From contig NZ_JAVDDV010000011.1 of the NCBI RefSeq assembly GCF_030848565.1, forward strand, positions 1-64,000: a stretch of 64,000 bases of DNA. The letters are read 5' to 3'. Numbering within the stretch: position 1 is the stretch's first letter; the number at the start of each line of letters is the position of its first letter. Shown in pieces: positions 1-64,000 of this stretch. Below the pieces are notes generated by a model. It made no database searches, had not been told where the DNA came from, and worked only from the letters and a program-made list of their open reading frames with translations. This DNA is from Natronolimnohabitans sp. A-GB9 (GTDB taxonomy: Archaea; Halobacteriota; Halobacteria; Halobacteriales; Natrialbaceae). A program made the position numbers and the translations under genes.

Positions 1-941
1 TCGCGGAATCAGAATCCGCACGCGACCGTGCTGCGCAGTATGCAGACGAACTCGCAATTGCGTTTCAGCCATTCCGCGAGGGTGGGGCTTATGAAAACCT
101 CTCTCACCACTCAGAAGTCGATATCCTCGAGGGCGACAACAAGGTCGTCTATATCGACCTCGGACAGATCGAAGGCAGCGCATCGGGAATCGACCGTCAG
201 ACGTTCCTGATGCAACTGTTGCTCTCGATGATCTACCAGCAGGCGAAAAACACCCACCGGAACGTCGAGCTCGCGATCGATGAAGCGCACTATCTCTTCG
301 AAGATCAAGCGAATCTCGACTTCCTCGAGACGGCGTTCCGGCACCAACGCCATGCGGGGCTTCGAATGGTGTTGCTCTCGCAGACGGCTCAAGAATTCTA
401 CGAAACTGAGCAGGCAGAGAAGATCATCGGCATGTGCCCGATCAAAGTTCTCCACAAGCTCCCCGAACTGGACGATCGGACGGCCGACAAAATCGGCTTG
501 ACTGAAGAGCAGCGTCGGTATGTCAGAGGTGCCGACGCCGGGAAAGAGGACCTCGGCTATAGTCAGGCACTCGTCCACGTTGAAGAACACGGAACGTATC
601 CACTGCACGTTGTCGCTGATGACTTCGAGAAGCGGGTCATCGACTACGAGCCCGAGGACCAGGCCTTTCTCGAGCAAGCGATTCGTGATGAACCAGCGGA
701 ACTGCTTGCGTTCGAAGAGTTCGTCGAGAACGAAGCCCAGCGCAACGCGCTTGCGACTCGTCTCAATCTCAGCCCAGATGCGGCTGGTCGACTTCTCGAG
801 GAGGATCTCACGAAAGAGGAAGTTCTCGATGTGATCGTTGAACATGCTCTCGAGGAAGACAGTGAGAAGTCGCCTGTCCGGCCTGATGGCGGGGAACCAG
901 CTACTGAACAAGACACGACTGATCCCGAGTGTGACACTTAA
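1..941 (+). CDS. VirB4/HerA-like conjugation ATPase, C-terminal part (partial)
   Basis: The reading frame is open from base 3, so the gene begins outside the window; 312 codons are visible. The segment carries a Walker B-type motif (VELAIDEAHYLFED) followed by the RxxHAGLRMVLLSQTAQEF strand typical of VirB4/TraC and HerA-FtsK ATPases, where it precedes the sensor residue. The C-terminal 100 residues are Glu/Asp rich. In the family the protein is a hexameric ATPase energising type IV secretion or conjugation at the membrane. Its stop lies 4 nt before the next gene, and a VirD4-like ATPase follows, so the three genes probably form one transfer operon. The Walker A part is not in the window, so VirB4 and other HerA-like ATPases cannot be fully separated. 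Confidence 0.85.
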   Translation, partial: AESESARDRAAQYADELAIAFQPFREGGAYENLSHHSEVDILEGDNKVVYIDLGQIEGSASGIDRQTFLMQLLLSMIYQQAKNTHRNVELAIDEAHYLFEDQANLDFLETAFRHQRHAGLRMVLLSQTAQEFYETEQAEKIIGMCPIKVLHKLPELDDRTADKIGLTEEQRRYVRGADAGKEDLGYSQALVHVEEHGTYPLHVVADDFEKRVIDYEPEDQAFLEQAIRDEPAELLAFEEFVENEAQRNALATRLNLSPDAAGRLLEEDLTKEEVLDVIVEHALEEDSEKSPVRPDGGEPATEQDTTDPECDT

Positions 942-945
942 GACC

Positions 946-2133
946 ATGACTAGGTTCAAGCAAATCCAGGGAATCCTGAGTTCGTCGCCACAGTACGAGG
1001 CGACGAAACTCGACTTTGGAAAGTACGACTCGTTCGTCCAACAGCAAGCAGATACACCAGGAACGCTGCTTCGGATCCGCCCCTACAAAGAGAACAATGG
1101 TGTGGTCGATGGAGCGGGCGTTCTCCAGTCAGTTCACGATGTGACGACGAACTTCCGTGGGAAGAATACGAGCGACCACCACTCGTTTGAGGTTTGGTTC
1201 GACGAGGGGAAGATCAAATTCTACATGCACGCTGCTACCGAGGCAGCTGCAGACAAGTTCAGACGACGTGTCGGGAACAACTACGCTAACAGTGAGGTCT
1301 TCCCGGTTGAGGAGGGCTATGCGTTCCCCGTTATCGACGCTGACCAATACGTCGCTGGAGCGTGGCTCGAGATGGAGAAGATCCCCTACTATCCGATCCG
1401 CCATCACAATAGTGAGGGCTTCGAGATGGATCCCTACGGCGAAATTACGAGCGAAATGCTCTCGCTCGACGAGAGTACCGTCGTTACGCAGGTCGTCTTC
1501 CGGCCTGCGAAACAGTCGTGGACTGACGGCGACCGGTTCAAGCACAATAGCGTCGACGAACTCGCTGACGCGCTTCGGCAGGGCACATCCGTCGGCTGGC
1601 TCAATCCTCGTACGCGACCGCCGACTGAGAAGGACAAACAGGCCGCGAAAACCATCGAACAGCAACGTGGCCAACAGGCCTTCCACGTGAACATTCGCGT
1701 CCTCGCTGCCTCGAGCGAACAAGACGAGGCTGAGGCCCGTGCTCGTGGCGTTGCGGGGATGTTCAGGAAGTACTACAACGCGATCACTGAACAGGGCCTG
1801 AACGACAATCCAGTCTGGCATCGTCGAGAGAGCAAACGTGCAACGCGGCTTCGGCGGTTCGTCGAGCGGATGTGTGACCGCGAGTGGATCGACCGGCACA
1901 TGATCATGACCGTTGACGAACTCGCCGGCGTCGCACACATCCCCAATTCGGAGATTGAGACGCCAAAGATCGACTGGCGGTATACACAGCGTGGTGATCG
2001 GCTGCCAGCAGATGGGAGCCGATACGAAGCTGACGAATCACCGGTAGATGGCCAGATCCCCGGCGTTCCGAACGAGACTGCAGTCCGTTTTGAAGAGCCA
2101 ACTCGAGAACAGGGGGAATTCGATAATGTTTGA
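946..2133 (+). CDS. Conserved protein of the transfer operon, function unknown
   Basis: 395 aa. The ATG at 946 follows the upstream stop by 4 nt; an earlier in-frame start at 838 would overlap the ATPase gene and gives a non-acidic N-terminus, so 946 is preferred. The protein is soluble with no membrane segment. It contains a strand-rich region (LLRIRPYKE, HSFEVWFDEGKIKFYMHA) that resembles the N-terminal non-ATPase part of HerA/VirD4-like proteins; this is an impression, not a domain assignment. The 3' end overlaps the next gene by 8 nt, pointing to translational coupling. Sandwiched between VirB4-like and VirD4-like ATPases, it is most likely an accessory part of the DNA transfer machine. 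Confidence 0.8.
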   Translation: MTRFKQIQGILSSSPQYEATKLDFGKYDSFVQQQADTPGTLLRIRPYKENNGVVDGAGVLQSVHDVTTNFRGKNTSDHHSFEVWFDEGKIKFYMHAATEAAADKFRRRVGNNYANSEVFPVEEGYAFPVIDADQYVAGAWLEMEKIPYYPIRHHNSEGFEMDPYGEITSEMLSLDESTVVTQVVFRPAKQSWTDGDRFKHNSVDELADALRQGTSVGWLNPRTRPPTEKDKQAAKTIEQQRGQQAFHVNIRVLAASSEQDEAEARARGVAGMFRKYYNAITEQGLNDNPVWHRRESKRATRLRRFVERMCDREWIDRHMIMTVDELAGVAHIPNSEIETPKIDWRYTQRGDRLPADGSRYEADESPVDGQIPGVPNETAVRFEEPTREQGEFDNV

Positions 2134-5100
2134 TCGCTTCTTTGGATCCGGTGACGAGGCTTCCAGTGACGACCAACAAGATGCGCACGCCGCTGGAGGC
2201 GATGAACAGCCAGAAGAAAACACGACCGCTGAATCGTCCGCTCATCAACAACCCGATCTCGATGAGGGTGAACAATACGATATCGTAGAACAGAACACGA
2301 CTCGTATTGGCGGAAAGCCGATTATTACGGAAACAGCCGATGAGGGGACAGTTGCAGGCCCGTTCGTTCGAGAAATGTTCGAAGCTGGGATGTACAATGC
2401 ACCAGCGCCACTCTGGATCGGCTACTCAGAGGACCCCCAGACTGGGTTTCGTGAGGCACCGCTCCGGTTCGAAGCGCTCTTTCGACACACCTGGATCGCT
2501 GGAACGACCGGCTACGGAAAGACGACCGAACTCCTGAATATGATGGTCCAGTGGGCGTACTCCGGCTATGGCTTCACGTACTTCGACCCGAAGGGTCGTG
2601 ACTCTCGAGAACTCCTCCGGATGCTCCCCAAACATCGTCTCAAGGACGTGGTTTGGATTGAGCCCGGCTCGACCACCCACGAGAAGACGATCGGGATGAA
2701 CTTCCTCGAGGTCCCCGAGTGTGAGACGCGCGAGGAACTCGAGAACGAGATTGAAAATCGGGTCGAGAATCTGAAAGCAGTTTTCGACACCTCCGATTAC
2801 TGGGGCATCAACATGGAGGCGATCACCGAATCAATGGCGCGAGCGATGATGAAATCGGAGAAGCCGTTCTCGATCATCGATATGTACTTCACGTTGCTCA
2901 ACGCTGAGCGGCGCGAAGACTTCGCGCTCGATGTTGAGGACCCCTACATCAGGGAGTTCTGCCTCGAGATCGCGAATATGGAAGAAGAGACGATTCGGCC
3001 ACTTCTGAAACGGATCAAGTCGTGGGTCGAGAATTCGGTCATTCGTCGAATCATTGCCCATCGTGAGAGTACGATCGATTTCCGAGACATCATCGACAAT
3101 GATCGGATCGTTATCGTCCGAACGCCCGTCGAGAACACGGACATCAAGAAGATGGTCACGCTCGGCGTGATGCGGAATCTCTGGAGTGCGATTCAGCGGC
3201 GGTCATATGAGCTGGATACGACGCCGGATCCCTACTTCGTCCTCTGTGACGAGTTCGATGATATCGCCAGTGACAATCTCGACATCGAGTCAATGCTGGC
3301 TCGAGCCCGGTCGATGCGGCTCTCCGTGACCCTTGCCTCGCAGTATCCGTCGCAGTTTGACGAGGATACGTTGAAAGCGATGCAGAACAACTGTGACAAC
3401 CTCCTCACGTTCTCGGTTAACGACAGTGATGACGCCGAACTGTTGATGAAACGGTTCCGCGACTACACCGCAGAAGATCTCATCACGACCGACCAGTTCA
3501 AAGTGTGGACGCGGATTCCTCTCTCTGGAGGACGATACTCCGAACCCGTCTTGATTCGGACGTTTCCGCCATATCCGCCTCTCCGTGGGACAGACGACGT
3601 CGATGACATCATCGAACAAAGTCTCGAGCGGTATGGGACCGAGCCGCTGACAGATAGCGAGATCCTCCGCAATCTCATCTACCGCGAGTACAATGAGGCG
3701 GCAAGTTCTGACGAACTCATCGTTGATCGGCTGATGGCCGAGGCAGTTCGTACCGTCCAGTTACGGGAGGATGTTCGCGACCAGAACGGCTGGGTTCCTG
3801 TGACCGACGTCGACGCAGCGGTAATTGATCGTCTCGAGAGTGAGACCGGTGGGACCGCTGAAGCCCTCACTCCAGACACTGCAACCGAGGAGTTCCCTGA
3901 TGTGCGTCAGGAGTCGCCGTTGATTGACGTCGATCTCAGTGCCAACAATGAGACGGTCGTCGTTCGACTCACTGACGAGGGCGAAGACGTTGCTACACCT
4001 GAGACTGGTGATGTGCGCTCTGCAGGTGGCTCGGAACACGATGCCCTTCTCTTTGATCTCGAGGCAGCGCTGACGAAGCTCGGCTTCACCGTTGATATCT
4101 ATGAACAAGATGGGAGTGAACAGCCTGATGGAACGGCCACACATCCTGATTACGACGGTGAGTTTGCGCTTGAAGCTGAAACAACGACACCGGAGCGGCC
4201 AGCGAAGGTCCTGCAGAATCTCAAACGTGCTCAAGAAGACGACCGGATTCCCCTGTTTGTTGTGCGGCCGGGAGACGAGAGGGTTACTCACGCGGCAGCC
4301 CGGCTCGAGAGTATCTTTGCGTCGCCAGTCCGGGAAATGGCAGATGGCACAGAGAAACTCTACAATATGGACGAACACGTCACGTTTGGCGATGGAGCGA
4401 CGGCTCGTGGGGGCGTGACGGCTGTTCGACCAGCTACTGGTGAGTCAGCACGAACGGTCTGGAAACGTGATGGCGGTGAGCGTGTCCTTTCGGACGGCGA
4501 CACAGAATTCATTCGAACGGCATCGTCGGTTACACTCTCGAAGGATACTGTGCCAGCATACTATAGCTACGACCGTGAGACGGATCAGTATACGGTCTAT
4601 GAGCAGGGTGAAACCCATGTCTACGATACGTTAGATGCATTCGAGGCAGATTGGACGCCGATCAAGCGTCCCTTTGTTCCTGAGACTGATCTACCGGATC
4701 CAGAATTCGATCGAGACAGCTATGGCGTGGTGATCCTGCCAAAGGACGCACCACCACAACTCTACGTGGAAGGCGAAGCAGCACCCCTGACAGACGAGGT
4801 CGAGAGGCTATTGGAAGCTGATCAAGAACCCCTACAAGAGGACACGGATACTTCGCCAACAACTGACCAAGATCAGCAGACGGGTGATGGCACTCCAGAG
4901 TTGGATCCTGACGGAGATGGTGTTGCTGTCTTCGTCGATCAGTTCCTCATTGCCGATACCGAGGGCTCGGTCTCGAAGAAAGATCTCTATCAGGCCTATG
5001 TGGCGTGGGCGGAGAGACATGACCTCGACTACACCAATGATGTCTGGTTTGGGCGAAAACTGAGTGGCCATCTTGAGATTGGTAGCGACCGGCGGCGGAA

Positions 5101-5188
5101 AGATGGAGAACGTATCACTGTTCATACTGGAATTGAACTGACCGATGCTGGTGTCCGTCTTCTTGAAGAGGTGAATAAATCAGAATGA
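2126..5188 (+). CDS. VirD4/TraG-like coupling ATPase with nuclease-like and winged-helix C-terminal regions
   Basis: 1020 aa. The ATG at 2126 follows a strong purine-rich AGGGGG site at 2112-2116 and overlaps the upstream gene. Walker A GTTGYGKTT lies near residues 126-134 and Walker B FVLCDEFDD near 371-379, with YFDPKGRDSRELLRML between them, as in the FtsK/HerA/VirD4 fold. No N-terminal membrane helix is seen, unlike classical VirD4. Beyond the ATPase, about residues 635-730 (HDALLFDLEAALTKLGFTV, then GEFALEAETT and PLFVVRPGD) look like a restriction-nuclease-type alpha/beta fold. About residues 935-1015 (VAVFVDQFL, YQAYVAWAERHDLD, LSGHLEIGSDRRR) look like the winged helix found at the C-terminus of D5/P4-type primases. 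Role: probable DNA-pumping or coupling protein of an archaeal transfer system; the C-terminal assignments are inference. Confidence 0.85.
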   Translation: MFDRFFGSGDEASSDDQQDAHAAGGDEQPEENTTAESSAHQQPDLDEGEQYDIVEQNTTRIGGKPIITETADEGTVAGPFVREMFEAGMYNAPAPLWIGYSEDPQTGFREAPLRFEALFRHTWIAGTTGYGKTTELLNMMVQWAYSGYGFTYFDPKGRDSRELLRMLPKHRLKDVVWIEPGSTTHEKTIGMNFLEVPECETREELENEIENRVENLKAVFDTSDYWGINMEAITESMARAMMKSEKPFSIIDMYFTLLNAERREDFALDVEDPYIREFCLEIANMEEETIRPLLKRIKSWVENSVIRRIIAHRESTIDFRDIIDNDRIVIVRTPVENTDIKKMVTLGVMRNLWSAIQRRSYELDTTPDPYFVLCDEFDDIASDNLDIESMLARARSMRLSVTLASQYPSQFDEDTLKAMQNNCDNLLTFSVNDSDDAELLMKRFRDYTAEDLITTDQFKVWTRIPLSGGRYSEPVLIRTFPPYPPLRGTDDVDDIIEQSLERYGTEPLTDSEILRNLIYREYNEAASSDELIVDRLMAEAVRTVQLREDVRDQNGWVPVTDVDAAVIDRLESETGGTAEALTPDTATEEFPDVRQESPLIDVDLSANNETVVVRLTDEGEDVATPETGDVRSAGGSEHDALLFDLEAALTKLGFTVDIYEQDGSEQPDGTATHPDYDGEFALEAETTTPERPAKVLQNLKRAQEDDRIPLFVVRPGDERVTHAAARLESIFASPVREMADGTEKLYNMDEHVTFGDGATARGGVTAVRPATGESARTVWKRDGGERVLSDGDTEFIRTASSVTLSKDTVPAYYSYDRETDQYTVYEQGETHVYDTLDAFEADWTPIKRPFVPETDLPDPEFDRDSYGVVILPKDAPPQLYVEGEAAPLTDEVERLLEADQEPLQEDTDTSPTTDQDQQTGDGTPELDPDGDGVAVFVDQFLIADTEGSVSKKDLYQAYVAWAERHDLDYTNDVWFGRKLSGHLEIGSDRRRKDGERITVHTGIELTDAGVRLLEEVNKSE

Positions 5189-5221
5189 TGAGTGGTTTGT
5201 CTGCGTTTCAAAATCAGCTCG

Positions 5222-5384
5222 TGTCCAGGGTATTTTCGAATCAGAATACCTCCATGAAACCGCGCTTGAAACGTTCTCCGTGCAGTTTGGATCGAGCTGT
5301 CCAGGGTAAATCTCTATTCAGGATACGTGCTCATCTTGGTGTCCAGGGTAAAAATCGCAAGACTGCGTTACTGTCCAGAGTAAA
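5222..5384 (+). repeat. Four direct repeats TGTCCAGGGTAAA
   Basis: Copies at 5222-5232 (first 11 bases), 5298-5310, 5340-5352 and 5372-5384 (TGTCCAGAGTAAA), all on the + strand in the otherwise gene-free stretch 5189-5528 between the coupling ATPase and the primase-like gene. Start-to-start distances are 76, 42 and 32 nt. The arrangement resembles iterons or repeated operator sites. An open frame across this stretch is lysine/arginine rich and not protein-like for a haloarchaeon. Confidence 0.7.
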
Positions 5385-5528
5385 TGGTGGTCAAAAACCA
5401 ACTAGTATAGAGAGGGTTGCCGCCGCAAAACATGGTAAAGCAGGGTGGGAGAGCTATTGGGAATCTGTCGTGCCGCTGATAATGTGGCGGCAGCACAGTA
5501 GCACGGCGCTACGGTGGTGTTGGAATAC

Positions 5529-6830
5529 ATGAAAGAGAAGCAGACACATTCAATCGATACGAGCGGCATTCCCGAGATTCTCCAGGAGTACGACCAGTGG
5601 ATCTGCTGGCATGCCACGGAGCGTGATGGGAAGGCAACGAAGGTCCCAATTGTTCCTGGGACTGGCGAGTATGCCTCAGCAACTGACCCACAGACATGGC
5701 GCCCCTTCGATGAGGCACTCGAGTATTTCGAGCGTGGCGAAGCGGCTGGGGTCGGGTTCGTTTTCACAGACGGTGATCCATTTGTCGGAATTGACCTCGA
5801 TGACTGTCGTGATCCAGAGACCGGATCTCCGGGAACAGATGCTCGAGAAATCATCCTCGAACTCGAGTCGTTTACAGAGGTATCACCGTCAGGGACTGGC
5901 TATCACGTTATCGTCCGTGGGTCACTGCCTGGAGACCGGAGTCGACGTGGATCAGTCGAGATGTATGAGACAGCACGGTTTTTCACTGTGACTGGCAACC
6001 ATGTCGAGACAACACCGCTGCAGGTGATGGAACGACCTGCTGCACTCGAGAGCGTGTACACCGAGTATATCGCCGAAACAGAGCCGTCTCACAACGAGAG
6101 TAAAGTGGGAACACAGCAGGCTTCGACGCATGAAACCAGCCAGAGCGTGACGCTCGAGGATGAAGAACTGCTCGAGCGAGCGCGGAACGCATCGAATGGC
6201 GAGAAGTTCGAGCGGTTGTGGCGTGGCTCAACTGCCGGCTACGAGAGTCAGTCAGAAGCAGACATGGCGCTGTGCTTCTTGCTGGCGTTCTGGACCGGTG
6301 GCGACGCTGCTCGAGTCGACCAACTCTTCCGACAGTCGGGACTGCTTCGAGACAAATGGGATGAGGTCCATTACGCGGATGGATCGACATACGGCGAGAA
6401 GACGGTCGAACGAGCAATCGCGAACACAGACGATGTCTATGATCCATCGAGCAGCGAGGCGTCTCGTGAGAAGCAGACAGGAAAGCGAGGGCAGACGACT
6501 ATACAGGACCTCGCTCAAGATGGACCGTCATCGGCAACTGACCAGACCATTGGTGGGACTGAAGGAACGCAAGCAGCGTATCTAGCCGAAAAAAACCAGT
6601 TATTGACTGAGCGTGTGTCTGACCTCGAGGCGACGCTCGAGCAAAAAAACGAGCGTATCAATGAACTCGAAACAACCAATCGAACGCTTCGCGATCGACT
6701 GACAGCTTGTGAGGAACGACTTGAGCAGCACGATCAGCGTTCAGAACGCGAGACAGATGTGGATTCGTCTCCCGATCACGATTCGCTCTGGACTCGTACA
6801 AAGCAGTTCGTTGGCAGAAGAGAAGAATAG
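5529..6830 (+). CDS. Primase-polymerase-like protein (AEP/NrS-1 type) with C-terminal coiled coil
   Basis: 433 aa from the ATG at 5529; a GTG at 5514 in frame would add five residues. The motif FVGIDLDDC (residues 86-93) matches the paired catalytic aspartates of archaeo-eukaryotic primase/PrimPol domains, and SPSGTGYH (119-126) matches the second SxSGxGxH motif. Around residues 215-290, SEADMALCFLLAFWTGGD and DKWDEVHYADGSTYGEKTV resemble the helical-bundle domain that follows the polymerase in NrS-1-type proteins. The last 100 residues are a Glu/Arg-rich coiled coil. It follows the transfer operon after the repeat-bearing spacer, so a role in plasmid replication or in priming a transferred strand is likely. 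Confidence 0.8.
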   Translation: MKEKQTHSIDTSGIPEILQEYDQWICWHATERDGKATKVPIVPGTGEYASATDPQTWRPFDEALEYFERGEAAGVGFVFTDGDPFVGIDLDDCRDPETGSPGTDAREIILELESFTEVSPSGTGYHVIVRGSLPGDRSRRGSVEMYETARFFTVTGNHVETTPLQVMERPAALESVYTEYIAETEPSHNESKVGTQQASTHETSQSVTLEDEELLERARNASNGEKFERLWRGSTAGYESQSEADMALCFLLAFWTGGDAARVDQLFRQSGLLRDKWDEVHYADGSTYGEKTVERAIANTDDVYDPSSSEASREKQTGKRGQTTIQDLAQDGPSSATDQTIGGTEGTQAAYLAEKNQLLTERVSDLEATLEQKNERINELETTNRTLRDRLTACEERLEQHDQRSERETDVDSSPDHDSLWTRTKQFVGRREE

Positions 6831-6953
6831 CTCTGATGCTCTCTCTGTTTGGCTTCCACCTCGAAAAGTGAGTCAACTTGCAAAGGTGAACTGAAAACAA
6901 ACCAATGTCCCAACCGAGCGAGATTTGGTCTCCTCGATCACATACCTGATTCA

Positions 6954-7997
6954 ATGACGAATCAGCGGCATTCACTGCGCAGATCTACAACCGAGCTGAC
7001 ACCGTGGATAGTGCTCTCGGTAGCTGTATTTCTCGGTTGTACACTTTATCTCAGATGGGCTGTTCCGACTGCCGATCTCTCTACGGTAGCCATCTTCTTG
7101 GCAGTCGTGAGTATCCTGGCATCTGCTCTCGTACATTTTGTTGTTTACTCAGCACAACATGTGTTGGCAGAAGTACAGCGGATTCTCGATGAAGAGAGCT
7201 CTCGTACGGATGCGATTACACGGATTGCAGTCATCGGATTCAGTCTTCTCGTATCACTCGTCGCTGGTGGACTGCTCATCTTTGGAGAATCACTACTCGA
7301 GCTTGTTGTTGCGGTGTTCCTTCTTGCAGGAATGGTGGCGATGTCGGGTACATTCATTCGGAATCATGTCGCAACACGACCCTTGAACAGGCGAGAACGC
7401 GCTGCATGTGAGATAGGTTCCGACCAAGACATCGCATTTCGAGTAGTTACTGGCCAGTTCGGGCAGACGATCAACGGAATTGCTGCCGGCGTCTTTCCGG
7501 CTTACAAAGTCATTCTGATCAACGAGCACTCGTTTGAAGCACTTGACACCAAGTACATCGCCATGATTGCAGCTCATGAACTGGGGCATGTCGACGAAAA
7601 CCACGCCGTTATCTCCTTGGTTGGGACGGTAGTGCTGACAGCTCTGTCGGTCCTCTCTCTTCGGTATTTTGTGCAGTACCACTGGATGCTGTTCTTGGTT
7701 ACCGGTAGCGCCGTGCTCGTTGGACGGGTCGTGTTCGCGTGGACTCGTCGACAGCTAGAGTATCGAGCAGACAGATACGCAGCCAAGCTTCTCGAGGACC
7801 CACACCAAGTTGCCAATGGGTTACGCGCACTCAGAGATACTCGAATGGCAGAGACAGCTGATGAACAATCCCCCGGAAGGCTATATGAGAGAGCTATACG
7901 CCGAATACAACACTGCTGGACACGCATATTGTCTACACATCCTCCGATAGACGACCGAATTGCACAGATTGAGCGACTGAGTCGGAACGCTGACTGA
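6954..7997 (+). CDS. M48 family membrane metalloprotease (HtpX-like)
   Basis: 347 aa from the ATG at 6954, chosen because the protein then opens shortly before its first hydrophobic segment; an in-frame start at 6849 would add a non-family leader. It has two to four N-terminal membrane segments, then the zinc motif HELGH (MIAAHELGHVDENHA), a further hydrophobic pair, and the second-domain ARxxLEYRADRYA pattern with the third zinc ligand, as in HtpX/Ste24 peptidases. These integral membrane enzymes degrade damaged or misfolded membrane proteins, the active site facing the cytoplasm. It stands alone between the primase-like gene and a repeat-rich intergenic region. Confidence 0.88.
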   Translation: MTNQRHSLRRSTTELTPWIVLSVAVFLGCTLYLRWAVPTADLSTVAIFLAVVSILASALVHFVVYSAQHVLAEVQRILDEESSRTDAITRIAVIGFSLLVSLVAGGLLIFGESLLELVVAVFLLAGMVAMSGTFIRNHVATRPLNRRERAACEIGSDQDIAFRVVTGQFGQTINGIAAGVFPAYKVILINEHSFEALDTKYIAMIAAHELGHVDENHAVISLVGTVVLTALSVLSLRYFVQYHWMLFLVTGSAVLVGRVVFAWTRRQLEYRADRYAAKLLEDPHQVANGLRALRDTRMAETADEQSPGRLYERAIRRIQHCWTRILSTHPPIDDRIAQIERLSRNAD

Positions 7998-7999
7998 CT

Positions 8000-8395
8000 A
8001 GTGCTGGTGCGGTTTGATGGAATGTCCGTAGCACTCGGCTAACTCGGTCAGACTTCTCCCGCTGCACGTATCCGGCTTTGTTGAAACTATCAGGTAGTGA
8101 TAGGTTCAGAACTCTCTGCGGTAAGTACAGATGATTCAGTGAACGCTCGCTGCGCTCGGCTCACTTCGTCATACCGCAACGAGACGCGCTCTCGAGCGCG
8201 TCTCGACACCGCTCTGGCTGATTCGAAACTGCGAGCGAAGCGAGCAGTTTGCACTTGTAGTGAGCAGTGGTTCTGCGGGAATAAATGTATAAAGAATGGG
8301 ATCTCGACAGAGCTACGTATTCTCAAACGATCCCACCGGAGTATTTTTTCGCCCCGAGATGGGTGCGGGGCGATCGAACTGCCCCGAGATAGTGA
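8000..8395. other. Gene-free stretch with strong hairpin and dispersed repeat
   Basis: No convincing gene. It holds one copy of the dispersed CGGTAAGTACAG element (8119-8130), an 11-bp hairpin built on GAGACGCGCT/AGCGCGTCTC (8180-8205), and another short inverted repeat (CTGCGAGCGAAGCGAGCAG) near 8230. The 3' end carries the leader hairpin of the next gene. Confidence 0.6.
8350..8372 (+). promoter_or_regulatory. GGGTG-loop leader hairpin (copy a)
   Basis: Seven-bp stem CGCCCCG/CGGGGCG enclosing the 9-nt loop AGATGGGTG, preceded by a T-run and ending 23 nt before the ATG at 8396. The same design occurs before several other genes in this window. Confidence 0.65.
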
Positions 8396-8860
8396 ATGAC
8401 TTCTGAGCGACAGCACCCACGAGACCGTGGTATCGATCGAGTACCAGCCCACCGACAGTCCACTGAACCACCCTGGTCTGGACTCGAGTTACGCGTTCCG
8501 AACGACCGAAGTCGGGAGTCACTCGTCTCATTTGTCGAGTGTGTTCTCGTCGAACTCACACATGCAGACGTCGGTGCCGAGTATCGATCATCGAACATTT
8601 GGGGAGTTAAACTGACGCAGTACATCGCTGCCGATACGGTTGGCGAGAGATTCAAAAAGCGCCATTACGACGAACGGCTCGGCTGGCACGAGCAGACGAT
8701 ACCCCGACAGGACGTGCGCGAGGAACTGATCAACCGCCTCTCACGGCCCGTGTCACTAGCGACGAATCAGAGTCATACTCATCCTGTTGAGGAACCAGAT
8801 ACGTTCCGGGTGAATCCGACGTGGCAACTGCGAACAGGTCGACGGACCAGCAAGAGGTAG
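8396..8860 (+). CDS. Hypothetical protein downstream of leader hairpin
   Basis: 154 aa; no family recognised. The first 40 residues are polar and Arg/Pro rich. Residues 45-115 look folded (LVSFVECVLVELTHADVGAEY, WGVKLTQYIAADTVGERFKKRHYDERLGWHEQTI), and the tail is basic, unusual for a haloarchaeal protein. The start is the first ATG after the hairpin at 8350-8372. Coding status is supported by the leader and by the ordered central part but not by a known domain. Confidence 0.5.
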   Translation: MTSERQHPRDRGIDRVPAHRQSTEPPWSGLELRVPNDRSRESLVSFVECVLVELTHADVGAEYRSSNIWGVKLTQYIAADTVGERFKKRHYDERLGWHEQTIPRQDVREELINRLSRPVSLATNQSHTHPVEEPDTFRVNPTWQLRTGRRTSKR

Positions 8861-9018
8861 TCATCGGCCGTCGGTACTCCAGCCTGTTGTTGGACGTAGG
8901 TCACTGACTCCAGTACGCATTACCTGGTATCTTCGACTCGACTGTGCTTCCAGCAGCGAGTTTCTTGACGCCATGAGGCATGAGGCGCACTCAATAGTGT
9001 GCCGTCATGTGATTGACA

Positions 9019-9312
9019 ATGACTGAGCCGAACCCCATTGACGACACTACAGACGATTACAGACAATTCGAAGCCAGACTCGTTGCCCATGATCAGGATG
9101 CAACTCGCGTCATGACAGCGGATATTGGCGACACAGCCGCCCGAAAGCTCGTTACTGAACTTATCGATAACGATCTGGTGACACCAGTCCCTGGCAAGCG
9201 GGTGTTCGTCCACGAACCAAGTGGGACCGCTTTTGACTCGAGCACCCAGCTTGCTGTCTTCCATCGGGGCTGGACCGCTGCTCGAGATGACGTCACGGGG
9301 GAGGAGTCGTGA
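9019..9312 (+). CDS. Small acidic hypothetical protein
   Basis: 97 aa. The ATG at 9019 is preferred over the TTG two codons upstream. The sequence is acidic with a helix-strand pattern (ARKLVTELIDNDLVTPVPGKRVFVHEPSGTAFDSSTQLAVFHRGW) suggesting a compact alpha/beta domain; no zinc or DNA-binding motif. It is followed by a gene-poor stretch. Function unknown. Confidence 0.6.
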   Translation: MTEPNPIDDTTDDYRQFEARLVAHDQDATRVMTADIGDTAARKLVTELIDNDLVTPVPGKRVFVHEPSGTAFDSSTQLAVFHRGWTAARDDVTGEES

Positions 9313-9710
9313 CACAGTAGACACTCACGGGGTGTTCGTTCTGTGAGGCGCCACCCGGAACGGAAACTACGGAAACTGGCACTGCATACACTTGGGGGAA
9401 AGACGGGCGAGTCAGATAAGCGAACTACTACACGATCACAGCTCGTGGTCAACGCGAACTCGAAGCCCGCTGAGAGTGGACAGATAAGTACGTCAGAGGT
9501 ATCTTCTCGAGTTCGGAGTGAGACGACTGCGGCCGCTGAGCGTGCATTCTGAATCGGAGCCCTCGAGTGGTGTTCCAGTACGCACAGCGTCTCAGGATGG
9601 CAAGAATGGTAAGGAAGTCTGCCAGTAATATAAAGAATTGACTAGTTGGGTCGGCTTATACCTGCATACGTATATAATAACAAATATTATCTTGCTTGAA
9701 TGGCTGCACC
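9313..9710. other. Gene-poor stretch ending in PadR promoter
   Basis: A basic 69-codon frame from a GTG at 9343 is not convincing. The last 60 bases are AT rich and contain CATACGTATATAATAAC (about 9665-9681), a likely TATA region overlapping the small inverted repeat ATACGTAT, a plausible autoregulatory operator for the PadR gene at 9711. Confidence 0.5.
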
Positions 9711-9983
9711 ATGGACGACCTTACAGGATTCCAACGGGACCTACTATACGTGATCGCGGGCGCTGACCAGCCATCTGGACAGGACGTCAAAGAAGAGATT
9801 GAGCAGTATTACAGTTCGGAGATCAATCATGGCCGGTTGTATCCTAATCTCGATACGATCGTCAACAAGGAGCTCGTCGAGAAAGGACAACTTGACAGAC
9901 GCAAGAACTATTACGCGATCACAGGTGAGGGGGAGCAAGCAATCGAAAAGCGTCATGAGTGGGTATCCCAGTACGTCGACTGA
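9711..9983 (+). CDS. PadR-family winged-helix transcriptional regulator
   Basis: 90 aa from the ATG at 9711 (MDDLTGFQRDLLYVIAG), which matches the start of the paralogue at 20720; a TTG five codons earlier is possible. The PadR winged helix is plain: first helix FQRDLLYVIAG, recognition-helix region GRLYPNLDTIVNKELVEKG, and wing DRRKNYYAITGEGEQAIEKR. Members bind short palindromes as dimers, usually to repress an adjacent gene or themselves. This is the short form without the extended C-terminal dimerisation helix. A TATA/inverted-repeat segment lies directly upstream. Confidence 0.9.
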   Translation: MDDLTGFQRDLLYVIAGADQPSGQDVKEEIEQYYSSEINHGRLYPNLDTIVNKELVEKGQLDRRKNYYAITGEGEQAIEKRHEWVSQYVD

Positions 9984-10027
9984 ATTGAGATCAGAAGCGG
10001 TCTGGATCATTTCTTTGCTCCCTGAAT

Positions 10028-10055
10028 CGGTAAGTACAGGTAATACAGTTACCGG
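10028..10055 (+). repeat. Dispersed intergenic repeat with inverted ends (copy)
   Basis: Begins CGGTAAGTACAGG and ends CAGTTACCGG, so the outer six bases form an inverted repeat. It lies 45 nt after the PadR stop. Close relatives are at 15525-15552 and 22466-22493, and half-like copies at 8119-8130 and, reversed, at 18486-18497. Confidence 0.7.
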
Positions 10056-10191
10056 AGTCGTGACAGGTGGCGTGCTGGAGTGACGAGTCGTCCACACGGG
10101 GGACTTGATATGTGATTACACTTTCCGTCTAATAAATGTCTAATCTAGGAACTACAAAAAATTATATATTTGTATAAAATAAGTTTATCAC

Positions 10192-10380
10192 ATGAGTGGC
10201 CCCTCGAATGTACGCCTCTTTGCAATAGCACTAGTTTCCGCACTCCTAAGCCTCGTCTTTTATGGCATAATCAATGAGATATATAAAACAAATGATGGTG
10301 GATGGTTGACACTAGTAATCGCCGTTGGAGTCTTTTCAATATTAATGTTCGTCGAAGGTTTCATGACAGGTGATAGCTGA
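10192..10380 (+). CDS. Small two-helix membrane protein
   Basis: 62 aa with two hydrophobic helices (LFAIALVSALLSLVFYGII and LTLVIAVGVFSILMFVEGF) joined by a short polar loop. The AT-rich TATA-like block TTATATATTTGTATAAAAT ends about 15 nt before the ATG, consistent with a leaderless transcript. Function unknown; it may be a small envelope protein. Confidence 0.7.
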   Translation: MSGPSNVRLFAIALVSALLSLVFYGIINEIYKTNDGGWLTLVIAVGVFSILMFVEGFMTGDS

Positions 10381-10538
10381 TAAGATAGAACGGTTATCTT
10401 ATCTGACAGAGATTCTGGCGTTCAGTCCGCAAACCCATTTATCGGCGTGTTCTCCGTCAAAATGGATGAAATCAACACCGTAGGAAGCGTTCTGTGGCTC
10501 CCTATATTTATCCAAGACCGACTTTTCTCCAACTGAAT

Positions 10539-10799
10539 TTAATTGGACTCGAGGTCTCGAACGTCGAGTTCACCGGCGAGATACTGTTTGCCCTCACGAG
10601 TAATGTCGTAGACACCGTTGCCAAGATGAACGAGAAGTCCATACTCGACGAGCGTCTTGCAGCGAGCGTTGATGTGTTGTCTAGAGAATCGTACACGGTC
10701 GCTCTCAGCCATCTTTTTGGGTGTATCGGGCCCAGCGTCAGCTAGATGTTCCAGAATCCGATCGTCAGCGCGAGACATCCAGTCAGCGTCAAAGCGCAT
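10539..10799 (-). CDS. Winged-helix repressor of the PhiH1-repressor type
   Basis: 86 aa. The pattern ADDRILEHLADAGPDTPKKMAE, FSRQHINARCKTLVEYGLLVHLGNGVYDITREGKQYLAGELD is the winged helix found in many haloarchaeal phage PhiH1-type repressors and MarR-like regulators. The start ATG at 10799 is followed directly by the first helix. The gene is divergent from the HalOD1 protein at 10921 with about 120 nt between them, so it may control that gene or itself. Confidence 0.85.
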   Translation of the reverse strand: MRFDADWMSRADDRILEHLADAGPDTPKKMAESDRVRFSRQHINARCKTLVEYGLLVHLGNGVYDITREGKQYLAGELDVRDLESN

Positions 10800-10920
10800 A
10801 CTCCACTCTGCTTGCGCCGACAGTATCCCACACGCGCTAAGTCAAGTATTGAGTCTATACGCAACTGTAGTTGACTCCAAACTCTTTAAGCATCGTCAAT
10901 CCGAAGCACTGATCGTTCAA

Positions 10921-11172
10921 ATGGATCGATCACCGAGAAATGGGGATAGCTCATCAACCGATCTTGTCGTTGCAATCATCGAGACGCTGGAAGCATGTGG
11001 ACTCGACCGTGACGACTACCAACTCTACGACACTGTTGATCCCGAAGCACTTGAACAGTTGCTGGACTCATCGACTCGAGATCTCGAAGTTCGATTCACT
11101 GTTGAAGGTATTCGAATTGCTGTGACGTCGGATGGTATCGACGTTTTGGCTGACGAACAGCCAATGTGTTAG
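10921..11172 (+). CDS. HalOD1 output domain protein
   Basis: 83 aa. A longer frame from 10657 runs through the divergent repressor and is not real upstream of the ATG at 10921. The order LYDTVDPEALEQLLDSS, LEVRFTVEGIRIAVTSDGIDVL is the HalOD1 pattern, a small haloarchaeal domain often fused to response regulators or encoded alone; its output is not known. It is a paralogue of the protein at 22183. Confidence 0.8.
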   Translation: MDRSPRNGDSSSTDLVVAIIETLEACGLDRDDYQLYDTVDPEALEQLLDSSTRDLEVRFTVEGIRIAVTSDGIDVLADEQPMC

Positions 11173-11469
11173 ATTAGTCGCGAAGCCCGCAACCACTCGG
11201 GTTCCCGTAGACGATATTTTGATACGGACTGCTGTAACTATGTACCGCCGATCGCCAGGACGGGGTCGGCGATCGGCGGTAATTGACTACAGAAGACCGT
11301 ATGAGACGATGGAAAAGTAGCATAGTGCTATTCCCACAGCTCCTTTTATATCATATAAACTGAACTATTCGTTCATTACGCGTGCGAATGTATCAACGGA
11401 AGTCAAAACAGATGGGAATGATAGCATGACACCAGCAAGTACTTAGTCAGAACATTATTATTGTTATAT
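11173..11469. other. Gene-free stretch with 13-bp hairpin
   Basis: No gene. A perfect 13-bp inverted repeat (ACCGCCGATCGCC / its complement, loop of 11 nt) lies at 11244-11280. It is GC rich and without a following T-run. The rest is AT rich and contains the promoter of the lipoprotein at 11470. Confidence 0.65.
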
Positions 11470-11907
11470 ATGAAGCGGCGTACCTTTCTTGCTTCTGTGG
11501 CAGGAGGAAGTATCGTTGCCAATTCAGGATGTCTTAGTCAGATTTCGGGATTTGGTCTTGATACAGAATTTGAGACGACTGACGCGGAATTGCCCGCCGA
11601 AGATCCACCAGATGTAACTGTTGATGATAATACTGTTACCGTCCGAGGGACGATTGAATACGGCTCAAGTGAATGTGGTGCAGTTGAATTGGCTCACGCG
11701 GAGTACGAAACTTCACAAGAAAAATTAGACGTGCTTGTAGTTGCTGCTGACGATTCAGGTTCGCTGTCATCCTGTTCAGACGACCTTGTTCAAACGGGTT
11801 ACCGTCTTGAGGCCACCGTTAACGATCTCCTCCGATCAGTTGCTGCAACTGAACACCATCTGGCAGGAGAAACATATTCGACAACTATTGATTCTATTGA
11901 TACCTGA
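11470..11907 (+). CDS. Tat-exported lipoprotein, function unknown
   Basis: 145 aa from the ATG at 11470; the ATG three codons earlier would precede the signal. The N-terminus MKRRTFLASVAGGSIVANSGC has the twin-arginine motif, a short hydrophobic stretch and a lipobox with Cys near residue 21, typical of haloarchaeal Tat lipoproteins anchored to the outer face of the membrane. The mature part is acidic with several Cys and a beta-rich pattern (VTVRGTIEYGSSECGAVELAHAEY). No relatives recognised. Confidence 0.85.
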   Translation: MKRRTFLASVAGGSIVANSGCLSQISGFGLDTEFETTDAELPAEDPPDVTVDDNTVTVRGTIEYGSSECGAVELAHAEYETSQEKLDVLVVAADDSGSLSSCSDDLVQTGYRLEATVNDLLRSVAATEHHLAGETYSTTIDSIDT

Positions 11908-12682
11908 TATATAACCGATTTGGACGCTTTATTCTGTTATTTGCTTGCTCTGTAGTGTGCGGATGGGCCACTGAACCAGCTCTGTAAAGGAGTTGATCTC
12001 GATGAGTGGCTCGCAATCATCGCTTTCAATAACAGGGAGAAAGCCCCTGGCGCGCTCGAGTTCCGCACCTCGCTGCGCTCCTCACAGGTTGCGGTGCTTG
12101 CGTCGGCGGGGTTCCTCGAGCGCGCCAGCCCCTTTCAGACCCACCCACGTGGACTGATCGGGCTGCTGTTGCGTTGGTTGCTCGCTCTTGGGGACCGGCC
12201 CGCCCCGCTCGCCGCATGCCGCCCTCCGCGTCGCTCGCGACCGACCATTCCGGGCTGCGGTTCGCTCCTGGCGTCGCTCACCGTTCCGGGCTAAAATGAA
12301 TCTGGTCTCGGCGCCAGCATTAAGCGCGTTTTCGGTTGCGCCCCTCGCGGGCTTTCGCGTTCCAGCGCTTGGTGCCGCCTGCGCTGTCGCGCGCCACACC
12401 GCGGCGCGCGTTCTCGACGACAGTCGCGCTGGACACGGACCCGCAGTCCGGGCCGGACACGAGAAACGGCTTAAAGCTGGCCGCTCGCTTCGGGCGGGTC
12501 GCCGCGCGGTGCTGGTTGGGACACCGCATTCAGGCGCGCTCTCGCTCGCGCCCGGATGGGCGCTCGCGAAGGCGCGAGCGCGAGCGCGCAGATGGATCTA
12601 GTCGGTCGGTGTCGTCGGAAAACCGCGATGTCACAGCATCGCGGTGGCAGACGCGTGAGCGCCTTTGGAGATCAGAACTCCA
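11908..12682. other. GC-rich gene-free region upstream of the OB-fold gene
   Basis: About 600 bases from 12020 to 12610 are very GC rich with frames open on both strands, but all give Arg/Ala-rich, non-acidic proteins and are rejected as genes. A 9-bp hairpin (ACCGCGATG/CATCGCGGT, 12622-12645) lies 37 nt before the next ATG, and a smaller one (GGAG/CTCC) ends at it, suggesting a structured leader. Confidence 0.55.
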
Positions 12683-13579
12683 ATGTCTAGTAACAACTCG
12701 AGTAGCAAGGTCGTTACGGTCGATGAACAGGCACTCAAACAGGCGGACGAGCAGGCAGTCGATGAAGACGGCTTCCCGGTCGTCGACGAGACGCCGGAAT
12801 TCGAGGCAACAGTCGAGCAAGAGATCCAAGCAAAGGTGGATGCGAACCACCCAGACGGCATCGTCGATACGAGCGATGACCGGATCTATGGCGCGACCCT
12901 CGAACAGGAAGAGCGCATTCGAGCACGAGAGGATGAGATCGAGCGGATCAGTGCCCAAGCCGAGTTGGGAACACAGGAAGGCCGAGAGAAGCGGACGCGA
13001 GCAATCGCTGCGAACCAGAGCAAAGCGCGGCGTCTCGAGTTCCAGAAACGGGCGGCGAGCGTGGATCCGATGGCGGACCCGGAGCGAGCAGATCCCCGGA
13101 CAGAGCTTACTCAAGAGCAGTTGGCGGCCGTGAACAAGCAGTCGATGCGACTCGCAAAGCAATTGGATGGTTGGTCTCGAGCAGCGATCAGCCGGCGGTT
13201 GAGTGAAGCCGTCGTCGGTGGCCAAGACCTGACAAGTGCGGTCGTCAACGTGTTCGAGGAACTGCAGATGGCGCCCGGACACGTGATCCCCATTGGAAAA
13301 CTCGAGGAGGTCTCTCGGAAAGAGGTGAGCATCGAAGGGCGTGTCGAAACCCTGTGGGATCCCTCGCATCCGAGTATCGCACAGGTCGGGCTCATCGCAG
13401 ACGACAGTGGACAGACGCGTGTGACCATCTGGAAGTCCTCAGATGCGCCGTGGATCGAGGAAGGCGAGCAAGTGCGCATTCACAAGGCTGCCCGGAACTG
13501 GCATGAAGGCCGTGTCTCACTGGCCGTGACCGGGTGGTCGATGATCCACTTCCCCGAGCGCGGCCGCTGGTGGGAATAG
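12683..13579 (+). CDS. RPA-like OB-fold single-stranded DNA-binding protein
   Basis: 298 aa from the ATG at 12683. The N-terminal 110 residues are acidic and helical. The C-terminal part (KEVSIEGRVETLWDPSHP, AQVGLIADDSGQTRVTIWKSS, EGEQVRIHKAARNWHEGRVSLAVTGWS) is a typical OB fold of archaeal replication protein A. Such proteins coat single-stranded DNA in replication, repair and conjugative transfer. Unlike chromosomal RPA it has a single OB fold and no evident zinc finger. It is preceded by hairpins in the leader and stands alone. Confidence 0.85.
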   Translation: MSSNNSSSKVVTVDEQALKQADEQAVDEDGFPVVDETPEFEATVEQEIQAKVDANHPDGIVDTSDDRIYGATLEQEERIRAREDEIERISAQAELGTQEGREKRTRAIAANQSKARRLEFQKRAASVDPMADPERADPRTELTQEQLAAVNKQSMRLAKQLDGWSRAAISRRLSEAVVGGQDLTSAVVNVFEELQMAPGHVIPIGKLEEVSRKEVSIEGRVETLWDPSHPSIAQVGLIADDSGQTRVTIWKSSDAPWIEEGEQVRIHKAARNWHEGRVSLAVTGWSMIHFPERGRWWE

Positions 13580-13641
13580 CCGAAGCAGACCCCTTTTTTG
13601 CTGGTGTGAACGCAGTCACCGCCACCTCCCACCTCCTCCAC

Positions 13642-13688
13642 GGTCCGGGCTGCTCACGGCCAATGGCCGTTCGCTGCCGGGCTTTCGC
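13642..13688 (+). repeat. 47-nt dispersed element (copy 1)
   Basis: A segment beginning GGTCCGGGCTGCTCACGG and ending GCTGCCGGGCTTTCGC, with inner palindrome ACGGCCAATGGCCGT. A clearly related copy lies at 20604-20650. Both are intergenic and upstream of a small regulatory-type gene. Confidence 0.6.
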
Positions 13689-13733
13689 TACGGCATGAGT
13701 CCCGTGCTACCACTATCAACTGAGATGTTTCTG

Positions 13734-13757
13734 TGCCCCACGAGTGGGTGAGGGGCA
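13734..13757 (+). promoter_or_regulatory. GGGTG-loop leader hairpin (copy b)
   Basis: Stem TGCCCC/GGGGCA around loop ACGAGTGGGTGA, preceded by GTTTC and ending 32 nt before the ATG at 13790. Confidence 0.65.
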
Positions 13758-13789
13758 GTCGGAGCTGCTCATTGCCTCTCGAGAACACC

Positions 13790-13975
13790 ATGACTCTCAG
13801 AGAAATTTATGAGACGGCGTTCGACGAAGACGTCCAGCCCGACTCGAGTGCCAGTTCGTGTCCGAAGTGCAACGGACGGGTTACCACCAACGTAGTCGAA
13901 ACCATGTGTGAAGACTGTGGGTATCTCGTGGAAACGCAACACAACCAGATGCGGAGACGAGTCAATTACGCGTAG
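13790..13975 (+). CDS. Small TFIIB-type zinc-ribbon protein
   Basis: 61 aa. CPKC and CEDC pairs (CPKCNGRVTTNVVETMCEDCGYLV) form a zinc ribbon like that at the N-terminus of TFB, without the cyclin repeats; the full protein is MTLREIYETAFDEDV plus the ribbon. The ATG at 13790 follows the leader hairpin. Such free ribbons are common on haloarchaeal plasmids; a role in transcription is inference. Confidence 0.8.
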   Translation: MTLREIYETAFDEDVQPDSSASSCPKCNGRVTTNVVETMCEDCGYLVETQHNQMRRRVNYA

Positions 13976-14050
13976 ATCGCATGCTATTAGCCAAAATCAT
14001 ACAAGTATTGGAGCAAGACATTTACCGAAGGGATAACAAGAGTTTGGACA

Positions 14051-14188
14051 ATGCCAGAATGTGATGGCTGTGGCTCTCATGTCACTGAGAGCTATTACCG
14101 GGTTTTCGCTGTTGATGGGAAGCTCCCAGCGTGTATCCATTGTTCCACCAACCGTGACGCTCGAGAAGCAGGACTCCGCGACCAGTAG
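14051..14188 (+). CDS. 45-aa zinc-finger protein (DUF7563-like)
   Basis: 45 aa, MPECDGCGSHVTESYYRVF at the start. Two CxxC pairs (CDGC and CIHC) flank an aromatic strand, and the tail NRDAREAGLRD matches the usual end of this small haloarchaeal family as I remember it. It lies in the same direction as, and 75 nt after, the zinc-ribbon gene. Function unknown. Confidence 0.75.
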   Translation: MPECDGCGSHVTESYYRVFAVDGKLPACIHCSTNRDAREAGLRDQ

Positions 14189-14274
14189 CTTCTAAGTAAT
14201 TCTATTGCTAGCTCTTCTCTATCGAACTATAACCTGCATCGAGACGCAAGATAACACGATCCACTATCCAATCA

Positions 14275-15165
14275 ATGACTGATCGATATTCTGATTTTGA
14301 GGAACTTCGTCCGACCGGCGAAGCGTCAGATGTTCCAGATGAGACACTCAGCGAGTGTAACGACGGTGAACCTGATCGACAGCGGGTTGCGACGGCGACG
14401 ACTGGATATCCAGACACACCAGCGGAAACGGATACCGAGTGTCGGTCCTGTGGCGCACCGATCCCAGCTGACCAGACGAAATGCCTGTTCTGTCTCACCA
14501 ACCATCTCGAGAACTCCTCTTCTGAGACAGACGCACCAGCACCAGAGTGGACGCTCCTCGGCGTCGTCCACATGCTGGTCGAGTCGTCGACGTTCTACGG
14601 CGCCGTCGCGAAAGGCGGGGCCGCTGCGACGCTCCTTGCCTCGAGTGTGACGGGATCAACCGTCGACGACTGCATGATCATCTATGATCTCGAGGACGGG
14701 CCCGTAGCCCAATTGACTAACCAGTGGCCTGTGCTTCCTGCTGCAGTACAGATCAAATCTGCTGACGGTGAGCAACTTCTCGCGGCCGCCCGTGATCGAA
14801 CAAGATGGAGTGACCAACCCCACCCAGCCGCGGATAGTGACCACGAACCTACAACATATCTCTACGACGAAGGTGGGACTGGTATTCGCGACGAGCAGCG
14901 ACTCACGACGCTGCTCGACAACGCCGGTGATGATGCGTGGTTAGTCCCTGCAATTGCCCTCCAGCAGGCACCTCAAGAGCGTGAAACTGAGAATCAGGAC
15001 AGTGGCATTCCGACCAAAGAACGCCTCGAGTGTCACCAGTGCGGACGCACAACCGATCATCGATTCAGCGATCATGAATCGGTTCCCGACGAAACCTGGA
15101 CCGGCCACGCAATCTGGGAGTGCCAGGTCTGCGGGACGCCGCGCTACGGGCCGAACCCAGAATGA
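14275..15165 (+). CDS. Haloarchaeal protein with N- and C-terminal zinc ribbons
   Basis: 296 aa. The acidic N-terminal 55 residues lead to a first CxxC pair set (CRSCGAPIPADQTKCLFC). The middle (residues 85-245) is an alpha/beta domain (LGVVHMLVESSTFYGAVAKG, CMIIYDLEDGPVAQLTNQW), and the C-terminus holds a second ribbon (CHQCGRTTDHRF ... CQVCGTPRYGPN). Both pairs are complete, so zinc binding is likely; a nucleic-acid role is inference. It begins 86 nt after the small zinc-finger gene. Confidence 0.75.
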   Translation: MTDRYSDFEELRPTGEASDVPDETLSECNDGEPDRQRVATATTGYPDTPAETDTECRSCGAPIPADQTKCLFCLTNHLENSSSETDAPAPEWTLLGVVHMLVESSTFYGAVAKGGAAATLLASSVTGSTVDDCMIIYDLEDGPVAQLTNQWPVLPAAVQIKSADGEQLLAAARDRTRWSDQPHPAADSDHEPTTYLYDEGGTGIRDEQRLTTLLDNAGDDAWLVPAIALQQAPQERETENQDSGIPTKERLECHQCGRTTDHRFSDHESVPDETWTGHAIWECQVCGTPRYGPNPE

Positions 15166-15571
15166 ATTGCCACGCACCATGTCTTAACCAACAAACGACG
15201 ATGGTGCAGCGTGGATGTTGGTTAATCGAAGCAGTAGTCCATGCGATCGTGTTCTGTTTGTCTGCGCTGCGATCGGCTGAGTCGCAATCAATGGATCCAC
15301 GCAACACACCAGATATAGACTGTATCATGCACTCACCCAACTCAACAATCTCGAGGGTGATCAGCTAACTGACGCAGACAGAAACGATCGAGACAGCAAC
15401 GGCGCTCTTGGAAGAAGTGAGTCTTCTCACTCGACCAGAGCGTCGTGAACCTACTGATACCCACATCAACTCTAACCGAGCGTGCCACAGAATCGATTAC
15501 AGGGCCATTGGACTCCGTAGTGAACGGTAAGTACAGGGGAAGCAGTTACCGGGCAAGGAATATGCACTCAG
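15166..15571. other. Gene-free stretch with dispersed repeat at its end
   Basis: No gene seen. A nearly complete copy of the 28-nt repeat (begins CGGTAAGTACAGG, ends CAGTTACCGG) lies at 15525-15552, directly downstream of the small minus-strand gene. Confidence 0.55.
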
Positions 15572-15685
15572 TTATTTGAACCACTCACTATTGAGTCTTC
15601 CATCCCCGTTCCAATACCAGCGAATATAGGTATAGAAAATAGCGAGTATAACAGCAAGGGAAACGACTGTTCCTATGGGTTGCAT
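15572..15685 (-). CDS. 37-aa membrane peptide
   Basis: The minus strand reads MQPIGTVVSLAVILAIFYTY and continues with IRWYWNGDGRLNSEWFK. A single hydrophobic helix is followed by a polar, tryptophan-containing tail. The minus-strand sequence AGGGGATT directly before the ATG fits a ribosome binding site. The 28-nt repeat lies 20 nt past its stop. Single-pass micro-membrane protein, function unknown. Confidence 0.5.
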   Translation of the reverse strand: MQPIGTVVSLAVILAIFYTYIRWYWNGDGRLNSEWFK

Positions 15686-15836
15686 AATCCCCTGTACTAA
15701 TTTGTTTTACATATAACTGGTGGTCACTTCGCACGTCTACTTACCGGCTGATTCAATCAAAAAGAGTTGAAGCAAATCACTTGCAGGGCTTTCTATAACG
15801 TGCTCCCTAACCAGCAACTCCACTCGAGCTGGAGAT

Positions 15837-15977
15837 ATGAGTTCCGAAGGCGTTCACGTTGATTCGATGCTACCGCCGAGTCAGACGGTCTGCGACCACT
15901 GTCAATGTTACTACCGGTCCAGATCGCTCTACCACTCGAGAAATGCGCGCTCCAACAGTGATTTTGTGCGCCGGTGA
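15837..15977 (+). CDS. Possible 46-aa Cys-containing protein
   Basis: 46 codons with CDHCQC near residue 20 and a basic, Ser-rich tail. The stop TGA falls in the loop of the leader hairpin of the next gene. Only two to three Cys are present, so a complete zinc site within one chain is not obvious. Weak support. Confidence 0.3.
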   Translation: MSSEGVHVDSMLPPSQTVCDHCQCYYRSRSLYHSRNARSNSDFVRR

Positions 15978-15992
15978 TGGGTGCCGGCGCAC
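15966..15992 (+). promoter_or_regulatory. GGGTG-loop leader hairpin (copy c)
   Basis: Nine-bp perfect stem GTGCGCCGG/CCGGCGCAC with loop TGATGGGTG, preceded by ATTTT; about 55 nt upstream of the start codons at 16046/16052. This is the strongest stem of the set. Confidence 0.7.
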
Positions 15993-16051
15993 TGAGCAGA
16001 AACAGACGAACACTGACCAAGGTGTCGGCGAACTAAGGTGAGGAAATGCAT

Positions 16052-16546
16052 ATGATCATCTACGCACTGGTAGAGGCATCGACAGCAGAAGAAGCGCTTT
16101 CAACTGGACAGACGGTGTTCGATCGACTAGTCGGTGCAGAGCCGCAGTCCTGTGCAGTATTCGACTACTACGTCACCTTCGACGAAGAGGACACGACAGT
16201 GGCTGGAAAAGCACGGTGGGGTGACCTGCCGACGGCTGCGCCCATCACATCAGAAGAAGGCGAGGACCTCCTCGAGCGGGCCTGGGAGACCACGAAGAAA
16301 GAGTTCCAGCGCAATCTGAACCGAGTGAAGCAAGCACTCGAGGAACGCAGCGACGACGAAATCATGCGCGACGCGGGCCTTGCCCGTCATGCCTTCAAGC
16401 GGGTCGGTGCCTCCCAAGGCCCGTCGATCTGCTTGTACGATCAACATGCGACTGGGATCCGTCATCGCGGACACCTCGATCGACTCCTCGAGGAAAAGGG
16501 TGAGAACAAGACGTGCTGGATCGTGCCGGCAGACGTCCATTTCTGA
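16052..16546 (+). CDS. Hypothetical protein with leader hairpin
   Basis: 164 aa from the ATG at 16052, placed about 9 nt after GGTGAGG; the ATG at 16046 is an alternative. The fold is mixed: MIIYALVEASTAEEALSTGQTVFDRLV is a ferredoxin-like strand-helix start, then a long charged helix (ERAWETTKKEFQRNLNRVKQAL) and a C-terminal strand (TCWIVPADV). No known domain. The next gene starts 6 nt after the stop, so the two are probably one operon. Confidence 0.7.
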   Translation: MIIYALVEASTAEEALSTGQTVFDRLVGAEPQSCAVFDYYVTFDEEDTTVAGKARWGDLPTAAPITSEEGEDLLERAWETTKKEFQRNLNRVKQALEERSDDEIMRDAGLARHAFKRVGASQGPSICLYDQHATGIRHRGHLDRLLEEKGENKTCWIVPADVHF

Positions 16547-16552
16547 GTGACC

Positions 16553-16918
16553 ATGCCACGAATACCCAACTGGACGCGAGAGAGTCGAACACCCACGCTA
16601 GCATATCAAAACACAGAGACTGGAGCGCGAGCCGTTCTGCATCGTGCACCGGATTCCTACGCGTACAAGTGGCGAGCAGCGATCCTCGTCGACGGCTATC
16701 CCATCTGGTCTCGAGGCTTCGAGACCAAAGAAGCGACCAGCGTTCGGGATGCACTTCGGGACCGACCAGACCCCGAACTCTCGTGTCCAGAGTGTCCGAA
16801 CGACGATGTCATCGTCGGCCAGAAAGCTGCTGCTGGTGCGAAGGTTAAGCGATGGTTCGACTGTCCTGACTGTGGCTACGAAGCGCCCTCGAAGATCGTC
16901 TACGGCGCAGAACGCTAG
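16553..16918 (+). CDS. Hypothetical zinc-ribbon protein
   Basis: 121 aa; ATG at 16553 (a GTG two codons earlier is possible). The N-terminal half is a beta-rich domain (ARAVLHRAPDSYAYKWRAAILVDGYPIWSRGF). The C-terminus has CPECPNDDVIV ... FDCPDCGYEA, a complete four-Cys ribbon. It follows the preceding gene after 6 nt and is probably co-expressed with it under the hairpin leader. Confidence 0.7.
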   Translation: MPRIPNWTRESRTPTLAYQNTETGARAVLHRAPDSYAYKWRAAILVDGYPIWSRGFETKEATSVRDALRDRPDPELSCPECPNDDVIVGQKAAAGAKVKRWFDCPDCGYEAPSKIVYGAER

Positions 16919-17042
16919 CAGAACAGATAGTGAGTAGCAACGCAACTCATAGTTTCATCTCATTTCTCTCGAGTAGTTGAGAAGTTGGAACTGATGAATA
17001 CAAAGCGCATATCTCGCATATGACCGATGTGGCTTCAGAGAA

Positions 17043-17246
17043 CTACTGAGAGAGATCGGCATACAACTGAGTCATTCCACACTCCGGGCAAAGGAACGCG
17101 TGAAGCGGAGTTTGATAACCGACACCGAGACGATCAAGCACACCGCCGTCTCTCTCAGTTTTAACGTAGAGGTCTCCGACTCCTTCTGCGGTGACGTTCG
17201 TTTTCTCCATTCTAATCTCACAGTTCGGACAGTGGCGCTCACTCAT
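17043..17246 (-). CDS. Small zinc-ribbon protein
   Basis: 67 aa when started at MSERHCPNC. CPNC and CPEC pairs frame strands with VKTERDGGVLDRLGVGYQTPLHAFLCPECGMTQLYADL, a form common in haloarchaea. The frame extends upstream to an ATG at 17366 (107 aa), but a TATA-like GTATATA about 35 nt before the inner ATG favours the short form. Function unknown. Confidence 0.7.
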   Translation of the reverse strand: MSERHCPNCEIRMEKTNVTAEGVGDLYVKTERDGGVLDRLGVGYQTPLHAFLCPECGMTQLYADLSQ

Positions 17247-17514
17247 CGGTCTCACATCATTTTCACCGGCGAGGTATATACTTGCGACATCATTCACAGA
17301 AACCGATCTGCTGAACTCATTCTCTAAGTCTTGCACGTCAATTTCAACACATTCGTGATCTGTCACACAGGGACGTATGAGAATCGACGCTAATTTCTAT
17401 GAAAAAGAGAGGGGTTCACACAGAACGGAGTTCACATCTGGAATATCTAATTCGGTTAGTGAACACTCAAAAGAAAATAATCCTCTAATACCAGTCTCGA
17501 GGTGAAAACACACC

Positions 17515-17805
17515 TCAACCAGTAGATGTCGTCTCGTCTTCGATCAGTTGTTCGAAATCGACCACCTCATCGTACTCGTCTCTGTGAGCGAGTGCTGCTT
17601 CCCCCTTTGATGTGATTTCGTAGAGTCCGGACTGTTCCTTGGGTCCGATTTTGCGTACGAGACCGTAGTCTGCAAGCATCGGCAGTCGAGTGTTGATGTT
17701 CTTTCGCCCCTTCCCCGTATGCGCCTTAAGATTCGTTGCAACGTTTCGGCCTGTTTCCTCGAGTGCCTCGAGAATCAAGAAGTCTGTCGGTTGTCGGAGT
17801 TTCAT
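17515..17805 (-). CDS. Winged-helix regulator (phage-repressor type)
   Basis: 96 aa. DFLILEALEETGRNVATNLKAHTG, KNINTRLPMLADYGLVRKIG and SGLYEITSKGEAALAHRDEYDEVVDFEQLI make a complete winged helix of the haloarchaeal PhiH1-repressor/DUF2250-like kind. Start ATG at 17805. It is divergent from the membrane protein at 18057, whose upstream region has a palindrome. Confidence 0.85.
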   Translation of the reverse strand: MKLRQPTDFLILEALEETGRNVATNLKAHTGKGRKNINTRLPMLADYGLVRKIGPKEQSGLYEITSKGEAALAHRDEYDEVVDFEQLIEDETTSTG

Positions 17806-18033
17806 TATGGCCGTCCACTGTCTATTGGGAGTAGATACTATTGTGAGATTATATTAATAACATGATTTACTGGCAGTGCTCAATGCAGTCGTTTTCTCGA
17901 CTGACAAAGCCTACAAGAGGCTTTTTGATGCCAACTCTGAGTGAAACATACAGCCACTACACATGCTTATTGCGCGTTTGACCGCTCTCAAGTGTCCAAG
18001 TTCGGTAGATCCCGACAGGGTCGCAGTTAAAAC

Positions 18034-18048
18034 AGTACGAGGCGTACT
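18034..18048. promoter_or_regulatory. 15-bp palindrome before membrane-protein gene
   Basis: AGTACGAGGCGTACT: 6-bp arms around AGG, ending 8 nt before the ATG at 18057. The position fits an operator at the transcription start of a leaderless gene; the divergent winged-helix protein at 17515 is the nearest candidate binder. Confidence 0.45.
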
Positions 18049-18056
18049 ATTTTCAC

Positions 18057-18461
18057 ATGTTCAGAACAATTATTGGTCTCCTCGGAGTCATCATCGCACT
18101 GTTTCCAGCGAAGATTCGCTACCTCTATGAACAGGTCGCTCTCAAGAACCCTGACGAGGTCAACGCGAAGCCCTGGTTCACTCCTGCGATTAGAGCAGAG
18201 GGCCTCCTATTCGTGCTCGTCAGCGTACTTGGAGGAAAGGCGTATCGAGTGTCTCTGTATCTCTTGGGATTGGCGGGTGCTGTTGCTCTCTTCTTCCCGC
18301 GACGCGCACTTCGAATTAGCGCGAACTATTCCTACGAGGAACCAGAGAGTATCGAATGGAGCAGGGGACTCGTACAAGCGATTCGTTGTTTCGGCGTGCT
18401 GTACCTTCTTATTGCGCTCGACGCACTGACCAGTTCGAACCGAGATCCGAACGATGCCTGA
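18057..18461 (+). CDS. Membrane protein, function unknown
   Basis: 134 aa with three to four hydrophobic segments (IIGLLGVIIALFPAKI, LLFVLVSVLGG, VSLYLLGLAGAVALFFP, LYLLIALDAL) separated by short charged loops, and a short polar C-terminus. No motif identifies a transporter family. A reversed copy of the dispersed CTGTACTTACCG element follows at 18486-18497. Confidence 0.75.
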   Translation: MFRTIIGLLGVIIALFPAKIRYLYEQVALKNPDEVNAKPWFTPAIRAEGLLFVLVSVLGGKAYRVSLYLLGLAGAVALFFPRRALRISANYSYEEPESIEWSRGLVQAIRCFGVLYLLIALDALTSSNRDPNDA

Positions 18462-18584
18462 CGGGAGAAGTGTTCCACCCTTCTCCTGTACTTACCGCAG
18501 AGAGTGCCGTCTGCTCACTCACGGCGAATCTCGAAAGTATCGGCACAGTTTGTTGTGCCTCAACAAGAGCAGAGGCACCATTCA

Positions 18585-18809
18585 ATGGGTAACACTCCAG
18601 AGCACTCCAACGACTCGAGCGATCTCTCACCAGCGCAGCGCCTTGAGCCACCGAATCCGCGACTCATCGACGCCAGCATCGCAACGATCAACGATATGGA
18701 CACGTTGCGGGCCTGCGTTGCCTACGAAAACCAGCACCAACAACGTGTCCCGATTCTCCGCCAACTCGAGGAGAGAGCCATCGAACTCCGCGCACAGGAT
18801 GATGACTAA
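18585..18809 (+). CDS. Small helical haloarchaeal plasmid protein
   Basis: 74 aa from the ATG at 18585; longer frames upstream look random. The ordered core RLIDASIATINDMDTLRACVAYENQHQQRVPILRQLEERA is two helices and recalls a family seen repeatedly on haloarchaeal plasmids. No function known. It is followed convergently by the 325-aa gene. Confidence 0.65.
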   Translation: MGNTPEHSNDSSDLSPAQRLEPPNPRLIDASIATINDMDTLRACVAYENQHQQRVPILRQLEERAIELRAQDDD

Positions 18810-18892
18810 CTCGGCACACCTGCTGACAGATTGAAGGACGACCGAGAGAGACCCTACCAGTCTCTTGCATCGTATATGATGACGAGAAAAAT

Positions 18893-19870
18893 TCAACGGT
18901 CGTCATTGTACTCCGTCCCTGCACGGAAGCTTGTGAGGTCGTCAATACGGTCTTCGAGTGCTTCGATTTCCTGTTGCAGTTCCTCGGCTTCTGTTTCCTC
19001 ACTGGTAGCAAGTCGATCCTTCAATCCTTGGAGGCGTGACTCTTTGACGTCGTCGTCGACATCTGCCTTGCGAACGTATTCGCTCTCATCGATCTCGTAG
19101 ACATCGGACTCGGTGAGCGTCGTCACCTCGAGTGCTTCGTCGACTTTCTGACGGTCAACGCTCATGACCCGCTCGGGGTCGATCCCTTCCGCCTCGAGCA
19201 TCAAGAGGACTTCTTCGTCGTCTTTGAGCGAGCGGTTGCGGCGACTCGTGCGCTGGACCGAGCCATACTGACCGGCAACAGGCCGGTCGTGATGAAGCCG
19301 TGAGAGAAGCACATCGGCGACCTCCTGGCGAAAGTCGTTGGCATCACGCTGGACATCCGACAGCAGCGTATAGAGATTTACGAGGGTGGCTGTCTCCAAG
19401 TCGGGTAGGTCGGTTACGTTGTGGCGCTCGAGTGCATCGATCAGCAGCAGGCCATCCGAGTAGACATCGAGTCCCTCTGGTTCGGTGCGGTCGTCGTCAT
19501 CAGGTTCGTGTGCCGTGTCGGCCAGTTGGGTCGTCGTCGGTCCGTCTGTCTCAGCGATTACACCCGCGTCCTCGTCGATCTCGAACCGAGGATGAACACT
19601 CAACACCGCTGGATACGGATCAGCATCTGGCGGGAGTCGGTCGAGATCGAACCCATCGTGGGCGGTCTGTATCTGATGGTAGAGTGTTTCGAACTGCTCA
19701 CGTTGGAGCGGACGCTTCTCGTTGGACTCGTCAAACTGGACGATAACGCGGTGTTCCTGGACACCTGTGATGTGGATGCGAGAGTGCGACAACGGTGTGA
19801 TTAGTGTCGCGTCCGCCGGCAGCTCATCCAGATGCTCGAGAAGCGTGTGCCAACTGACGCTAAATGGCAT
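18893..19870 (-). CDS. Conserved haloarchaeal plasmid protein, function unknown
   Basis: 325 aa, strongly acidic. Residues 1-75 form a beta-rich domain (LITPLSHSRIHITGVQEHRVIVQF), followed by an acidic linker (residues 95-135). A helical region (LLLIDALERHNVTDLP, TATLVNLYTLLSDVQRDANDFRQEVADVLLSRL) follows, and the last 80 residues are a charged coiled coil. No catalytic motif seen. The ATG at 19870 directly precedes the folded part. Confidence 0.75.
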   Translation of the reverse strand: MPFSVSWHTLLEHLDELPADATLITPLSHSRIHITGVQEHRVIVQFDESNEKRPLQREQFETLYHQIQTAHDGFDLDRLPPDADPYPAVLSVHPRFEIDEDAGVIAETDGPTTTQLADTAHEPDDDDRTEPEGLDVYSDGLLLIDALERHNVTDLPDLETATLVNLYTLLSDVQRDANDFRQEVADVLLSRLHHDRPVAGQYGSVQRTSRRNRSLKDDEEVLLMLEAEGIDPERVMSVDRQKVDEALEVTTLTESDVYEIDESEYVRKADVDDDVKESRLQGLKDRLATSEETEAEELQQEIEALEDRIDDLTSFRAGTEYNDDR

Positions 19871-20000
19871 ACACGGAAGTTACGCGTCGTCTCGACTAAA
19901 CCTTGTTCTCGACGGACAGCAGAGAATTCCTCTATCGGTTTAATCCACTAACTTCGACGGTGAATGTGTCGGTAAGTAGATCTGCTTATTGATCGAAGAG

Positions 20001-20279
20001 TTACTCCCGGAATGGTGGAACGAGATTAAAAGCACCGGCTGCCACTACAAGCCCAAGTGAAACCAAACCGACGCCGAATAGAACTCCTGTCGTAGAGGAC
20101 GCAAGTATCACTTGGGTGCCTGCACCTATGAACAAGAGCGCAAATCCGAGAAGAAATACGGTTCCAAATACATCAATAAGTGCGTCCTTGACAGCAGTTT
20201 GAACAACGGTATAGAGTTCGTCTTGAGTGAGTCCTGTTATCTCACCGCCATCTGTTTCTCTGTCTGAATCTGTCTCCAT
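20001..20279 (-). CDS. Small membrane protein with two helices
   Basis: 92 aa. A polar acidic N-terminus (METDSDRETDGGEI) and an amphipathic helix (DELYTVVQTAVKDALIDVF) precede two hydrophobic helices (VFLLGFALLFIGAGTQVIL and VLFGVGLVSLGLVVAAGAF). The TATA-like ACTTAAACC on the minus strand lies about 21-30 nt before the ATG and is part of the target duplication of the adjacent MITE. Confidence 0.75.
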   Translation of the reverse strand: METDSDRETDGGEITGLTQDELYTVVQTAVKDALIDVFGTVFLLGFALLFIGAGTQVILASSTTGVLFGVGLVSLGLVVAAGAFNLVPPFRE

Positions 20280-20299
20280 ACTGTTGATTATATCTTACT

Positions 20300-20496
20300 G
20301 GTTTAAGTATGGCGGTGGTGCAGAAGTCTTCACAGGCCTTGTACTTCCAGAATCTGATTTTCTGAATGGGAAAATTTCAACCCTGTTTGGAATGGTTCTA
20401 TTGCAGCGTTTGGCCCCTGTTCATATAGTGGGTGCTATTAGAGATCCGCCGAGTTAGACCTTGAGACTAGTTCTGCACCACCGCCGGTTTAAGTAT
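20300..20496. mobile_element. Non-autonomous MITE with 15-bp inverted ends and 11-bp target duplication
   Basis: The element is 20311-20485 (175 bp). Its ends are GGCGGTGGTGCAGAA and the exact complement, TTCTGCACCACCGCC, with weaker similarity further in. GGTTTAAGTAT occurs immediately outside both ends (20300-20310 and 20486-20496), a perfect 11-bp duplication, as expected for some IS4-type transposases. No open frame inside. The parent IS is not in this window. Confidence 0.85.
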
Positions 20497-20603
20497 ATTA
20501 GAGTACACTTTCTGGTCCGACATGTACCTGTTCTGTACTGAACGCTCATTACGCATTCAGGTAGGCGTGTTACCGCTTATTTGATATACTCATATCACAC
20601 CAC

Positions 20604-20650
20604 GATTCGGGTTGCTCACAGCCAGTAGTCGTTTGCTGCCGGGCTTTCGC
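20604..20650 (+). repeat. 47-nt dispersed element (copy 2)
   Basis: Related to 13642-13688 at about 80 percent of positions, with the same end GCTGCCGGGCTTTCGC; the inner palindrome is degraded. It lies 70 nt before the PadR gene. Confidence 0.55.
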
Positions 20651-20719
20651 CAATTGTATTTCCGATCGAGAAAGTCTATGTTCAATATAATTAACCCCGC
20701 TGCAGCCATAGACCAGAAT

Positions 20720-21010
20720 ATGTACGACTTGACTGGCTTTCAACGCGACTTGCTCTATGCAATCGCCGGCCATGAGGAGCCACACGGACTCGCGATCAAA
20801 GATGAACTCGAGAACTACTACGAGAAAGACATTCACGCTGGACGACTGTATCCAAACCTCGATACACTCGTCGACAAAGGACTCGTCGATAAAGGGACGG
20901 TCGATCGGCGAACGAACTACTACACACTAACGCGTCGGGGTCGACGCGAGACCGAAGCACGCCGCGAATGGGAACAACAGTATGTTGGTGAGCTGCTCGT
21001 AGACTCATAG
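20720..21010 (+). CDS. PadR-family winged-helix transcriptional regulator
   Basis: 96 aa from the ATG at 20720; in-frame starts at 20678 and 20612 would add unlike residues. It is a close paralogue of the regulator at 9711: MYDLTGFQRDLLYAIAGHEE, GRLYPNLDTLVDKGLVDKG, DRRTNYYTLTRRGRRETEARREW. Expected to bind a palindromic operator as a dimer; the target is unknown. Confidence 0.9.
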   Translation: MYDLTGFQRDLLYAIAGHEEPHGLAIKDELENYYEKDIHAGRLYPNLDTLVDKGLVDKGTVDRRTNYYTLTRRGRRETEARREWEQQYVGELLVDS

Positions 21011-21254
21011 CCCAAATACCGTCAAGCAGATTTTCTAAGCGGTCACTCGAGCCCGAAAGCCGTCTCCGTGCTGTCTTATCCGACATTTTCGTAGCCAGTA
21101 AGTCAGCACCAGTTGCCATGCTCGCTCTGAATTTCGACATCCGCTGACTAACGAGCTTACAACTGCTCGAGTCTGGCGTGTTTTTTGAGACCCGCTGAGG
21201 GGCGGAGGTCTTCTCGAGTTCAGTTCGATTCGATTCGAGAAGCAGTGATCAAAC

Positions 21255-22190
21255 ATGGCTACGAGCAGCAGCACCCGGGAGACGTTCGACGATTCGGACA
21301 CCCGGCACGACGAGATGCACAGTACGATCGAAGCATGGATTCAGGACCTCGTCAATGAGGTCAATTCCGCCGTCTCGAGCGAGCAATTCAAACAATGGTT
21401 GGATGTCCAGAGTCGCTTCCACGACTACTCTTACCGAAATACGCTGTTGATCAAACTCCAGTGTCCCCACGCAACGCGCGTTGCTGGCTACCGAACGTGG
21501 CAGAACGAGTTCGATCGGCACGTGAGTGAGGGTGAAAAAGCAATCTGGATCTGGGCACCGATTATCGCGAAACAGTGTCCTGAATGCGGAAACTCGCCAT
21601 CGTACCACGAACGTAGCGACTGTGAGTATAACGACACTGAGCCTGACGACTGGAACAAGGGACTCGTGGGCTTTCGACCCGCGCCGGTCTTCGATATCTC
21701 GCAGACAAAAGGCGAACCACTTCCAGAACTCGAGACCGAAGCGAACGGCAACGCCGGCGAATTGATCCCAGCACTCCTCGAGGCGGCGTCCTCGCTCGAG
21801 GTAGCTGTCGAGTTCGTGTCTCCTCGAAAGTGGTCTCACGGCAGCGCCAAGGGCGTCTGTCAGTATCGCCTGGAGAAGCAGCCACTCGTGGAAGTCCGCG
21901 ATCGTGAAAACGAGGCAGATCTCGCCGTCACACTCGTTCACGAGTACGCGCACGCACTGCTGCACGGTGGTATCGATACTGAAGACGAACGGTCGAAACG
22001 CGAACTCGAGGCTGAAGCCGTTGCCTACATCGTCGGTCGGTATTTCGGGCTGGACACGAGTGGGTCAGCGTTCTACCTCGCCGCGTGGGAGGGGGACGAA
22101 CCGAAGACGATCCTCGATCGACTCGAGCGGATTAGTTCGACCGCCCAGGAGATCATCGACGTTGTCGACGAGGTGATGGCTGATGACTGA
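21255..22190 (+). CDS. ArdC-like antirestriction/ssDNA-binding protein with zincin domain
   Basis: 311 aa. Residues 20-150 resemble the ArdC N-terminal domain (FKQWLDVQSRFHDYSYRNTLLI, RVAGYRTWQNEF, WIWAPI) with a CPEC-containing insert. The C-terminal part has the metal motif HEYAH (229-233) plus a downstream acidic helix (ELEAEAVAYIVGRYFGLDTSG), the zincin layout of ArdC and DUF955 proteins. ArdC proteins protect incoming plasmid DNA from restriction after conjugation. It overlaps the HalOD1 gene by 8 nt; a decayed copy of the same pair is at 27809-28086. A T-run and inverted repeat (AGACC/GGTCT) lie upstream near 21188. Confidence 0.85.
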   Translation: MATSSSTRETFDDSDTRHDEMHSTIEAWIQDLVNEVNSAVSSEQFKQWLDVQSRFHDYSYRNTLLIKLQCPHATRVAGYRTWQNEFDRHVSEGEKAIWIWAPIIAKQCPECGNSPSYHERSDCEYNDTEPDDWNKGLVGFRPAPVFDISQTKGEPLPELETEANGNAGELIPALLEAASSLEVAVEFVSPRKWSHGSAKGVCQYRLEKQPLVEVRDRENEADLAVTLVHEYAHALLHGGIDTEDERSKRELEAEAVAYIVGRYFGLDTSGSAFYLAAWEGDEPKTILDRLERISSTAQEIIDVVDEVMADD

Positions 22191-22401
22191 CGAGCCGCTT
22201 CTGCTCGAGATTGTTCATGCGCTCGAAGAGCAGGGTCTCGCTCGTGACGAATACCAACTGCAGCGAGTGATCGACGTCGAAGCCCTCGAGCGGGTCGTGG
22301 ACTCGACGGGTCCACAGACCGATCTCGAGATTTGGTTCTCGGTTGGTGAATTCCGTGTGGTAGTGACACCATCCGATGTGGCCGCGGTCAAAACTTCGTA
22401 G
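22183..22401 (+). CDS. HalOD1 output domain protein, coupled to the ArdC-like gene
   Basis: 72 aa. The ATG lies inside the end of the ArdC-like gene. The HalOD1 pattern is complete: LVHDEYQ-type start (LARDEYQLQRVIDVEALERVVDS) and LEIWFSVGEFRVVVTPSDVAAV. It is a paralogue of the 83-aa protein at 10921. The same gene order recurs as a relic at 27809-28086, so the pairing is conserved. Confidence 0.8.
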   Translation: MTDEPLLLEIVHALEEQGLARDEYQLQRVIDVEALERVVDSTGPQTDLEIWFSVGEFRVVVTPSDVAAVKTS

Positions 22402-22465
22402 AACGGGACGCCAAAACAAGGCTGTCATAGACTATTTGATCTGTTGAGCTGGTAATCGCAATGAA

Positions 22466-22493
22466 TGATAAGTACAGGTGAAGGCGTTACCGG
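22466..22493 (+). repeat. Dispersed intergenic repeat (copy)
   Basis: Begins TGATAAGTACAGGTG and ends CGTTACCGG; 65 nt after the HalOD1 stop. The first half has lost the CGG of the other copies, so the inverted ends are imperfect. Confidence 0.65.
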
Positions 22494-22625
22494 AGCAACA
22501 TCCAAGGCCCCAGCTATTCTTGATCCTACCACTCAAATACCGGAATATACGATACCAACCATACTAGATAACCGGTTAACACGTAATATAACTCACAAAT
22601 AATCAGGAGGGGATCCTGACCGTAG

Positions 22626-23663
22626 TCACTCTACGGTTGAGTCGTCAGAATCACTTTCTTCTTCGTTGCTGCCATCTTCGTCAACGTTTTCCTTGCCACT
22701 CCCATCAGCGATTCCCTCCTCAGAGATCATATCCAATGTCGTTTGCTGCTCATCTGGGATATGATCCTCATCAACATCCTCGAGAACATCCTCAACCCGA
22801 CTCTCACGCACCGTCTGGGTGATTTGCAACACCTCCGAAATATGATCATGTGAGAACTCGTACGTCAGGTCCTCTATGTGATCACACGCACCGATCTCCT
22901 GCAAGTAATAGAGTACTCGATTAACTCTGTCAGGAGGCAGGTTAAACACCGGTGCAAAATGATCTCGGACCTGATTCACACTCACCTGCACTGGATCTTC
23001 ATATCCCATCGACTGTTCACCCCAAATCCCGCAGATGGCAACCGCAAGGATCTCTTTCTCCATCTGCTCAGTCAATACGAATTCCTCCTTCGGGTTCTCA
23101 GGTAGTTCAATCCCCCTATCGAATCGATTCTGGAGACGACCTGATTTGAATTCACCAGCCACCCGGCGTAACTGCCCACCGAAGTCCTGAGTGAGAACCG
23201 CTGCTTCTTCCTCAAGTCTCTCAAGTTGCTCTTGGCAGTTTTCCCACTCGTTCCGACATTGACCTACCCAATCATCATCGATGTCGTGATAGACAATGCA
23301 ACGGTCAATCGTCTGGACTGACCCATCATACGGTGTCTTCTCACGTACATTCGCATTCTTGAGTTCTTCTTCCACACCGTCGATGGTGAGTTCATTACAC
23401 CGCCGCATCTGCTTGATGTGTCTATCCCCGATATTATTTCCAGATTTGATCTCGACAAGCAGGCAGGTGTCTCCATCGTACAGCACGAAATCCGGCTCTG
23501 AATTGACGCCAGAGTATGAATCGTTGATTTCTCCGAACTTGATCGGCATGCGCCATCCAAGATCAGCAAGGCAAGGAGATGCACGAGCTGTCATGGCGCT
23601 AAAGAATAGATTATAGGTTTGTTTTTCTCTAAATTGCCGATCGACTTCTGGCGACTCCGACAT
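22626..23663 (-). CDS. PD-(D/E)XK nuclease-domain protein, second gene of a two-gene operon
   Basis: 345 aa. PDFVLYDGDTCLLVEIKSG (residues 57-75) is a textbook PD-(D/E)XK site: Asp58, Glu71, Lys73. The middle holds a helical region with a charged coiled coil (ENCQEQLERLEEEAAVL). Residues 200-275 (EKEILAVAICGIWGE, VNQVRDHFAPVFNLPPDRVNRVLYYLQEIG) look like a winged helix. The last 60 residues are an acidic tail. Its ATG is 5 nt after the stop of the 385-aa gene, so the two are co-transcribed. It resembles no characterised restriction enzyme I can name; a defence role is inferred from the architecture and the accessory location. Confidence 0.8.
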   Translation of the reverse strand: MSESPEVDRQFREKQTYNLFFSAMTARASPCLADLGWRMPIKFGEINDSYSGVNSEPDFVLYDGDTCLLVEIKSGNNIGDRHIKQMRRCNELTIDGVEEELKNANVREKTPYDGSVQTIDRCIVYHDIDDDWVGQCRNEWENCQEQLERLEEEAAVLTQDFGGQLRRVAGEFKSGRLQNRFDRGIELPENPKEEFVLTEQMEKEILAVAICGIWGEQSMGYEDPVQVSVNQVRDHFAPVFNLPPDRVNRVLYYLQEIGACDHIEDLTYEFSHDHISEVLQITQTVRESRVEDVLEDVDEDHIPDEQQTTLDMISEEGIADGSGKENVDEDGSNEEESDSDDSTVE

Positions 23664-23668
23664 TTCTA

Positions 23669-24826
23669 TTATGGTGCCGCAACAGGATTCTCGACTTTCT
23701 CTTGGGAGTATGTCGAGTCGTATTCGTAAATCTGCTGTACAATGTCTCTGAGACTCATCGCAGTTGCTGGCTCACGGGGATAGATGATGATGTCCGGAGG
23801 CTCTACAGCAAGATCAAAAATCTCCTCATGCTGAGTATCGTATACTCGTAGCGTATTTTCATCCCGCTGGCCGAATTTATATTGTGGACCGTTCAGGACG
23901 TTTTCCTTCAACTCCTCAATCAATGAGTAATCTGTCTCATTGTCTCGATCGGGATCCGTGAGTTCGATAGCTGTGAACCCGTCTACCGAAAACCCGTTCT
24001 CGAAGCTGTTGTGCTTTGGAGCGTGATCAATTTCGAAATTCGCCTTATCCAGTTCCTGGTATTCCTCAGAAACGCTTAGCAACGTCTCAACTGCCTTGTC
24101 TTGTGATCCATCAACTACCGACTGGAATGATAGACGCCCATCGTTTGTACTCGCTCCCTGAATTGCAGCTTCGGGACTGTTTGTTTGGTCGAACTCAATC
24201 CGAGTGGGTTTCGCATTGAAATACTTCTCTGCTTTCTCGAGATCGTTCCTGCGTCCACCATGGAAGCGAAGTGTTGCGTGTCTGTCCGCGTAGGGCGCAT
24301 GATATTGTGAGGTGAATCCTGAAATATAGGAGTCTTGGATGATATCCTCTTGCGTGAGGGCATCAAGGTACTCGGACGATAGGTACAACCGTTCAACCTG
24401 TGGGAGGTATTTGATTAGTTTCTCTATCGTCTTTTCTCGCCACTCTTGACGCACAGTTGTGAGAACCCAAATGTACTCTCCCTGCTGAATCCAAACAGAG
24501 TCGTCGGTCCTCGATTTTTCGGGCGTGGTGATATTGACGATCGCTGTTTCGTCATCTACGACTTCTTCTGAGAAGGTGTGCTTCGCTACGTAATTCTGTG
24601 CATGTCCACTAATTCGCCCACTCTTCGTGATCTGATTAATGTAGTCGTCGAGTGATCCAATCTCGTATCCCTGGTTGTCTAAGAGATAGAGATTGAGGTC
24701 CGTGGACTTCCCGCTCCGGTGTTCCTTCTCCTCTTGATCATCTTTAGAGGTTACTACATGCTCAATGAGCTCTCGGAGGATTTCTCGCTTGCTCATTTGG
24801 CGGTACCGGTCGGGGTCAAGATCCAT
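23669..24826 (-). CDS. Unknown protein, first gene of the PD-(D/E)XK operon
   Basis: 385 aa, acidic, no membrane segment. The N-terminus (SKREILRELIEHVV, DLNLYLLDNQGYEIGSLDDYINQITKSGRISGHAQNYVAKHTF) could be a small helical DNA-binding module. The remainder is alpha/beta with strands such as YIWVLTTVRQEW, VERLYLSSEYLDAL and TLRFHGGRRNDLEKAEKYF, and a late strand DIIIYPREPATAMSLRDIVQQIY. No Walker, HxH or nuclease motif. Both this and the nuclease gene are less GC rich than their neighbours, suggesting import as a unit. It may be the sensor or specificity component. Confidence 0.75.
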   Translation of the reverse strand: MDLDPDRYRQMSKREILRELIEHVVTSKDDQEEKEHRSGKSTDLNLYLLDNQGYEIGSLDDYINQITKSGRISGHAQNYVAKHTFSEEVVDDETAIVNITTPEKSRTDDSVWIQQGEYIWVLTTVRQEWREKTIEKLIKYLPQVERLYLSSEYLDALTQEDIIQDSYISGFTSQYHAPYADRHATLRFHGGRRNDLEKAEKYFNAKPTRIEFDQTNSPEAAIQGASTNDGRLSFQSVVDGSQDKAVETLLSVSEEYQELDKANFEIDHAPKHNSFENGFSVDGFTAIELTDPDRDNETDYSLIEELKENVLNGPQYKFGQRDENTLRVYDTQHEEIFDLAVEPPDIIIYPREPATAMSLRDIVQQIYEYDSTYSQEKVENPVAAP

Positions 24827-25015
24827 TGTCGTGGTTCAGTGGGTGGTGTTTTAGGTTCGGTACTCTTAGGTTCAGGGATTTTCTGCCGGTCTATGTAATA
24901 GTTTGAGAAACAGGCACATAGAGGTGAGCCTTGGAATGGAAGTAAAACTACCTGCTCCCGTGTAACCTCAACGATAGCCGATCGGCTAAAGCAATCAGTG
25001 TGTCGTATAGAGGAC

Positions 25016-25222
25016 TCAATTACCATCTGACCAGTCTGGCTCATCATGATGGTTCACCACGACGTGAACAAGAAGATAGAGTGGCAAGAGGAAGATTACC
25101 AATAGAGAGACACTGCCACCAATATCCCGAAAGACTTGGTTTGTATCAACTGTGACGGTTTCGAGAGCGATTACAGCCAATAAAAAAGTGATGAGCGCGA
25201 GGAACCAATCTGTTCTATCCAT
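25016..25222 (-). CDS. Small two-helix membrane protein
   Basis: 68 aa: a basic/polar start (MDRTDW), hydrophobic helices FLALITFLLAVIALETV and VSLLVIFLLPLYLLVHVVV, and an acidic tail HHDEPDWSDGN. It points the same way as the nuclease operon but is separated from it by about 190 nt. Function unknown. Confidence 0.65.
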   Translation of the reverse strand: MDRTDWFLALITFLLAVIALETVTVDTNQVFRDIGGSVSLLVIFLLPLYLLVHVVVNHHDEPDWSDGN

Positions 25223-25422
25223 AATTCAATTCACTAACAACATATGTTACAAATATTTCGATTCGGCAAATACGCAGATCCGTTTATCGGTCGATTCATC
25301 AAGAAATATTGGTAATTAAATTCATGAGAGTTAGTCTGTGACTCTCCCTGTCAAAACTACTAGCCATGTGATGACTTCACTGAACAGGAAAATTTAGGAT
25401 CAAGTGCTTCGTTCTGGTCGAC

Positions 25423-27681
25423 ATGTCTCTCCTCTTCGAGAGTGCGATCGGTGAGTTCGACCTCTCGAGTGCTGCCCTCCATTCACCGGCAGACGAGACG
25501 TTCGAACCGGTGCGAGATGACCCCATTCCAATCGATGGGATCGTCGAATATGCGAGCTACCACGACCAACTCTCACATCCCGAGAAAGACAGCTGGATCG
25601 TAATTCCGCTTCATACACGCAATAGTGCAGCACTCTCGGGCGAATATCTCGCCTTCACAGAACACGCACTCCATGGCGATGTTTTCATCTACAATGATGG
25701 CGACGACTATGCTTCGGTCGATCAAGACACGTTTGCCGTCTCGTCGCTAGCCGACCGGGTACGCTTCTGGCACTCTGATTACGCACCTGACGATCCGCCG
25801 TCGTACTTCGACTCACCAATTGCAGAGCGGGAACCACCGCGAAATCCGCTTTCTGACGACAACGACACGGACTCCTTCTTTGACGAACTCGAGTCGTTTG
25901 TCCAAGCGGAGATGGACGCCCAACGTGATGAAAACCGAGCGAAAGCAGCCGCGTCGACGCCCAAAGCACTCCGTACCGAGGGGTTCGGTGCGGTTCCATC
26001 GCTTGCATCCCTTGGCCACCCAGAAGATGGTGTCTACCGATTCAGAATCGATGACGGGCAAGTAGATCGGCAGCATGACACGCATCGAGTCATCCAGAGC
26101 GAATTCCGGATCTTCGAAGGAAACGAAGTGCTCCTCCACCCACCAAGCAAAGAGCACTCACCAGATGCGTTCCCGATTCCAGCGACAGTCGATGCGATTG
26201 AGGGACTAACCGTCAGTCTCGCTATCGACTGGTATACGATCGAGAACCGGTCGACTGTCGGTGCGTTCCTCCGCCAGAAGCGACGGGATTTTGCACTCAC
26301 CCAACTGTTGAATCCCGTTCCGTACGAGCGCGAACTTGCTGCAATTGCGCGCGTTCGCGAGCGTGATGATCAATGCGCGCTCTTGACAGGCGACACAGCA
26401 GTCACCTTTGGGGATACGGCTGGTGTCAAGAGTAGTCAGCAAGACGTCGAACTGAACCAGGAACAGGAGCTCGCAGTGTCCTGTGCCCTCCTTGCTGATC
26501 ACCTCTTCTGCATTCATGGACCACCAGGCACAGGCAAGACGCGAACGCTCGTCGAAGTCGTCAGGCGGTCAGTCGAGGCTGGGGACGACGTCCTCGTCTG
26601 TGCCGATTCAAACCAAGCAGTCGACAATCTCGTTGCTGGCTCGAGTACAGCCACTGAGACCGACGACCGATCACTGCACGCCCATGCACAACACGGTGCC
26701 GGCGAGTTCGTACTCCGACGCGTGAACGCCAGCAGATCATCGAACGAAGTTGTTAGTACCCAATATGCCACCTGCGATGGACTAGCCGATGTCGTCGCAG
26801 CGACGAACAGCAGCGCAGCGACTCTCGAGCGAGAGTTCGATGTGCTCGTCCTCGACGAGGCGACACAGGCGACATGCACCGCCTCGTGTATTCCGCTTGC
26901 GCGAGCGGACAAAGTGATCCTCGCAGGCGATCACAAGCAATTACCGCCATTCAGTGCAACCGAAGAACCGCCGGAGTCCGCAGCCGGTCTCTCCCTGTTC
27001 GAACACCTCTACGCTGACGGCGGTATTTACGAGGGAGTCGGTATCCAGCTCCGAACGCAGTACCGGATGCATCGCGATATCGCCTGGTTTCCGAACAGCC
27101 GCTTCTACGACCGGGCCCTGCGGCAAGGGCGTGACGTTACCGCACTCGAGGAGCAGCCGGCGTTCGTCGGCTACGATATTGGTGGAAGCGAGACGACGAT
27201 CGACCACTCCAAGCGCAACGACGCAGAGGTGCGACTCGTTGCCCATATCGTCGGTGAACTGCTCGCCGATGCAGCTCTCAGCCCATCCGAAGTCAGCGTT
27301 ATTACGCCATACACGGCCCAGGCTAACGCGATTCGAGAGAAGCTATCGAGATATCTTGATTCTGGACGGGACATCACTGTCGACACGATCGATTCCTTCC
27401 AAGGAAGCGAAAAAGTCGCAATCGTGATTTCGTTGGTTCGGAGTAACACAACGGGCGAAACAGGCTTCCTCGGGCGTCCCATTGACGGCCCTCGGCGATT
27501 GAACGTCGCGATGACTCGCGCCCAACGGTTCTGTGCGATCATCGGTGACTGGTATACGTTACGCTCATCCGCAGACGGCACTGACGAAGACACTGGCCTG
27601 TACGACGATCTCTACTCATTCCTCGAGAACACCAGAAGACTACGTCAGGTCGAACCGGAATTCATTCCAGTTCCCAAGTAA
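25423..27681 (+). CDS. Superfamily 1 (Upf1/Dna2-like) helicase
   Basis: 752 aa. The N-terminal 330 residues are specific to this group and without recognised domain. Then CIHGPPGTGKTRTLVEVV (Walker A, residues 366-373), VLVLDEATQAT (motif II near 477), ILAGDHKQLPP (motif III), TQYRMHRDIAWFPN (motif IV region), DTIDSFQGSEKVAIVISLVRS (motif V) and LNVAMTRAQRFCAIIGD (motif VI). All SF1B motifs are present, so it should be an active NTPase/helicase on DNA or RNA. It is 752 aa with no extra nuclease motif seen. A 3'-terminal relic of a related gene lies at 31267-31333, showing that this gene end has been duplicated. Confidence 0.9.
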   Translation: MSLLFESAIGEFDLSSAALHSPADETFEPVRDDPIPIDGIVEYASYHDQLSHPEKDSWIVIPLHTRNSAALSGEYLAFTEHALHGDVFIYNDGDDYASVDQDTFAVSSLADRVRFWHSDYAPDDPPSYFDSPIAEREPPRNPLSDDNDTDSFFDELESFVQAEMDAQRDENRAKAAASTPKALRTEGFGAVPSLASLGHPEDGVYRFRIDDGQVDRQHDTHRVIQSEFRIFEGNEVLLHPPSKEHSPDAFPIPATVDAIEGLTVSLAIDWYTIENRSTVGAFLRQKRRDFALTQLLNPVPYERELAAIARVRERDDQCALLTGDTAVTFGDTAGVKSSQQDVELNQEQELAVSCALLADHLFCIHGPPGTGKTRTLVEVVRRSVEAGDDVLVCADSNQAVDNLVAGSSTATETDDRSLHAHAQHGAGEFVLRRVNASRSSNEVVSTQYATCDGLADVVAATNSSAATLEREFDVLVLDEATQATCTASCIPLARADKVILAGDHKQLPPFSATEEPPESAAGLSLFEHLYADGGIYEGVGIQLRTQYRMHRDIAWFPNSRFYDRALRQGRDVTALEEQPAFVGYDIGGSETTIDHSKRNDAEVRLVAHIVGELLADAALSPSEVSVITPYTAQANAIREKLSRYLDSGRDITVDTIDSFQGSEKVAIVISLVRSNTTGETGFLGRPIDGPRRLNVAMTRAQRFCAIIGDWYTLRSSADGTDEDTGLYDDLYSFLENTRRLRQVEPEFIPVPK

Positions 27682-27808
27682 CCGCACGGTTCGGTTTGTG
27701 TGGTTCCAGATGGGTGGATACCATGACAGACCAGCCGACGCTTTCGGAGTTCGCCACGAGTGAGTCAACTGACTCGAGACCGAAGCAGTCGGCTACATCG
27801 AGTGATGC
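27615..27808 (+). repeat. Left copy of duplicated helicase end plus start of the GHKL gene
   Basis: The last 20 codons of the helicase, the spacer, a degenerate GGGTG-loop hairpin (27702-27722, loop AGATGGGT) and the first about 28 codons of a gene beginning MTDQPTLSEFATSESTDSRP match 31267-31440. In this copy the gene is cut off after about 27805 by fusion to the ArdC-like relic. Confidence 0.8.
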
Positions 27809-27955
27809 TTCGAGTTGGATACAGGCGGCTCGGCATTCCACCTCGCTGTGTGACGCGGTGACAAGCCAGAGTCGATCTTCGATTAACTGGGGCAGATCGG
27901 TTCGACTGCCCAAGAAATCGCCGACGTTGTCAGCAAGGTGGCCAACGATGAGTGA
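27809..27955 (+). pseudogene. Relic of an ArdC-like gene, C-terminal part
   Basis: Read in frame from 27809, FELDTGGSAFHLAV matches FGLDTSGSAFYLAA of the ArdC-like protein at 21255, then KPESIFD and QIGSTAQEIADVVSKVANDE match EPKTILD and RISSTAQEIIDVVDEVMADD. The Trp codon has become TGA and an Arg codon TAA, so the copy is dead. Confidence 0.8.
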
Positions 27956-28086
27956 TCGACGTCGAAGCCCTCAATTGACTTGTAGACTCAACAAGCAAGT
28001 ATACTGATTTCGAGATTCAGCTCTCAATTGGTGAGGTCCGCATGCTAGTGACACCATCCGATGTAGTCGTATTCAAAACGTCGTAG
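27952..28086 (+). pseudogene. Relic of a HalOD1 gene
   Basis: VIDVEALN, an in-frame TGA, then LVDSTSKYTDFEIQLSIGEV and RMLVTPSDVVVFKTS, matching the C-terminal two thirds of the HalOD1 protein at 22183. It follows the ArdC relic directly, keeping the gene order of the intact pair. Confidence 0.8.
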
Positions 28087-28221
28087 ATGAAGTTGAGACA
28101 CCAGGGGCTTCAGCGAGTTTGACCCGCGTAATATTGGACCAGTTAGTGAGTGAAAGCTACTCCGGATCGTCTCTCAAGCTCTGTTTCTTGTCGTACTAAT
28201 ACGCTTCATGAAGTACTGAGA

Positions 28222-29442
28222 TTACGCTTCTCGCCAGTACTTCCAGAGGTAGGATAGATCACTAGGGTACAACAGTTTTGCAATCTCACGCTTGTTTCCT
28301 TCATTAATATCCGAAAGAGTATCTCGAGAGATCTTGTTTAGATCACGTATAAGCCGGTCGTATCGTTTATTTGATGCGAGGTACAGCAATCTCGTCATCA
28401 TCAAGCGACGGTTTTGTCTGGGTGCGACTTGCTCGTTCCAGAGGTCGTCGTAGACCGACATCTCCTCAGCAGAAGTATCAATTTTCTTCGTAAGGCAGCG
28501 ATCGGCAGTCATTGCGGCTGCTCGAGCTGATTTCATACACTTGTAAATCCCCTCTCCCCACACAGGATCAACTGACGGAACAGTATCACCAATCGCCATG
28601 AACGAATCGGTACTCATCGATCCTGGGGGTTGTACATGTGCCGATCCCCGCACCTGATTATCTGCAATTCGTCTAGCGTTCTCGAAACGCGGGTCAGTAT
28701 CAAGCCAGTGTTCGAGATAGCCGTCAACGGTACGATTGTGAGTGGCGTGTTCCCGATAGCTCTCATTCTGGATGTAACAGATACCGACTTTCGCTGTGTC
28801 ATCGCCGGTGTGGAAGATCCACGAGTAACCCCCGGGTGCGTACTCATGGTCCAGCCGTAACATCATCGCATCAGTGAGATTAGCAAAATCAGGATGAGTG
28901 AGATCAACGCCCTCAAACAGGTACTCTATGCCAATAGCGTGGTTCTTTCGCTCAAGATTGGCTATTTTCAAGTCTTTGGCCAGTGGCGCAGCCGGGCCCG
29001 TGGCATCAATAACAATCTCGCTGTAGACTTCCTGATCGCTGTTATATCGAACACCAACAACATCGCCATCTTCAACGATTGGCTCATGCACGCGAGCGTC
29101 AAACCGATACTCAGCACCCTTGTCACGGCCATCCTCAACGAGGAACTTTTTGAACGCCTCGAAGTCCAAGACGAAGCCCGGCTGGTCTTGGATGAAATGC
29201 TCATTCGGTGATTCAAGAACCACTGACTCAGTCGCGTGCATAACCACGTCGTTTGGGATGCCGAAGGAGGTCATCATCGACGCAAACGTCCCGCCGGTGG
29301 ATTTGTTGCTCTGAGACGGGAACTCAGCTTCTGCTTCGGTTTCTAGAACGACAACCTTGTAACCACGTTTGGCCAGATCTCGAGCACACTGCGCCCCCGC
29401 TGGACCTGCCCCAGCGACGACCACATCATAACGGTTGGGCAT
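28222..29442 (-). CDS. Geranylgeranyl reductase family flavoprotein
   Basis: 406 aa from the ATG at 29442 (MPNRYDVVVAGAGPAGAQCA); an ATG seven codons upstream is not needed. The GAGPAGAQCARDLAKRGYKVVVLE stretch is the N-terminal FAD-binding Rossmann motif. FMAIGDTVPSVDPVWGEGIYKCMKSARAAA is the second FAD motif (GD ... P..GEGI) of the geranylgeranyl reductase family, which saturates isoprenoid double bonds of archaeal lipids or quinones. A housekeeping lipid role is possible but the gene sits in a mobile-looking cassette with an SMR transporter and a TrmB regulator, all controlled from one divergent region. Confidence 0.85.
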   Translation of the reverse strand: MPNRYDVVVAGAGPAGAQCARDLAKRGYKVVVLETEAEAEFPSQSNKSTGGTFASMMTSFGIPNDVVMHATESVVLESPNEHFIQDQPGFVLDFEAFKKFLVEDGRDKGAEYRFDARVHEPIVEDGDVVGVRYNSDQEVYSEIVIDATGPAAPLAKDLKIANLERKNHAIGIEYLFEGVDLTHPDFANLTDAMMLRLDHEYAPGGYSWIFHTGDDTAKVGICYIQNESYREHATHNRTVDGYLEHWLDTDPRFENARRIADNQVRGSAHVQPPGSMSTDSFMAIGDTVPSVDPVWGEGIYKCMKSARAAAMTADRCLTKKIDTSAEEMSVYDDLWNEQVAPRQNRRLMMTRLLYLASNKRYDRLIRDLNKISRDTLSDINEGNKREIAKLLYPSDLSYLWKYWREA

Positions 29443-29538
29443 TGTTGGTAAACAAACAATCAAAAGCGGGCGAAAAGTTGTTGAAACACAGTGCCACTTT
29501 TCGGTTGTTTTTTCCCTCAGGTTCAGTTTGCGATATTC

Positions 29539-29892
29539 TTAGTGAGCGGACATCTGCGACACGACGTTAACGCAGTAGACGCCACCGATAATAAGGAGAA
29601 TTCCGAAAGCCCCCGCGAGGTCGACTGACTCGCCAAAAACAACGGCACCAATAACTGCCACACCGACAATTCCCAATGCTGCCCACGTCGCATAGACGAT
29701 ACTGATTGGTAATTCTTCTAACGACAGGGAGAGCAGATAGAAAGCCATCCCGTATCCGAGAATAACACCAAGGCTGGGAATCGGTTGTGAAAAGCCATCA
29801 GAAAGTTTGAGAGCAGTCGTACCGACTAGTTCGGACAGTATTGCACCAGCAAGCAGTACATATGGATGCATATCGCTAGGTCCAGAAGTCAT
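29539..29892 (-). CDS. SMR family small multidrug transporter
   Basis: 117 aa if started at 29892; the family-like start MHPYVLLAGAILSELVGTTALKLSDG begins at 29871. Four hydrophobic helices, the conserved membrane Glu in the first (AGAILSELVGTTALKLS) and the TWAALGIVGVAVIGAVVFGE third helix are typical of EmrE/QacE proteins, proton-coupled exporters of cationic compounds that work as dual-topology dimers. It is about 96 nt upstream of the reductase in the same direction, and divergent from the TrmB regulator. Confidence 0.9.
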   Translation of the reverse strand: MTSGPSDMHPYVLLAGAILSELVGTTALKLSDGFSQPIPSLGVILGYGMAFYLLSLSLEELPISIVYATWAALGIVGVAVIGAVVFGESVDLAGAFGILLIIGGVYCVNVVSQMSAH

Positions 29893-29954
29893 TGATATAC
29901 GGCTATTGAAACAAAACAGCACTTACAATTCGTTTGGATGTACAACGATAATCT
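29893..29954. promoter_or_regulatory. Divergent promoter region of SMR and TrmB genes
   Basis: 62 AT-rich bases separate the two start codons. CATTTAC/GTAAGT-like and TATAC elements suit TATA boxes in both directions; with TrmB proteins, operators commonly lie in such shared regions. No clear palindrome was found. Confidence 0.4.
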
Positions 29955-30743
29955 ATGACGGAATTGGGCGAGCTTGGACTCTCAAGTTACGAGGAAAAGG
30001 TCTATCGAGCACTTCTCGTAACGGGAGCAGTGACAGCGGCCGAACTTTCCGATACTAGTGGGGTTCCAAAAGGCCGTATTTATGACGTACTGAACGGACT
30101 CGAAGCTCGCAAGCTGATTTGGAGGGAATCAAGCGATCCAAATCGATACGTTGCCATACAGCCAGAAACCGTCGTTGACAGGCTTCTGGCTGAGCGAGCG
30201 TATGAACTGAAACAAGAGTGGGATCGTTACCGTGAGAAGGCAAAAACAATTCGTTCGAACCTTCTTCCAACACCACCGACGGAGAGTAGTTTCTGGCTTG
30301 GCTCGCTGGGGAGCGACGAAATGAGCACAGCGTTACAGCAGCATATGCGAACTGCGGAAAACGTTGTCCAAGCGGCCGTTGGGACACCCTACGAGAATGC
30401 GACGTGGGAGGCACTCCAATCTGAAGTTGAGGGCTTTTTTGAGGGTGCTAGCGAAGATCTCTCTATAGACCTCCTATTTAGTGAAAAGGTAGTTACCGTA
30501 CTCCCTGACCGATTCCCGCGCCTAGTTGAAAACCAGTCGGCAGACATAACTGTCAGAATGATTTCTGAAGTTGTACTTTCATTTGATGTGATCGATAACG
30601 TAGAGACGACGATCGATATCCCACACCCAGTATCCAGTGAGGATCGAATTGGTGTAGTAGGAATTAAAGATTCGCAAGTCGTTGGCGAGTTTGATCAATA
30701 CTTCCAACATTTGTGGGCCAAAAGTGAACCGCTTCTCGAGTAA
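29955..30743 (+). CDS. TrmB-family transcriptional regulator
   Basis: 262 aa. The N-terminal winged helix (LGLSSYEEKVYRALLVTGAVTAAELSDTSGVPKGRIYDVLNGLEARKLI) is the TrmB signature. It is followed by a short coiled coil and a PLD-like C-terminal effector region (residues 110-260). TrmB proteins sense sugars or other small molecules and repress or activate adjacent genes. Placement head-to-head with the SMR exporter suggests that it controls the exporter and the reductase. The start ATG at 29955 is unambiguous. Confidence 0.9.
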   Translation: MTELGELGLSSYEEKVYRALLVTGAVTAAELSDTSGVPKGRIYDVLNGLEARKLIWRESSDPNRYVAIQPETVVDRLLAERAYELKQEWDRYREKAKTIRSNLLPTPPTESSFWLGSLGSDEMSTALQQHMRTAENVVQAAVGTPYENATWEALQSEVEGFFEGASEDLSIDLLFSEKVVTVLPDRFPRLVENQSADITVRMISEVVLSFDVIDNVETTIDIPHPVSSEDRIGVVGIKDSQVVGEFDQYFQHLWAKSEPLLE

Positions 30744-30981
30744 GACAGAGATGATGAACGTGTCATACAATGGTTCCCGACAGCTATTATCTATCGGATA
30801 GATACTGAACAAAGCCGACAGTTGACAAGACTTACAGGGAACACGCGAAATGCGAGCTGTGTAAATCGTTAAGTAGAGGATGTGAAACGAACCTATGAGA
30901 ATCCTACACCTATGACACGCTGAGAACAGGCTACCAGACAAAAGAATCCGAAGATTCCCAAAAGTCCACGTGGACTGTAGG

Positions 30982-31284
30982 TTACTCAGAAAGTGAATAG
31001 AGATTCTGACGGGCGTCTCGAAAGGACACTCGTTGCTCAACTAACTCCTCTTCTTCAAGCCGAGAGATCGCATATCGAACAGTCCGAGATGAAAGTCTGG
31101 TTTCCGAGACCAGTTCTTTCTGTGTACACTCTCCCTCGAATTCCAGCGTCTTATAGACCAACTTTGCACTCGGTGGCAAGTCCTCAAGCCGTTCTTTTGC
31201 GCTGCTCACTGTCTGTAGTACTTCTTCGAAGTAGACGCTATAGGTCGTTTCGCTTCGGCAACTCGGCTCATTCTTCGAGAGCAC
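30982..31284 (-). CDS. Winged-helix regulator, N-terminus altered by a duplication
   Basis: Up to 100 aa. SAKERLEDLPPSAKLVYKTLEFEGECTQKELVSETRLSSRTVRYAISRLEEEELVEQRVSFRDARQNLYSLSE is a complete MarR/ArsR-type winged helix common in haloarchaea. The GTG start at 31284 lies inside the duplicated helicase end, so the first about 20 residues are probably not original; the true start may be further in. Confidence 0.7.
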   Translation of the reverse strand: MLSKNEPSCRSETTYSVYFEEVLQTVSSAKERLEDLPPSAKLVYKTLEFEGECTQKELVSETRLSSRTVRYAISRLEEEELVEQRVSFRDARQNLYSLSE

Positions 31285-31333
31285 CGGGAGACTACGTCAA
31301 GTCGAACCGGAGCTCATTCTGGCTGCCAAGTGA
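31267..31333 (+). pseudogene. Relic of the helicase 3' end
   Basis: Reads FFESTGRLRQVEPELILAAK then TGA, against FLENTRRLRQVEPEFIPVPK then TAA at the end of the helicase gene. Only the last 20-22 codons remain; they abut the GHKL-zincin gene exactly as the intact helicase abuts the truncated copy at 27723. Confidence 0.85.
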
Positions 31334-31374
31334 CCGCGCGGTAGGGTTTCTGTGGTGCCAGATGGGTGCACACC

Positions 31375-33084
31375 ATGACAGATCATCCGACGTTATCGGA
31401 GTTCGCCGCGAACGAGACAACTGACTCGAGGCCGGCCAGTCAGCCATCGACTGACGAGACCGTGACGATGACGGCTGACGAGCGGGTCGCAACGTACCTT
31501 ATCGAAGATCAGATGGCGGATCTCACAGACGCGATCCGTGAAGCGGTCCAAAACGGCATCGACAGTCCTGGGTCATCCCGTGTGCTGGTCAGTATCTCGC
31601 CTGAACGATCGCTCATCCTCGATGACGGCGCTGGTATTGACCTCGAGTCGACTGAGGGACGACGCAACCTGTCGGTGCTTGGTGCGGGAAGCAAGCAGCG
31701 ATCAGATGATGAGACGATCGGAGAGTGGGGTATCGGTAAGGGTGCGATCATTGCGAAAGGTGCCGTTCGTATTTGGAGCCACGACACCGCACTGTGTTTT
31801 GACTACCGAGATCGACGCGACTCAGGTCCGTGGGCAGATATCAGCGGTCGTGACGGCCAGCTCGTGGACGCTGAGCATCATCTCGAGGGGATGCTCGTCG
31901 AGATCGATCACTACGAGGACGAAGTACCGGATCCGGACAGTTACCGCTGGCGGCGCTACGTTCGTGATCTTCGCAAGCGCTTCGCGTACGTGCAGTCCCG
32001 GACGGGCGTCTCGGTCGTGATCAACGGCGAGCCAGTCGATAAGGGAGATTCACTCGAGGCAGTGGCCGACTCGCCACACCCGTCGCTCACACGCGAAACT
32101 GAGGATGCGATCCTCGCACTCGAGTACACACCCCACGATGGGCTCGACATATACAGCAACGGACTGTACGTGACGACAAAGCGCGAGTACGGACTCGGCG
32201 GGATCGTCGTCTCGAAAGGAAACTTGACGCTGAACTTTGCGCGTAACGACATCCAATCCGGCTGTGACCGCTGGCAGCGGATCGACGACGCACTCGAGCA
32301 AGCACGTGACGATCTGTATGCAGATGTCTCGGACGACCGGCTGACTGCCGAGAGTCGGGAGGTGATGATCGAAGCGATGGCATCCGAATCAGAATCGGAT
32401 GAGCAGTGGGCCGATCGCAAACTGTTCCGGCTGGCAACCGAGTCCCGCATCAGTCTCGAGGAGATCCAGGCAGCACCGAAAATCGGGTGGGTCGACGGTG
32501 CCCAGAAAGGTGCGGACAAACTCGTCGAGCGTGGCTACGTTGTCCTCGATACAAGTGATTCAGCGACGCAGCGGCTCCGTGATCTCGCCAGTGACGAGGA
32601 CACATCGATAACGGTGCCAGAAACGTTCGACGTTGGCGAGCAAGCAGAGTCAGAGGGAGTGTGGACAGGCTATCATCGCATCGAGGATGAATCGCAATTG
32701 AACGCTGACCAGCAGCGGTATCTTCGCTTCGCTCGAGTGTTAGCAAGAGAGCTTGGGATTGAGCGAGATGTGTACTACGGCGAGGCGAGTGCCGATGCCT
32801 GGACCGACGGCAGGACGTACATTGTGATCACCGACTCGGCCGTGACGAGCCGCCAGCGTGCTGTCTGGATGCACGATCTATATCTGGTGATGTTGCACGA
32901 AGCAGCTCATGAAACCTCGAGTCGGGATCGTCCTTCTCATGGACATCACTTCGAGAGTACGTATCGGTCGCTCGTTGAGGATCCAGGGAATCGAAGTTCG
33001 TTCGCTGAACTCGTCCAGCAGGTCGTCGACGAGGGATTCGAGTCCGTATTCGAGGGATACGAGGTCACACGGGGATTCGAGTGA
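31375..33084 (+). CDS. GHKL ATPase fused to a zincin-like metallopeptidase domain
   Basis: 569 aa from the ATG at 31375. The N-terminal GHKL domain has the N-box EAVQN (56-60), the G1 box DDGAGID (83-89) and a G2 glycine lid GEWGIGKGA (117-125), as in Hsp90/MutL/MORC/histidine kinases; no histidine-kinase phosphoacceptor domain follows. The C-terminal domain carries HEAAH (508-512) with a following HGHHFESTYRSLV, which could provide the third metal ligand, as in small zincin proteases. The 5' end of another copy is at 27723. The combination suggests ATP-gated proteolysis or a conformational switch, but the substrate is unknown. The start directly follows a degenerate leader hairpin. Confidence 0.8.
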   Translation: MTDHPTLSEFAANETTDSRPASQPSTDETVTMTADERVATYLIEDQMADLTDAIREAVQNGIDSPGSSRVLVSISPERSLILDDGAGIDLESTEGRRNLSVLGAGSKQRSDDETIGEWGIGKGAIIAKGAVRIWSHDTALCFDYRDRRDSGPWADISGRDGQLVDAEHHLEGMLVEIDHYEDEVPDPDSYRWRRYVRDLRKRFAYVQSRTGVSVVINGEPVDKGDSLEAVADSPHPSLTRETEDAILALEYTPHDGLDIYSNGLYVTTKREYGLGGIVVSKGNLTLNFARNDIQSGCDRWQRIDDALEQARDDLYADVSDDRLTAESREVMIEAMASESESDEQWADRKLFRLATESRISLEEIQAAPKIGWVDGAQKGADKLVERGYVVLDTSDSATQRLRDLASDEDTSITVPETFDVGEQAESEGVWTGYHRIEDESQLNADQQRYLRFARVLARELGIERDVYYGEASADAWTDGRTYIVITDSAVTSRQRAVWMHDLYLVMLHEAAHETSSRDRPSHGHHFESTYRSLVEDPGNRSSFAELVQQVVDEGFESVFEGYEVTRGFE

Positions 33085-33113
33085 TTAACAACCAAGGTCG
33101 TCTTGAGGGGCAA

Positions 33114-33144
33114 TTTTATTTAGCTGTGGGTACACTGTATGTAC
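33114..33144 (+). promoter_or_regulatory. Promoter and palindromic operator of the RHH/PIN pair
   Basis: TTTTATT at 33114-33120 is a likely TATA box; GTACACTGTATGTAC at 33130-33144 is a 5-bp-arm palindrome just upstream of the ATG at 33156. Ribbon-helix-helix antitoxins usually repress their own operon through such sites. Confidence 0.55.
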
Positions 33145-33155
33145 AGAGAGCAACT

Positions 33156-33458
33156 ATGGGAACGACTCGAGTAAACTTCCGGATCCCAGATGAATTAGTC
33201 GAGAAGGCCGATGTCGCAGCGAAGATCACCCACAAGAATCGGACGGAGATTGTGACTGAGGCACTTCAATCCTATCTAGACGAAATCGAAGACGAGGACG
33301 CGTTCAATGAAGAGATCGTCGAGCTATATCTTGAAGACGAGATCAGTTTTGATGTCCTCAAAACGTTTATTGGTCGCCAAGACGCCGAAGCGGTTCGTAC
33401 CTCAAAAGCCGTTCTTGACCAAAGTGAGAATCTCGCCGACGAGCTTGCGGGGCTGTAG
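33156..33458 (+). CDS. Ribbon-helix-helix antitoxin
   Basis: 100 aa from the ATG at 33156. TTRVNFRIPDELVEKADVAAKITHKNRTEIVTEALQSYLDEIE is a complete ribbon-helix-helix DNA-binding domain; the C-terminal half is acidic and helical and should wrap the PIN toxin. The toxin gene begins 6 nt after its stop. In the family the antitoxin blocks the nuclease and autoregulates the operon. Confidence 0.88.
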   Translation: MGTTRVNFRIPDELVEKADVAAKITHKNRTEIVTEALQSYLDEIEDEDAFNEEIVELYLEDEISFDVLKTFIGRQDAEAVRTSKAVLDQSENLADELAGL

Positions 33459-33464
33459 CTGGCA

Positions 33465-33956
33465 ATGATTGTTGCCGATACGAGTGCACTTATTTCGCTA
33501 GCCACAGCCGAGGTAGTTGACCTTGTCTTCGCTGAGTTCGAAGTTCACACGACGCGTGTGATTCTGCAAGAACTCGAAGAGACAGCTGAGTATGACGATC
33601 CACATGGACAGGCAGCTCAGAATGTGCTCGAGCAGCAGGCGCAATTCTCTGTTCACACTGTTGATGGAGAACAATTTGAGTCATCAACGATCGATCAGGG
33701 GGAGGCAAGTTGTATTCGGTTGGAAGAGCAGCTTGAACCTGCATTTCTTCAGACCGACGACCTCCGAGCACTCCCAGAGATTCAGAATCTCACAACTGCC
33801 AAGGTCGCACTCTCACCAATTGTACTCCGGGCGCTCGTCAAGCGGGGCGTACTTGAACCAAAGAACGCTCAGAATAGACTCGAGCAGATTGCCAAGACCC
33901 GAGACTGGCTTGGTGCGCCGATCTACCGTCGTGCAAGACAGCTCTTTGACGAATAG
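33465..33956 (+). CDS. PIN-domain toxin (VapC-like)
   Basis: 163 aa. MIVADTSALISLATAE holds the first catalytic Asp, GEASCIRLEEQL and LQTDDLRAL the following acidic residues of the PIN active site. The form with LSPIVLRALVKRGVLEPKNAQNRLEQI at the C-terminus is that of DUF3368-type PIN proteins. PIN toxins cleave RNA. It pairs with the RHH gene just upstream; together they are a type II toxin-antitoxin module. Confidence 0.88.
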   Translation: MIVADTSALISLATAEVVDLVFAEFEVHTTRVILQELEETAEYDDPHGQAAQNVLEQQAQFSVHTVDGEQFESSTIDQGEASCIRLEEQLEPAFLQTDDLRALPEIQNLTTAKVALSPIVLRALVKRGVLEPKNAQNRLEQIAKTRDWLGAPIYRRARQLFDE

Positions 33957-34229
33957 CTAACACTGCTCTTCTGGGGATGTGATCCGAAGTTCGTCCTCAA
34001 CTTCGTAGAAATAGCCCCGCTCGAGGAGACGCGTCAGTGCGTACTCGACGTCCCGTTGCTCGAGTGCTAACTCTGCATCGGTGGCCAGAATGTCAGTGGC
34101 ATCGTCATAATTGATCAGCGGAACACTGTCTTCGCCAGCATCCGGCCGACATGCCTGCGTACACAGCCGGTCGTAGCACTCGAGAATCCACTCCGGAAGT
34201 GGTGGCCGTGGATCTGTGACGCGAGCCAT
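33957..34229 (-). CDS. Small haloarchaeal protein, function unknown
   Basis: 90 aa. PRPPLPEWILECYDRLCTQACRP is a helix with three Cys; EYALTRLLERGYFYEVEDELRIT looks like the second half of a winged helix. The stop is immediately adjacent to the convergent PIN gene's stop. Similar short proteins are frequent in haloarchaeal plasmids; role unknown. Confidence 0.7.
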   Translation of the reverse strand: MARVTDPRPPLPEWILECYDRLCTQACRPDAGEDSVPLINYDDATDILATDAELALEQRDVEYALTRLLERGYFYEVEDELRITSPEEQC

Positions 34230-34418
34230 TGCAGTTCTGTCTGGTTGTTTCGACAGTCATCCGCTTAACAGTACCCGTCGAATACGGCGTTGATTCTGAA
34301 GCCGCAGTTGCAGCACTCGAGATCGGGAGATCAAAATAAAGGCCTGTGCTAATATTAGTAGGTTGAAAGCTTTTGTATTTTTTCGGAGTGGATATGTTCA
34401 CCGACCACGGGCGTCGTT

Positions 34419-34517
34419 ATGATCGAGTTAGTGACGCGAGCCGGAGCGTCGCATCTGCGTTTTGAGAATGGGGTCGACAAACAGGAGTTCCTCGAGTATC
34501 TGGAATCTAGCGAGTAA
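34419..34517 (+). CDS. Possible 32-aa peptide or gene fragment
   Basis: Reads MIELVTRAGASHLRFENGVD and KQEFLEYLESSE. The composition is haloarchaeal and acidic at the end, but it is short and without homologues I can name; it could be the end of a decayed gene. Confidence 0.3.
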   Translation: MIELVTRAGASHLRFENGVDKQEFLEYLESSE

Positions 34518-34527
34518 GACGTACGCG

Positions 34528-34632
34528 TTAGTCCCGCAGCTGGGCAACGGTCCGTCCGAGTTCCCGAGCACGCTCGCTCTCGGAGATGTTATACCGTTCT
34601 TCCAGCGACCGAAGTTGTTCTTCGAATTCCAT
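34528..34632 (-). CDS. 34-aa helical peptide or gene fragment
   Basis: Reads MEFEEQLRSLEERYNISESE then RARELGRTVAQLRD. A charged helix with strong coiled-coil character. It precedes, by about 100 nt in the opposite order, the C2H2/TPR-like gene. May be a short antitoxin-like peptide or a remnant. Confidence 0.35.
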   Translation of the reverse strand: MEFEEQLRSLEERYNISESERARELGRTVAQLRD

Positions 34633-34704
34633 GGTGTACGGGAGTGTGCTCCTCTACAAACATATAGTGCGTCATGGAATAAGTAAGTTCTCGTGCTCAA
34701 GCGC

Positions 34705-35796
34705 TCATTCTGGGCTGGACGTCTCTGTATCAGCTAGTCGACTCTCCACTTCCTCACAGCGCTCGGCTACTATCGACGCTCCCTCGAGGGGACCATCGGC
34801 GTCCAGTGCCGCTCGGTACAGTTCTGCAGTGCGTTCCATCTCCTCTCTCGTTAGTTCGTCTGGGTCCTCGAGCCAGTAGCTATCTGCGAGTTTCTTGTAT
34901 GCCCAAGGATCCTCGGGATACTCCTCGATGAATGACTCGAATTCCGCCCTGCTGTCGGCGGTTCTGTCCAATTCCACAAGCGAGTCAGCGACGAAGTGAC
35001 GAAAGTCGAGTAAGAACTCGTCAGATGCATCCGGGAACTGCTCGCAGACCTCCTGACAGAACTCGAGTCGGTGCTCGTGGTACGTCGGCTCGTCCTCCGC
35101 TACAGTGGCAAGGTCGTTGTCCGCTGATCGAATGAAGGCCTCAAGCAAGAGAAACGACGGCAATTTTCGGTCTGCTTCCTCGATAGTCGTGATTTCGTCG
35201 GGTGTTACGGCGACAATGTACTCCCAGGCAGTTAGCCACCGATCGCAAGCCTCAGCGCGGTTTCCTTTCTCGCGGAGATCGCGTCCCTCCTGAACGAAGT
35301 CGTAAATCCGTTCTTTGTTCGGGGTGTCGGGTGCCCAGCGCTCCCAGAGTACTTCTGCCGCCATCCAGATGAAGTCCTGATCATAGCCCGTGACATCAAC
35401 CTCGTATTCAGCTTCCCACTGCTCGGAGAGTGTCGTCGCCGAATTGAAATTTTCAATCCGACTCTGAAACATCGTCTCGCTCGTTTCGATGCCGTGATCG
35501 GCGAGTTTTTCGACAATTTCGTCCGTCGAGAGGGCTTCGACGTCGCTGAGTTCCCACGCATCAGCAGGGTGGGTCCCATTTGATGTGTCGGCTATTCGTT
35601 GCTCACGGTGAGCGGGTTGACTTGCTTCTTGGGCCTCTTCGTTGCCACTCTCACCTAATCCGTGTTCGTCGACGTATTGCTCGACACGCTTCCGGTCAAT
35701 CCGGCTGAGTTCCTTACGTTCATGATCTTCGTATAGATGCTCACGGATCGCAGATTCCTCCTCAAAGGTTTGCTCGCAGTAGCGACACTCGACCAT
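34705..35796 (-). CDS. C2H2 zinc-finger protein with TPR-like helical C-terminus
   Basis: 363 aa. The N-terminus MVECRYCEQTFEEESAIREHLYEDHE is a C2H2 finger with both Cys and both His. After an acidic linker, residues 95-360 are helical, with repeats of the kind FVQEGRDLREKGNRAEACDRWLTAWEYI, AEFESFIEEYPEDPWAYKKLADSYW and ELYRAALDADG that resemble tetratricopeptide units. A scaffolding or regulatory role through protein contact is likely; the finger may bind nucleic acid. Single gene, minus strand. Confidence 0.8.
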   Translation of the reverse strand: MVECRYCEQTFEEESAIREHLYEDHERKELSRIDRKRVEQYVDEHGLGESGNEEAQEASQPAHREQRIADTSNGTHPADAWELSDVEALSTDEIVEKLADHGIETSETMFQSRIENFNSATTLSEQWEAEYEVDVTGYDQDFIWMAAEVLWERWAPDTPNKERIYDFVQEGRDLREKGNRAEACDRWLTAWEYIVAVTPDEITTIEEADRKLPSFLLLEAFIRSADNDLATVAEDEPTYHEHRLEFCQEVCEQFPDASDEFLLDFRHFVADSLVELDRTADSRAEFESFIEEYPEDPWAYKKLADSYWLEDPDELTREEMERTAELYRAALDADGPLEGASIVAERCEEVESRLADTETSSPE

Positions 35797-35944
35797 TACT
35801 CGAGAGTACGTATGCGGGTAGGAAAAACAACAGGTGTGAACAGGACGTGCGCTCCGGAACGCCGAGGAAATACGTAGCCTGCGATGTCGTCTTCACCGAG
35901 GTGTCTACTTCGCTAAAAAGCTGAAACGGTGCATTTGACCGATT

Positions 35945-36394
35945 TCACGGTGTGGCGGCTACTGTGTCGTCAGTCGCTAGATCGAACGAGAGACTGATGA
36001 CGAGTTCGTTGAACCAGACGACCGGGCGCTTGCTCTGGTCGTCTTCCTCGAAGAAGATGATTCCCAACTGGGCGAGTCGACTGAGTTCTTCGTGGACGTT
36101 CTTGATGTCCCGGTCAACAACCTGTGCAATCTCGTTAATGCTGGATGGCTCTTCCTGGCGGATGGCTTCGATGAGATCGAGGACGCGCGGCGTCAGCGTC
36201 TCCATGAGGTCGTCGTGGCTGGTGAACGAGAGCGTCGGCGGGGAATCCACCGCGTCGCCCCGCTCGAGTGCTTCAATGCCGTCGGTGACATCATCGTGGA
36301 ACTCACTGGACGACTTGACAGTCACGACGAGGGTTGATTCGGCCCGAAGCTGTTCGCGCTCCATCGGGTGCAGCGGCGGCGTGGTATCGTTCAT
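35945..36394 (-). CDS. HVO_A0114-type winged-helix regulator
   Basis: 149 aa from the ATG at 36394; an ATG three codons upstream also fits. The middle holds LTPRVLDLIEAIRQEEPSSINEIAQVVDRDIKNVHEELSRLAQLGIIFFEE, the MarR-like winged helix of the COG4190/HVO_A0114 family, preceded by a TLVVTVKSSSEFHDDV strand. These regulators are commonly paired with a small toxin-like gene upstream; here only a 25-codon frame remains at that place. Confidence 0.8.
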   Translation of the reverse strand: MNDTTPPLHPMEREQLRAESTLVVTVKSSSEFHDDVTDGIEALERGDAVDSPPTLSFTSHDDLMETLTPRVLDLIEAIRQEEPSSINEIAQVVDRDIKNVHEELSRLAQLGIIFFEEDDQSKRPVVWFNELVISLSFDLATDDTVAATP

Positions 36395-36418
36395 AGGTAT
36401 CACCGTGGTGTGATGGCC

Positions 36419-36496
36419 TCACTTGACATCGAACTCGGAGAGCGTCTGCTCACCGTGAAGAGCAGTGAGGGTGTGGAGCTCGCCATCAGTGAGCAT
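36419..36496 (-). CDS. 25-aa peptide upstream of the HVO_A0114-type gene
   Basis: Reads MLTDGELHTLTALHGEQTLS EFDVK, ending 24 nt before the regulator's start. Acidic and in the right place for a leader peptide or the remains of a toxin partner. Confidence 0.3.
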   Translation of the reverse strand: MLTDGELHTLTALHGEQTLSEFDVK

Positions 36497-36821
36497 ACTA
36501 TTGCATAATAGCTGATTGATATATAAGTGGCTTCGCTATCTTGCAACAGCCGACTGGCCCAGTCAAGTCAGCGCACAGTATTAACGTCGATCCGAGAATC
36601 TCCACAGTGCTCTCGAGAGGTTTCCGGTGACAGCTGGCGTCTTCAGACACAGCTACAGGGAAGTCGTTAGAGTAAGACCGACAACGACCGATCAAACGGC
36701 GTACTATAGAGTAACAGTACACTGCATACAACCGCTCTTGTGCTGGATATTAGGTGGGCGGATAGAGTGATACCCTTCTCAGGGGTTGTGGGTAGTCGGG
36801 CGACACCCGCAACCGTCGACG
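36497..36821. other. Gene-free stretch
   Basis: AT-rich promoter-like start (TATTGCATAATAGCTGATTGATATATAAG at 36500-36530, shown only as a region) and otherwise no convincing gene or repeat. The minus-strand frame across it lacks haloarchaeal composition. Confidence 0.4.
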
Positions 36822-37688
36822 TCAGGTGTCTCCGGAACCGGCCATTTCACCAGGGATGTCGACATCGTCCATCAACAAGACGCGACGTTCCGTATACTCG
36901 AGGCCGTTCTTGCGCTGTGTCCGCTTTTTGACTGCCAACCTGCTTTTCGAGAGATCGAGCAACGCATCGATCGTTCGCGAAACCAGTTTCTTCGCGTAGT
37001 CGTCACTGATCCCCTTCTCCTGCCGTCGGATCCAGTGTTTCATATCGCCGGCGGTGACGTACTCTCGAACGCTTGCACTTCCCTTCCGCCAGGGGTTGTC
37101 TCCAACCGCTGGATCGGTACGTGCCTTCCAGAGCTTTGCAGCGAGCCGTGACGGAAGCGCCGATGTCGTTGCCCGGAGCATATCCTCGTCCATCTTCGCG
37201 AGCTGCTGGAGTGGAAGCAGATCTCCATACGAGAGGGAGACATCACCTCCACGTTCGAGTGGGTCGTCACTCTCGGGCAATCGGAAGTAACTCTCACCGT
37301 CGTCTTTGCGGATGCGCTCGAGGCGGCCATCCACAACGTCGATCTCGCCTTCGTCGATATGTTCCTCCAGGAGATGCGCACCCTTCTCGAGTTCTCGTGC
37401 CTGGAGTTCACCGACGCGGTCTTTGTTGGCGTTGAGTTTCTTCTCGTGGGCGTCCAGTCGTGCTTCGATCGGTGTCCGTGATTCTTCTAAGTCCTCGAGC
37501 CGTGCTTCGAGATCCTTGTTTTCGGTGTGGGCCTCCTCGAGTTCGGCCTCAAGGTTACCTATGCGGTCATCCTTTTGGGAAAGTTCATCCTCGAGAGTAG
37601 TGACACGCTCGTGAAGCCGCTCGAGTTCGTCGGCAAGTGTTTGGAGTGTCTGTGCATCAGGTTCGGGACAGTCTGTGTTCGCGCTCAT
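36822..37688 (-). CDS. Plasmid coiled-coil protein, function unknown
   Basis: 288 aa. Residues 10-110 are a long acidic coiled coil (LADELERLHERVTTLEDELSQKDDRIGNLEAELEEAH). The C-terminal half has LSYGDLLPLQQLAKMDEDMLRATTSALPSRLAAKLWKARTDP, WRKGSASVREYVTAGDMKHWIRRQEKGISDDYAKKLVSRTID, a folded helical domain that could bind DNA. The arrangement is known from many haloarchaeal plasmids; a role in plasmid maintenance is inference. Confidence 0.75.
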   Translation of the reverse strand: MSANTDCPEPDAQTLQTLADELERLHERVTTLEDELSQKDDRIGNLEAELEEAHTENKDLEARLEDLEESRTPIEARLDAHEKKLNANKDRVGELQARELEKGAHLLEEHIDEGEIDVVDGRLERIRKDDGESYFRLPESDDPLERGGDVSLSYGDLLPLQQLAKMDEDMLRATTSALPSRLAAKLWKARTDPAVGDNPWRKGSASVREYVTAGDMKHWIRRQEKGISDDYAKKLVSRTIDALLDLSKSRLAVKKRTQRKNGLEYTERRVLLMDDVDIPGEMAGSGDT

Positions 37689-37952
37689 TGGGTTCTAGAT
37701 TCTGGTTTCGGTGTCATTGTCAGGCGATTCGACTCGCGCTGCTGGTCGATGTCGGGAACGCTGGTAGAGCAGTAGACTACCGACTCGAGAGTCGTCTCGA
37801 GGGAGTGCAGTGGCCGTCTCCCCGAACGACGTCTTCGTGTTCGAAAGTCCGGTGTCGGTCTACCGGGGATTGGTGGCTCCGGGTCGAGTGGCGGAGTATG
37901 GTCTACTGCGCTGGATAAGTCAACGCGATCCCGAGATGGTTTGCTGGATCAG

Positions 37953-38585
37953 TTAGCCACCCTCGGGTTGAAGTCGACAGTCATGGCTTGCCAGCTTGGT
38001 GAGCGAGTCGAACGGACACTCGCAGATATCGCAGTAATGTCTCTGCTCCGTGAGGAATGTCTCACGGTTCATGTGGCCGCCATCGGGCACGGCAGACTGT
38101 CTCTGATGCTCGAGTTCACTGGAATCGTGATCTCTGGGCCGTCCCTGTACGTGAAGATCGACTTCGGTAATCGGTTCGCGACCAGTTTCTCTCCACGTAC
38201 TATTGCGGCGTTCGTGTTCGATCCACCAGGCTTCGCCACCGGTATCGGGGACAACCATCACCCGTCTGCGACGGCCGTTGATCGTCGTGTACTCGAACAC
38301 GAATTCGACGGTCGGTTCGGTGGACTGGTCACAGCCGCCGTCGGTTGCAAGACATGGGTCGTCATCGGCATCGGCGAGTAGAATTCCGTCTTTGATCTTG
38401 AGAGTATTAGCTTGGGTATCGTCGTCGGCGATAATGATCTCTGAGCCGTCGGTCGCTTCGATGTCGCCTGGTTCGTAGCCGGCGACGGCGCGGGACTCCG
38501 CTCGCAGGCGCATCTCGCGAGCGCCTTCGCGCTCGAGTTGTTCGGCACGCTTTGCGACAGCTTCGTGATCGTTGACGAACGTCAT
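37953..38585 (-). CDS. Hypothetical protein with C-terminal C2H2-like finger
   Basis: 210 aa. The first 40 residues form a charged helix, residues 80-150 a beta domain (TVEFVFEYTTINGRRRRVMVVPDTGGEAWWIEHERR), and the end has CDICECPFDSLTKLASHDC, close to a C2H2 finger with Cys as last ligand. It overlaps the upstream 101-aa gene by 4 nt (ATGA), so the two are translated together. Confidence 0.7.
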   Translation of the reverse strand: MTFVNDHEAVAKRAEQLEREGAREMRLRAESRAVAGYEPGDIEATDGSEIIIADDDTQANTLKIKDGILLADADDDPCLATDGGCDQSTEPTVEFVFEYTTINGRRRRVMVVPDTGGEAWWIEHERRNSTWRETGREPITEVDLHVQGRPRDHDSSELEHQRQSAVPDGGHMNRETFLTEQRHYCDICECPFDSLTKLASHDCRLQPEGG

Positions 38586-38887
38586 TGGTCGCCCACCTCG
38601 ACAGCGCCGACGATCGCATCAGCCATCGTCTTGAACAGGTACTGCACTTCGAAGCCGCCGCGACGGTCGGCGATGTAGTCGATCCAGTCGTCGATCGTCT
38701 TCTCGACATCCTCGAGGTCGTAGCGGACGGTGCGCTCGCCGTTCTCGATAACGTGCACGGACTCGTCGGTCGTCCGGTAGACGTGGTGTGCGCCCTCGTT
38801 GTCGATACCGACGGAGATGTAGTCGGCACGTGGGTCGGTAGTCTGTGCTTCCGAAACCGTTTCGTGGGTTCGCGGTTGAACACTCAT
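38582..38887 (-). CDS. Hypothetical protein, first of a two-gene operon
   Basis: 101 aa from the ATG at 38887; the upstream ATG at 38950 adds a Pro/Cys-rich stretch unlike coding sequence. The core YISVGIDNEGAHHVYRTTDESVHVIENGERTVRYDLEDVEKTIDDWIDYIADRRGGFEVQYLFKTMADAI is a beta-hairpin sheet with a C-terminal helix. No known family. Coupled to the following gene. Confidence 0.7.
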   Translation of the reverse strand: MSVQPRTHETVSEAQTTDPRADYISVGIDNEGAHHVYRTTDESVHVIENGERTVRYDLEDVEKTIDDWIDYIADRRGGFEVQYLFKTMADAIVGAVEVGDQ

Positions 38888-39071
38888 TGTCCTTACCTTG
38901 GGACACAGGTCCGGTGTTCCAGCACCGGGCCGGGAATTCTCCCGAGCCACCCTGCGTCTCTATTCTGGAGTATGCGCCATAGGCACTTAACATTCACGTT
39001 GTAAATGTAAACGTTGTTTCTGACCGCAACGTATTTTGCAATTGTCACCGTAATACGCATGTGATACGCGA

Positions 39072-39467
39072 ATGAGCGTAGCAACTATGGATCAGAGCGA
39101 ATTGGACGCGCTGCACGAATCGATCCTTGACAAGCTCGCCGAAGGCCGCGCAACGCCAAGCTACCTCGCAGACCAAACTAACGAGAGCCGGCAGTTGGTC
39201 TCGTCGCGCTTACGCGATCTTATGATGGGTGGTCACGTCGAGAAGATCCACAAGGGCTTATACGAGCTACAGAACGATCCGCGAGCTTCGACGGCTGGCG
39301 AGCGTGTGAAAGACATCACTTCGGACGGCTACTACATTGACGGCGGCGACCTCGTCGGCGAGTGTGACCGGATTAGGCTCTCGGATAACGATGGTCTGAG
39401 CTTCGATTATGAGATCATTGCGGAAGATGGTACCCTCGTCGTCCAGAAGCGTGATCACGAGGAGTAA
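39072..39467 (+). CDS. Winged-helix regulator (MarR-like)
   Basis: 131 aa. HESILDKLAEGRATPSYLADQTNESRQLVSSRLRDLMMGGHVEKIHKGLYELQNDP is a winged helix. The C-terminal half (YYIDGGDLVGECDRIRLSDNDGLSFDYEIIAEDGTLVVQKRD) is a small sheet. It is divergent from the operon at 38582-38887 with a spacer of 184 nt that contains ACGTTGTAAATGTAAACGTTG-like sequence near 38997 (arms ACGTT/AACGT), a plausible operator. Start 39072 or 39087. Confidence 0.82.
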   Translation: MSVATMDQSELDALHESILDKLAEGRATPSYLADQTNESRQLVSSRLRDLMMGGHVEKIHKGLYELQNDPRASTAGERVKDITSDGYYIDGGDLVGECDRIRLSDNDGLSFDYEIIAEDGTLVVQKRDHEE

Positions 39468-39919
39468 CCAGCAGCCATTGTCGGATCTTGAGGTTCGCGA
39501 ACAGCCGCTCACCCAGGTCCGCGACGTACTCGTCGCGCTCCCCTAGTCGCCGATCGGACATTGATATGTTCGGTACCGAGATTAGTCACCTTCAGCAGCA
39601 GCTCTGAGACAACTCGTACACACGAACCCAGCTTTTTCAAGAGAGATCAACATCGATACGTAGGCAGATCGTCTAAATAGACACAGACAGGACGTTTACT
39701 TCGGAATCCCCAAATTGACAACGTGCACACGACAAGTCGCGGCTCGTGTGCATATTCGGGAATCGGATTCTGACAACGTGTACCCCCAGGGGGTGTGTTG
39801 GGGTGAAGAGCTTAGTGAAGCCCGTTTCAGACGAACCCTCGTCGGGTTAATGTCTTGAGGTGTCGAACACCCTGAAAATCTCTACGGATTTAAGTACGAA
39901 GACGCGGCCAGCGCCGGCG
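39468..39919. other. Gene-free stretch at the left edge of the ubiquitin-like island
   Basis: No convincing gene. TGACAACGTG occurs twice (about 39717 and 39769). GC content rises sharply from about 39890. A TATA-like TTTAAG at about 39888 precedes the short ORF at 39920. Confidence 0.45.
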
Positions 39920-40027
39920 ATGTCATCCGACGGTCGTCGAGACGGCCCCCTGATTGCCGTCGCACTGACCGAGTTCTCGGTCCACTACGAGCAAGCCGAT
40001 CCCGCGCTCGCCGAACGTGCCTGGTAG
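39920..40027 (+). pseudogene. Short ORF interrupted by an in-frame TAG
   Basis: Reads MSSDGRRDGPLIAVALTEFS VHYEQADPALAERAW, then TAG, then LAADRLVGYDVEPRKMQG before running into the antisense of the JAB-E1 gene. A TATA-like box lies about 30 nt upstream. The product before and after the stop has normal haloarchaeal composition, so this may be a broken small gene that converges on the ubiquitin-like operon. Confidence 0.35.
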
Positions 40028-40093
40028 CTGGCCGCTGACCGCCTCGTCGGGTACGACGTTGAGCCGCGCAAAATGCAGGGGAGTAGTCCCCGA

Positions 40094-41752
40094 TCAGCGG
40101 ACGTCTGGATTTTCAACGCGCAGATCGTGATCTTCACCCGTATCGAGGTCGACATAGTCGCCAAGCCCGACCGTCCGGGCCTTCTCGCAGTCTTCCTTAC
40201 AGCGGGTACGGCGGTCGCCGTCCGTCGTCAGCCATTTCATCTCGCCCGTACTCGGCCGGTAGATCTGGCGCCCCGCGAACGTCGACGTCGATGTCCCGAC
40301 GATGAGTGCATGGAGCCGCTCCATCATCAGCGACGCCACCATGCCGTTCGTCGTCACAACGCTCGGGTCACGCAACTCGTCGCTGCCGTCGTCGGCCTCG
40401 CCGGGCTCCCGCTGCACGTAGAGCCCACCGTTGTCAGCCCTGTCTCGCGGCGGCTGGCGATCCCGGACGACGCCGGAACTCCGGTCGCCCTGCTTCCACG
40501 CCTCGAGGCAGTGGAGACACGCTAGGTCCGGGCCTGCGGTCTCGACTGTGGACCGCGCGCCCGATGCGAGTTCGTCGGTCTCCTCGTCGACGCGGAGGTG
40601 TGTCCCCCCTGAGATAACGGGAATGAGGTGGGCGTACGCCAGCCGGTCGATGACTTTCTGGACCCAATGGGGGTCTGCAGCGTTCAGAATTACGTCGCAG
40701 TCCAGGAGCGCGCCGAGCGCGCTGTAGTCGTCGTTCCCGCGCTCGACGACGCTCCCGTGGACCGCTCGCGCCTGGAAGCCAGGCGCGGTCGCGGCCTTCT
40801 CCGCGATTTCACGAGCGAGCTCGGACTTCCGGACGTTCGACCGGGCGTCCTCGGGAGACGCGCCGTAGGCGCGGTTCAGGTTCGCCTCCTTAAGGTGGTC
40901 GAAGTCGACGAACACGGCGCCGCCGACGCCGAGGCGTGCGACCTGCTCGGCGAGCAGCGACCCGACACCGCCACACCCGACGACGGCGACGCGGATGCCG
41001 CTGAGCCGGGCCTGCCCGCGCTCACCCCACAGTTCCAGCGTGCTGTCATGGGCGACCGTGCCCGTCCCGAGGCCGGGACCGGCCGGGCCCTGCGCGCTGA
41101 ACGCGGTCGAGAGCTTCTCGAGATACGGCCCATCCCGGACCCTCTCGACCAGGGAGGCACCGAGGACGCGGATGGCGGTCGCATCCGTCCTCTCCGGCGG
41201 TGTGCCGCCGGTGAAGTCGTAGGCGCGGAAGCTCCACTCCGGCTCCCCGGTTTCCCGCCGCGGTCGGCTAGCGATGATGCCGGCGCCGAACGGGCGGTCG
41301 GCGCCCAGGAGTTCGGCGTCGGACTCCAGCCGCATCGGGTCGGCCTCCAAATCTGGCTTGGAAGGATACGCGCTCCATCCGGGGTGGGAGTGGAAGTACG
41401 CGATGCCCTTCCGCGGGTCGTGCTCGATTCCCTCTTTCGCTCGCGCCCGGTACGCCGGGCTGAGCTTCAGACTCCCGTCTCGGATGTGGACGTCGTCGTC
41501 GGTCTCCGGCGGGATGACGTCCTCGACGATGTACGTGACCCGGGAGTCGCCGGTGCTACGCGTGAGCGTCGCGATCACGCCCTGCTCGTAGCGGTCGGGC
41601 TGGTGCTCCGACCCCTCCGGCTCCCGGTCGGCGTACTCCGGTCGGAGGTGGCCGTACAGCGTCTGCTTGACGTCCTGGGTGATGGCGACGTGGAACTCCT
41701 CGGCCTCCCGAACGGGGTACAGCTCGGGGAGCGCGTCGTCGCGTCCGCTCAT
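40094..41752 (-). CDS. JAB (JAMM) peptidase fused to a ThiF/E1-like activating enzyme
   Basis: 552 aa. The N-terminal JAB domain has a complete JAMM motif: HSH at 121-123, Ser131 and Asp134 in FHSHPGWSAYPSKPD, with an upstream Glu in the YIVEDVIPPE strand. The E1 domain has the nucleotide motif GCGGVGS (259-265), DFDHLKEANLNR (283-294) and a late CLHC pair (412-415). JAB proteins trim or remove ubiquitin-like tags; E1/ThiF proteins adenylate the tag's C-terminus. Fusion of both occurs in bacterial ubiquitin-like conjugation operons. The ATG overlaps the stop of the E2-like gene (ATGA). It is the last gene of a three-gene operon. GC content is well above that of the neighbours. Confidence 0.92.
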   Translation of the reverse strand: MSGRDDALPELYPVREAEEFHVAITQDVKQTLYGHLRPEYADREPEGSEHQPDRYEQGVIATLTRSTGDSRVTYIVEDVIPPETDDDVHIRDGSLKLSPAYRARAKEGIEHDPRKGIAYFHSHPGWSAYPSKPDLEADPMRLESDAELLGADRPFGAGIIASRPRRETGEPEWSFRAYDFTGGTPPERTDATAIRVLGASLVERVRDGPYLEKLSTAFSAQGPAGPGLGTGTVAHDSTLELWGERGQARLSGIRVAVVGCGGVGSLLAEQVARLGVGGAVFVDFDHLKEANLNRAYGASPEDARSNVRKSELAREIAEKAATAPGFQARAVHGSVVERGNDDYSALGALLDCDVILNAADPHWVQKVIDRLAYAHLIPVISGGTHLRVDEETDELASGARSTVETAGPDLACLHCLEAWKQGDRSSGVVRDRQPPRDRADNGGLYVQREPGEADDGSDELRDPSVVTTNGMVASLMMERLHALIVGTSTSTFAGRQIYRPSTGEMKWLTTDGDRRTRCKEDCEKARTVGLGDYVDLDTGEDHDLRVENPDVR

Positions 41753-42333
41753 GCTGTCCCCTCCGGTTCGTCCAGCCGCAGGAGGTACTGCACGATGCTG
41801 TGGGCGTCGGCGAGGTCACGCATCCGTTCGGGCTGCCGGTTCATGTTCGACCACCTCCAACTGAACGCTATCGCGCTTTCCTCGTCGGCGACCTCTAGGA
41901 CCTTCTCGACTTTGTCGTAGTGGCTGTCGCCCGGCTTGGTGAACGCATTACGGCACTGGATGTCGCCGGCGTCCTGATCGTCGACGGTGACGGAGGGCGT
42001 CATCATCACCCAGTGCGGGTCACTGCCGTCGAACGACTGGTCGACGAGGATATAGAGGTCCGCAGTGGGGTCGTCCCACCGCTCGCTGTACGCGTGGAGC
42101 TCGTACTCGCCGAGCCAGATGAGCGCCTGGTTGCCGTACGTCTCCGCGACGGTCGGCTGCCCGTGCTCGCTGTCGCGCTCGCGCTGGAGCGCGTGCATTG
42201 CGCCTTGGAAGTCGTCGTCCAGATTCTCATCCGGGACGGTGGCCGGCGGTAGCGGGCACGACTTGTTGTAGTTACCCCCATGCCCGTCGCCGTCGCCCAC
42301 CTCCGTGGCGGTCTGGTCTTCGTCGACGGCCAT
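41749..42333 (-). CDS. E2-like protein of the ubiquitin-like operon (family E-like)
   Basis: 194 aa from the ATG at 42333; the frame upstream of it is low-complexity and overlaps the Ubl gene. After an acidic N-terminus, LIWLGEYELHAYSERWDDPTADLYILVDQSFDGSDPHWVMMTPSV matches the strand-turn-PHW pattern of the diverged prokaryotic E2 group E, and IAFSWRWSNMNRQPERMRDLADAHSIVQYLL the C-terminal Trp-containing helix region. The only Cys in the core is in DIQCRNAFTK, a candidate thioester site. The stop overlaps the JAB-E1 start. Conjugating enzyme role is inference from context and pattern. Confidence 0.7.
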   Translation of the reverse strand: MAVDEDQTATEVGDGDGHGGNYNKSCPLPPATVPDENLDDDFQGAMHALQRERDSEHGQPTVAETYGNQALIWLGEYELHAYSERWDDPTADLYILVDQSFDGSDPHWVMMTPSVTVDDQDAGDIQCRNAFTKPGDSHYDKVEKVLEVADEESAIAFSWRWSNMNRQPERMRDLADAHSIVQYLLRLDEPEGTA

Positions 42334-42334
42334 G

Positions 42335-42907
42335 TCAGGAGTTACCTGGAGTGCGGGGCTCGCTGTTGAACCGTTCGACGCCGGGGTCGCTGAGGTCCAC
42401 CTCGTCGTCGCCGCTGTAGGTGTTCTCAGTCCCGACCTCGACAAGTGCGTCGTCGGTGTTCTTGCCGAACCGCCCGAGGATGGTCTCGGCGGTCGGGGTG
42501 TCCTCGTCGAAGAACTCGACAGGCTCATTGTCGACCTTCACGCCGTAGCGGTCGCGTGCGTCGACGGCGCGGTCCTCGATGGTCTCGATGGTGTCCTCGA
42601 GGTCCTCGACCTCGCGGAAGAGGTCGGGGTCGGCGCCGCCGGTCGCGAGTGTCTCCTGCAGGTCGTTGATGTTGTCCTGCGTGGCCTGGACGTCCGCTTC
42701 GAAGCCGTCGGGAAGCGATCCGTCGGCGTGCTCTACGGCGTCTTCCAGAGCCTCCACGTCGTCCTCGACGGTCTCGAGGTCGACGAGGGCATTTGCGGGA
42801 ATGTCTTCTTCGACGGACTCGATGATGTCCTGAGCGCTCTGAATGGACTCAGCGAGGTCGTCGAGCTCTACAACTGCAGTCGTACCATTAGTGGGATCGT
42901 CACTCAT
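42335..42907 (-). CDS. Ubiquitin-like protein with N-terminal coiled coil
   Basis: 190 aa. Residues 14-118 are an acidic helical coiled coil. Residues 120-185 (YGVKVDNEPVEFFDEDTPTAETILGRF and DDEVDLSDPGVERFNSEP) have the shape of a beta-grasp domain like the multi-ubiquitin units of bacteria: the N-terminal strand pair, the TPTAETIL helix and the DLSDPGVERF segment. The C-terminus ends RTPGNS, without a Gly-Gly, so the mature tail might be made by the JAB domain or the system may use another residue. Its stop is one base before the E2-like start, and all three genes form one operon. Confidence 0.78.
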   Translation of the reverse strand: MSDDPTNGTTAVVELDDLAESIQSAQDIIESVEEDIPANALVDLETVEDDVEALEDAVEHADGSLPDGFEADVQATQDNINDLQETLATGGADPDLFREVEDLEDTIETIEDRAVDARDRYGVKVDNEPVEFFDEDTPTAETILGRFGKNTDDALVEVGTENTYSGDDEVDLSDPGVERFNSEPRTPGNS

Positions 42908-43612
42908 GTTCGATCACCTGCCTCCTTTAACCCGGAGACGTTGGGCCGACCGGGGTACTGCAGTCGCCGCTATGACGGCCCTTCTGCGAGTTCGCGAGTG
43001 ACAGAGTTGTCACTCGGAACCCGTAGTAGAGCGGGTCCGATTGAGGGGCGGGCACGTACCGGTCATCGCCGTCGCTCGGCTCACGCTCCGGTCGTGGTTA
43101 TTTCCGCCGACCTCCTTCCGCGGAATCGCGGTGAGCGGAGGTTGCCAGTGGAACGGTGGGTAACCAACCCGATTTCGGGTAGGGTAGTCTGCGATAAAAA
43201 TGTTTCGCAGGTGCTTAAAAGTCCACCGAATGAGAATTAGAGGTGAGTTAGGTAGAAAACCGACCCCCCGGGGGGCCTTGTTTAGCCCCCAGAGGGTGCT
43301 GAGTAATACTTTCACTTTCACTCCGGTACCGGAAGGGTTTTTATACTGGTTTCGTGGGGATCAGCGCGGGGTAAAAGTGTCTGATTCGCGAACCAAAAAC
43401 GGCAGCTCGGCTACTCAACGTCGGGGTTTGGTGGGGAAAACAACAATCGCCCCACCGTTCCACTGGCAACCAGTCCTAACGGTCCATCGTTAATAAGAGT
43501 ACCGGGTGACCCGACGCCTTCTGTCGATTCTCCACCTGCAATGATGGGGGGGGGACTTCACTACTTAAGTCTCTTCCTGGTAGAAAAACAGGCCAACCAC
43601 TGCGTAAAGTGC
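42908..43612. other. Gene-free region upstream of the ubiquitin-like operon
   Basis: No acceptable gene on either strand; the 97-codon + strand frame from 43200 is basic and not protein-like. It contains the 21-bp inverted repeat, a GC palindrome (ACCCCCCGGGGGGCC near 43264) and a TATA-like TTTTTATC on the minus strand near 43199. Confidence 0.5.
43140..43471. repeat. Perfect 21-bp inverted repeat, arms 290 nt apart
   Basis: Left arm 43140-43160 begins GGTTGCCAGTGGAACGG; right arm 43451-43471 is its exact complement and ends CCACTGGCAACC. No target duplication flanks them. Between lie a region with no gene. Could be ends of a small element, recombination sites or paired operators. Confidence 0.75.
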
Positions 43613-43723
43613 CTACTTATTGGATTCTGGCTGATCCTCGAACTCGGCTGTAAGGAGATTCCGGTTATGATAAACGTCGTCGAGAGTCTTCTCGTCAGTC
43701 AGTGGCGGGTTATTTGCACCCAT
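43613..43723 (-). pseudogene. Truncated gene: N-terminal fragment of a haloarchaeal small protein
   Basis: Reads MGANNPPLTDEKTLDDVYHN and RNLLTAEFEDQPESNK. The start PPLTDE..LDDVYHNRNLLA is familiar from complete haloarchaeal proteins of about 70-100 residues; here it ends after 36 residues, so the gene looks cut. Confidence 0.4.
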
Positions 43724-43828
43724 GCTCAGATGGGCCTCTCAAGCGAGTGATAACGGTCGGGAATACCGTAGCCTCGTACTGGTGAGACAAATATTCAAAC
43801 AGATTCAGGATCAGTTCAAAACATAGCC

Positions 43829-43990
43829 ATGCCGATCCATCAGTTGGTACAAGTTGATCGTACGTCGGGCGATGTTGTGCTCCCGAAGAGCGAGCTTCGG
43901 GTGCTTGGATTGGTCAACGATGAGGGCAACGTGAAGGATCAGCCAGTGCGGGTGACGCGGACTGATACGGGACGTGGGAAATTTCATTGA
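43829..43990 (+). CDS. 53-aa protein, small beta-rich haloarchaeal family
   Basis: Reads MPIHQLVQVDRTSGDVVLPK and then SELRVLGLVNDEGNVKDQPV, ending RGKFH. VDRTSGDVVLPKSELRVLGL is a conserved-looking beta unit known from small haloarchaeal plasmid proteins, possibly an AbrB/swapped-hairpin-like DNA binder. The end differs from what I expect for the family, so it may be shortened. Confidence 0.6.
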   Translation: MPIHQLVQVDRTSGDVVLPKSELRVLGLVNDEGNVKDQPVRVTRTDTGRGKFH

Positions 43991-44085
43991 CAAGCCCGAA
44001 CGATTGTCTAAAGATATTTGAACACCTTTTACGCATTTCTATTCATTAACCACTACTATTGTATTGGAATATTAGAACTGCAAGT

Positions 44086-44637
44086 TCACTGGTCGAACAA
44101 GTTCCGAATCTTGGCTTGGATTGATTTGTGGACGGACTCTAACTCTTCGCGGTTCTTTACACCACTATAGACTACCTTTCCAGAAGAGAACAATACACAG
44201 AACCAATCTTCTTCAGTTGGTTGATAAAACAATCCAGGAAATTGTTCTGGTTCATATTCTGTTTCCATAGAGCCTAGCGCGATCGCTATCTGGCTCAGTT
44301 CAAGTTCATAGCCGAGATCTGACTTCCCCACAATATATCGAATCTCAAAACTTGAACCGGGGATTGCACTCTCCAGCATCTCTTCCATCTGATGGACAAA
44401 CTTCGAGTTCACTTCCCATGCTTCAGTAGCTGATTTCGCCCCTGCTATACTGTATTTTCCACTGGAGAACAATGTGACCGTCCCTTTTGGTTCATGATAG
44501 CGGATTATCAAACCAGAAAAATCCTCAGCATTGTACTCGAGATCATCATGGGGGAAATCTGCGTATGCCTCTTCGAGACGTAATTCTCGACCAAGAGCTC
44601 CTCCACCCACCACATTAACTATCGAAAGATCAGTCAT
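44086..44637 (-). CDS. Divergent TATA-binding protein
   Basis: 183 aa, the normal TBP length, with two TBP repeats recognisable: DLEYNAEDFSGLIIRYHEPKGTVTLFSSGKYSIAGAKS and TEYEPEQFPGLFYQPTEEDWFCVLFSSGKVVYSGVKN. The N-terminal repeat has moved far from the canonical PEQFPGLVYR; the second is nearer. TBP nucleates transcription at TATA boxes; extra TBPs in haloarchaea serve gene subsets. It is divergent from the type IIG RM gene over 134 nt, and is as AT rich as that gene, so the two probably travelled together. Confidence 0.85.
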   Translation of the reverse strand: MTDLSIVNVVGGGALGRELRLEEAYADFPHDDLEYNAEDFSGLIIRYHEPKGTVTLFSSGKYSIAGAKSATEAWEVNSKFVHQMEEMLESAIPGSSFEIRYIVGKSDLGYELELSQIAIALGSMETEYEPEQFPGLFYQPTEEDWFCVLFSSGKVVYSGVKNREELESVHKSIQAKIRNLFDQ

Positions 44638-44771
44638 GTATATTTGGCCTATTACCTACAATCAAAGCTGCTCACTAATATCAATGGCCATCAAAAACCT
44701 CATTAGTCACCTGACTCTCCTGCGACTTCATACCTTTTATCAGGTTTGAATTTGGACGTAAGACATAACCG

Positions 44772-47687
44772 ATGCCATCTGATCCAGAGCAGAAATTCCA
44801 TAGTCTATTCTATTCAGGCCTCTTCAGGTATGTCGAAAACAACGATACGAAGTTCGATAGTGTCTCAATCGAAAAAAATATCGAAGGACGACGAGCAGAT
44901 ATTCATATAGAAAGCAATATCACAGGTAGTTTAGTAATTGAGGTTAAGCGTGATGATATTTCACCATATGACAAGGAAGTTGTAAAACAAGCTCGTGATT
45001 ATGCAAGAGACGTTGGCGCGGATTTCTTCGCTACCTGTAACTCTAAAGACTTCTATCTCTTCAATTATGACGGCCAAATAAACATTAAGCAGATCCCATA
45101 TAACTACGCGAATCTACGAGATATCTCTCTTTCAGATGCTACTCTAAATGGATTTGTCCCACAGTTATTGTCGGCAGTTGACCACTTATTTCAGAAGGGT
45201 AAACTACCTAATCAGGAGGAAACAGAACGAATAGTTGGCCTCCTGCGAACATTTCACTCGGCTATTTGGCCAGCTTACAAAGAGTTAGCCAAACAGAAGT
45301 ATGGGAGCAATGAGAAGTTCATCAATATCGTTGATTCTTGGATTAACGAAAATGACTATTCTAACTTAGATCAAGACGAACAATTTGAGATTGCCGCGAA
45401 GCAGCACGCATATCTATTGACTAATAAGATCTTATTCTACGAAGTAGTCCGCGAACAGACACCGTCTCCAATCGAGACTAATGATGGAAACCAGCTTGAC
45501 TCTCTTGTTGGACCCTCCAGCTTGGATTTCCTCGCGGAACACATCAGACGCCGTTTCGACGACATCATAGAACAGATAGATTATAAGCCAATCTTCAATA
45601 ACTCCGAGATATTTGATGAGTTTCCCGACAATAAGAAAACTCTTGAGCATATTCAGTCTCTTACCGAGAGTATTGAACAGCGAAAAATATCAGGTATAAA
45701 TGAAGACCTATTAGGAGATATCTTTGAAGAACTGATCCCAGAAGGAGAAAGAAAAAAACTGGGACAGTACTATACACCTCCCACGATCGCCGAAGCCGTT
45801 TCGCAGTGGGTTTTGGATGCAAATTCGAAAGGAAAAGAGCCCCGTATCTTGGATCCGGCATCCGGTAGCGGAACGTTCCCTGTTAAGATATATAACGAAA
45901 TCAGACATCAATACCCTGAATTAAGTCATCAAAATATAGTTGACTTAATTACTTCTGTTGACATCAACAAATTCCCGTTGCATTTGACAGCACTCAATCT
46001 GGCCAGCCAGAATATTGAAGAGAGAATTGATCGGATTCACGCTTACCATACTTCGTTTTTTAATCTGGATCCAGAGACGGCAAAACTCGCATCAGCTCGG
46101 TTGGATGAGGAATCCACTGAAGAGTTAGGATATTTTAATGGAGTTATCGGTAATCCGCCATACATTCGGAATAAGAACATTCCAGACAAAGCTGCATTCC
46201 GATCTCATCTCTCGGAGTTTGGTCCCACTAATCGATCACCGTATCTTGATGGATCGAAAAAGATCAGCAAGAAAAGTGATGCTTATGTTTATTTCATCAC
46301 AAAAGGAACCCAGTTCCTCCAAGAAGGAGGTCGTTTGGGATATGTGATTCCTCCAAAATGGCTTACAGCACGATATGGGCTTGATCTGCAACAGTTCTTG
46401 TTTGACCACTACCGGATAGAAGCTGTTGTTAGCTTTGCGGAGAGAGCCTTTGAAGATGCTTTTGTCGACACATGCCTGCTCTTTGTTGAACGCTGTGAAG
46501 ATGAAGAGAGTAGACAAGAAACTGTAACTAAATTCATTCGGGTCCGTGAAGAGATTGAACCCGAAGATTTGTACGAGACAGTAACTTACGGGATGGCTTT
46601 GGATCAGGAACCGATTGATATCAGAGACCGGCCGAATTATCGTATGGTAGGAGTCAGGCAAGGTTATCTACATGAAACTGGTCCCAAAAAAATGAGTTAC
46701 TATCTTAATGCTCCACTCGCGCTTATTAACCTCATTGAGCGGACTGACTTTGTACCACTCAAAGAGTTTGCTGATATCTCTTACGGACAAAAGACCGGGG
46801 CAAATCGATTTTTCATACTGGATGAGGAAGAGGCTGAACGAAGGGGTATTGACGAGCGATTCCTTTCACCAGTGGTAAAGAGCATCAAGGGTATGGACTC
46901 TATTGTTTTCAATAATGGAGATTCCGATAAATTCATGCTTGATGTTCATGATTATGTCCAGCAGGTGGATCAGAGAGTTCGTGACTTTGGATCTGACACC
47001 GATCTCGAAGAGGAAGTGAAATCAGCACTACAGCGTGATGGATACGATGGCCTACTTGCTTATCTGCGAGAAGGAGAAGATGACGGAATTCATGAGCGGA
47101 GTACATGTGCCAGTCGACCGGTTTGGTTCAATTTAGGTGAGCAGACGCCGCCTGAACTATTCCATCCAAAATTCTTCAAGTGGCGTCTGTTCACTGTCTG
47201 GAATCGTGCAGGTGCACTCACCACAAATGCCGTTGATTGTGTACACGTCAAGCCAAATTTCGATTCAAAAGTCGTCATCGGGTTAATGAACTCGAGTCTC
47301 TACGCGGCCCTTTTAGAGTGTTGGGGACGTGTGGAAGGAAACGGTGCCTTACAGTTGATGACATATGAATTGAAAAGTGTTCCAGTGCCAGATATCCGTA
47401 AATTTGATCAAGAGAGTAAAGAGCGGATAAAGGAAGCCACAGAATTGTTATTAGATGGTGAAGATAATGCGAGAGAAAAGCTGAATAAAGCAGTCTTGGA
47501 TGCTGTTGGAATTGACTCTATTTCCCCAAATAAATTAGAGGATATGAGAAAAGCAATGACTCATCAGCGACTGCAAGGAGAATTTGAATCCGAGGTCCTA
47601 CTCAAGGATGTGGATGCCGTTACAGAGTGGTCTGCAGAGTATTTTACTGCAGATGATCGAGAGAAAACACTAGACGACTTCAAATAA
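44772..47687 (+). CDS. Type IIG restriction-modification enzyme (Eco57I-like)
   Basis: 971 aa. The N-terminal nuclease domain has RRADIH and LVIEVKRDD (Asp43, Glu57, Lys59), a PD-(D/E)XK site. A helical linker leads to the N6-adenine methyltransferase: GQYYTPPTIAEAV, motif I DPASGSGTFP (near 361) and motif IV NPPY (near 460). From about 640 onward the target recognition region (FADISYGQKTGANRFFIL, IRDFGSDTDL, YELKSVPVPDIRKFD) is of the TaqI/Eco57I type. Both activities in one chain need no separate specificity subunit. The gene is much more AT rich than its surroundings, a sign of import. Start at 44772 fits the first domain. Confidence 0.92.
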   Translation: MPSDPEQKFHSLFYSGLFRYVENNDTKFDSVSIEKNIEGRRADIHIESNITGSLVIEVKRDDISPYDKEVVKQARDYARDVGADFFATCNSKDFYLFNYDGQINIKQIPYNYANLRDISLSDATLNGFVPQLLSAVDHLFQKGKLPNQEETERIVGLLRTFHSAIWPAYKELAKQKYGSNEKFINIVDSWINENDYSNLDQDEQFEIAAKQHAYLLTNKILFYEVVREQTPSPIETNDGNQLDSLVGPSSLDFLAEHIRRRFDDIIEQIDYKPIFNNSEIFDEFPDNKKTLEHIQSLTESIEQRKISGINEDLLGDIFEELIPEGERKKLGQYYTPPTIAEAVSQWVLDANSKGKEPRILDPASGSGTFPVKIYNEIRHQYPELSHQNIVDLITSVDINKFPLHLTALNLASQNIEERIDRIHAYHTSFFNLDPETAKLASARLDEESTEELGYFNGVIGNPPYIRNKNIPDKAAFRSHLSEFGPTNRSPYLDGSKKISKKSDAYVYFITKGTQFLQEGGRLGYVIPPKWLTARYGLDLQQFLFDHYRIEAVVSFAERAFEDAFVDTCLLFVERCEDEESRQETVTKFIRVREEIEPEDLYETVTYGMALDQEPIDIRDRPNYRMVGVRQGYLHETGPKKMSYYLNAPLALINLIERTDFVPLKEFADISYGQKTGANRFFILDEEEAERRGIDERFLSPVVKSIKGMDSIVFNNGDSDKFMLDVHDYVQQVDQRVRDFGSDTDLEEEVKSALQRDGYDGLLAYLREGEDDGIHERSTCASRPVWFNLGEQTPPELFHPKFFKWRLFTVWNRAGALTTNAVDCVHVKPNFDSKVVIGLMNSSLYAALLECWGRVEGNGALQLMTYELKSVPVPDIRKFDQESKERIKEATELLLDGEDNAREKLNKAVLDAVGIDSISPNKLEDMRKAMTHQRLQGEFESEVLLKDVDAVTEWSAEYFTADDREKTLDDFK

Positions 47688-47873
47688 CCCGAACAATATA
47701 CGCTTCGATTGATCGTAATCGGTTTGTTAGGTCAAAGTAGTCATGTTATCTTCGAACGCACGGAGAACCTTGTCCGAGAATGACGGTAGTCTCAGACAGA
47801 ATCGGCCCGATCTCTCCCTCGAGCACTACAAACTCGATTGCTGTCGGCTTTTGTCCGACAGGCAGGCAACACA

Positions 47874-47975
47874 GACGCCATCAATCTCAAACAGCACGAG
47901 AACCGTGACGACATGAAGGTCTGGCTCAGCCAAGAAGTGGAACGGTTATTCGAGGCTGCCGACGGAACCCCATAG
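47874..47975 (+). pseudogene. Relic of a tyrosine-type integrase, N-terminal part
   Basis: Reads DAINLKQHENRDDMKVWLSQ then EVERLFEAADGTP and a stop. The HENRDDMKVWLS..EVERLLEAAD stretch opens the core region of haloarchaeal plasmid integrase/recombinases; catalytic residues are lost. Confidence 0.5.
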
Positions 47976-47995
47976 CGGATCGCATTCGGTTTTTC

Positions 47996-48018
47996 TGCGC
48001 CTGAGTGGGTGAGGCGCA
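47996..48018 (+). promoter_or_regulatory. GGGTG-loop leader hairpin (copy d)
   Basis: Seven-bp stem TGCGCCT/AGGCGCA with loop GAGTGGGTG, preceded by GGTTTTTC and ending 24 nt before the ATG at 48043. Confidence 0.7.
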
Positions 48019-48042
48019 TACTCGTGTGCCTCGAGGCCACGA

Positions 48043-48603
48043 ATGAGTACAGATCGACCAACCCAGAGCGACTCGCATCGAGATCGACTGACAGACGAGT
48101 ACACGAGCGACCGCGATCGCAGCTATCCAGGAGACGTTGCCCGACTGAACGGACATGAACTCGTCGCGATCGACGAGTGGCTTCCAGGTGCAGAGCCAAC
48201 ACCGTACGAACTCAATCTCACTGATGGCTACGAGTATCGGACACGCTACTGGCGCTGCAGAAAGTGCGGCCAAGAACGCACCCATCGCGACGAGTTCTCC
48301 GTCCCCTGCGACAACCCCCAGCCGGCGACTGCCCTCGAGGCAGGTGGCTACTCGATCGACGACCCACGAACTCGCCGTGCACTGAACGAGAAGTTGGATG
48401 TCCGCTTTGCGACAGTGGGTCCGATCTACGAGGTCGAGAGCGAGAGCGGGAACACCTACGAGGTCAATATCGAGGCAACAACGTGTACCTGTCCTGATTT
48501 CGAGCAGCGCCAGCCAGACGATGGCTGCAAGCATCTTCGCCGAGTCGACCTCGAGATCCGCACTGGACTTGTTCCAGCTCCAGATGGCACGTTCGTTCGC
48601 TAA
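48043..48603 (+). CDS. SWIM zinc-finger protein
   Basis: 186 aa. The C-terminal CTCPDFEQRQPDDGCKHLRRVDLEI is a SWIM finger (CxC...CxH), and WRCRKCGQERTH with a later Cys may be another metal site in the middle. The N-terminal 45 residues are polar. SWIM domains bind DNA or proteins in diverse contexts, including transposases and plasmid proteins. A second, isolated copy of the last 29 codons is at 52700-52786. The ATG follows the leader hairpin. Confidence 0.82.
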   Translation: MSTDRPTQSDSHRDRLTDEYTSDRDRSYPGDVARLNGHELVAIDEWLPGAEPTPYELNLTDGYEYRTRYWRCRKCGQERTHRDEFSVPCDNPQPATALEAGGYSIDDPRTRRALNEKLDVRFATVGPIYEVESESGNTYEVNIEATTCTCPDFEQRQPDDGCKHLRRVDLEIRTGLVPAPDGTFVR

Positions 48604-48675
48604 CCTGTTCCTCTCGGATATCATGAATCGCTCTCAATCTATAAGTGTATAGGACGCATATCCACTCCCAAGACC

Positions 48676-49203
48676 ATGGATGACTGGACTGAAACGATGA
48701 CTGCTCGAGACCGGATCGAAGCCGTTGCCCTCACACTTCGTGAGCCAAGGTCGGTCAACTGGATCAAAAAGCAAGCAGAGGTTGGATCCTGGGAAACGAC
48801 GAAGTCCCAACTCGAGTATCTCACTGATGCAGGGCAGCTTACGACCGTCGAGATAGACGGCGATACGCGCTACAAGATCGATCCAATGCGAGCGTACCTC
48901 GACCATATCCAAGAGCTTGTCGTCGAGAATACGAAAGACGAGCTTCGAGACGAGCTTGAGGAAATCGCATCGGAGATTGCAACGTGGAAGCGCGAATACG
49001 ATGTCGATTCACTCCAGGAGCTCGAGGCATCGCTCGGAGAAGAGTTCCCTCCAGAAGAGGTCCGGGATCGACGAAAAGTGATTACCTATTGGGAGGAAAA
49101 CAAGCACCATCGCCAGCTACTCACCAACGCGCTTGGGCTATACGACGATCTTTCTGCACAGGATTACGGTACAAATTCGAGTCATCCCCAGCACGCCGAT
49201 TGA
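48676..49203 (+). CDS. Haloarchaeal winged-helix protein (DUF7342-like)
   Basis: 175 aa. ARDRIEAVALTLREPRSVNWIKKQAEVGSWETTKSQLEYLTDAGQL is a winged helix at the N-terminus; a charged helix pair follows (VENTKDELRDELEEIASEIATWKREYDVDSLQELEASL) and RRKVITYWEENKHHRQLLTNALGLYDDL ends it. This matches a frequent haloarchaeal family I recall as DUF7342. The next gene starts 1 nt after the stop. The steady pairing of a DNA-binding protein with a small second gene resembles toxin-antitoxin organisation. Confidence 0.78.
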   Translation: MDDWTETMTARDRIEAVALTLREPRSVNWIKKQAEVGSWETTKSQLEYLTDAGQLTTVEIDGDTRYKIDPMRAYLDHIQELVVENTKDELRDELEEIASEIATWKREYDVDSLQELEASLGEEFPPEEVRDRRKVITYWEENKHHRQLLTNALGLYDDLSAQDYGTNSSHPQHAD

Positions 49204-49204
49204 G

Positions 49205-49657
49205 ATGGGACGGTTCACTAGCGGTGGAAACCCGTACGACAAGCGACGTGTCTATCAGCGGATTCACCAGCGGCTGAGTACACAGCCGGATTTTTCCGAC
49301 GTCCAGTATCTTCCCTCTCGAAACCGCCCTCGCGAGATTCATGCCGTTGTTGACGTTGAACGGTTTCTTGATCACTCGTATCGGTCAACAACCGCTCGAG
49401 TCGAAATTGAATTCATATTCCGTCAGGACTGGAACCACTATTGGATTCAATGGGTCGAACCAGAACGTGGCTTTTCCTGCGGATGGCATCAGGATAATAC
49501 TCACATGGACTTAGGCCGCTGCCACTTTCAGATCGATTATCCAAATGGTTCAGTAGATCGAGAAGAGGCCGCGTTTCTGGATTCGCATCCGCTATCAGTC
49601 GTCGAAACTCGTCTACAAAGCCTACCAGAGAAGCTTGCTGAAATGTCTTCCAAGTAG
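49205..49657 (+). CDS. Partner of the DUF7342-like gene, function unknown
   Basis: 150 aa from the ATG at 49205; the frame upstream overlaps the first gene in another frame. YDKRRVYQRIHQRLSTQPDFSDVQYLP and TARVEIEFIFRQDWNHYWIQWVEPERGFSCGWHQDNTH form an alpha/beta fold with conserved-looking Trp/His residues (GWHQDNTHMDLGRCHFQI), perhaps a small nuclease or toxin. It is coupled to the upstream gene and runs into the convergent beta-CASP gene 15 nt later. Confidence 0.7.
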   Translation: MGRFTSGGNPYDKRRVYQRIHQRLSTQPDFSDVQYLPSRNRPREIHAVVDVERFLDHSYRSTTARVEIEFIFRQDWNHYWIQWVEPERGFSCGWHQDNTHMDLGRCHFQIDYPNGSVDREEAAFLDSHPLSVVETRLQSLPEKLAEMSSK

Positions 49658-49672
49658 TTGCCAAAATGGCTT

Positions 49673-51754
49673 TCAGGACCCTGTACGCGTTTGTTCCAAC
49701 ATCCTAGTGGCGATCTTCTTGCCTATCCTATCAACGTTAGTTAAATCTGACTCAGAAGCGCTTTCGATATCAGCTATTGTCTGGTAGCCTTTCTCATTGA
49801 GATTCTCAATTATATTTGTTCCCACTCCATCGATTTCTAAGAGAGAATCGAGTGTGTGTTCCTCAGGTGGAGCCTCAATAACACTCTCTGTAATCGTCGA
49901 CTTGCTATCCTCGCTATCCAGTTCTGAGCGAATAAGACGACGAAGTTCACCTTCGGTCCATCGGCCCTCGTGCCGGGCAGCCGCCAATTCTGATTCGAGC
50001 TGTTTTATTTTTTCCTCCAATGCGTCGATGCGCTCCTCAGTACTCCGCTCTACCTCCGGTTCTGTCTCGAGATCCTCGGTTTCAAATTCGTTACTCGATT
50101 CATCGTCATTGACAAGTTCGTCCGTAATATGAGATGTATCAACCTCGCTTCGGGGGCGAACGGTCACAGCAGTTGCAGCCCCATCACTTAGATCAACGTT
50201 TGTGAGTTCCCCTGAAGAAGCACCATAGACGGGAATCGGCGTTCCCATTGTAGCCCGACTCACGACATCCGCGTTAAGCCTCTTATCAAGGTAGTTTCTG
50301 CACTCCTTCTGAGCAGCACTTGGTCCATGAACAAGTGAAACATGCTTTGCGTCAACATCCTGTGCGAACTCAGAGAGGACTTGGCGGGCACAGTGTCCGC
50401 TAAAGCCAGAGATTGTTTGAATCCAAGACGTGGGGATCGTTACTGTGGTATTGCCGCTGTCATCGGCCTCAAGATCCAGTTCTGTGAATGGCGTCACTGG
50501 AAGAGAGACCTCTATGTGGGTTCCTGAAGCATCTTGAAGGACTCTCCCCGGCGTACCATCTGCCTGGTGACCTATTAAGAAAACACGTGCTTCATCATAA
50601 TTTTCCGCAAGTGCGGTGAGGTACAGCGGTGAGGTACCCCCAGTAAGCATTCCAGATGGCGCAACGATAATCGGGGCATTGTCACCATCAAGGATCGGGG
50701 CACGCTCAGAATTGTCTTCTGGATACCATGCGCAGTCAGGGAGGAAGGGTTCGTTGTCCTGAGCGTTCATCCGCCAGTTGTTGATTGTTTCATTGACAAA
50801 TTCTCCAATAGAGTAGGCATGATAGGCAGCAGTGGCATCTCGTGCCATCCCATCGTAGACAACCTCCAGTTTCTCTTGGACATCATCCGGTTCCTGTGGA
50901 AAACGCTCGCGGAAGATCTGCATCACTTCTTGAGCCCGTCCCACAGCAAATGTTGGTATAAGGACTGGAATACCGTTTTTTACGGCATCTAGAGTTTCTT
51001 GGTAGAGCTGATTTCGTGCCGATTTTAATGAACGGTGTTGCTGACGATCCCCATAGGTGCTCTCCAAAAAGAGCGTGTCTGCAGGAGGGGGTGTCTCCCA
51101 ATCAGGAAGATGCGCTGATCGACCTCCAAGATCACCGGAGAACACAACGCGACGGCCTCCATATTCGATTGCGAGCCAGGCACTACCGAGCAGATGGCCC
51201 GCTCCACCGAGTTCATATTCGATATCAGCGGGAGTATCGATCCGGCGGAGATCTCGAGAGAGGGCGTGGGTTCCGTAGCGATGTGGTTTAAATCGCTCAA
51301 GAACGTCGTGGACGTCATCTCTAGTGAATTGCTGCTCACGGCCCTGTTGGCGAGTCTCCTCTTCATGGATGTTAATTGAATCGTGGAGGAGAGTGTGGCA
51401 AAGCGCAGTTGTTGGTCGAGTTGTAATAAGGGGTGCATCAGATGCGAGGAGATTACGATGCTCCAGTACTGGAAGGCCACCTGAGTGATCGATATGGGCG
51501 TGCGTGAGGAATACAGCGTCAATCTGCCCTTCGTCAATCTCCCTCAGTTTCGGGAACTGGCCACCAGAACCCTGATTAAGCCCACAGTCGACGAGGATGT
51601 CCAACTCCGGCGTTTGAACATGATAACAAGATCGACCTACCTCTCTGGCACCACCCAATGGAGTAACCACAAGGGGTTGGTCAACTGGAGCACTATCATC
51701 GGAAGATCTGCTTCCCTCTTCTTCTGGCTGATTTGGCCTCGATTGCTGACTCAT
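49673..51754 (-). CDS. Beta-CASP metallo-beta-lactamase nuclease with C-terminal helix-hairpin-helix
   Basis: 693 aa. Motif 2 of the metallo-beta-lactamase fold is HAHIDH (85-90); GGAGHLLGSAWLAIEYGGRRVVFSGDLGG gives motifs 3 and 4, and the beta-CASP part has PTFAVGRAQEVMQIF, ISGFSGHCAR and VSLVHGPSAAQKECR. An acidic coiled coil (about 545-600) leads to a helix-hairpin-helix pair (LDSLLEIDGVGTNIIENLNEKGYQTIADIE). Archaeal beta-CASP enzymes are mostly RNases (aCPSF, RNase J); the appended HhH suggests a DNA-structure preference instead. It overlaps the upstream partner gene by 4 nt and is the second gene of that operon. Confidence 0.88.
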   Translation of the reverse strand: MSQQSRPNQPEEEGSRSSDDSAPVDQPLVVTPLGGAREVGRSCYHVQTPELDILVDCGLNQGSGGQFPKLREIDEGQIDAVFLTHAHIDHSGGLPVLEHRNLLASDAPLITTRPTTALCHTLLHDSINIHEEETRQQGREQQFTRDDVHDVLERFKPHRYGTHALSRDLRRIDTPADIEYELGGAGHLLGSAWLAIEYGGRRVVFSGDLGGRSAHLPDWETPPPADTLFLESTYGDRQQHRSLKSARNQLYQETLDAVKNGIPVLIPTFAVGRAQEVMQIFRERFPQEPDDVQEKLEVVYDGMARDATAAYHAYSIGEFVNETINNWRMNAQDNEPFLPDCAWYPEDNSERAPILDGDNAPIIVAPSGMLTGGTSPLYLTALAENYDEARVFLIGHQADGTPGRVLQDASGTHIEVSLPVTPFTELDLEADDSGNTTVTIPTSWIQTISGFSGHCARQVLSEFAQDVDAKHVSLVHGPSAAQKECRNYLDKRLNADVVSRATMGTPIPVYGASSGELTNVDLSDGAATAVTVRPRSEVDTSHITDELVNDDESSNEFETEDLETEPEVERSTEERIDALEEKIKQLESELAAARHEGRWTEGELRRLIRSELDSEDSKSTITESVIEAPPEEHTLDSLLEIDGVGTNIIENLNEKGYQTIADIESASESDLTNVDRIGKKIATRMLEQTRTGS

Positions 51755-52635
51755 CGGCTCAGGACTTGTTCGGCGTAGAATCGTTCGACGGTTCGAGTCT
51801 GCCCGACGAAAGTGAGTTCACGAATGAGATCGGTCTCAGCGAGTCCAGGTAAGAACCGATAGTACTCATCAAGCACGGCTTCAAGAGGACGGCTTCCATC
51901 ACCAGGGCGACGGAGACGTTTTACCTGCCAAATTGCTGGTGTTGTATCGACTGAGCCGGCTTTTTCAGCTTCGTGCTCAGTAAAGTACCGAGCACGTCCC
52001 GCCCGACGGGTAGTCCCCCTTCCAAGGCGTGACGGTTTAGCGATCACTTCATCGAGACGGATAAGCTCGAGCGGTGTTCGAGTCTCGCCAGGAAGTGCCT
52101 CATCAAGGTCTTCACGAACGTTGTGGGCACTGAGCGAATTATCCTTTTGGAAATATGCAATCGTCATCTCGGCGTTTTCCTCATACAGTGCAGGTTTCAC
52201 AGCGTGTGCACCATCGTCGAACGTAAGATACTGAGAAGGAACTTCGGCAATACAGATCCCAGTGAGATAAAGTCGCTGGGGATCGGTAGCAGTATCTTCT
52301 TCGAGATGGTTAGCAATTTCCTCCAAGCCGTCAACGAATTCAGCGGTACTCACAGGGTGTGCGTTTTTCGGTGGTCGTTCTGCAGGATTGTCAAAGTGGA
52401 CCGTCGTCTCCGGGATATAGGGTGCTTCAGCAGGGACGCGAACCTCTACGGGGTAGTCTGGTGGGCGATAATCACGGTAGGCATGATCCTCACGGCTGGT
52501 ACGATCAAGTTGTATCTTTGCACTGACCGGGAAGACGGTTGGAGGGAGTGACTCGATGATTTCAATAGGGTCGAGGACCCGAAGAATCGCAGCAGCAGCG
52601 CGTTCTGTGTCATCGCTTATGTCTTGCATTCCCAT
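51751..52635 (-). CDS. Unknown partner of the beta-CASP nuclease
   Basis: 294 aa (ATG at 52635; MQDISDD at 52629 is an alternative). No motif recognised. The N-terminal 100 residues are beta rich (VFPVSAKIQLDRTS, YPVEVRVPAEAPYIPETTVHF), then LTGICIAEVPSQYLTFDDGAHAV, and a basic patch (KPSRLGRGTTRRAGRARYFTEHEAEKAG) near residue 220. It overlaps the nuclease start by ATGA, so a two-component system is likely, this protein perhaps recognising the target. Confidence 0.75.
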   Translation of the reverse strand: MGMQDISDDTERAAAAILRVLDPIEIIESLPPTVFPVSAKIQLDRTSREDHAYRDYRPPDYPVEVRVPAEAPYIPETTVHFDNPAERPPKNAHPVSTAEFVDGLEEIANHLEEDTATDPQRLYLTGICIAEVPSQYLTFDDGAHAVKPALYEENAEMTIAYFQKDNSLSAHNVREDLDEALPGETRTPLELIRLDEVIAKPSRLGRGTTRRAGRARYFTEHEAEKAGSVDTTPAIWQVKRLRRPGDGSRPLEAVLDEYYRFLPGLAETDLIRELTFVGQTRTVERFYAEQVLSR

Positions 52636-52699
52636 ATGTGTCTTGGATAGGATATCTAATCAGTCACTTATTATTCTTTCTACGGGAAAGGATTTGTTA

Positions 52700-52786
52700 G
52701 ATGACGGCTGCAAGCATCTGCGGCGTGTCGACCTCGAGATCCGGACGGGACTTGTCCCTGCGCCGGATGGTACGTTCAGCCGCTGA
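52700..52786 (+). pseudogene. Relic of a SWIM-finger gene 3' end
   Basis: Reads DDGCKHLRRVDLEIRTGLVP and APDGTFSR with stop TGA, identical in protein to the end of the gene at 48043 apart from one residue, while the DNA differs at about one base in five or six. No start codon or upstream part is present. Confidence 0.88.
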
Positions 52787-52822
52787 CTGTCGAGTGATCT
52801 CATCACTCGAGACGGTTTGTAT

Positions 52823-52842
52823 CCCCCGAAAGGGTGCGGGGG
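52823..52842 (+). promoter_or_regulatory. GGGTG-loop leader hairpin (copy e)
   Basis: Six-bp stem CCCCCG/CGGGGG with loop AAAGGGTG, preceded by GGTTTGTA and ending 27 nt before the ATG at 52870. Confidence 0.65.
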
Positions 52843-52869
52843 CTCGAACAGAGCTCACCGCAGCAACCA

Positions 52870-52947
52870 ATGAGACAAAGAGAGACAGCAATCGCGTCGA
52901 TAGCCACTGAAACAACTCAGCTCCTGAATCGAGGGATCGACAGATGA
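52870..52947 (+). CDS. 25-aa peptide, first of three overlapping small genes
   Basis: Reads MRQRETAIASIATETTQLLN RGIDR. It follows leader hairpin e, and its stop overlaps the next start (ATGA). Could be a leader peptide coupling translation of the genes behind it. Confidence 0.5.
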   Translation: MRQRETAIASIATETTQLLNRGIDR

Positions 52948-53108
52948 CTGACCGCGATGAGTGCCGAATGCCGACGTGTTCGGAACCTGCTCGCGATCGG
53001 ACAGGGTATTCTGGTCGGTTCTGTTCGGACAGCTGTGAGGTCCGCTACGAGCATCTCCAAGCGGACGCTCGAGATGCTGCAGTGGACGAAGCCGAGGATC
53101 GGTACTGA
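52944..53108 (+). CDS. 54-aa zinc-finger-like protein
   Basis: Reads MTDRDECRMPTCSEPARDRT, then GYSGRFCSDSCEVRYEHLQA, ending AEDRY. The four Cys in CxxxxC/CxxxC spacing suggest a treble-clef-like metal site, reminiscent of small zinc proteins that accompany HNH or phage genes. Overlaps both neighbours by ATGA/TGATG arrangements. Confidence 0.6.
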   Translation: MTDRDECRMPTCSEPARDRTGYSGRFCSDSCEVRYEHLQADARDAAVDEAEDRY

Positions 53109-53308
53109 TGTTCGAGCAAATCGATCACCGTGGCAAGCGCTTCACGATCAGTGACGAGAACAGCGTTGACGACGTCGCTCGTGAACGGTGTCGGCGAGCC
53201 GAACTGCTCGAACGACAGGCTCAAGGAGAGAACCGTGAACTCGAGCGTGCGAAAGCAGTTGCTGGATCAGACAGTACCGTTTCTGATAGTGGAGTATTTG
53301 ACCGATGA
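53108..53308 (+). CDS. 66-aa helical protein, third of three overlapping genes
   Basis: Starts MFEQIDHRGKRFTISDENSV; then DDVARERCRRAELLERQAQG forms an amphipathic helix. Polar with no membrane segment. The start overlaps the zinc-protein stop (TGATG), so the three genes form one unit. Function unknown. Confidence 0.55.
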   Translation: MFEQIDHRGKRFTISDENSVDDVARERCRRAELLERQAQGENRELERAKAVAGSDSTVSDSGVFDR

Positions 53309-53333
53309 AACGGAAGGTTCTGGAATGAGGGAC

Positions 53334-53966
53334 CCCACCATGTCCGCATAATTGTGTAAAGCTCCTTGAGGACAAGCCCCGAGGCTTCACCTTGGGGTCA
53401 AGTGGTTCGAGGGAGCAACGCTCTCTCGTCATCAAGCGAAATCGACGATTTCGCAGACATCACGAATCGCCGATTCGATTAGTCACAAAAAGCCGGAGGT
53501 CGTCTGAACGACCCCGAAGCACTCGCCTTGTTCATCTGTAGAGTAGGGAGTAGAAGTCCCTGTGATGAGTAGCTCCCCCTGATGAGTAGCTCCCCCACCC
53601 CACCGTGTCCGCATAATACCTCCGAAGAAAGCAATAGTAAGAGAACAACACAAGAGGGACCCCCCACCGCGTCCGCATAATCTAGCCGCAAGAGTGTCAG
53701 ACGCTCCGCACTGCAGCGATTTTCATTATATCATATTGTTATATTAATTGGATTTTCGCTAGTGCGGATTTGGTTGTGCCAGATTTAACTTAGTTCTTTC
53801 CCTTTCCTAGAGCCTTCGCTGGTTCTACGTGAAGCAGTGGTTCTTTCTCACAGGATTATGCGGACACGGTGGGGTGTGGGGGTATACAAAGAATCGAGTA
53901 TGCGGACACACTGGACACACCGGACACGGGGGTTTATGATCACTCATTACATTGGTCCCACATGTA
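53334..53966. other. Probable replication origin: inverted initiator repeats around an AT-rich core
   Basis: CCACCGTGTCCGCATAAT-type boxes occur on the + strand at 53334-53353, 53598-53617 and 53662-53681, and on the minus strand at 53855-53874; a partial minus copy starts at 53899. An AT-rich block (about 53720-53765) lies between the forward and reverse boxes. TGATGAGTAGCTCCCC is tandemly duplicated at 53563-53596, and GGACAC repeats every 10 nt at about 53902-53928. The layout next to orc is that of haloarchaeal origins, with boxes as Orc-binding sites. Confidence 0.8.
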
Positions 53967-55232
53967 ATGTCCGGCGACGGAGCGAATTCATCTGATACGG
54001 GCCTCAACAGCAATCCATACGGCAGTACAGTCGAAATATTTTCTGATGAGTCTGTCTTGAAAGAGGACTGGCAACCTGAGAAACTCCCAGAGAGGGAAAA
54101 AGAACTCGATGAAATCCGGAATGCGCTCGCCCCTGCAACACGCGGTGTTAACGCTCACAATCTATTTCTCTATGGTAAAACAGGTCAAGGTAAGACAGTC
54201 GCCATTGATCACGAACTTGATCTCCTGAACGAGTATGCGAACTCTCAGGACGACTTGGAATTAAGCGTCATCAAAACCAGCGCGAACAATCAATCAACAT
54301 CCTATCAGCTCGCTGCACACCTCATAAAGGAAATTCGCGACGGGTCTAAGAAGCCGAGCGGCATTGATCAACAGAGTATGTTTGATCTGCTCTATGATGA
54401 ATTACGCGACCTCAATGAAACAATCATCATTGTCATTGATGAGATCGACTCGATTGGCAGCAATGATGATCTTTTATACGAACTTCCAAGGGCCAGGAAG
54501 AACGGCCATCTTGAGGATCAATGGATTTCTGTTATTGGGATCAGCAATGATCTAGAATTCCGTGACAATCTTTCTCCAAAAGTCAAAGATTCACTGTACG
54601 ATAGCGAGATCGAGTTCGCACCATACAACGCTAATCAACTCACGAGTATTTTAGAACGCCGAGCCGAACGTGCATTTATCGACGGTGTTCTTGATGGCGA
54701 TGTTATCCCACTCTGCTCAGCATTTGCTGCCCAAGACGAAGGCAGTGCCCGGCAAGCAATCCGATTGCTGTACAAAGCAGGAGAACTCGCCCTAAACAAC
54801 GATGATGAGGTGATCAACGAATCACATGTTCGCGAAGCACGTGAAATCTTAGAACGAAAGCGAATCGAAGAAGGAATGCGGAGCCTGACGACACAAGACC
54901 AGCTCGCGTTGCTTTCTGTTGTGGCCCTCGAGATTGAGGAAGAAACACCGGCACGGACACGACAAGTCTATCAGAAATACAAGGATATAGCTACCATTCT
55001 CGATTCAAACCAGCTTGTCGAACGACGAGTTCGCGATCACTTGCAATCTCTCGGGATGCAGGGATTCCTTATTGCGGAAACACGGAACCGAGGCATTCAG
55101 GGTGGATCACACTATCGCTTTGAGGTGAAAACGGATCTAGAGGCAACATTAGATATTCTTGGAGAGGACAATCGGATCGATGGAGTTGTTGATGATCTAG
55201 TGGATATCGCAACTGCGAAGCAACTCCTCTAA
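53967..55232 (+). CDS. orc: Orc1/Cdc6-type replication initiator
   Basis: 421 aa from the ATG at 53967 (MSGDGANSSDTG); a TTG five codons earlier is less likely. Walker A GKTGQGKTVA is near residues 70-77 and Walker B IIVIDEIDSIG near 155, followed by a sensor region (ISVIGISNDLEFRDNLSPKVKDSL) and a C-terminal winged helix (residues 300-420, VYQKYKDIATILDSNQLVERRVRDHLQSLGMQGFLI). The protein binds origin boxes and loads MCM. It is preceded by inverted repeats and is the probable initiator of this replicon. The ISH3-like element sits directly behind its stop without damage to the gene. Confidence 0.93.
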   Translation: MSGDGANSSDTGLNSNPYGSTVEIFSDESVLKEDWQPEKLPEREKELDEIRNALAPATRGVNAHNLFLYGKTGQGKTVAIDHELDLLNEYANSQDDLELSVIKTSANNQSTSYQLAAHLIKEIRDGSKKPSGIDQQSMFDLLYDELRDLNETIIIVIDEIDSIGSNDDLLYELPRARKNGHLEDQWISVIGISNDLEFRDNLSPKVKDSLYDSEIEFAPYNANQLTSILERRAERAFIDGVLDGDVIPLCSAFAAQDEGSARQAIRLLYKAGELALNNDDEVINESHVREAREILERKRIEEGMRSLTTQDQLALLSVVALEIEEETPARTRQVYQKYKDIATILDSNQLVERRVRDHLQSLGMQGFLIAETRNRGIQGGSHYRFEVKTDLEATLDILGEDNRIDGVVDDLVDIATAKQLL

Positions 55233-56632
55233 TCTCAGTACTTCACAAAGCCGGTTAGTTAGAACGTCTGCTTGCTGAAGATGTGTCCAAACACCAGCAG
55301 CAAGCAGACAGTGAAATACACGAAGACCAGTTCCTTAACTTCCTCGTCAACCGACTCGACGAGGAAGTTTCTCTGAACCTCGCCAATAACGCTGAAATCG
55401 ACCCAGAGGACATCTACGAGGTCCTCGTCGGCGCAACCGCCGACGAGGACCTCGATCTCAACGCTATGCAACTCCAGTGAAAACTCACCATCTGCAAACA
55501 CGATCCTCTATCACCTGCGGACGAAGTTCGAGCCGAAACGGCTCGAACGAGTCGCTAACACACTCCTTCGGCAGGATGTCGTCGAACTGCTCCCCGAGCA
55601 GGTGGAGGTCTGTGCAGACCTCCACCTGCGACCCTACTACGGTGACGAAGACGACACAGACGGCCTCTACCACTCGGAAGCAAAGCGAGGAACCACTTCG
55701 TTCCACGCCTACGCCACGCTCTACGCACGCGTGCGGAACAAACGCTACACGCTGGCGGTGCGCCGTCTCGAAGACGGCGACACCGCCAGCAGTGTCCTCG
55801 CTGAGTTCCTCGGTGTGCTTGACGGCCTTGACACCGAGGTCAAGGCCGTCTACCTTGATCGTGGATTCTACGACAGCAAGTGTCTCACGCTGCTTCAGGC
55901 GCACAACTACGCTTACGTCGTCCCGGTCATCCGGTGGGGTGAGGCGATTCAGCAGGAACTCTCGGAAGGGTGGAGTCGCGTCATCCAACACGACTTGACA
56001 GGGAAACTCGACGGTCACAGTTGGACCGTCGAGTTTCCCGTCTACATCGACTGTACGTACCTGAATGGACGGTACGACGAACACGGGGTGGCACGTCACG
56101 GCTACGCCGCTGACGCGCCGTTCATTGAGACTCCACGCGACGCTCGATACCACTACTCGAAACGCTTCGGTATCGAGTCGAGCTATCGCTTGTCCGAGCA
56201 AGCGATAGCGACGACAACGACGCGAGACGCGACGGTCAGACTGCTGTACGTCGTAGTGAGTCTGCTGCTACAGAACGTTTGGCGGTATCTGCACTACGAA
56301 TACGTGGCGACGCCCCGCCGAGGCGGGCGTCGCCTCTGGTGGTGGCCATACAAGGAGTTCGTCAACATGGTTCGCCGGGCTGCGTGGACGGCCCTCGCGG
56401 TGCGTCGGGCCGTCCCCGCAAACCGGCCACCTGACGACCGATTCCACCGACAGTCACTGAACGGGATCGCCGCCTTGTGAGTGGCTACGCTGTCGCGTCG
56501 GCGGCTGACCGCCGCCGACAGCGACAGCTCCGTCTTCGATTAGTGTTGTTCAACCGCTATCGACGACTCATCACGACAGAACAGGTGACTCAGGTCAGGC
56601 TAACTGGTGATGCTTTGTGAGGTACTGAATCT
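55231..56632. mobile_element. ISH3-family-like insertion sequence with 5-bp target duplication
   Basis: The element is 55236-56627 (1,392 bp). The left end reads CAGTACTTCACAAAGC and the right end, read inward on the other strand, CAGTACCTCACAAAGC. AATCT flanks both ends (55231-55235 and 56628-56632). Size, ends and transposase all fit the ISH3 family. It lies 3 nt beyond the orc stop. Confidence 0.9.
55283..56480 (+). pseudogene. ISH3-type transposase, frameshifted
   Basis: The first frame (from a GTG at 55283) gives 65 residues ending NAMQLQ and a TGA; the second, shifted by one base, continues ENSPSANTILYHLRTKFEPK at 55479 and runs to 56480 with KAVYLDRGFYDSKCLTLLQ and YHYSKRFGIESSYRLSEQA, the DDE-type core. 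Together they equal a full ISH3 transposase of just under 400 residues. The shift at CAG-TGA-A breaks the gene unless the ribosome slips there. Confidence 0.8.
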
Positions 56633-56736
56633 ATAGAGAAAGCAGACCAGGTGCCTCGGGGCTTGACCCCGAGGCGATTTACCTACTTACAGTCCTATAC
56701 GACCATAGCGCCGAGTCTAATAACATCTAAACGTCA

Positions 56737-57297
56737 TTACTCGAGTAGACCGAGATCTTCGAGACGCTTGACGATCACGTCGACGGCCTGCCTGGCGTCA
56801 TCTACCTTCTTCCCTCCAGTGACAACCAGCTTCCCGGAGCCAAAGAGGAGGGCAACGACCTCTGGAGCGTCAAGTCGATAGACAAGCCCAGGGAACTGCT
56901 CTGGTTCGTACTCGATGTTTTCGAGGCCGAGCCCAATTGCGATCGCGTTCAGGTTGAGGTTGCGGCCAAGATCGGCACTGCTGACGATGTTCTGGACGAT
57001 AATCTCTGGCTCCTCCTCAACTTGGATATGGAGGTCACGGAGTTCATCGAAGACGATCTCCAGACTTTCGTGAACATCATCAGTGCTTTTTGCGCCAGTA
57101 CAGACGATTTTTCCCGACCGGAAGATCAGTGCAGCAGACTTGGGGTTCTGGGTACGGTAGACGAGTCCAGGGAACTGTTCGGGATCGTAATCAGCCCCCT
57201 CGAGGTCCATCGCGACACTCTGGAGGTCGAGTTCCTGTCCGATGCCAGTCGACGCGACGACGTTTTCGATATTGATGGAGTCCTTTGGGTCCGTCAT
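56737..57297 (-). CDS. tbp: TATA-binding protein (canonical haloarchaeal type)
   Basis: 186 aa. Both TBP repeats are intact: GADYDPEQFPGLVYRTQNPKSAALIFRSGKIVCTGAKS and IEYEPEQFPGLVYRLDAPEVVALLFGSGKLVVTGGKK. The protein binds TATA boxes with TFB. A TATA-like TTTATAA lies about 25-35 nt upstream on the minus strand. Placed between orc and the partition genes; plasmid-borne TBPs of this sort are common in haloarchaea and may favour plasmid promoters. Confidence 0.93.
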   Translation of the reverse strand: MTDPKDSINIENVVASTGIGQELDLQSVAMDLEGADYDPEQFPGLVYRTQNPKSAALIFRSGKIVCTGAKSTDDVHESLEIVFDELRDLHIQVEEEPEIIVQNIVSSADLGRNLNLNAIAIGLGLENIEYEPEQFPGLVYRLDAPEVVALLFGSGKLVVTGGKKVDDARQAVDVIVKRLEDLGLLE

Positions 57298-57631
57298 AAG
57301 TTGGTAAAAAGACGTATTTATAACTTATAAATTCCCGTACTACTACCATGGACGCACGGTTCAACTTCCTATGCTACAGAAGACGACGAAGCGGGGGTAT
57401 TCGGTTAACATCTTGAGGATGCAACTGCCAGAGGATTAGTCGAAGATGACGAACCAAGCGACAGCTACCAGCCTGATATGTTGATTGAACGGGCCAGTGA
57501 AACCTATTCTTGAGGCCGAGGACAATTTAAATGTGCATCCGTAAGATTCTAAATTCATTCGAGTGGTAGTGTCGATGAACATAAGCGACACGGTCTCCGT
57601 ATTTTGACGACGTCGATTGTTAGAACCTCTG
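57298..57631. other. Spacer between tbp and the centromere-like repeats
   Basis: No gene seen on either strand. Contains the tbp promoter and AT-rich sequence; a single TTCTAAATT at about 57546 may be an outlying copy of the repeat below. Confidence 0.4.
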
Positions 57632-57960
57632 TCTAAGAATCTTAGATATGATTCTTATATTCGTGTCTTAGACAACCTTCTAAGATGGTTGCTTGGATAT
57701 ATTTCTATTCACTTCCTCTAAACTGATGTAGTTTCTACGACAGTCGCAGATTGTTAACTTAGGTGTGGGTCTCAGATGCCAATCTTAGATGCCTCCGAGA
57801 TGGGTCCTCTTGGCTACTGTTACGTTCCTATTCCATACAATCGCTGCAATCCATGTGGTCGTTTTAAACTCTTGACTTGGCTAAGAATCTTAGATCAGAT
57901 TCTAAGATATCTCACTTAGATATCTTTCTTGGATGCCTTCCGTAGTTTCTTATCTTAGTA
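57632..57960. repeat. Centromere-like array of TCTAAG/CTTAGA repeats upstream of parA
   Basis: TCTAAGAATCTTAGA palindromes at 57632-57646 and (CTAAGAATCTTAGAT) at 57881-57895. Further half sites: 57666-57672 and 57679-57685 (facing pair), 57783-57790, 57901-57908, 57914-57920 and 57952-57957. The stretch has no gene and ends 18 nt before the parA ATG. Palindromic arrays in this position serve as partition sites and as operators for the par genes. Confidence 0.78.
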
Positions 57961-57977
57961 ACTCACAAGAGACATTC

Positions 57978-58853
57978 ATGCTCTCGTACACAGTGTATTC
58001 CGAAGCAGGTGGCGTCGGAAAATCGTCGTTGACAGCGAACCTCGCCGTTGCGCACGCTCGAGCTGGCCTCGACGTACTGGTCGTCCCGTTGGATCCACAG
58101 GACGGTGACCTCAGCCGACTGCTCGGTGTCGATGCCGATCGAGCCAACAGTGATGCAGACAACCTTGTCCGTCACATGGTCAACGCACCAAAGGGTCCAT
58201 TCGAGGAGCTTATCCGAACTGCAGAGGGCGTTGACATCATCCCTGAGCATAATATGCTTTCAGACCTCGCGGATCACCTTGCTCGCGAGCAACAGAAAGC
58301 CGAGGACTTTGGCGATGCGTACAATATCTATGCCCAACTGCAGCGCGTCCTCGCCGATGCTGGCGTTGCCGATAATTATGACGTCCTTATCTGTGATCCG
58401 CCTGCGACCGAGTCAGACCATCTCTACAACGCTATTTTCGCGACACGAAATCTGGTGATCCCGGTCGAGCCTTCAGCAAAAGGGCGAGCATCAGTGGAAG
58501 GCCTCGAGGAACTCGCGAGTAACTTTGCTAACCAGTTGAATATCGAGGTCGGTGTTCTGGCTGCAGTTCCAAACGGATTCAAGCGAACAAATGACCAGAA
58601 GGAACTAATCAGTGAAATTAAGTTCCCGACGCCGGAGGTAATCAGCGATCGGACGTCGATGATGGAAGGCTGTTGGAAGCAGCAGTGCTCGGCATTCGAG
58701 TATGTCCACAAGCATCGCGACCGCCGACGGGACTACGAGCTTGAGACGCTCGCTCAATTCGATCAGCTGGCTCGCTACCTCGAGCAGGAAGCAGGTCTTG
58801 AAGCACCGAACCCGCCAGAGCCTGGTGCACTCGAGGAAGAGGTGAAAGCATGA
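57978..58853 (+). CDS. parA: ParA-family partition ATPase
   Basis: 291 aa from the ATG at 57978 (MLSYTVYSEAGGVGKSSLTANLA); an upstream ATG would add an unlike leader. The deviant Walker A is AGGVGKSS at 10-17, Walker A' VVPLDPQDGDLSRLL and Walker B DVLICDPPATESDHLYNAIF. ParA/MinD-type ATPases move plasmid copies along the nucleoid together with a DNA-bound partner. It overlaps the next gene by 4 nt. The Lys normally preceding GGVGKT is Glu-Ala here, as in some archaeal ParA proteins. Confidence 0.9.
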   Translation: MLSYTVYSEAGGVGKSSLTANLAVAHARAGLDVLVVPLDPQDGDLSRLLGVDADRANSDADNLVRHMVNAPKGPFEELIRTAEGVDIIPEHNMLSDLADHLAREQQKAEDFGDAYNIYAQLQRVLADAGVADNYDVLICDPPATESDHLYNAIFATRNLVIPVEPSAKGRASVEGLEELASNFANQLNIEVGVLAAVPNGFKRTNDQKELISEIKFPTPEVISDRTSMMEGCWKQQCSAFEYVHKHRDRRRDYELETLAQFDQLARYLEQEAGLEAPNPPEPGALEEEVKA

Positions 58854-59296
58854 CGGGATTCAAAAGCGGGAGCGCCGGTGATCCATTCAGTAGTGGCGAT
58901 ACAGACGACGATGCTGAGGATGACGAATCGGAGACGCTTGAGACACCGGCGTCAACGTCGAAGACCAGAACCGAAAATAAGTCTGAATCCAGCGCTGATC
59001 ACGACCAGCGTCGCGACGACGACCGTGACGAGACCATATCGAACGGTCCTTCTAGTATTGGACTCCCCTGGATATACGAGCGTAACAGCATAACTGACGG
59101 ACGTGCACAAACTGTCCAGTTACATCTTCAGCAATCAACGTTGGATCGTCAGCGCGAGGGGAAAATGGATGTTGAGGCTATTTTGGGAGAGTCTATTAAA
59201 AAGGCCGATCTTCGTGAGGCCGCGCTTCTAGTCGGCCTTGAGCACACCGACGAGGTTGCTGATCAGCTTCGGGAGTGGGGCTACGACTTCGAGTAA
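58850..59296 (+). CDS. Probable ParB-like partition partner
   Basis: 148 aa. The N-terminal 80 residues are disordered, Ser/Asp/Glu rich. The C-terminal part (SITDGRAQTVQLHLQQSTLDRQREGKMDVEAILGESIKKADLREAALLVGLEHTDEVADQLREWGYDF) looks like a ribbon or small helical DNA-binding domain. It is not a classical ParB (no ParB-N box), but its position directly behind parA and the palindromes in front of parA fit a centromere-binding protein. Confidence 0.75.
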   Translation: MTGFKSGSAGDPFSSGDTDDDAEDDESETLETPASTSKTRTENKSESSADHDQRRDDDRDETISNGPSSIGLPWIYERNSITDGRAQTVQLHLQQSTLDRQREGKMDVEAILGESIKKADLREAALLVGLEHTDEVADQLREWGYDFE

Positions 59297-59592
59297 ACTT
59301 GGTCTGGAAGGTCGACAACTAGTAGTAGGGCATTCGAGTCACAATTGGCCAAAAAATACATCGAAATCATCCATCCTCCGAAACTGCGGTGGAGCACATT
59401 CTTCGCATGCTTATAAACCTACAAATGAAACTAGAAAATTCACGAGCTGGTGACTCCCAATTCGGTGCGAAAATCGGACGAGATCGAATTAGCAACTACG
59501 AATTATTCACATATATGACAATCAGTCCGGAAATCCACGAAAATCGACAGCGCAGCCGCTACCGAATTAGTGAACCCGGAGTGAAAAAAGCG
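59297..59592. other. Spacer behind the par genes
   Basis: No convincing gene. It should contain one end of the IS carrying the transposase at 59593, but matching inverted ends could not be found by eye. Confidence 0.35.
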
Positions 59593-61323
59593 TTACCCGA
59601 ACTCACGCAGGAAGTCGCCCAACGCTCGCACGAACGTCTTCGCCGTGATCACTGGCGGTGACCGGATCGGCTCGTCGAGCGCGACCTTAATCAAGTAGTC
59701 CGTCAGCCGCCACAGATTGTAGATCAGCGTCGACAGCGCGAAGTTACACAGCCGAAGCCGGTAGTCCGTCGACGACGTCTTCGGCATGAAATCCTTGATC
59801 GACTTGTACTGGTTCTCGATGTCCCACCGACGACTGTACCCGTTCACGACACTCGAGATCTCTTCGGGCTCGACGCGATCCTGGTTCGTCACGAACACCG
59901 CGTACTTTCCATCGGCATCGTCGCTCGTACTTGGGGCATAGAGGAACTCTGCCTCGTGGTGTACCTCGCCGTCAATCCCTAGCGGCACATCGTGTTTGAC
60001 AGCCTCATCTGCCGTTGGATGTTCCTGAATATCCTGGATGGCCTCTAAATCATCTTCGTACTTTGGAACTGGTGAGAGATACGTGATCCCGCGCTCGTGA
60101 ACGTCTGCGTACACTCGGTTGACGTAAAATCCGCGATCGAACATCACCAGATCCAAATCGACGAACTGCTCAGCACAGTCGAGCAGTCGACTCACTAAAT
60201 CGGCTTTCGAGTACGATGGAGAGTCGTCGGGCTCCCACGCAGAGTTCTCTTTGACCGGCTCAATACCGAGGACGATCGGTGCGTGATCGCCAACCAGCGT
60301 GATGGTGGCGTACTTGTACCCGCGTTTGTACTCACCGTCTTTCTTGTACCCGCTTACCATCTTCGGGTAGTCTGGCTTCGCGATCCCTGCTTCCTTGTCT
60401 TCCCACGGCCAAACGTGGAACTGCTCGTGAGTGATGTCGATCGCCGCAACGGTCTCACGAGAGTCGAAAGGGCCGTCGGCACGGATCGAGTTGATGATGT
60501 TTTCTGTGGCAGCGTTGAACGCCGTCATGATAGTGTCCCGAATCTTGTCGATCTCGGGCATCGAATCATCATCCTCGAAATCCTCGAACGTGAGCTGGCC
60601 GTCCGAATCCTCGGGCGTGGCGATCTTCTTGATTGCGCGGAGGAACGTCGAATCGTCGCAGATGAGGTCGTCGTCGGTGAGCCAGCCGTACTCGGCTTCT
60701 GAGTGGGCACTGCCGTTGTTCGCGCAGATGCTCGCGAACATATCCAGCATCACCTCGTCTGAGTACTTCTTGTGGGCCGCTCGGTGTGTGTCGAACTCGG
60801 GAATGACGTGTTTGCGAGCAAGTGTTAGCGTCTTCTGGGCCTTCTCTTTCTTGTACTCGTTCTCGCTTTGTGACTCTTCCTCGGTTTCGGCTGGGACTGA
60901 CGGAACAAGACCTTCCGTGAGGACGTCGTTGTCGAGAGCAACTTGCCGGACGCCAGCAACCGTGCGATTGAGGACTTCTTGAGTATCCTCGCTGAACTGC
61001 GCGTGCGTGTACGAGAGCTGTTGTTGGGTCGGTGTATTCGAGAGATCGGTGATATCGAGGTGGAAGCTCTTGACTAAGCTCGGCTCCCGACCAAGTCGTT
61101 GCGCTAATTCGTTCTGGGAAATGCCTCGAATCCCTTTGAACAGGAGCGTGCGAAACATCTCGTCAGTTCCAAAGGTTACGCGGTTCTGATTGCGGGCATC
61201 CTCCAGTTCGTCGACGGGGATTGAGAGTTTCCGGATGACGTCCCAGAGGTGGTCTTCACGCTCACAGAGTGTCTCCGCGTGGACAATGATTGACTCAGCG
61301 ACAGCCGACGGATCAGTCGACAT
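59593..61323 (-). CDS. IS4-family-type DDE transposase
   Basis: 576 aa, complete. The N-terminal 120 residues contain a helix-turn-helix (ISQNELAQRLGREPSLVKSFHLD). The DDE core has AAIDITHEQFHVWPW (first Asp), LVMFDRGFYVNRVYADV (second Asp) and YSRRWDIENQYKSIK (Glu with the Y-x2-R-x3-E-x6-K signature of IS4-like elements). The region 380-390 is an acidic insertion. An intact frame implies possible activity. Terminal inverted repeats and target duplication were not identified. Confidence 0.88.
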   Translation of the reverse strand: MSTDPSAVAESIIVHAETLCEREDHLWDVIRKLSIPVDELEDARNQNRVTFGTDEMFRTLLFKGIRGISQNELAQRLGREPSLVKSFHLDITDLSNTPTQQQLSYTHAQFSEDTQEVLNRTVAGVRQVALDNDVLTEGLVPSVPAETEEESQSENEYKKEKAQKTLTLARKHVIPEFDTHRAAHKKYSDEVMLDMFASICANNGSAHSEAEYGWLTDDDLICDDSTFLRAIKKIATPEDSDGQLTFEDFEDDDSMPEIDKIRDTIMTAFNAATENIINSIRADGPFDSRETVAAIDITHEQFHVWPWEDKEAGIAKPDYPKMVSGYKKDGEYKRGYKYATITLVGDHAPIVLGIEPVKENSAWEPDDSPSYSKADLVSRLLDCAEQFVDLDLVMFDRGFYVNRVYADVHERGITYLSPVPKYEDDLEAIQDIQEHPTADEAVKHDVPLGIDGEVHHEAEFLYAPSTSDDADGKYAVFVTNQDRVEPEEISSVVNGYSRRWDIENQYKSIKDFMPKTSSTDYRLRLCNFALSTLIYNLWRLTDYLIKVALDEPIRSPPVITAKTFVRALGDFLREFG

Positions 61324-61620
61324 TGAGCCACCTCCTAGACGAACTGCTCTGTTTGTGGGCTGTATTCGACCAGATACTGGAGTGATAATATGTAGAAATG
61401 TCTGTTGAGCAGGAGTGAATATCAGTATAGGATAGAGTAAAAATTTGATTGTGCATTAGTGTCGATTGTCTGCTCTTAATTTGTAGTGGGAGACATATGA
61501 AGAGGCATGTGTGCTATACTTGGAGAATTGATTGTGGCTACAATTCGGTGTAAGTCAAGAATCAGTATGAATAGAATATCACTCGGAATTATAGTGGTGG
61601 ACCGAGAACAGGTAGGTACG
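61324..61620. other. Spacer upstream of the transposase and wHTH gene
   Basis: No gene. AT rich; probably holds the other IS end and the promoter of the gene at 61621. An in-frame extension of that gene from 61507 is not protein-like. Confidence 0.4.
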
Positions 61621-62157
61621 ATGGGATTGGACGAACTCGAGTCGTTTCTTCGCAAGAAGGGTGCGGCGGAACTTATCACGGAGATCGGGACGGGGACAGC
61701 AACGTTTAACGCACTCGCCGACGCGGTCGCGGTCAGTGGCTCGACGGTGTCCTCGCGGCTCTCGGAAGGTGTTGAGCGTGAGGTGTTCACGGTGAGTCAC
61801 AGGCCAACCGAGCATGGGACAGAGAAGCGGTATGAGCTCACGATTCTTGGCCGTCGAATCTACGATTGGGCACAGCAGACGGAGTTCGAGCGGAAGATCA
61901 GGGAGTTGCGTCGAGTGCGCCACGAGCGGGAGATGGTATTCGAGCAGCTAATAGGGCGAATCAATCGAGATATGGAGATTCGCAAGATGATAGTCGACGT
62001 AGACCCACTCAAGAACGAGAACGTAGAGTTGCCTGAGGGTACGTCTGTCGTACAGAAAGAACTATCAGAGGAAGCGGCCCGTGAAGCTCATTTCGAACGG
62101 ATGGAAGAATCCCTCGAGCCAATCACAGACGACCAATCCGAAGAGAATTGTGAGTGA
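61621..62157 (+). CDS. Winged-helix regulator with C-terminal helical tail
   Basis: 178 aa from the ATG at 61621. AAELITEIGTGTATFNALADAVAVSGSTVSSRLSEGVEREVFTVSHRPTEHGTEKRYELTILGRRIYDWAQ is a winged helix of the HxlR/ArsR kind, followed by a basic amphipathic helix (FERKIRELRRVRHEREMVFEQLI) and an acidic end. Its target is unknown; the next gene is the Tat-exported protein. Confidence 0.82.
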   Translation: MGLDELESFLRKKGAAELITEIGTGTATFNALADAVAVSGSTVSSRLSEGVEREVFTVSHRPTEHGTEKRYELTILGRRIYDWAQQTEFERKIRELRRVRHEREMVFEQLIGRINRDMEIRKMIVDVDPLKNENVELPEGTSVVQKELSEEAAREAHFERMEESLEPITDDQSEENCE

Positions 62158-62465
62158 AGAGGCTCTAACATTATGAGAATCCTGTTTACCTGTAGGTATT
62201 TGTCGTGACCACTCTTTGAACGAGTCAGCCGAAAACTGATAGAATCCCTATTAAAGTAATATCTACTCACCAATAGTAATATCTACACACATTCAAGAGT
62301 ATTAACGGATCTTGAAAAAATTACCACATTCAGGGAATTTATTCTTCAATTAAGTATATCAATCGAAGAATAGTATCTGGAGATGGAAAGTCAAGGAATA
62401 TAGAACGACACCGGACACCGGCCAGTGGAATAGAACGATAACAACAAGCAAATCAAGCAGATAAC
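62158..62465. other. AT-rich spacer with tandem repeat
   Basis: No gene. AGTAATATCTAC occurs twice (62255-62266 and 62275-62286), 20 nt apart in the same orientation, a plausible pair of operator half-turn sites upstream of the Tat-exported protein. Confidence 0.5.
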
Positions 62466-63491
62466 ATGAACCAGAAGAAACCGCAATCAGCGAAAGGGGC
62501 CTCGAGAAGAACCGTTATGAAGACCCTTGGAGTCGCCACTCTCACAGGAATTGGCGCATCAGGTGTTGCTGGTGCTGCCAGTGACGGTGAAGTCGATCCC
62601 GACGACCTCCACAGCGATGACAAGCATGTCTTTGACGCCGAGAAGCTGGAATCTGACGAGGCCATGTCGGGGGTCTATAGGGAATCCCCACTGTACCTCA
62701 TGGAAGAGGTGAGTGATGGGTACCTCGTGTACTACGATGTCGAAGAAGTCGAAGAGGAGTTCGAGACCGTCTCGTACGAAAAGGACGGTCCCTCGATTAC
62801 AGAACAATTGCAGTCAGACCCCAAAACAAAGAAAGCCAAGGAAGAAAGCAGCAATACTATTGATAAGATCAAAGAAGAGGAACGATCGAACATTCGACCT
62901 CAGTCAAGCCACGACTTCACAGTCTTCCTTGGTAGTGATCGGTCCCGGTCGCTCGTCGACGATGGTGACGCAGAGACCTACACAATCTGGGGGAACAAAA
63001 ACGCGGAATACTCTGTCTCCGACAGAGAGACCCGAACTGATATCAGCGTCTCTCCTACAGCGTTATCTGACCCAGGTGCATATGCTGAACTCAGTTCGGT
63101 CTTCCAGGTTTCGGGTAGCGGCACAGAGTCCGCTACTATAACGGTCGAAACGTATCACCAAGGTACCCTGTGGGCAGCAGCAGGTGCGACCTCGGAGATC
63201 GACATCGAATTCACTGTTGAGAATCTGAGTGGGTCCGGATCGTGGAGTAGTTCGATTCTTAACGAGCAAGTGTCTGGCCTTGTCAACGACGAGGACTTCC
63301 AAGGTAATGAGGAAACCTCCATCACGGTCAACCTTGAAGCAGGAAATCACTACCGCCTAGCCATCGAACAGACGTCGACATGCTATGTTGGCGGTTACAA
63401 TGGTGCTACTAACCGGTTCGGTGGTTACCTTTCAGGCGGTAATTTCAACGACGAGTACGTCCAACACCAAAACTGGAATATCGAATTCTAG
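62466..63491 (+). CDS. Tat-exported acidic protein, function unknown
   Basis: 341 aa. The signal ASRRTVMKTLGVATLTGIGASGVAGAAS has the twin arginine and an AxA-like cleavage region near residue 38; no lipobox Cys. The mature protein begins acidic and helical (residues 40-140). From about 145 it is beta rich with YTIWGNKNAEYSVSDRET, ATITVETYHQGTLWAAAGATSEIDIEF and a Tyr/Gly-rich end (TCYVGGYNGATNRFGGYLSGG). The layout (export signal, acidic pro-region, compact C-terminal domain) is similar to that of secreted halocin-like or surface proteins, but no family was recognised. Confidence 0.8.
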   Translation: MNQKKPQSAKGASRRTVMKTLGVATLTGIGASGVAGAASDGEVDPDDLHSDDKHVFDAEKLESDEAMSGVYRESPLYLMEEVSDGYLVYYDVEEVEEEFETVSYEKDGPSITEQLQSDPKTKKAKEESSNTIDKIKEEERSNIRPQSSHDFTVFLGSDRSRSLVDDGDAETYTIWGNKNAEYSVSDRETRTDISVSPTALSDPGAYAELSSVFQVSGSGTESATITVETYHQGTLWAAAGATSEIDIEFTVENLSGSGSWSSSILNEQVSGLVNDEDFQGNEETSITVNLEAGNHYRLAIEQTSTCYVGGYNGATNRFGGYLSGGNFNDEYVQHQNWNIEF

Positions 63492-63611
63492 CTTCGTCGC
63501 TCTATAATCCCTTTCTTTAACTATCAAAACCCGTTGATATCCTCCCCGCGCTGAAGCACGAAGTTTTGCGCCTGTTCATCCATAAACACTCAGATCAGCC
63601 GGTCTAAGACC

Positions 63612-63833
63612 CTATTCCGATTCGGCTATGGAGCAATATAGGGTATACACAGCAGCGAATGCGATAAAGACGACAATCATACCGATCGCTACACCGACCC
63701 ACCCTCCATATGGAAATCCATAGCCAAGGAGAAGTAATCCGAGCTGTTCACCCACGTATGCCATCATAAGGATCACACCCAACCCTACAAAAAACCGGAC
63801 AACGAAATTTCGCTCAATGATATTCTGTTCCAT
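63612..63833 (-). CDS. Small two-helix membrane protein
   Basis: 73 aa from the ATG at 63833 (MEQNIIERNFVV); an ATG nine codons upstream also fits. Helices FFVGLGVILMMAYVGEQLGLLLLGYG and WVGVAIGMIVVFIAFAAVYTLY. It is convergent with the exported protein; in bacteriocin-type loci such small membrane proteins can be immunity proteins, which is only a guess here. Confidence 0.65.
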   Translation of the reverse strand: MEQNIIERNFVVRFFVGLGVILMMAYVGEQLGLLLLGYGFPYGGWVGVAIGMIVVFIAFAAVYTLYCSIAESE

Positions 63834-64000
63834 ATGTACTTCGTCCCCGCCGATCCACATAAGTTTTCACCTCTGTGATTACCGGAAATCGGTGGGTCTC
63901 CCACCTTCTGATGAACAATTCGGATAATGAATAGAAGATATTAGTGGTGAATGCCATTTCGTGGTGGCAAGTGGCGGCCACTGGTTGTCACTCGACGGCT

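Follow-up and report, generated by a model that had tools for sequence, protein, structure and literature searches.

The locus and its cassette

The window, i.e. the whole stretch of 64,000 nucleotides analysed, carries an operon of three minus-strand ORFs in the order Ubl, E2-like protein, JAB-E1 fusion. An earlier note on this DNA had described a three-gene operon in an archaeal host, and both parts of this description are supported: the three adjoining or overlapping ORFs lie exactly where it had placed them. The GC-rich island that it had pointed out is equally present, the operon having 67% GC versus 53% for the window. The features of the locus are the following (positions of the window):

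39744-43606, strand not applicable: mobile cassette, 91% identity to the Halopiger plasmid pHALXA02 (blastn)
40094-41752, minus strand: JAB-E1 fusion (BubCD-like), P0003, 552 aa
41749-42333, minus strand: E2-like protein (BubB-like, Prok-E2_E-related), P0002, 194 aa
42335-42907, minus strand: Ubl precursor (BubA-like), P0001, 190 aa
42908-43606, strand not applicable: conserved upstream region of the cassette (blastn against the Halopiger copy)

The Ubl and E2 genes are separated by 1 nt, the E2 and JAB-E1 genes overlap by 4 nt, and a Shine-Dalgarno-like GGAGG is found at 42921-42925, 13 nt ahead of the Ubl ATG. Compared with the loci L033 and L034, all three genes have a dN/dS of 0.12-0.29. 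They are thus under purifying selection, and all three are maintained. Copies of the operon at 96% and 86% identity were found in other genomes, and the annotation of pHALXA02 of Halopiger xanaduensis shows its genes as three CDSs. With these copies, the dN/dS values and the Halopiger annotation, the operon stands far beyond chance.

The immediate flanks on both sides gave no blastn alignment to pHALXA02. Because the 91% match ends at these unaligned flanks, the block of about 3.9 kb behaves as a cassette, placed between unrelated sequences. Upstream of the operon is a perfect 21-nt inverted repeat (arms 43140-43160 and 43451-43471), one arm of which is present in the Halopiger copy too; this upstream region possibly plays a regulatory or recombinational role.

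Next to the cassette, a TBP paralogue (44086-44637) separates the operon from a divergent gene for a type IIG-like Eco57I/N6-methylase (R-M-like) protein (44772-47687). Elsewhere in the window, an AAA helicase (25423-27681) matches the PADLOC MkoA (Mokosh) models with an E of 1.6e-71. The contig itself looks like a plasmid or an integrative element, judging from the predicted TraG/TrwB-like coupling ATPase (2048-5188), NrS-1 polymerase-like HBD protein (5514-6830) and Cdc6/Orc (53952-55232). On related plasmids (L101, L100 and L057) differing versions of the operon stand amid partly common flanking genes (UvrD, PD-(D/E)XK nuclease, helicases, RNase H-like), an arrangement that resembles a hotspot.

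The three proteins

The Ubl is composed of an acidic coiled coil (residues ~14-118), a beta-grasp domain (~118-186) and the tail TPG188-N-S. Pfam Multi_ubiq does not reach its cut-off on P0001 alone (E 0.11); the leave-one-out HMM of the family gives E=1.3e-5 and hhalign against bacterial Multi_ubiq proteins gives 94.6%. Residues 118-190, modelled alone by AlphaFold with ten relatives, reach a pLDDT of 90.8 and show the strand/helix order of a beta-grasp. With this model, each of the nine top PDB matches in Foldseek is a bacterial Ubl of the multi-ubiquitin, Bub or Bil kind (probability 1.00, E 0.002-0.017, none under E 0.001), and the BubA of the BubCD-BubA complex is among them. The beta-grasp-like Ubl with a coiled coil proposed in the earlier note is thereby supported, since the check for a missing fold in the C-terminal part found the fold present; the lack of a terminal Gly-Gly, also mentioned there, is borne out by the tail.

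A Gly is nevertheless found 2-5 residues from the C-terminus in every archaeal member read (tails PGNS, GGNS, SGRS, GGYI, GGVV and GGKIAYE), which suggests that the Ubl is made as a precursor and trimmed by the JAB domain. The coiled coil precedes the Ubl in the clade of the window, in L041-L043, L045 and L047, and in no other haloarchaeal member. Its gain or loss requires four changes on the tree; to judge from the sequences compared, it is optional.

P0003 begins with a JAMM domain, followed by a ThiF/E1 domain at residues ~239-496. Both motifs read earlier in this protein are present, i.e. a perfect JAMM (HSH-x7-S-x2-D, residues 121-134, positions 41351-41392, intact in the window) and the E1 motif GCGGVGS. 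Pfam recognises ThiF (1.9e-29) and, under its cut-off, Prok-JAB (6.7e-4), and the top PDB match is Citrobacter BubCD (6.5e-14). The residues of the ATP site (G259, G261, G264, D283, D285, N291, R294, K309 and D353) do not vary among the 17 sequences aligned. P0003 has six cysteines: that of the P-loop (C260), that of LDCD (C352) and two CxxC-like pairs, C412/C415 and C518/C522, these last four looking like a putative zinc site. In three of the 16 related loci (L043, L045 and L047) the second His of the JAMM motif is replaced by Gln (HTQ); because this His is lost there, the JAB protease is dispensable in one lineage. The Ubls of these HTQ-type loci have the longest tails past GG (GGKIA, GGKIAYE).

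The ThiF/MoeB/UbaA models also score on the E1 domain, and haloarchaea do have SAMP/UbaA, in which the E1 acts without E2. A sulfur-carrier or SAMP-like cofactor module of ThiF/MoeB type, instead of a protein-tagging system, is nevertheless very improbable: the scores are far under the family cut-offs (27.9 bits versus 450 for UbaA), an E2-like partner always accompanies the E1, and neither a fused JAB nor an E2 partner nor a Multi_ubiq-like Ubl is a component of sulfur pathways. The sporadic occurrence of the operon and its nearest structural relatives, which are Bub proteins, also speak against such a module.

For P0002 alone Pfam gives no match. At the level of profiles the signal is clear: the leave-one-out HMM gives E=3.6e-24, and hhalign of the archaeal E2 profile against bacterial Prok-E2_E proteins gives 94.2% (E 1.1e-7). 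Searched against the PDB, a mixed archaeal-bacterial profile has Citrobacter BubB as its sole match (E 4e-4), while the archaeal-only profile finds nothing and misses BubB. The AlphaFold model of P0002 (pLDDT 62.5) has the order expected of an E2, i.e. helix, four-strand sheet, helix. Foldseek of this model returns no significant match (best E 0.56), with E2/RWD domains prominent among the top ones. The alignments behind the structure predictions were shallow, with 5 and 11 rows. The E2 assignment of P0002 is thus well supported by profiles and weakly by structure, and its membership in the Prok-E2_E/BubB family holds at profile level only.

The earlier note had seen in P0002 an E2-like protein with a single core Cys. 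The profiles agree with the first part, but not with the second: the protein has two cysteines, C26 and C127, neither of which is conserved, and several members of the family are devoid of Cys. C127 was rejected as the active site, being private to the closest relatives. Besides the start Met the only invariant residue of the family is Ser158, and W161 is near-invariant.

Relatives in Archaea and in Bacteria

A JAB-E1 of the family of the window is present in 17 of the 392 Halobacteria genomes sampled. An independent search for the E2 in the same genomes recovered these 17 and one weak extra; the E2 gene is never absent where the E1 occurs. The only other sampled genome of the window's genus is without the operon. 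The order Ubl-E2-JAB-E1 is found in the window and in all of the 16 related haloarchaeal loci read, the Ubl of L041 and L042 being recognised mostly from its position and coiled coil. The same order is found in a Thermoplasmata locus (L063), which came from among the matches listed in a contig scan, mostly remote bacterial E1s. The conservation of the three genes together, which the earlier note had left to be checked, is therefore upheld by co-occurrence and by order. A sample spanning the whole phylum gave matches in Halobacteriales only, and a search of viral contigs found no relative.

The tree includes 15 haloarchaeal sequences, which it unites with L063 in one group (100/99) adjoining actinobacterial plasmid versions (100/99). 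By this tree, the archaeal sequences form a clade of their own, extending over five haloarchaeal families and a Thermoplasmata relative. In Halobacterium sp. TGN-42-S1, an intact divergent operon is followed, some 1 kb downstream, by JAB-E1 fragments of the window type (L047:11844-12634 = L062:5899-6689; 76-80% identical, split frames).

On plasmids of Rhizobium and Methylocystis, genes for Multi_ubiq, Prok-E2_E, JAB-E1 and DUF6527 proteins stand in a row, with an HTH and an ImmA/IrrE gene upstream as well in Rhizobium. This arrangement is the operon type 6e of Iyer et al. 2006 (PMC1779556), composed of a multi-Ub, an RWD-like E2, a JAB-E1 and a zinc protein, and described in proteobacteria, cyanobacteria and actinobacteria. 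Against the PDB, the Prok-E2_E protein of the Rhizobium multi-ubiquitin operon matches BubB (8e-11) and its JAB-E1 matches BubCD (3e-37). Since its E2 and JAB-E1 match these Citrobacter proteins, type 6e is also the pathway named Bub (PMC13373217).

The archaeal operon is like type 6e in gene content, fusion order, an E2 without conserved Cys and sporadic occurrence; unlike it, it has no zinc protein and its Ubl is a single beta-grasp domain. With Citrobacter Bub (BubA as Ubl, BubB as E2, BubCD as E1-protease; PDB 9ea4, 9ea5, 9ea8, 9eae and 9eav) it has in common the same three components, the JAB-E1 fusion, a Ubl fold matching BubA, an E2 related to Prok-E2_E/BubB and the absence of a conserved E2 Cys. 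What sets it apart from bacterial Bub is a separate archaeal clade, an E2 under Pfam detection, and the optional coiled coil ahead of the single beta-grasp domain.

Many bacterial type 6e operons, not all, contain a DUF6527/zinc-signature gene. None of the 18 haloarchaeal genomes tested has a DUF6527 gene; as this gene is optional in bacteria, its absence does not exclude membership of Bub/type 6e. CapW, CapH+CapP or CapK+CapS regulators are common, not universal, upstream of bacterial Bub. Neither these nor a DNA-damage regulator were seen among the neighbours in the window and in the annotated archaeal loci viewed.

Bil and CBASS work with Cys E2s; in Cap2 the E2 is fused to the E1, and CBASS requires a cyclase. 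Bil and type II CBASS (Cap2/Cap3) are similar to the archaeal operon in having E1, E2 and JAB, the immune role being theirs, in bacteria. Bil was rejected on two grounds, the absence of a conserved E2 Cys and a JAB fused to the E1 instead of separate. Type II CBASS was rejected as well: the E2 and the E1 are separate genes here, and no cyclase was found among the neighbouring proteins scanned. This agrees with the earlier reading, which had no cyclase or E3 nearby; none was seen among the neighbours. The kinship to bacterial JAB/E1/E2/Ubl operons that had been proposed on the same occasion stands for the roles of Ubl, E2-like protein and JAB-E1, but the closest relative is Bub/Iyer type 6e, and not Bil or CBASS.

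A Multi_ubiq-type Ubl, an E2 of the Prok-E2_E family, an N-terminal JAB on the E1, the gene order and a Cys-less E2 are thus all found in the archaeal operon, as in Bub/type 6e. We consider that it is probably a three-gene archaeal lineage of the Bub/Iyer type 6e protein-conjugation system, with a probability of about 0.7, conjugation being the likely chemistry.

Proposed chemistry and role

Other haloarchaeal operons (L022, L024-026, L032 and L050-052) also contain a Ubl, an E2 and a JAB-E1 fusion. These sister operons resemble that of the window in gene order, JAB-E1 fusion and archaeal class. They differ from it by their E2, which has an invariant [WY]-Cys, by their Ubl, which terminates in or close to ...FG, and by forming a separate clade. 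In profile alignment their invariant Cys falls on the invariant Ser of Prok-E2_E, and hhalign places S158 of the window on the same Ser. The direct comparison of the window-type and Cys-type E2 profiles is weak and ends before the S158 site. S158 therefore appears to occupy the position of the sister Cys, by an indirect equivalence that runs through the bacterial Prok-E2_E.

We infer the processing site, the oxyester, the targets and the biological role as follows. In the BubCD-like protein, the JAB domain would cut the Ubl precursor behind its conserved Gly188 and the E1 domain would adenylate the Ubl, which would next form an oxyester with Ser158 of the E2-like protein. This oxyester is proposed because neither the E1 nor the E2 has a recognisable conserved catalytic Cys. 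An oxyester intermediate is reportedly part of Bub chemistry. The Ubl would then be attached to target proteins, from which the JAB domain would take it off again. The target would thereby also receive the coiled coil that precedes the Ubl, as a payload for assembly or capping.

Alternatively, the E2-like protein could be a catalytically dead adaptor of RWD type. In that case the Ubl would leave the E1 adenylate directly for substrates or a host factor, and the part of Ser158 would be structural. Iyer et al. 2006 indeed judged the Cys-less E2 of bacterial type 6e inactive and RWD-like (PMC1779556). Compared with L034, the E2 is moreover the fastest-evolving of the three proteins, with S158 as its sole invariant residue besides the start Met. 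But a lone invariant Ser aligned, via Prok-E2_E, with the invariant Cys of the sister E2s is what is expected of a nucleophile, and no genome found to carry the E1 lacks the E2 gene. This makes the dead adaptor unlikely and favours transfer through Ser158.

As to the role, a function in defence or stress, useful under certain conditions, is the most likely; both are plausible because of the mobility of the operon, its sporadic distribution and its defence-type neighbours. Bil attaches its Ubl to phage proteins. By analogy, and compatibly with a Bub lineage, the coiled-coil Ubl could be attached to virion proteins; such an anti-virus role is plausible, at slightly less than even odds. It fits with the occurrence in 17 of 392 genomes, the absence from the one sampled congener, the plasmid location, the 3.9-kb cassette between unrelated flanks, and neighbouring genes such as a pAgo/Piwi gene near the operon of Salinirubellus and, in the window, the type IIG R-M-like gene. 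Against it, plasmid accessory genes often serve stress functions, and bacterial Bub itself has no demonstrated protection against phage (PMC13373217). Taken as a whole, a mobile cysteine-free cascade (adenylate, E2 Ser158 oxyester, target) that would put a coiled-coil tag on viral or stress-related proteins is a tentative proposal, less likely than not.

The published accounts found describe this pathway from bacteria only. The archaeal clade would extend it to Archaea and provide genetically tractable hosts for it. If the proposed reading is true, an archaeal conjugation pathway holds its E1, its E2 and its deconjugating protease in one small cassette, and Ser and Cys versions of the pathway coexist in one class of organisms. 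With Ser in one type of operon and Cys in its sisters at a single aligned E2 site, cysteine-free ubiquitin transfer would become directly testable by single substitutions.
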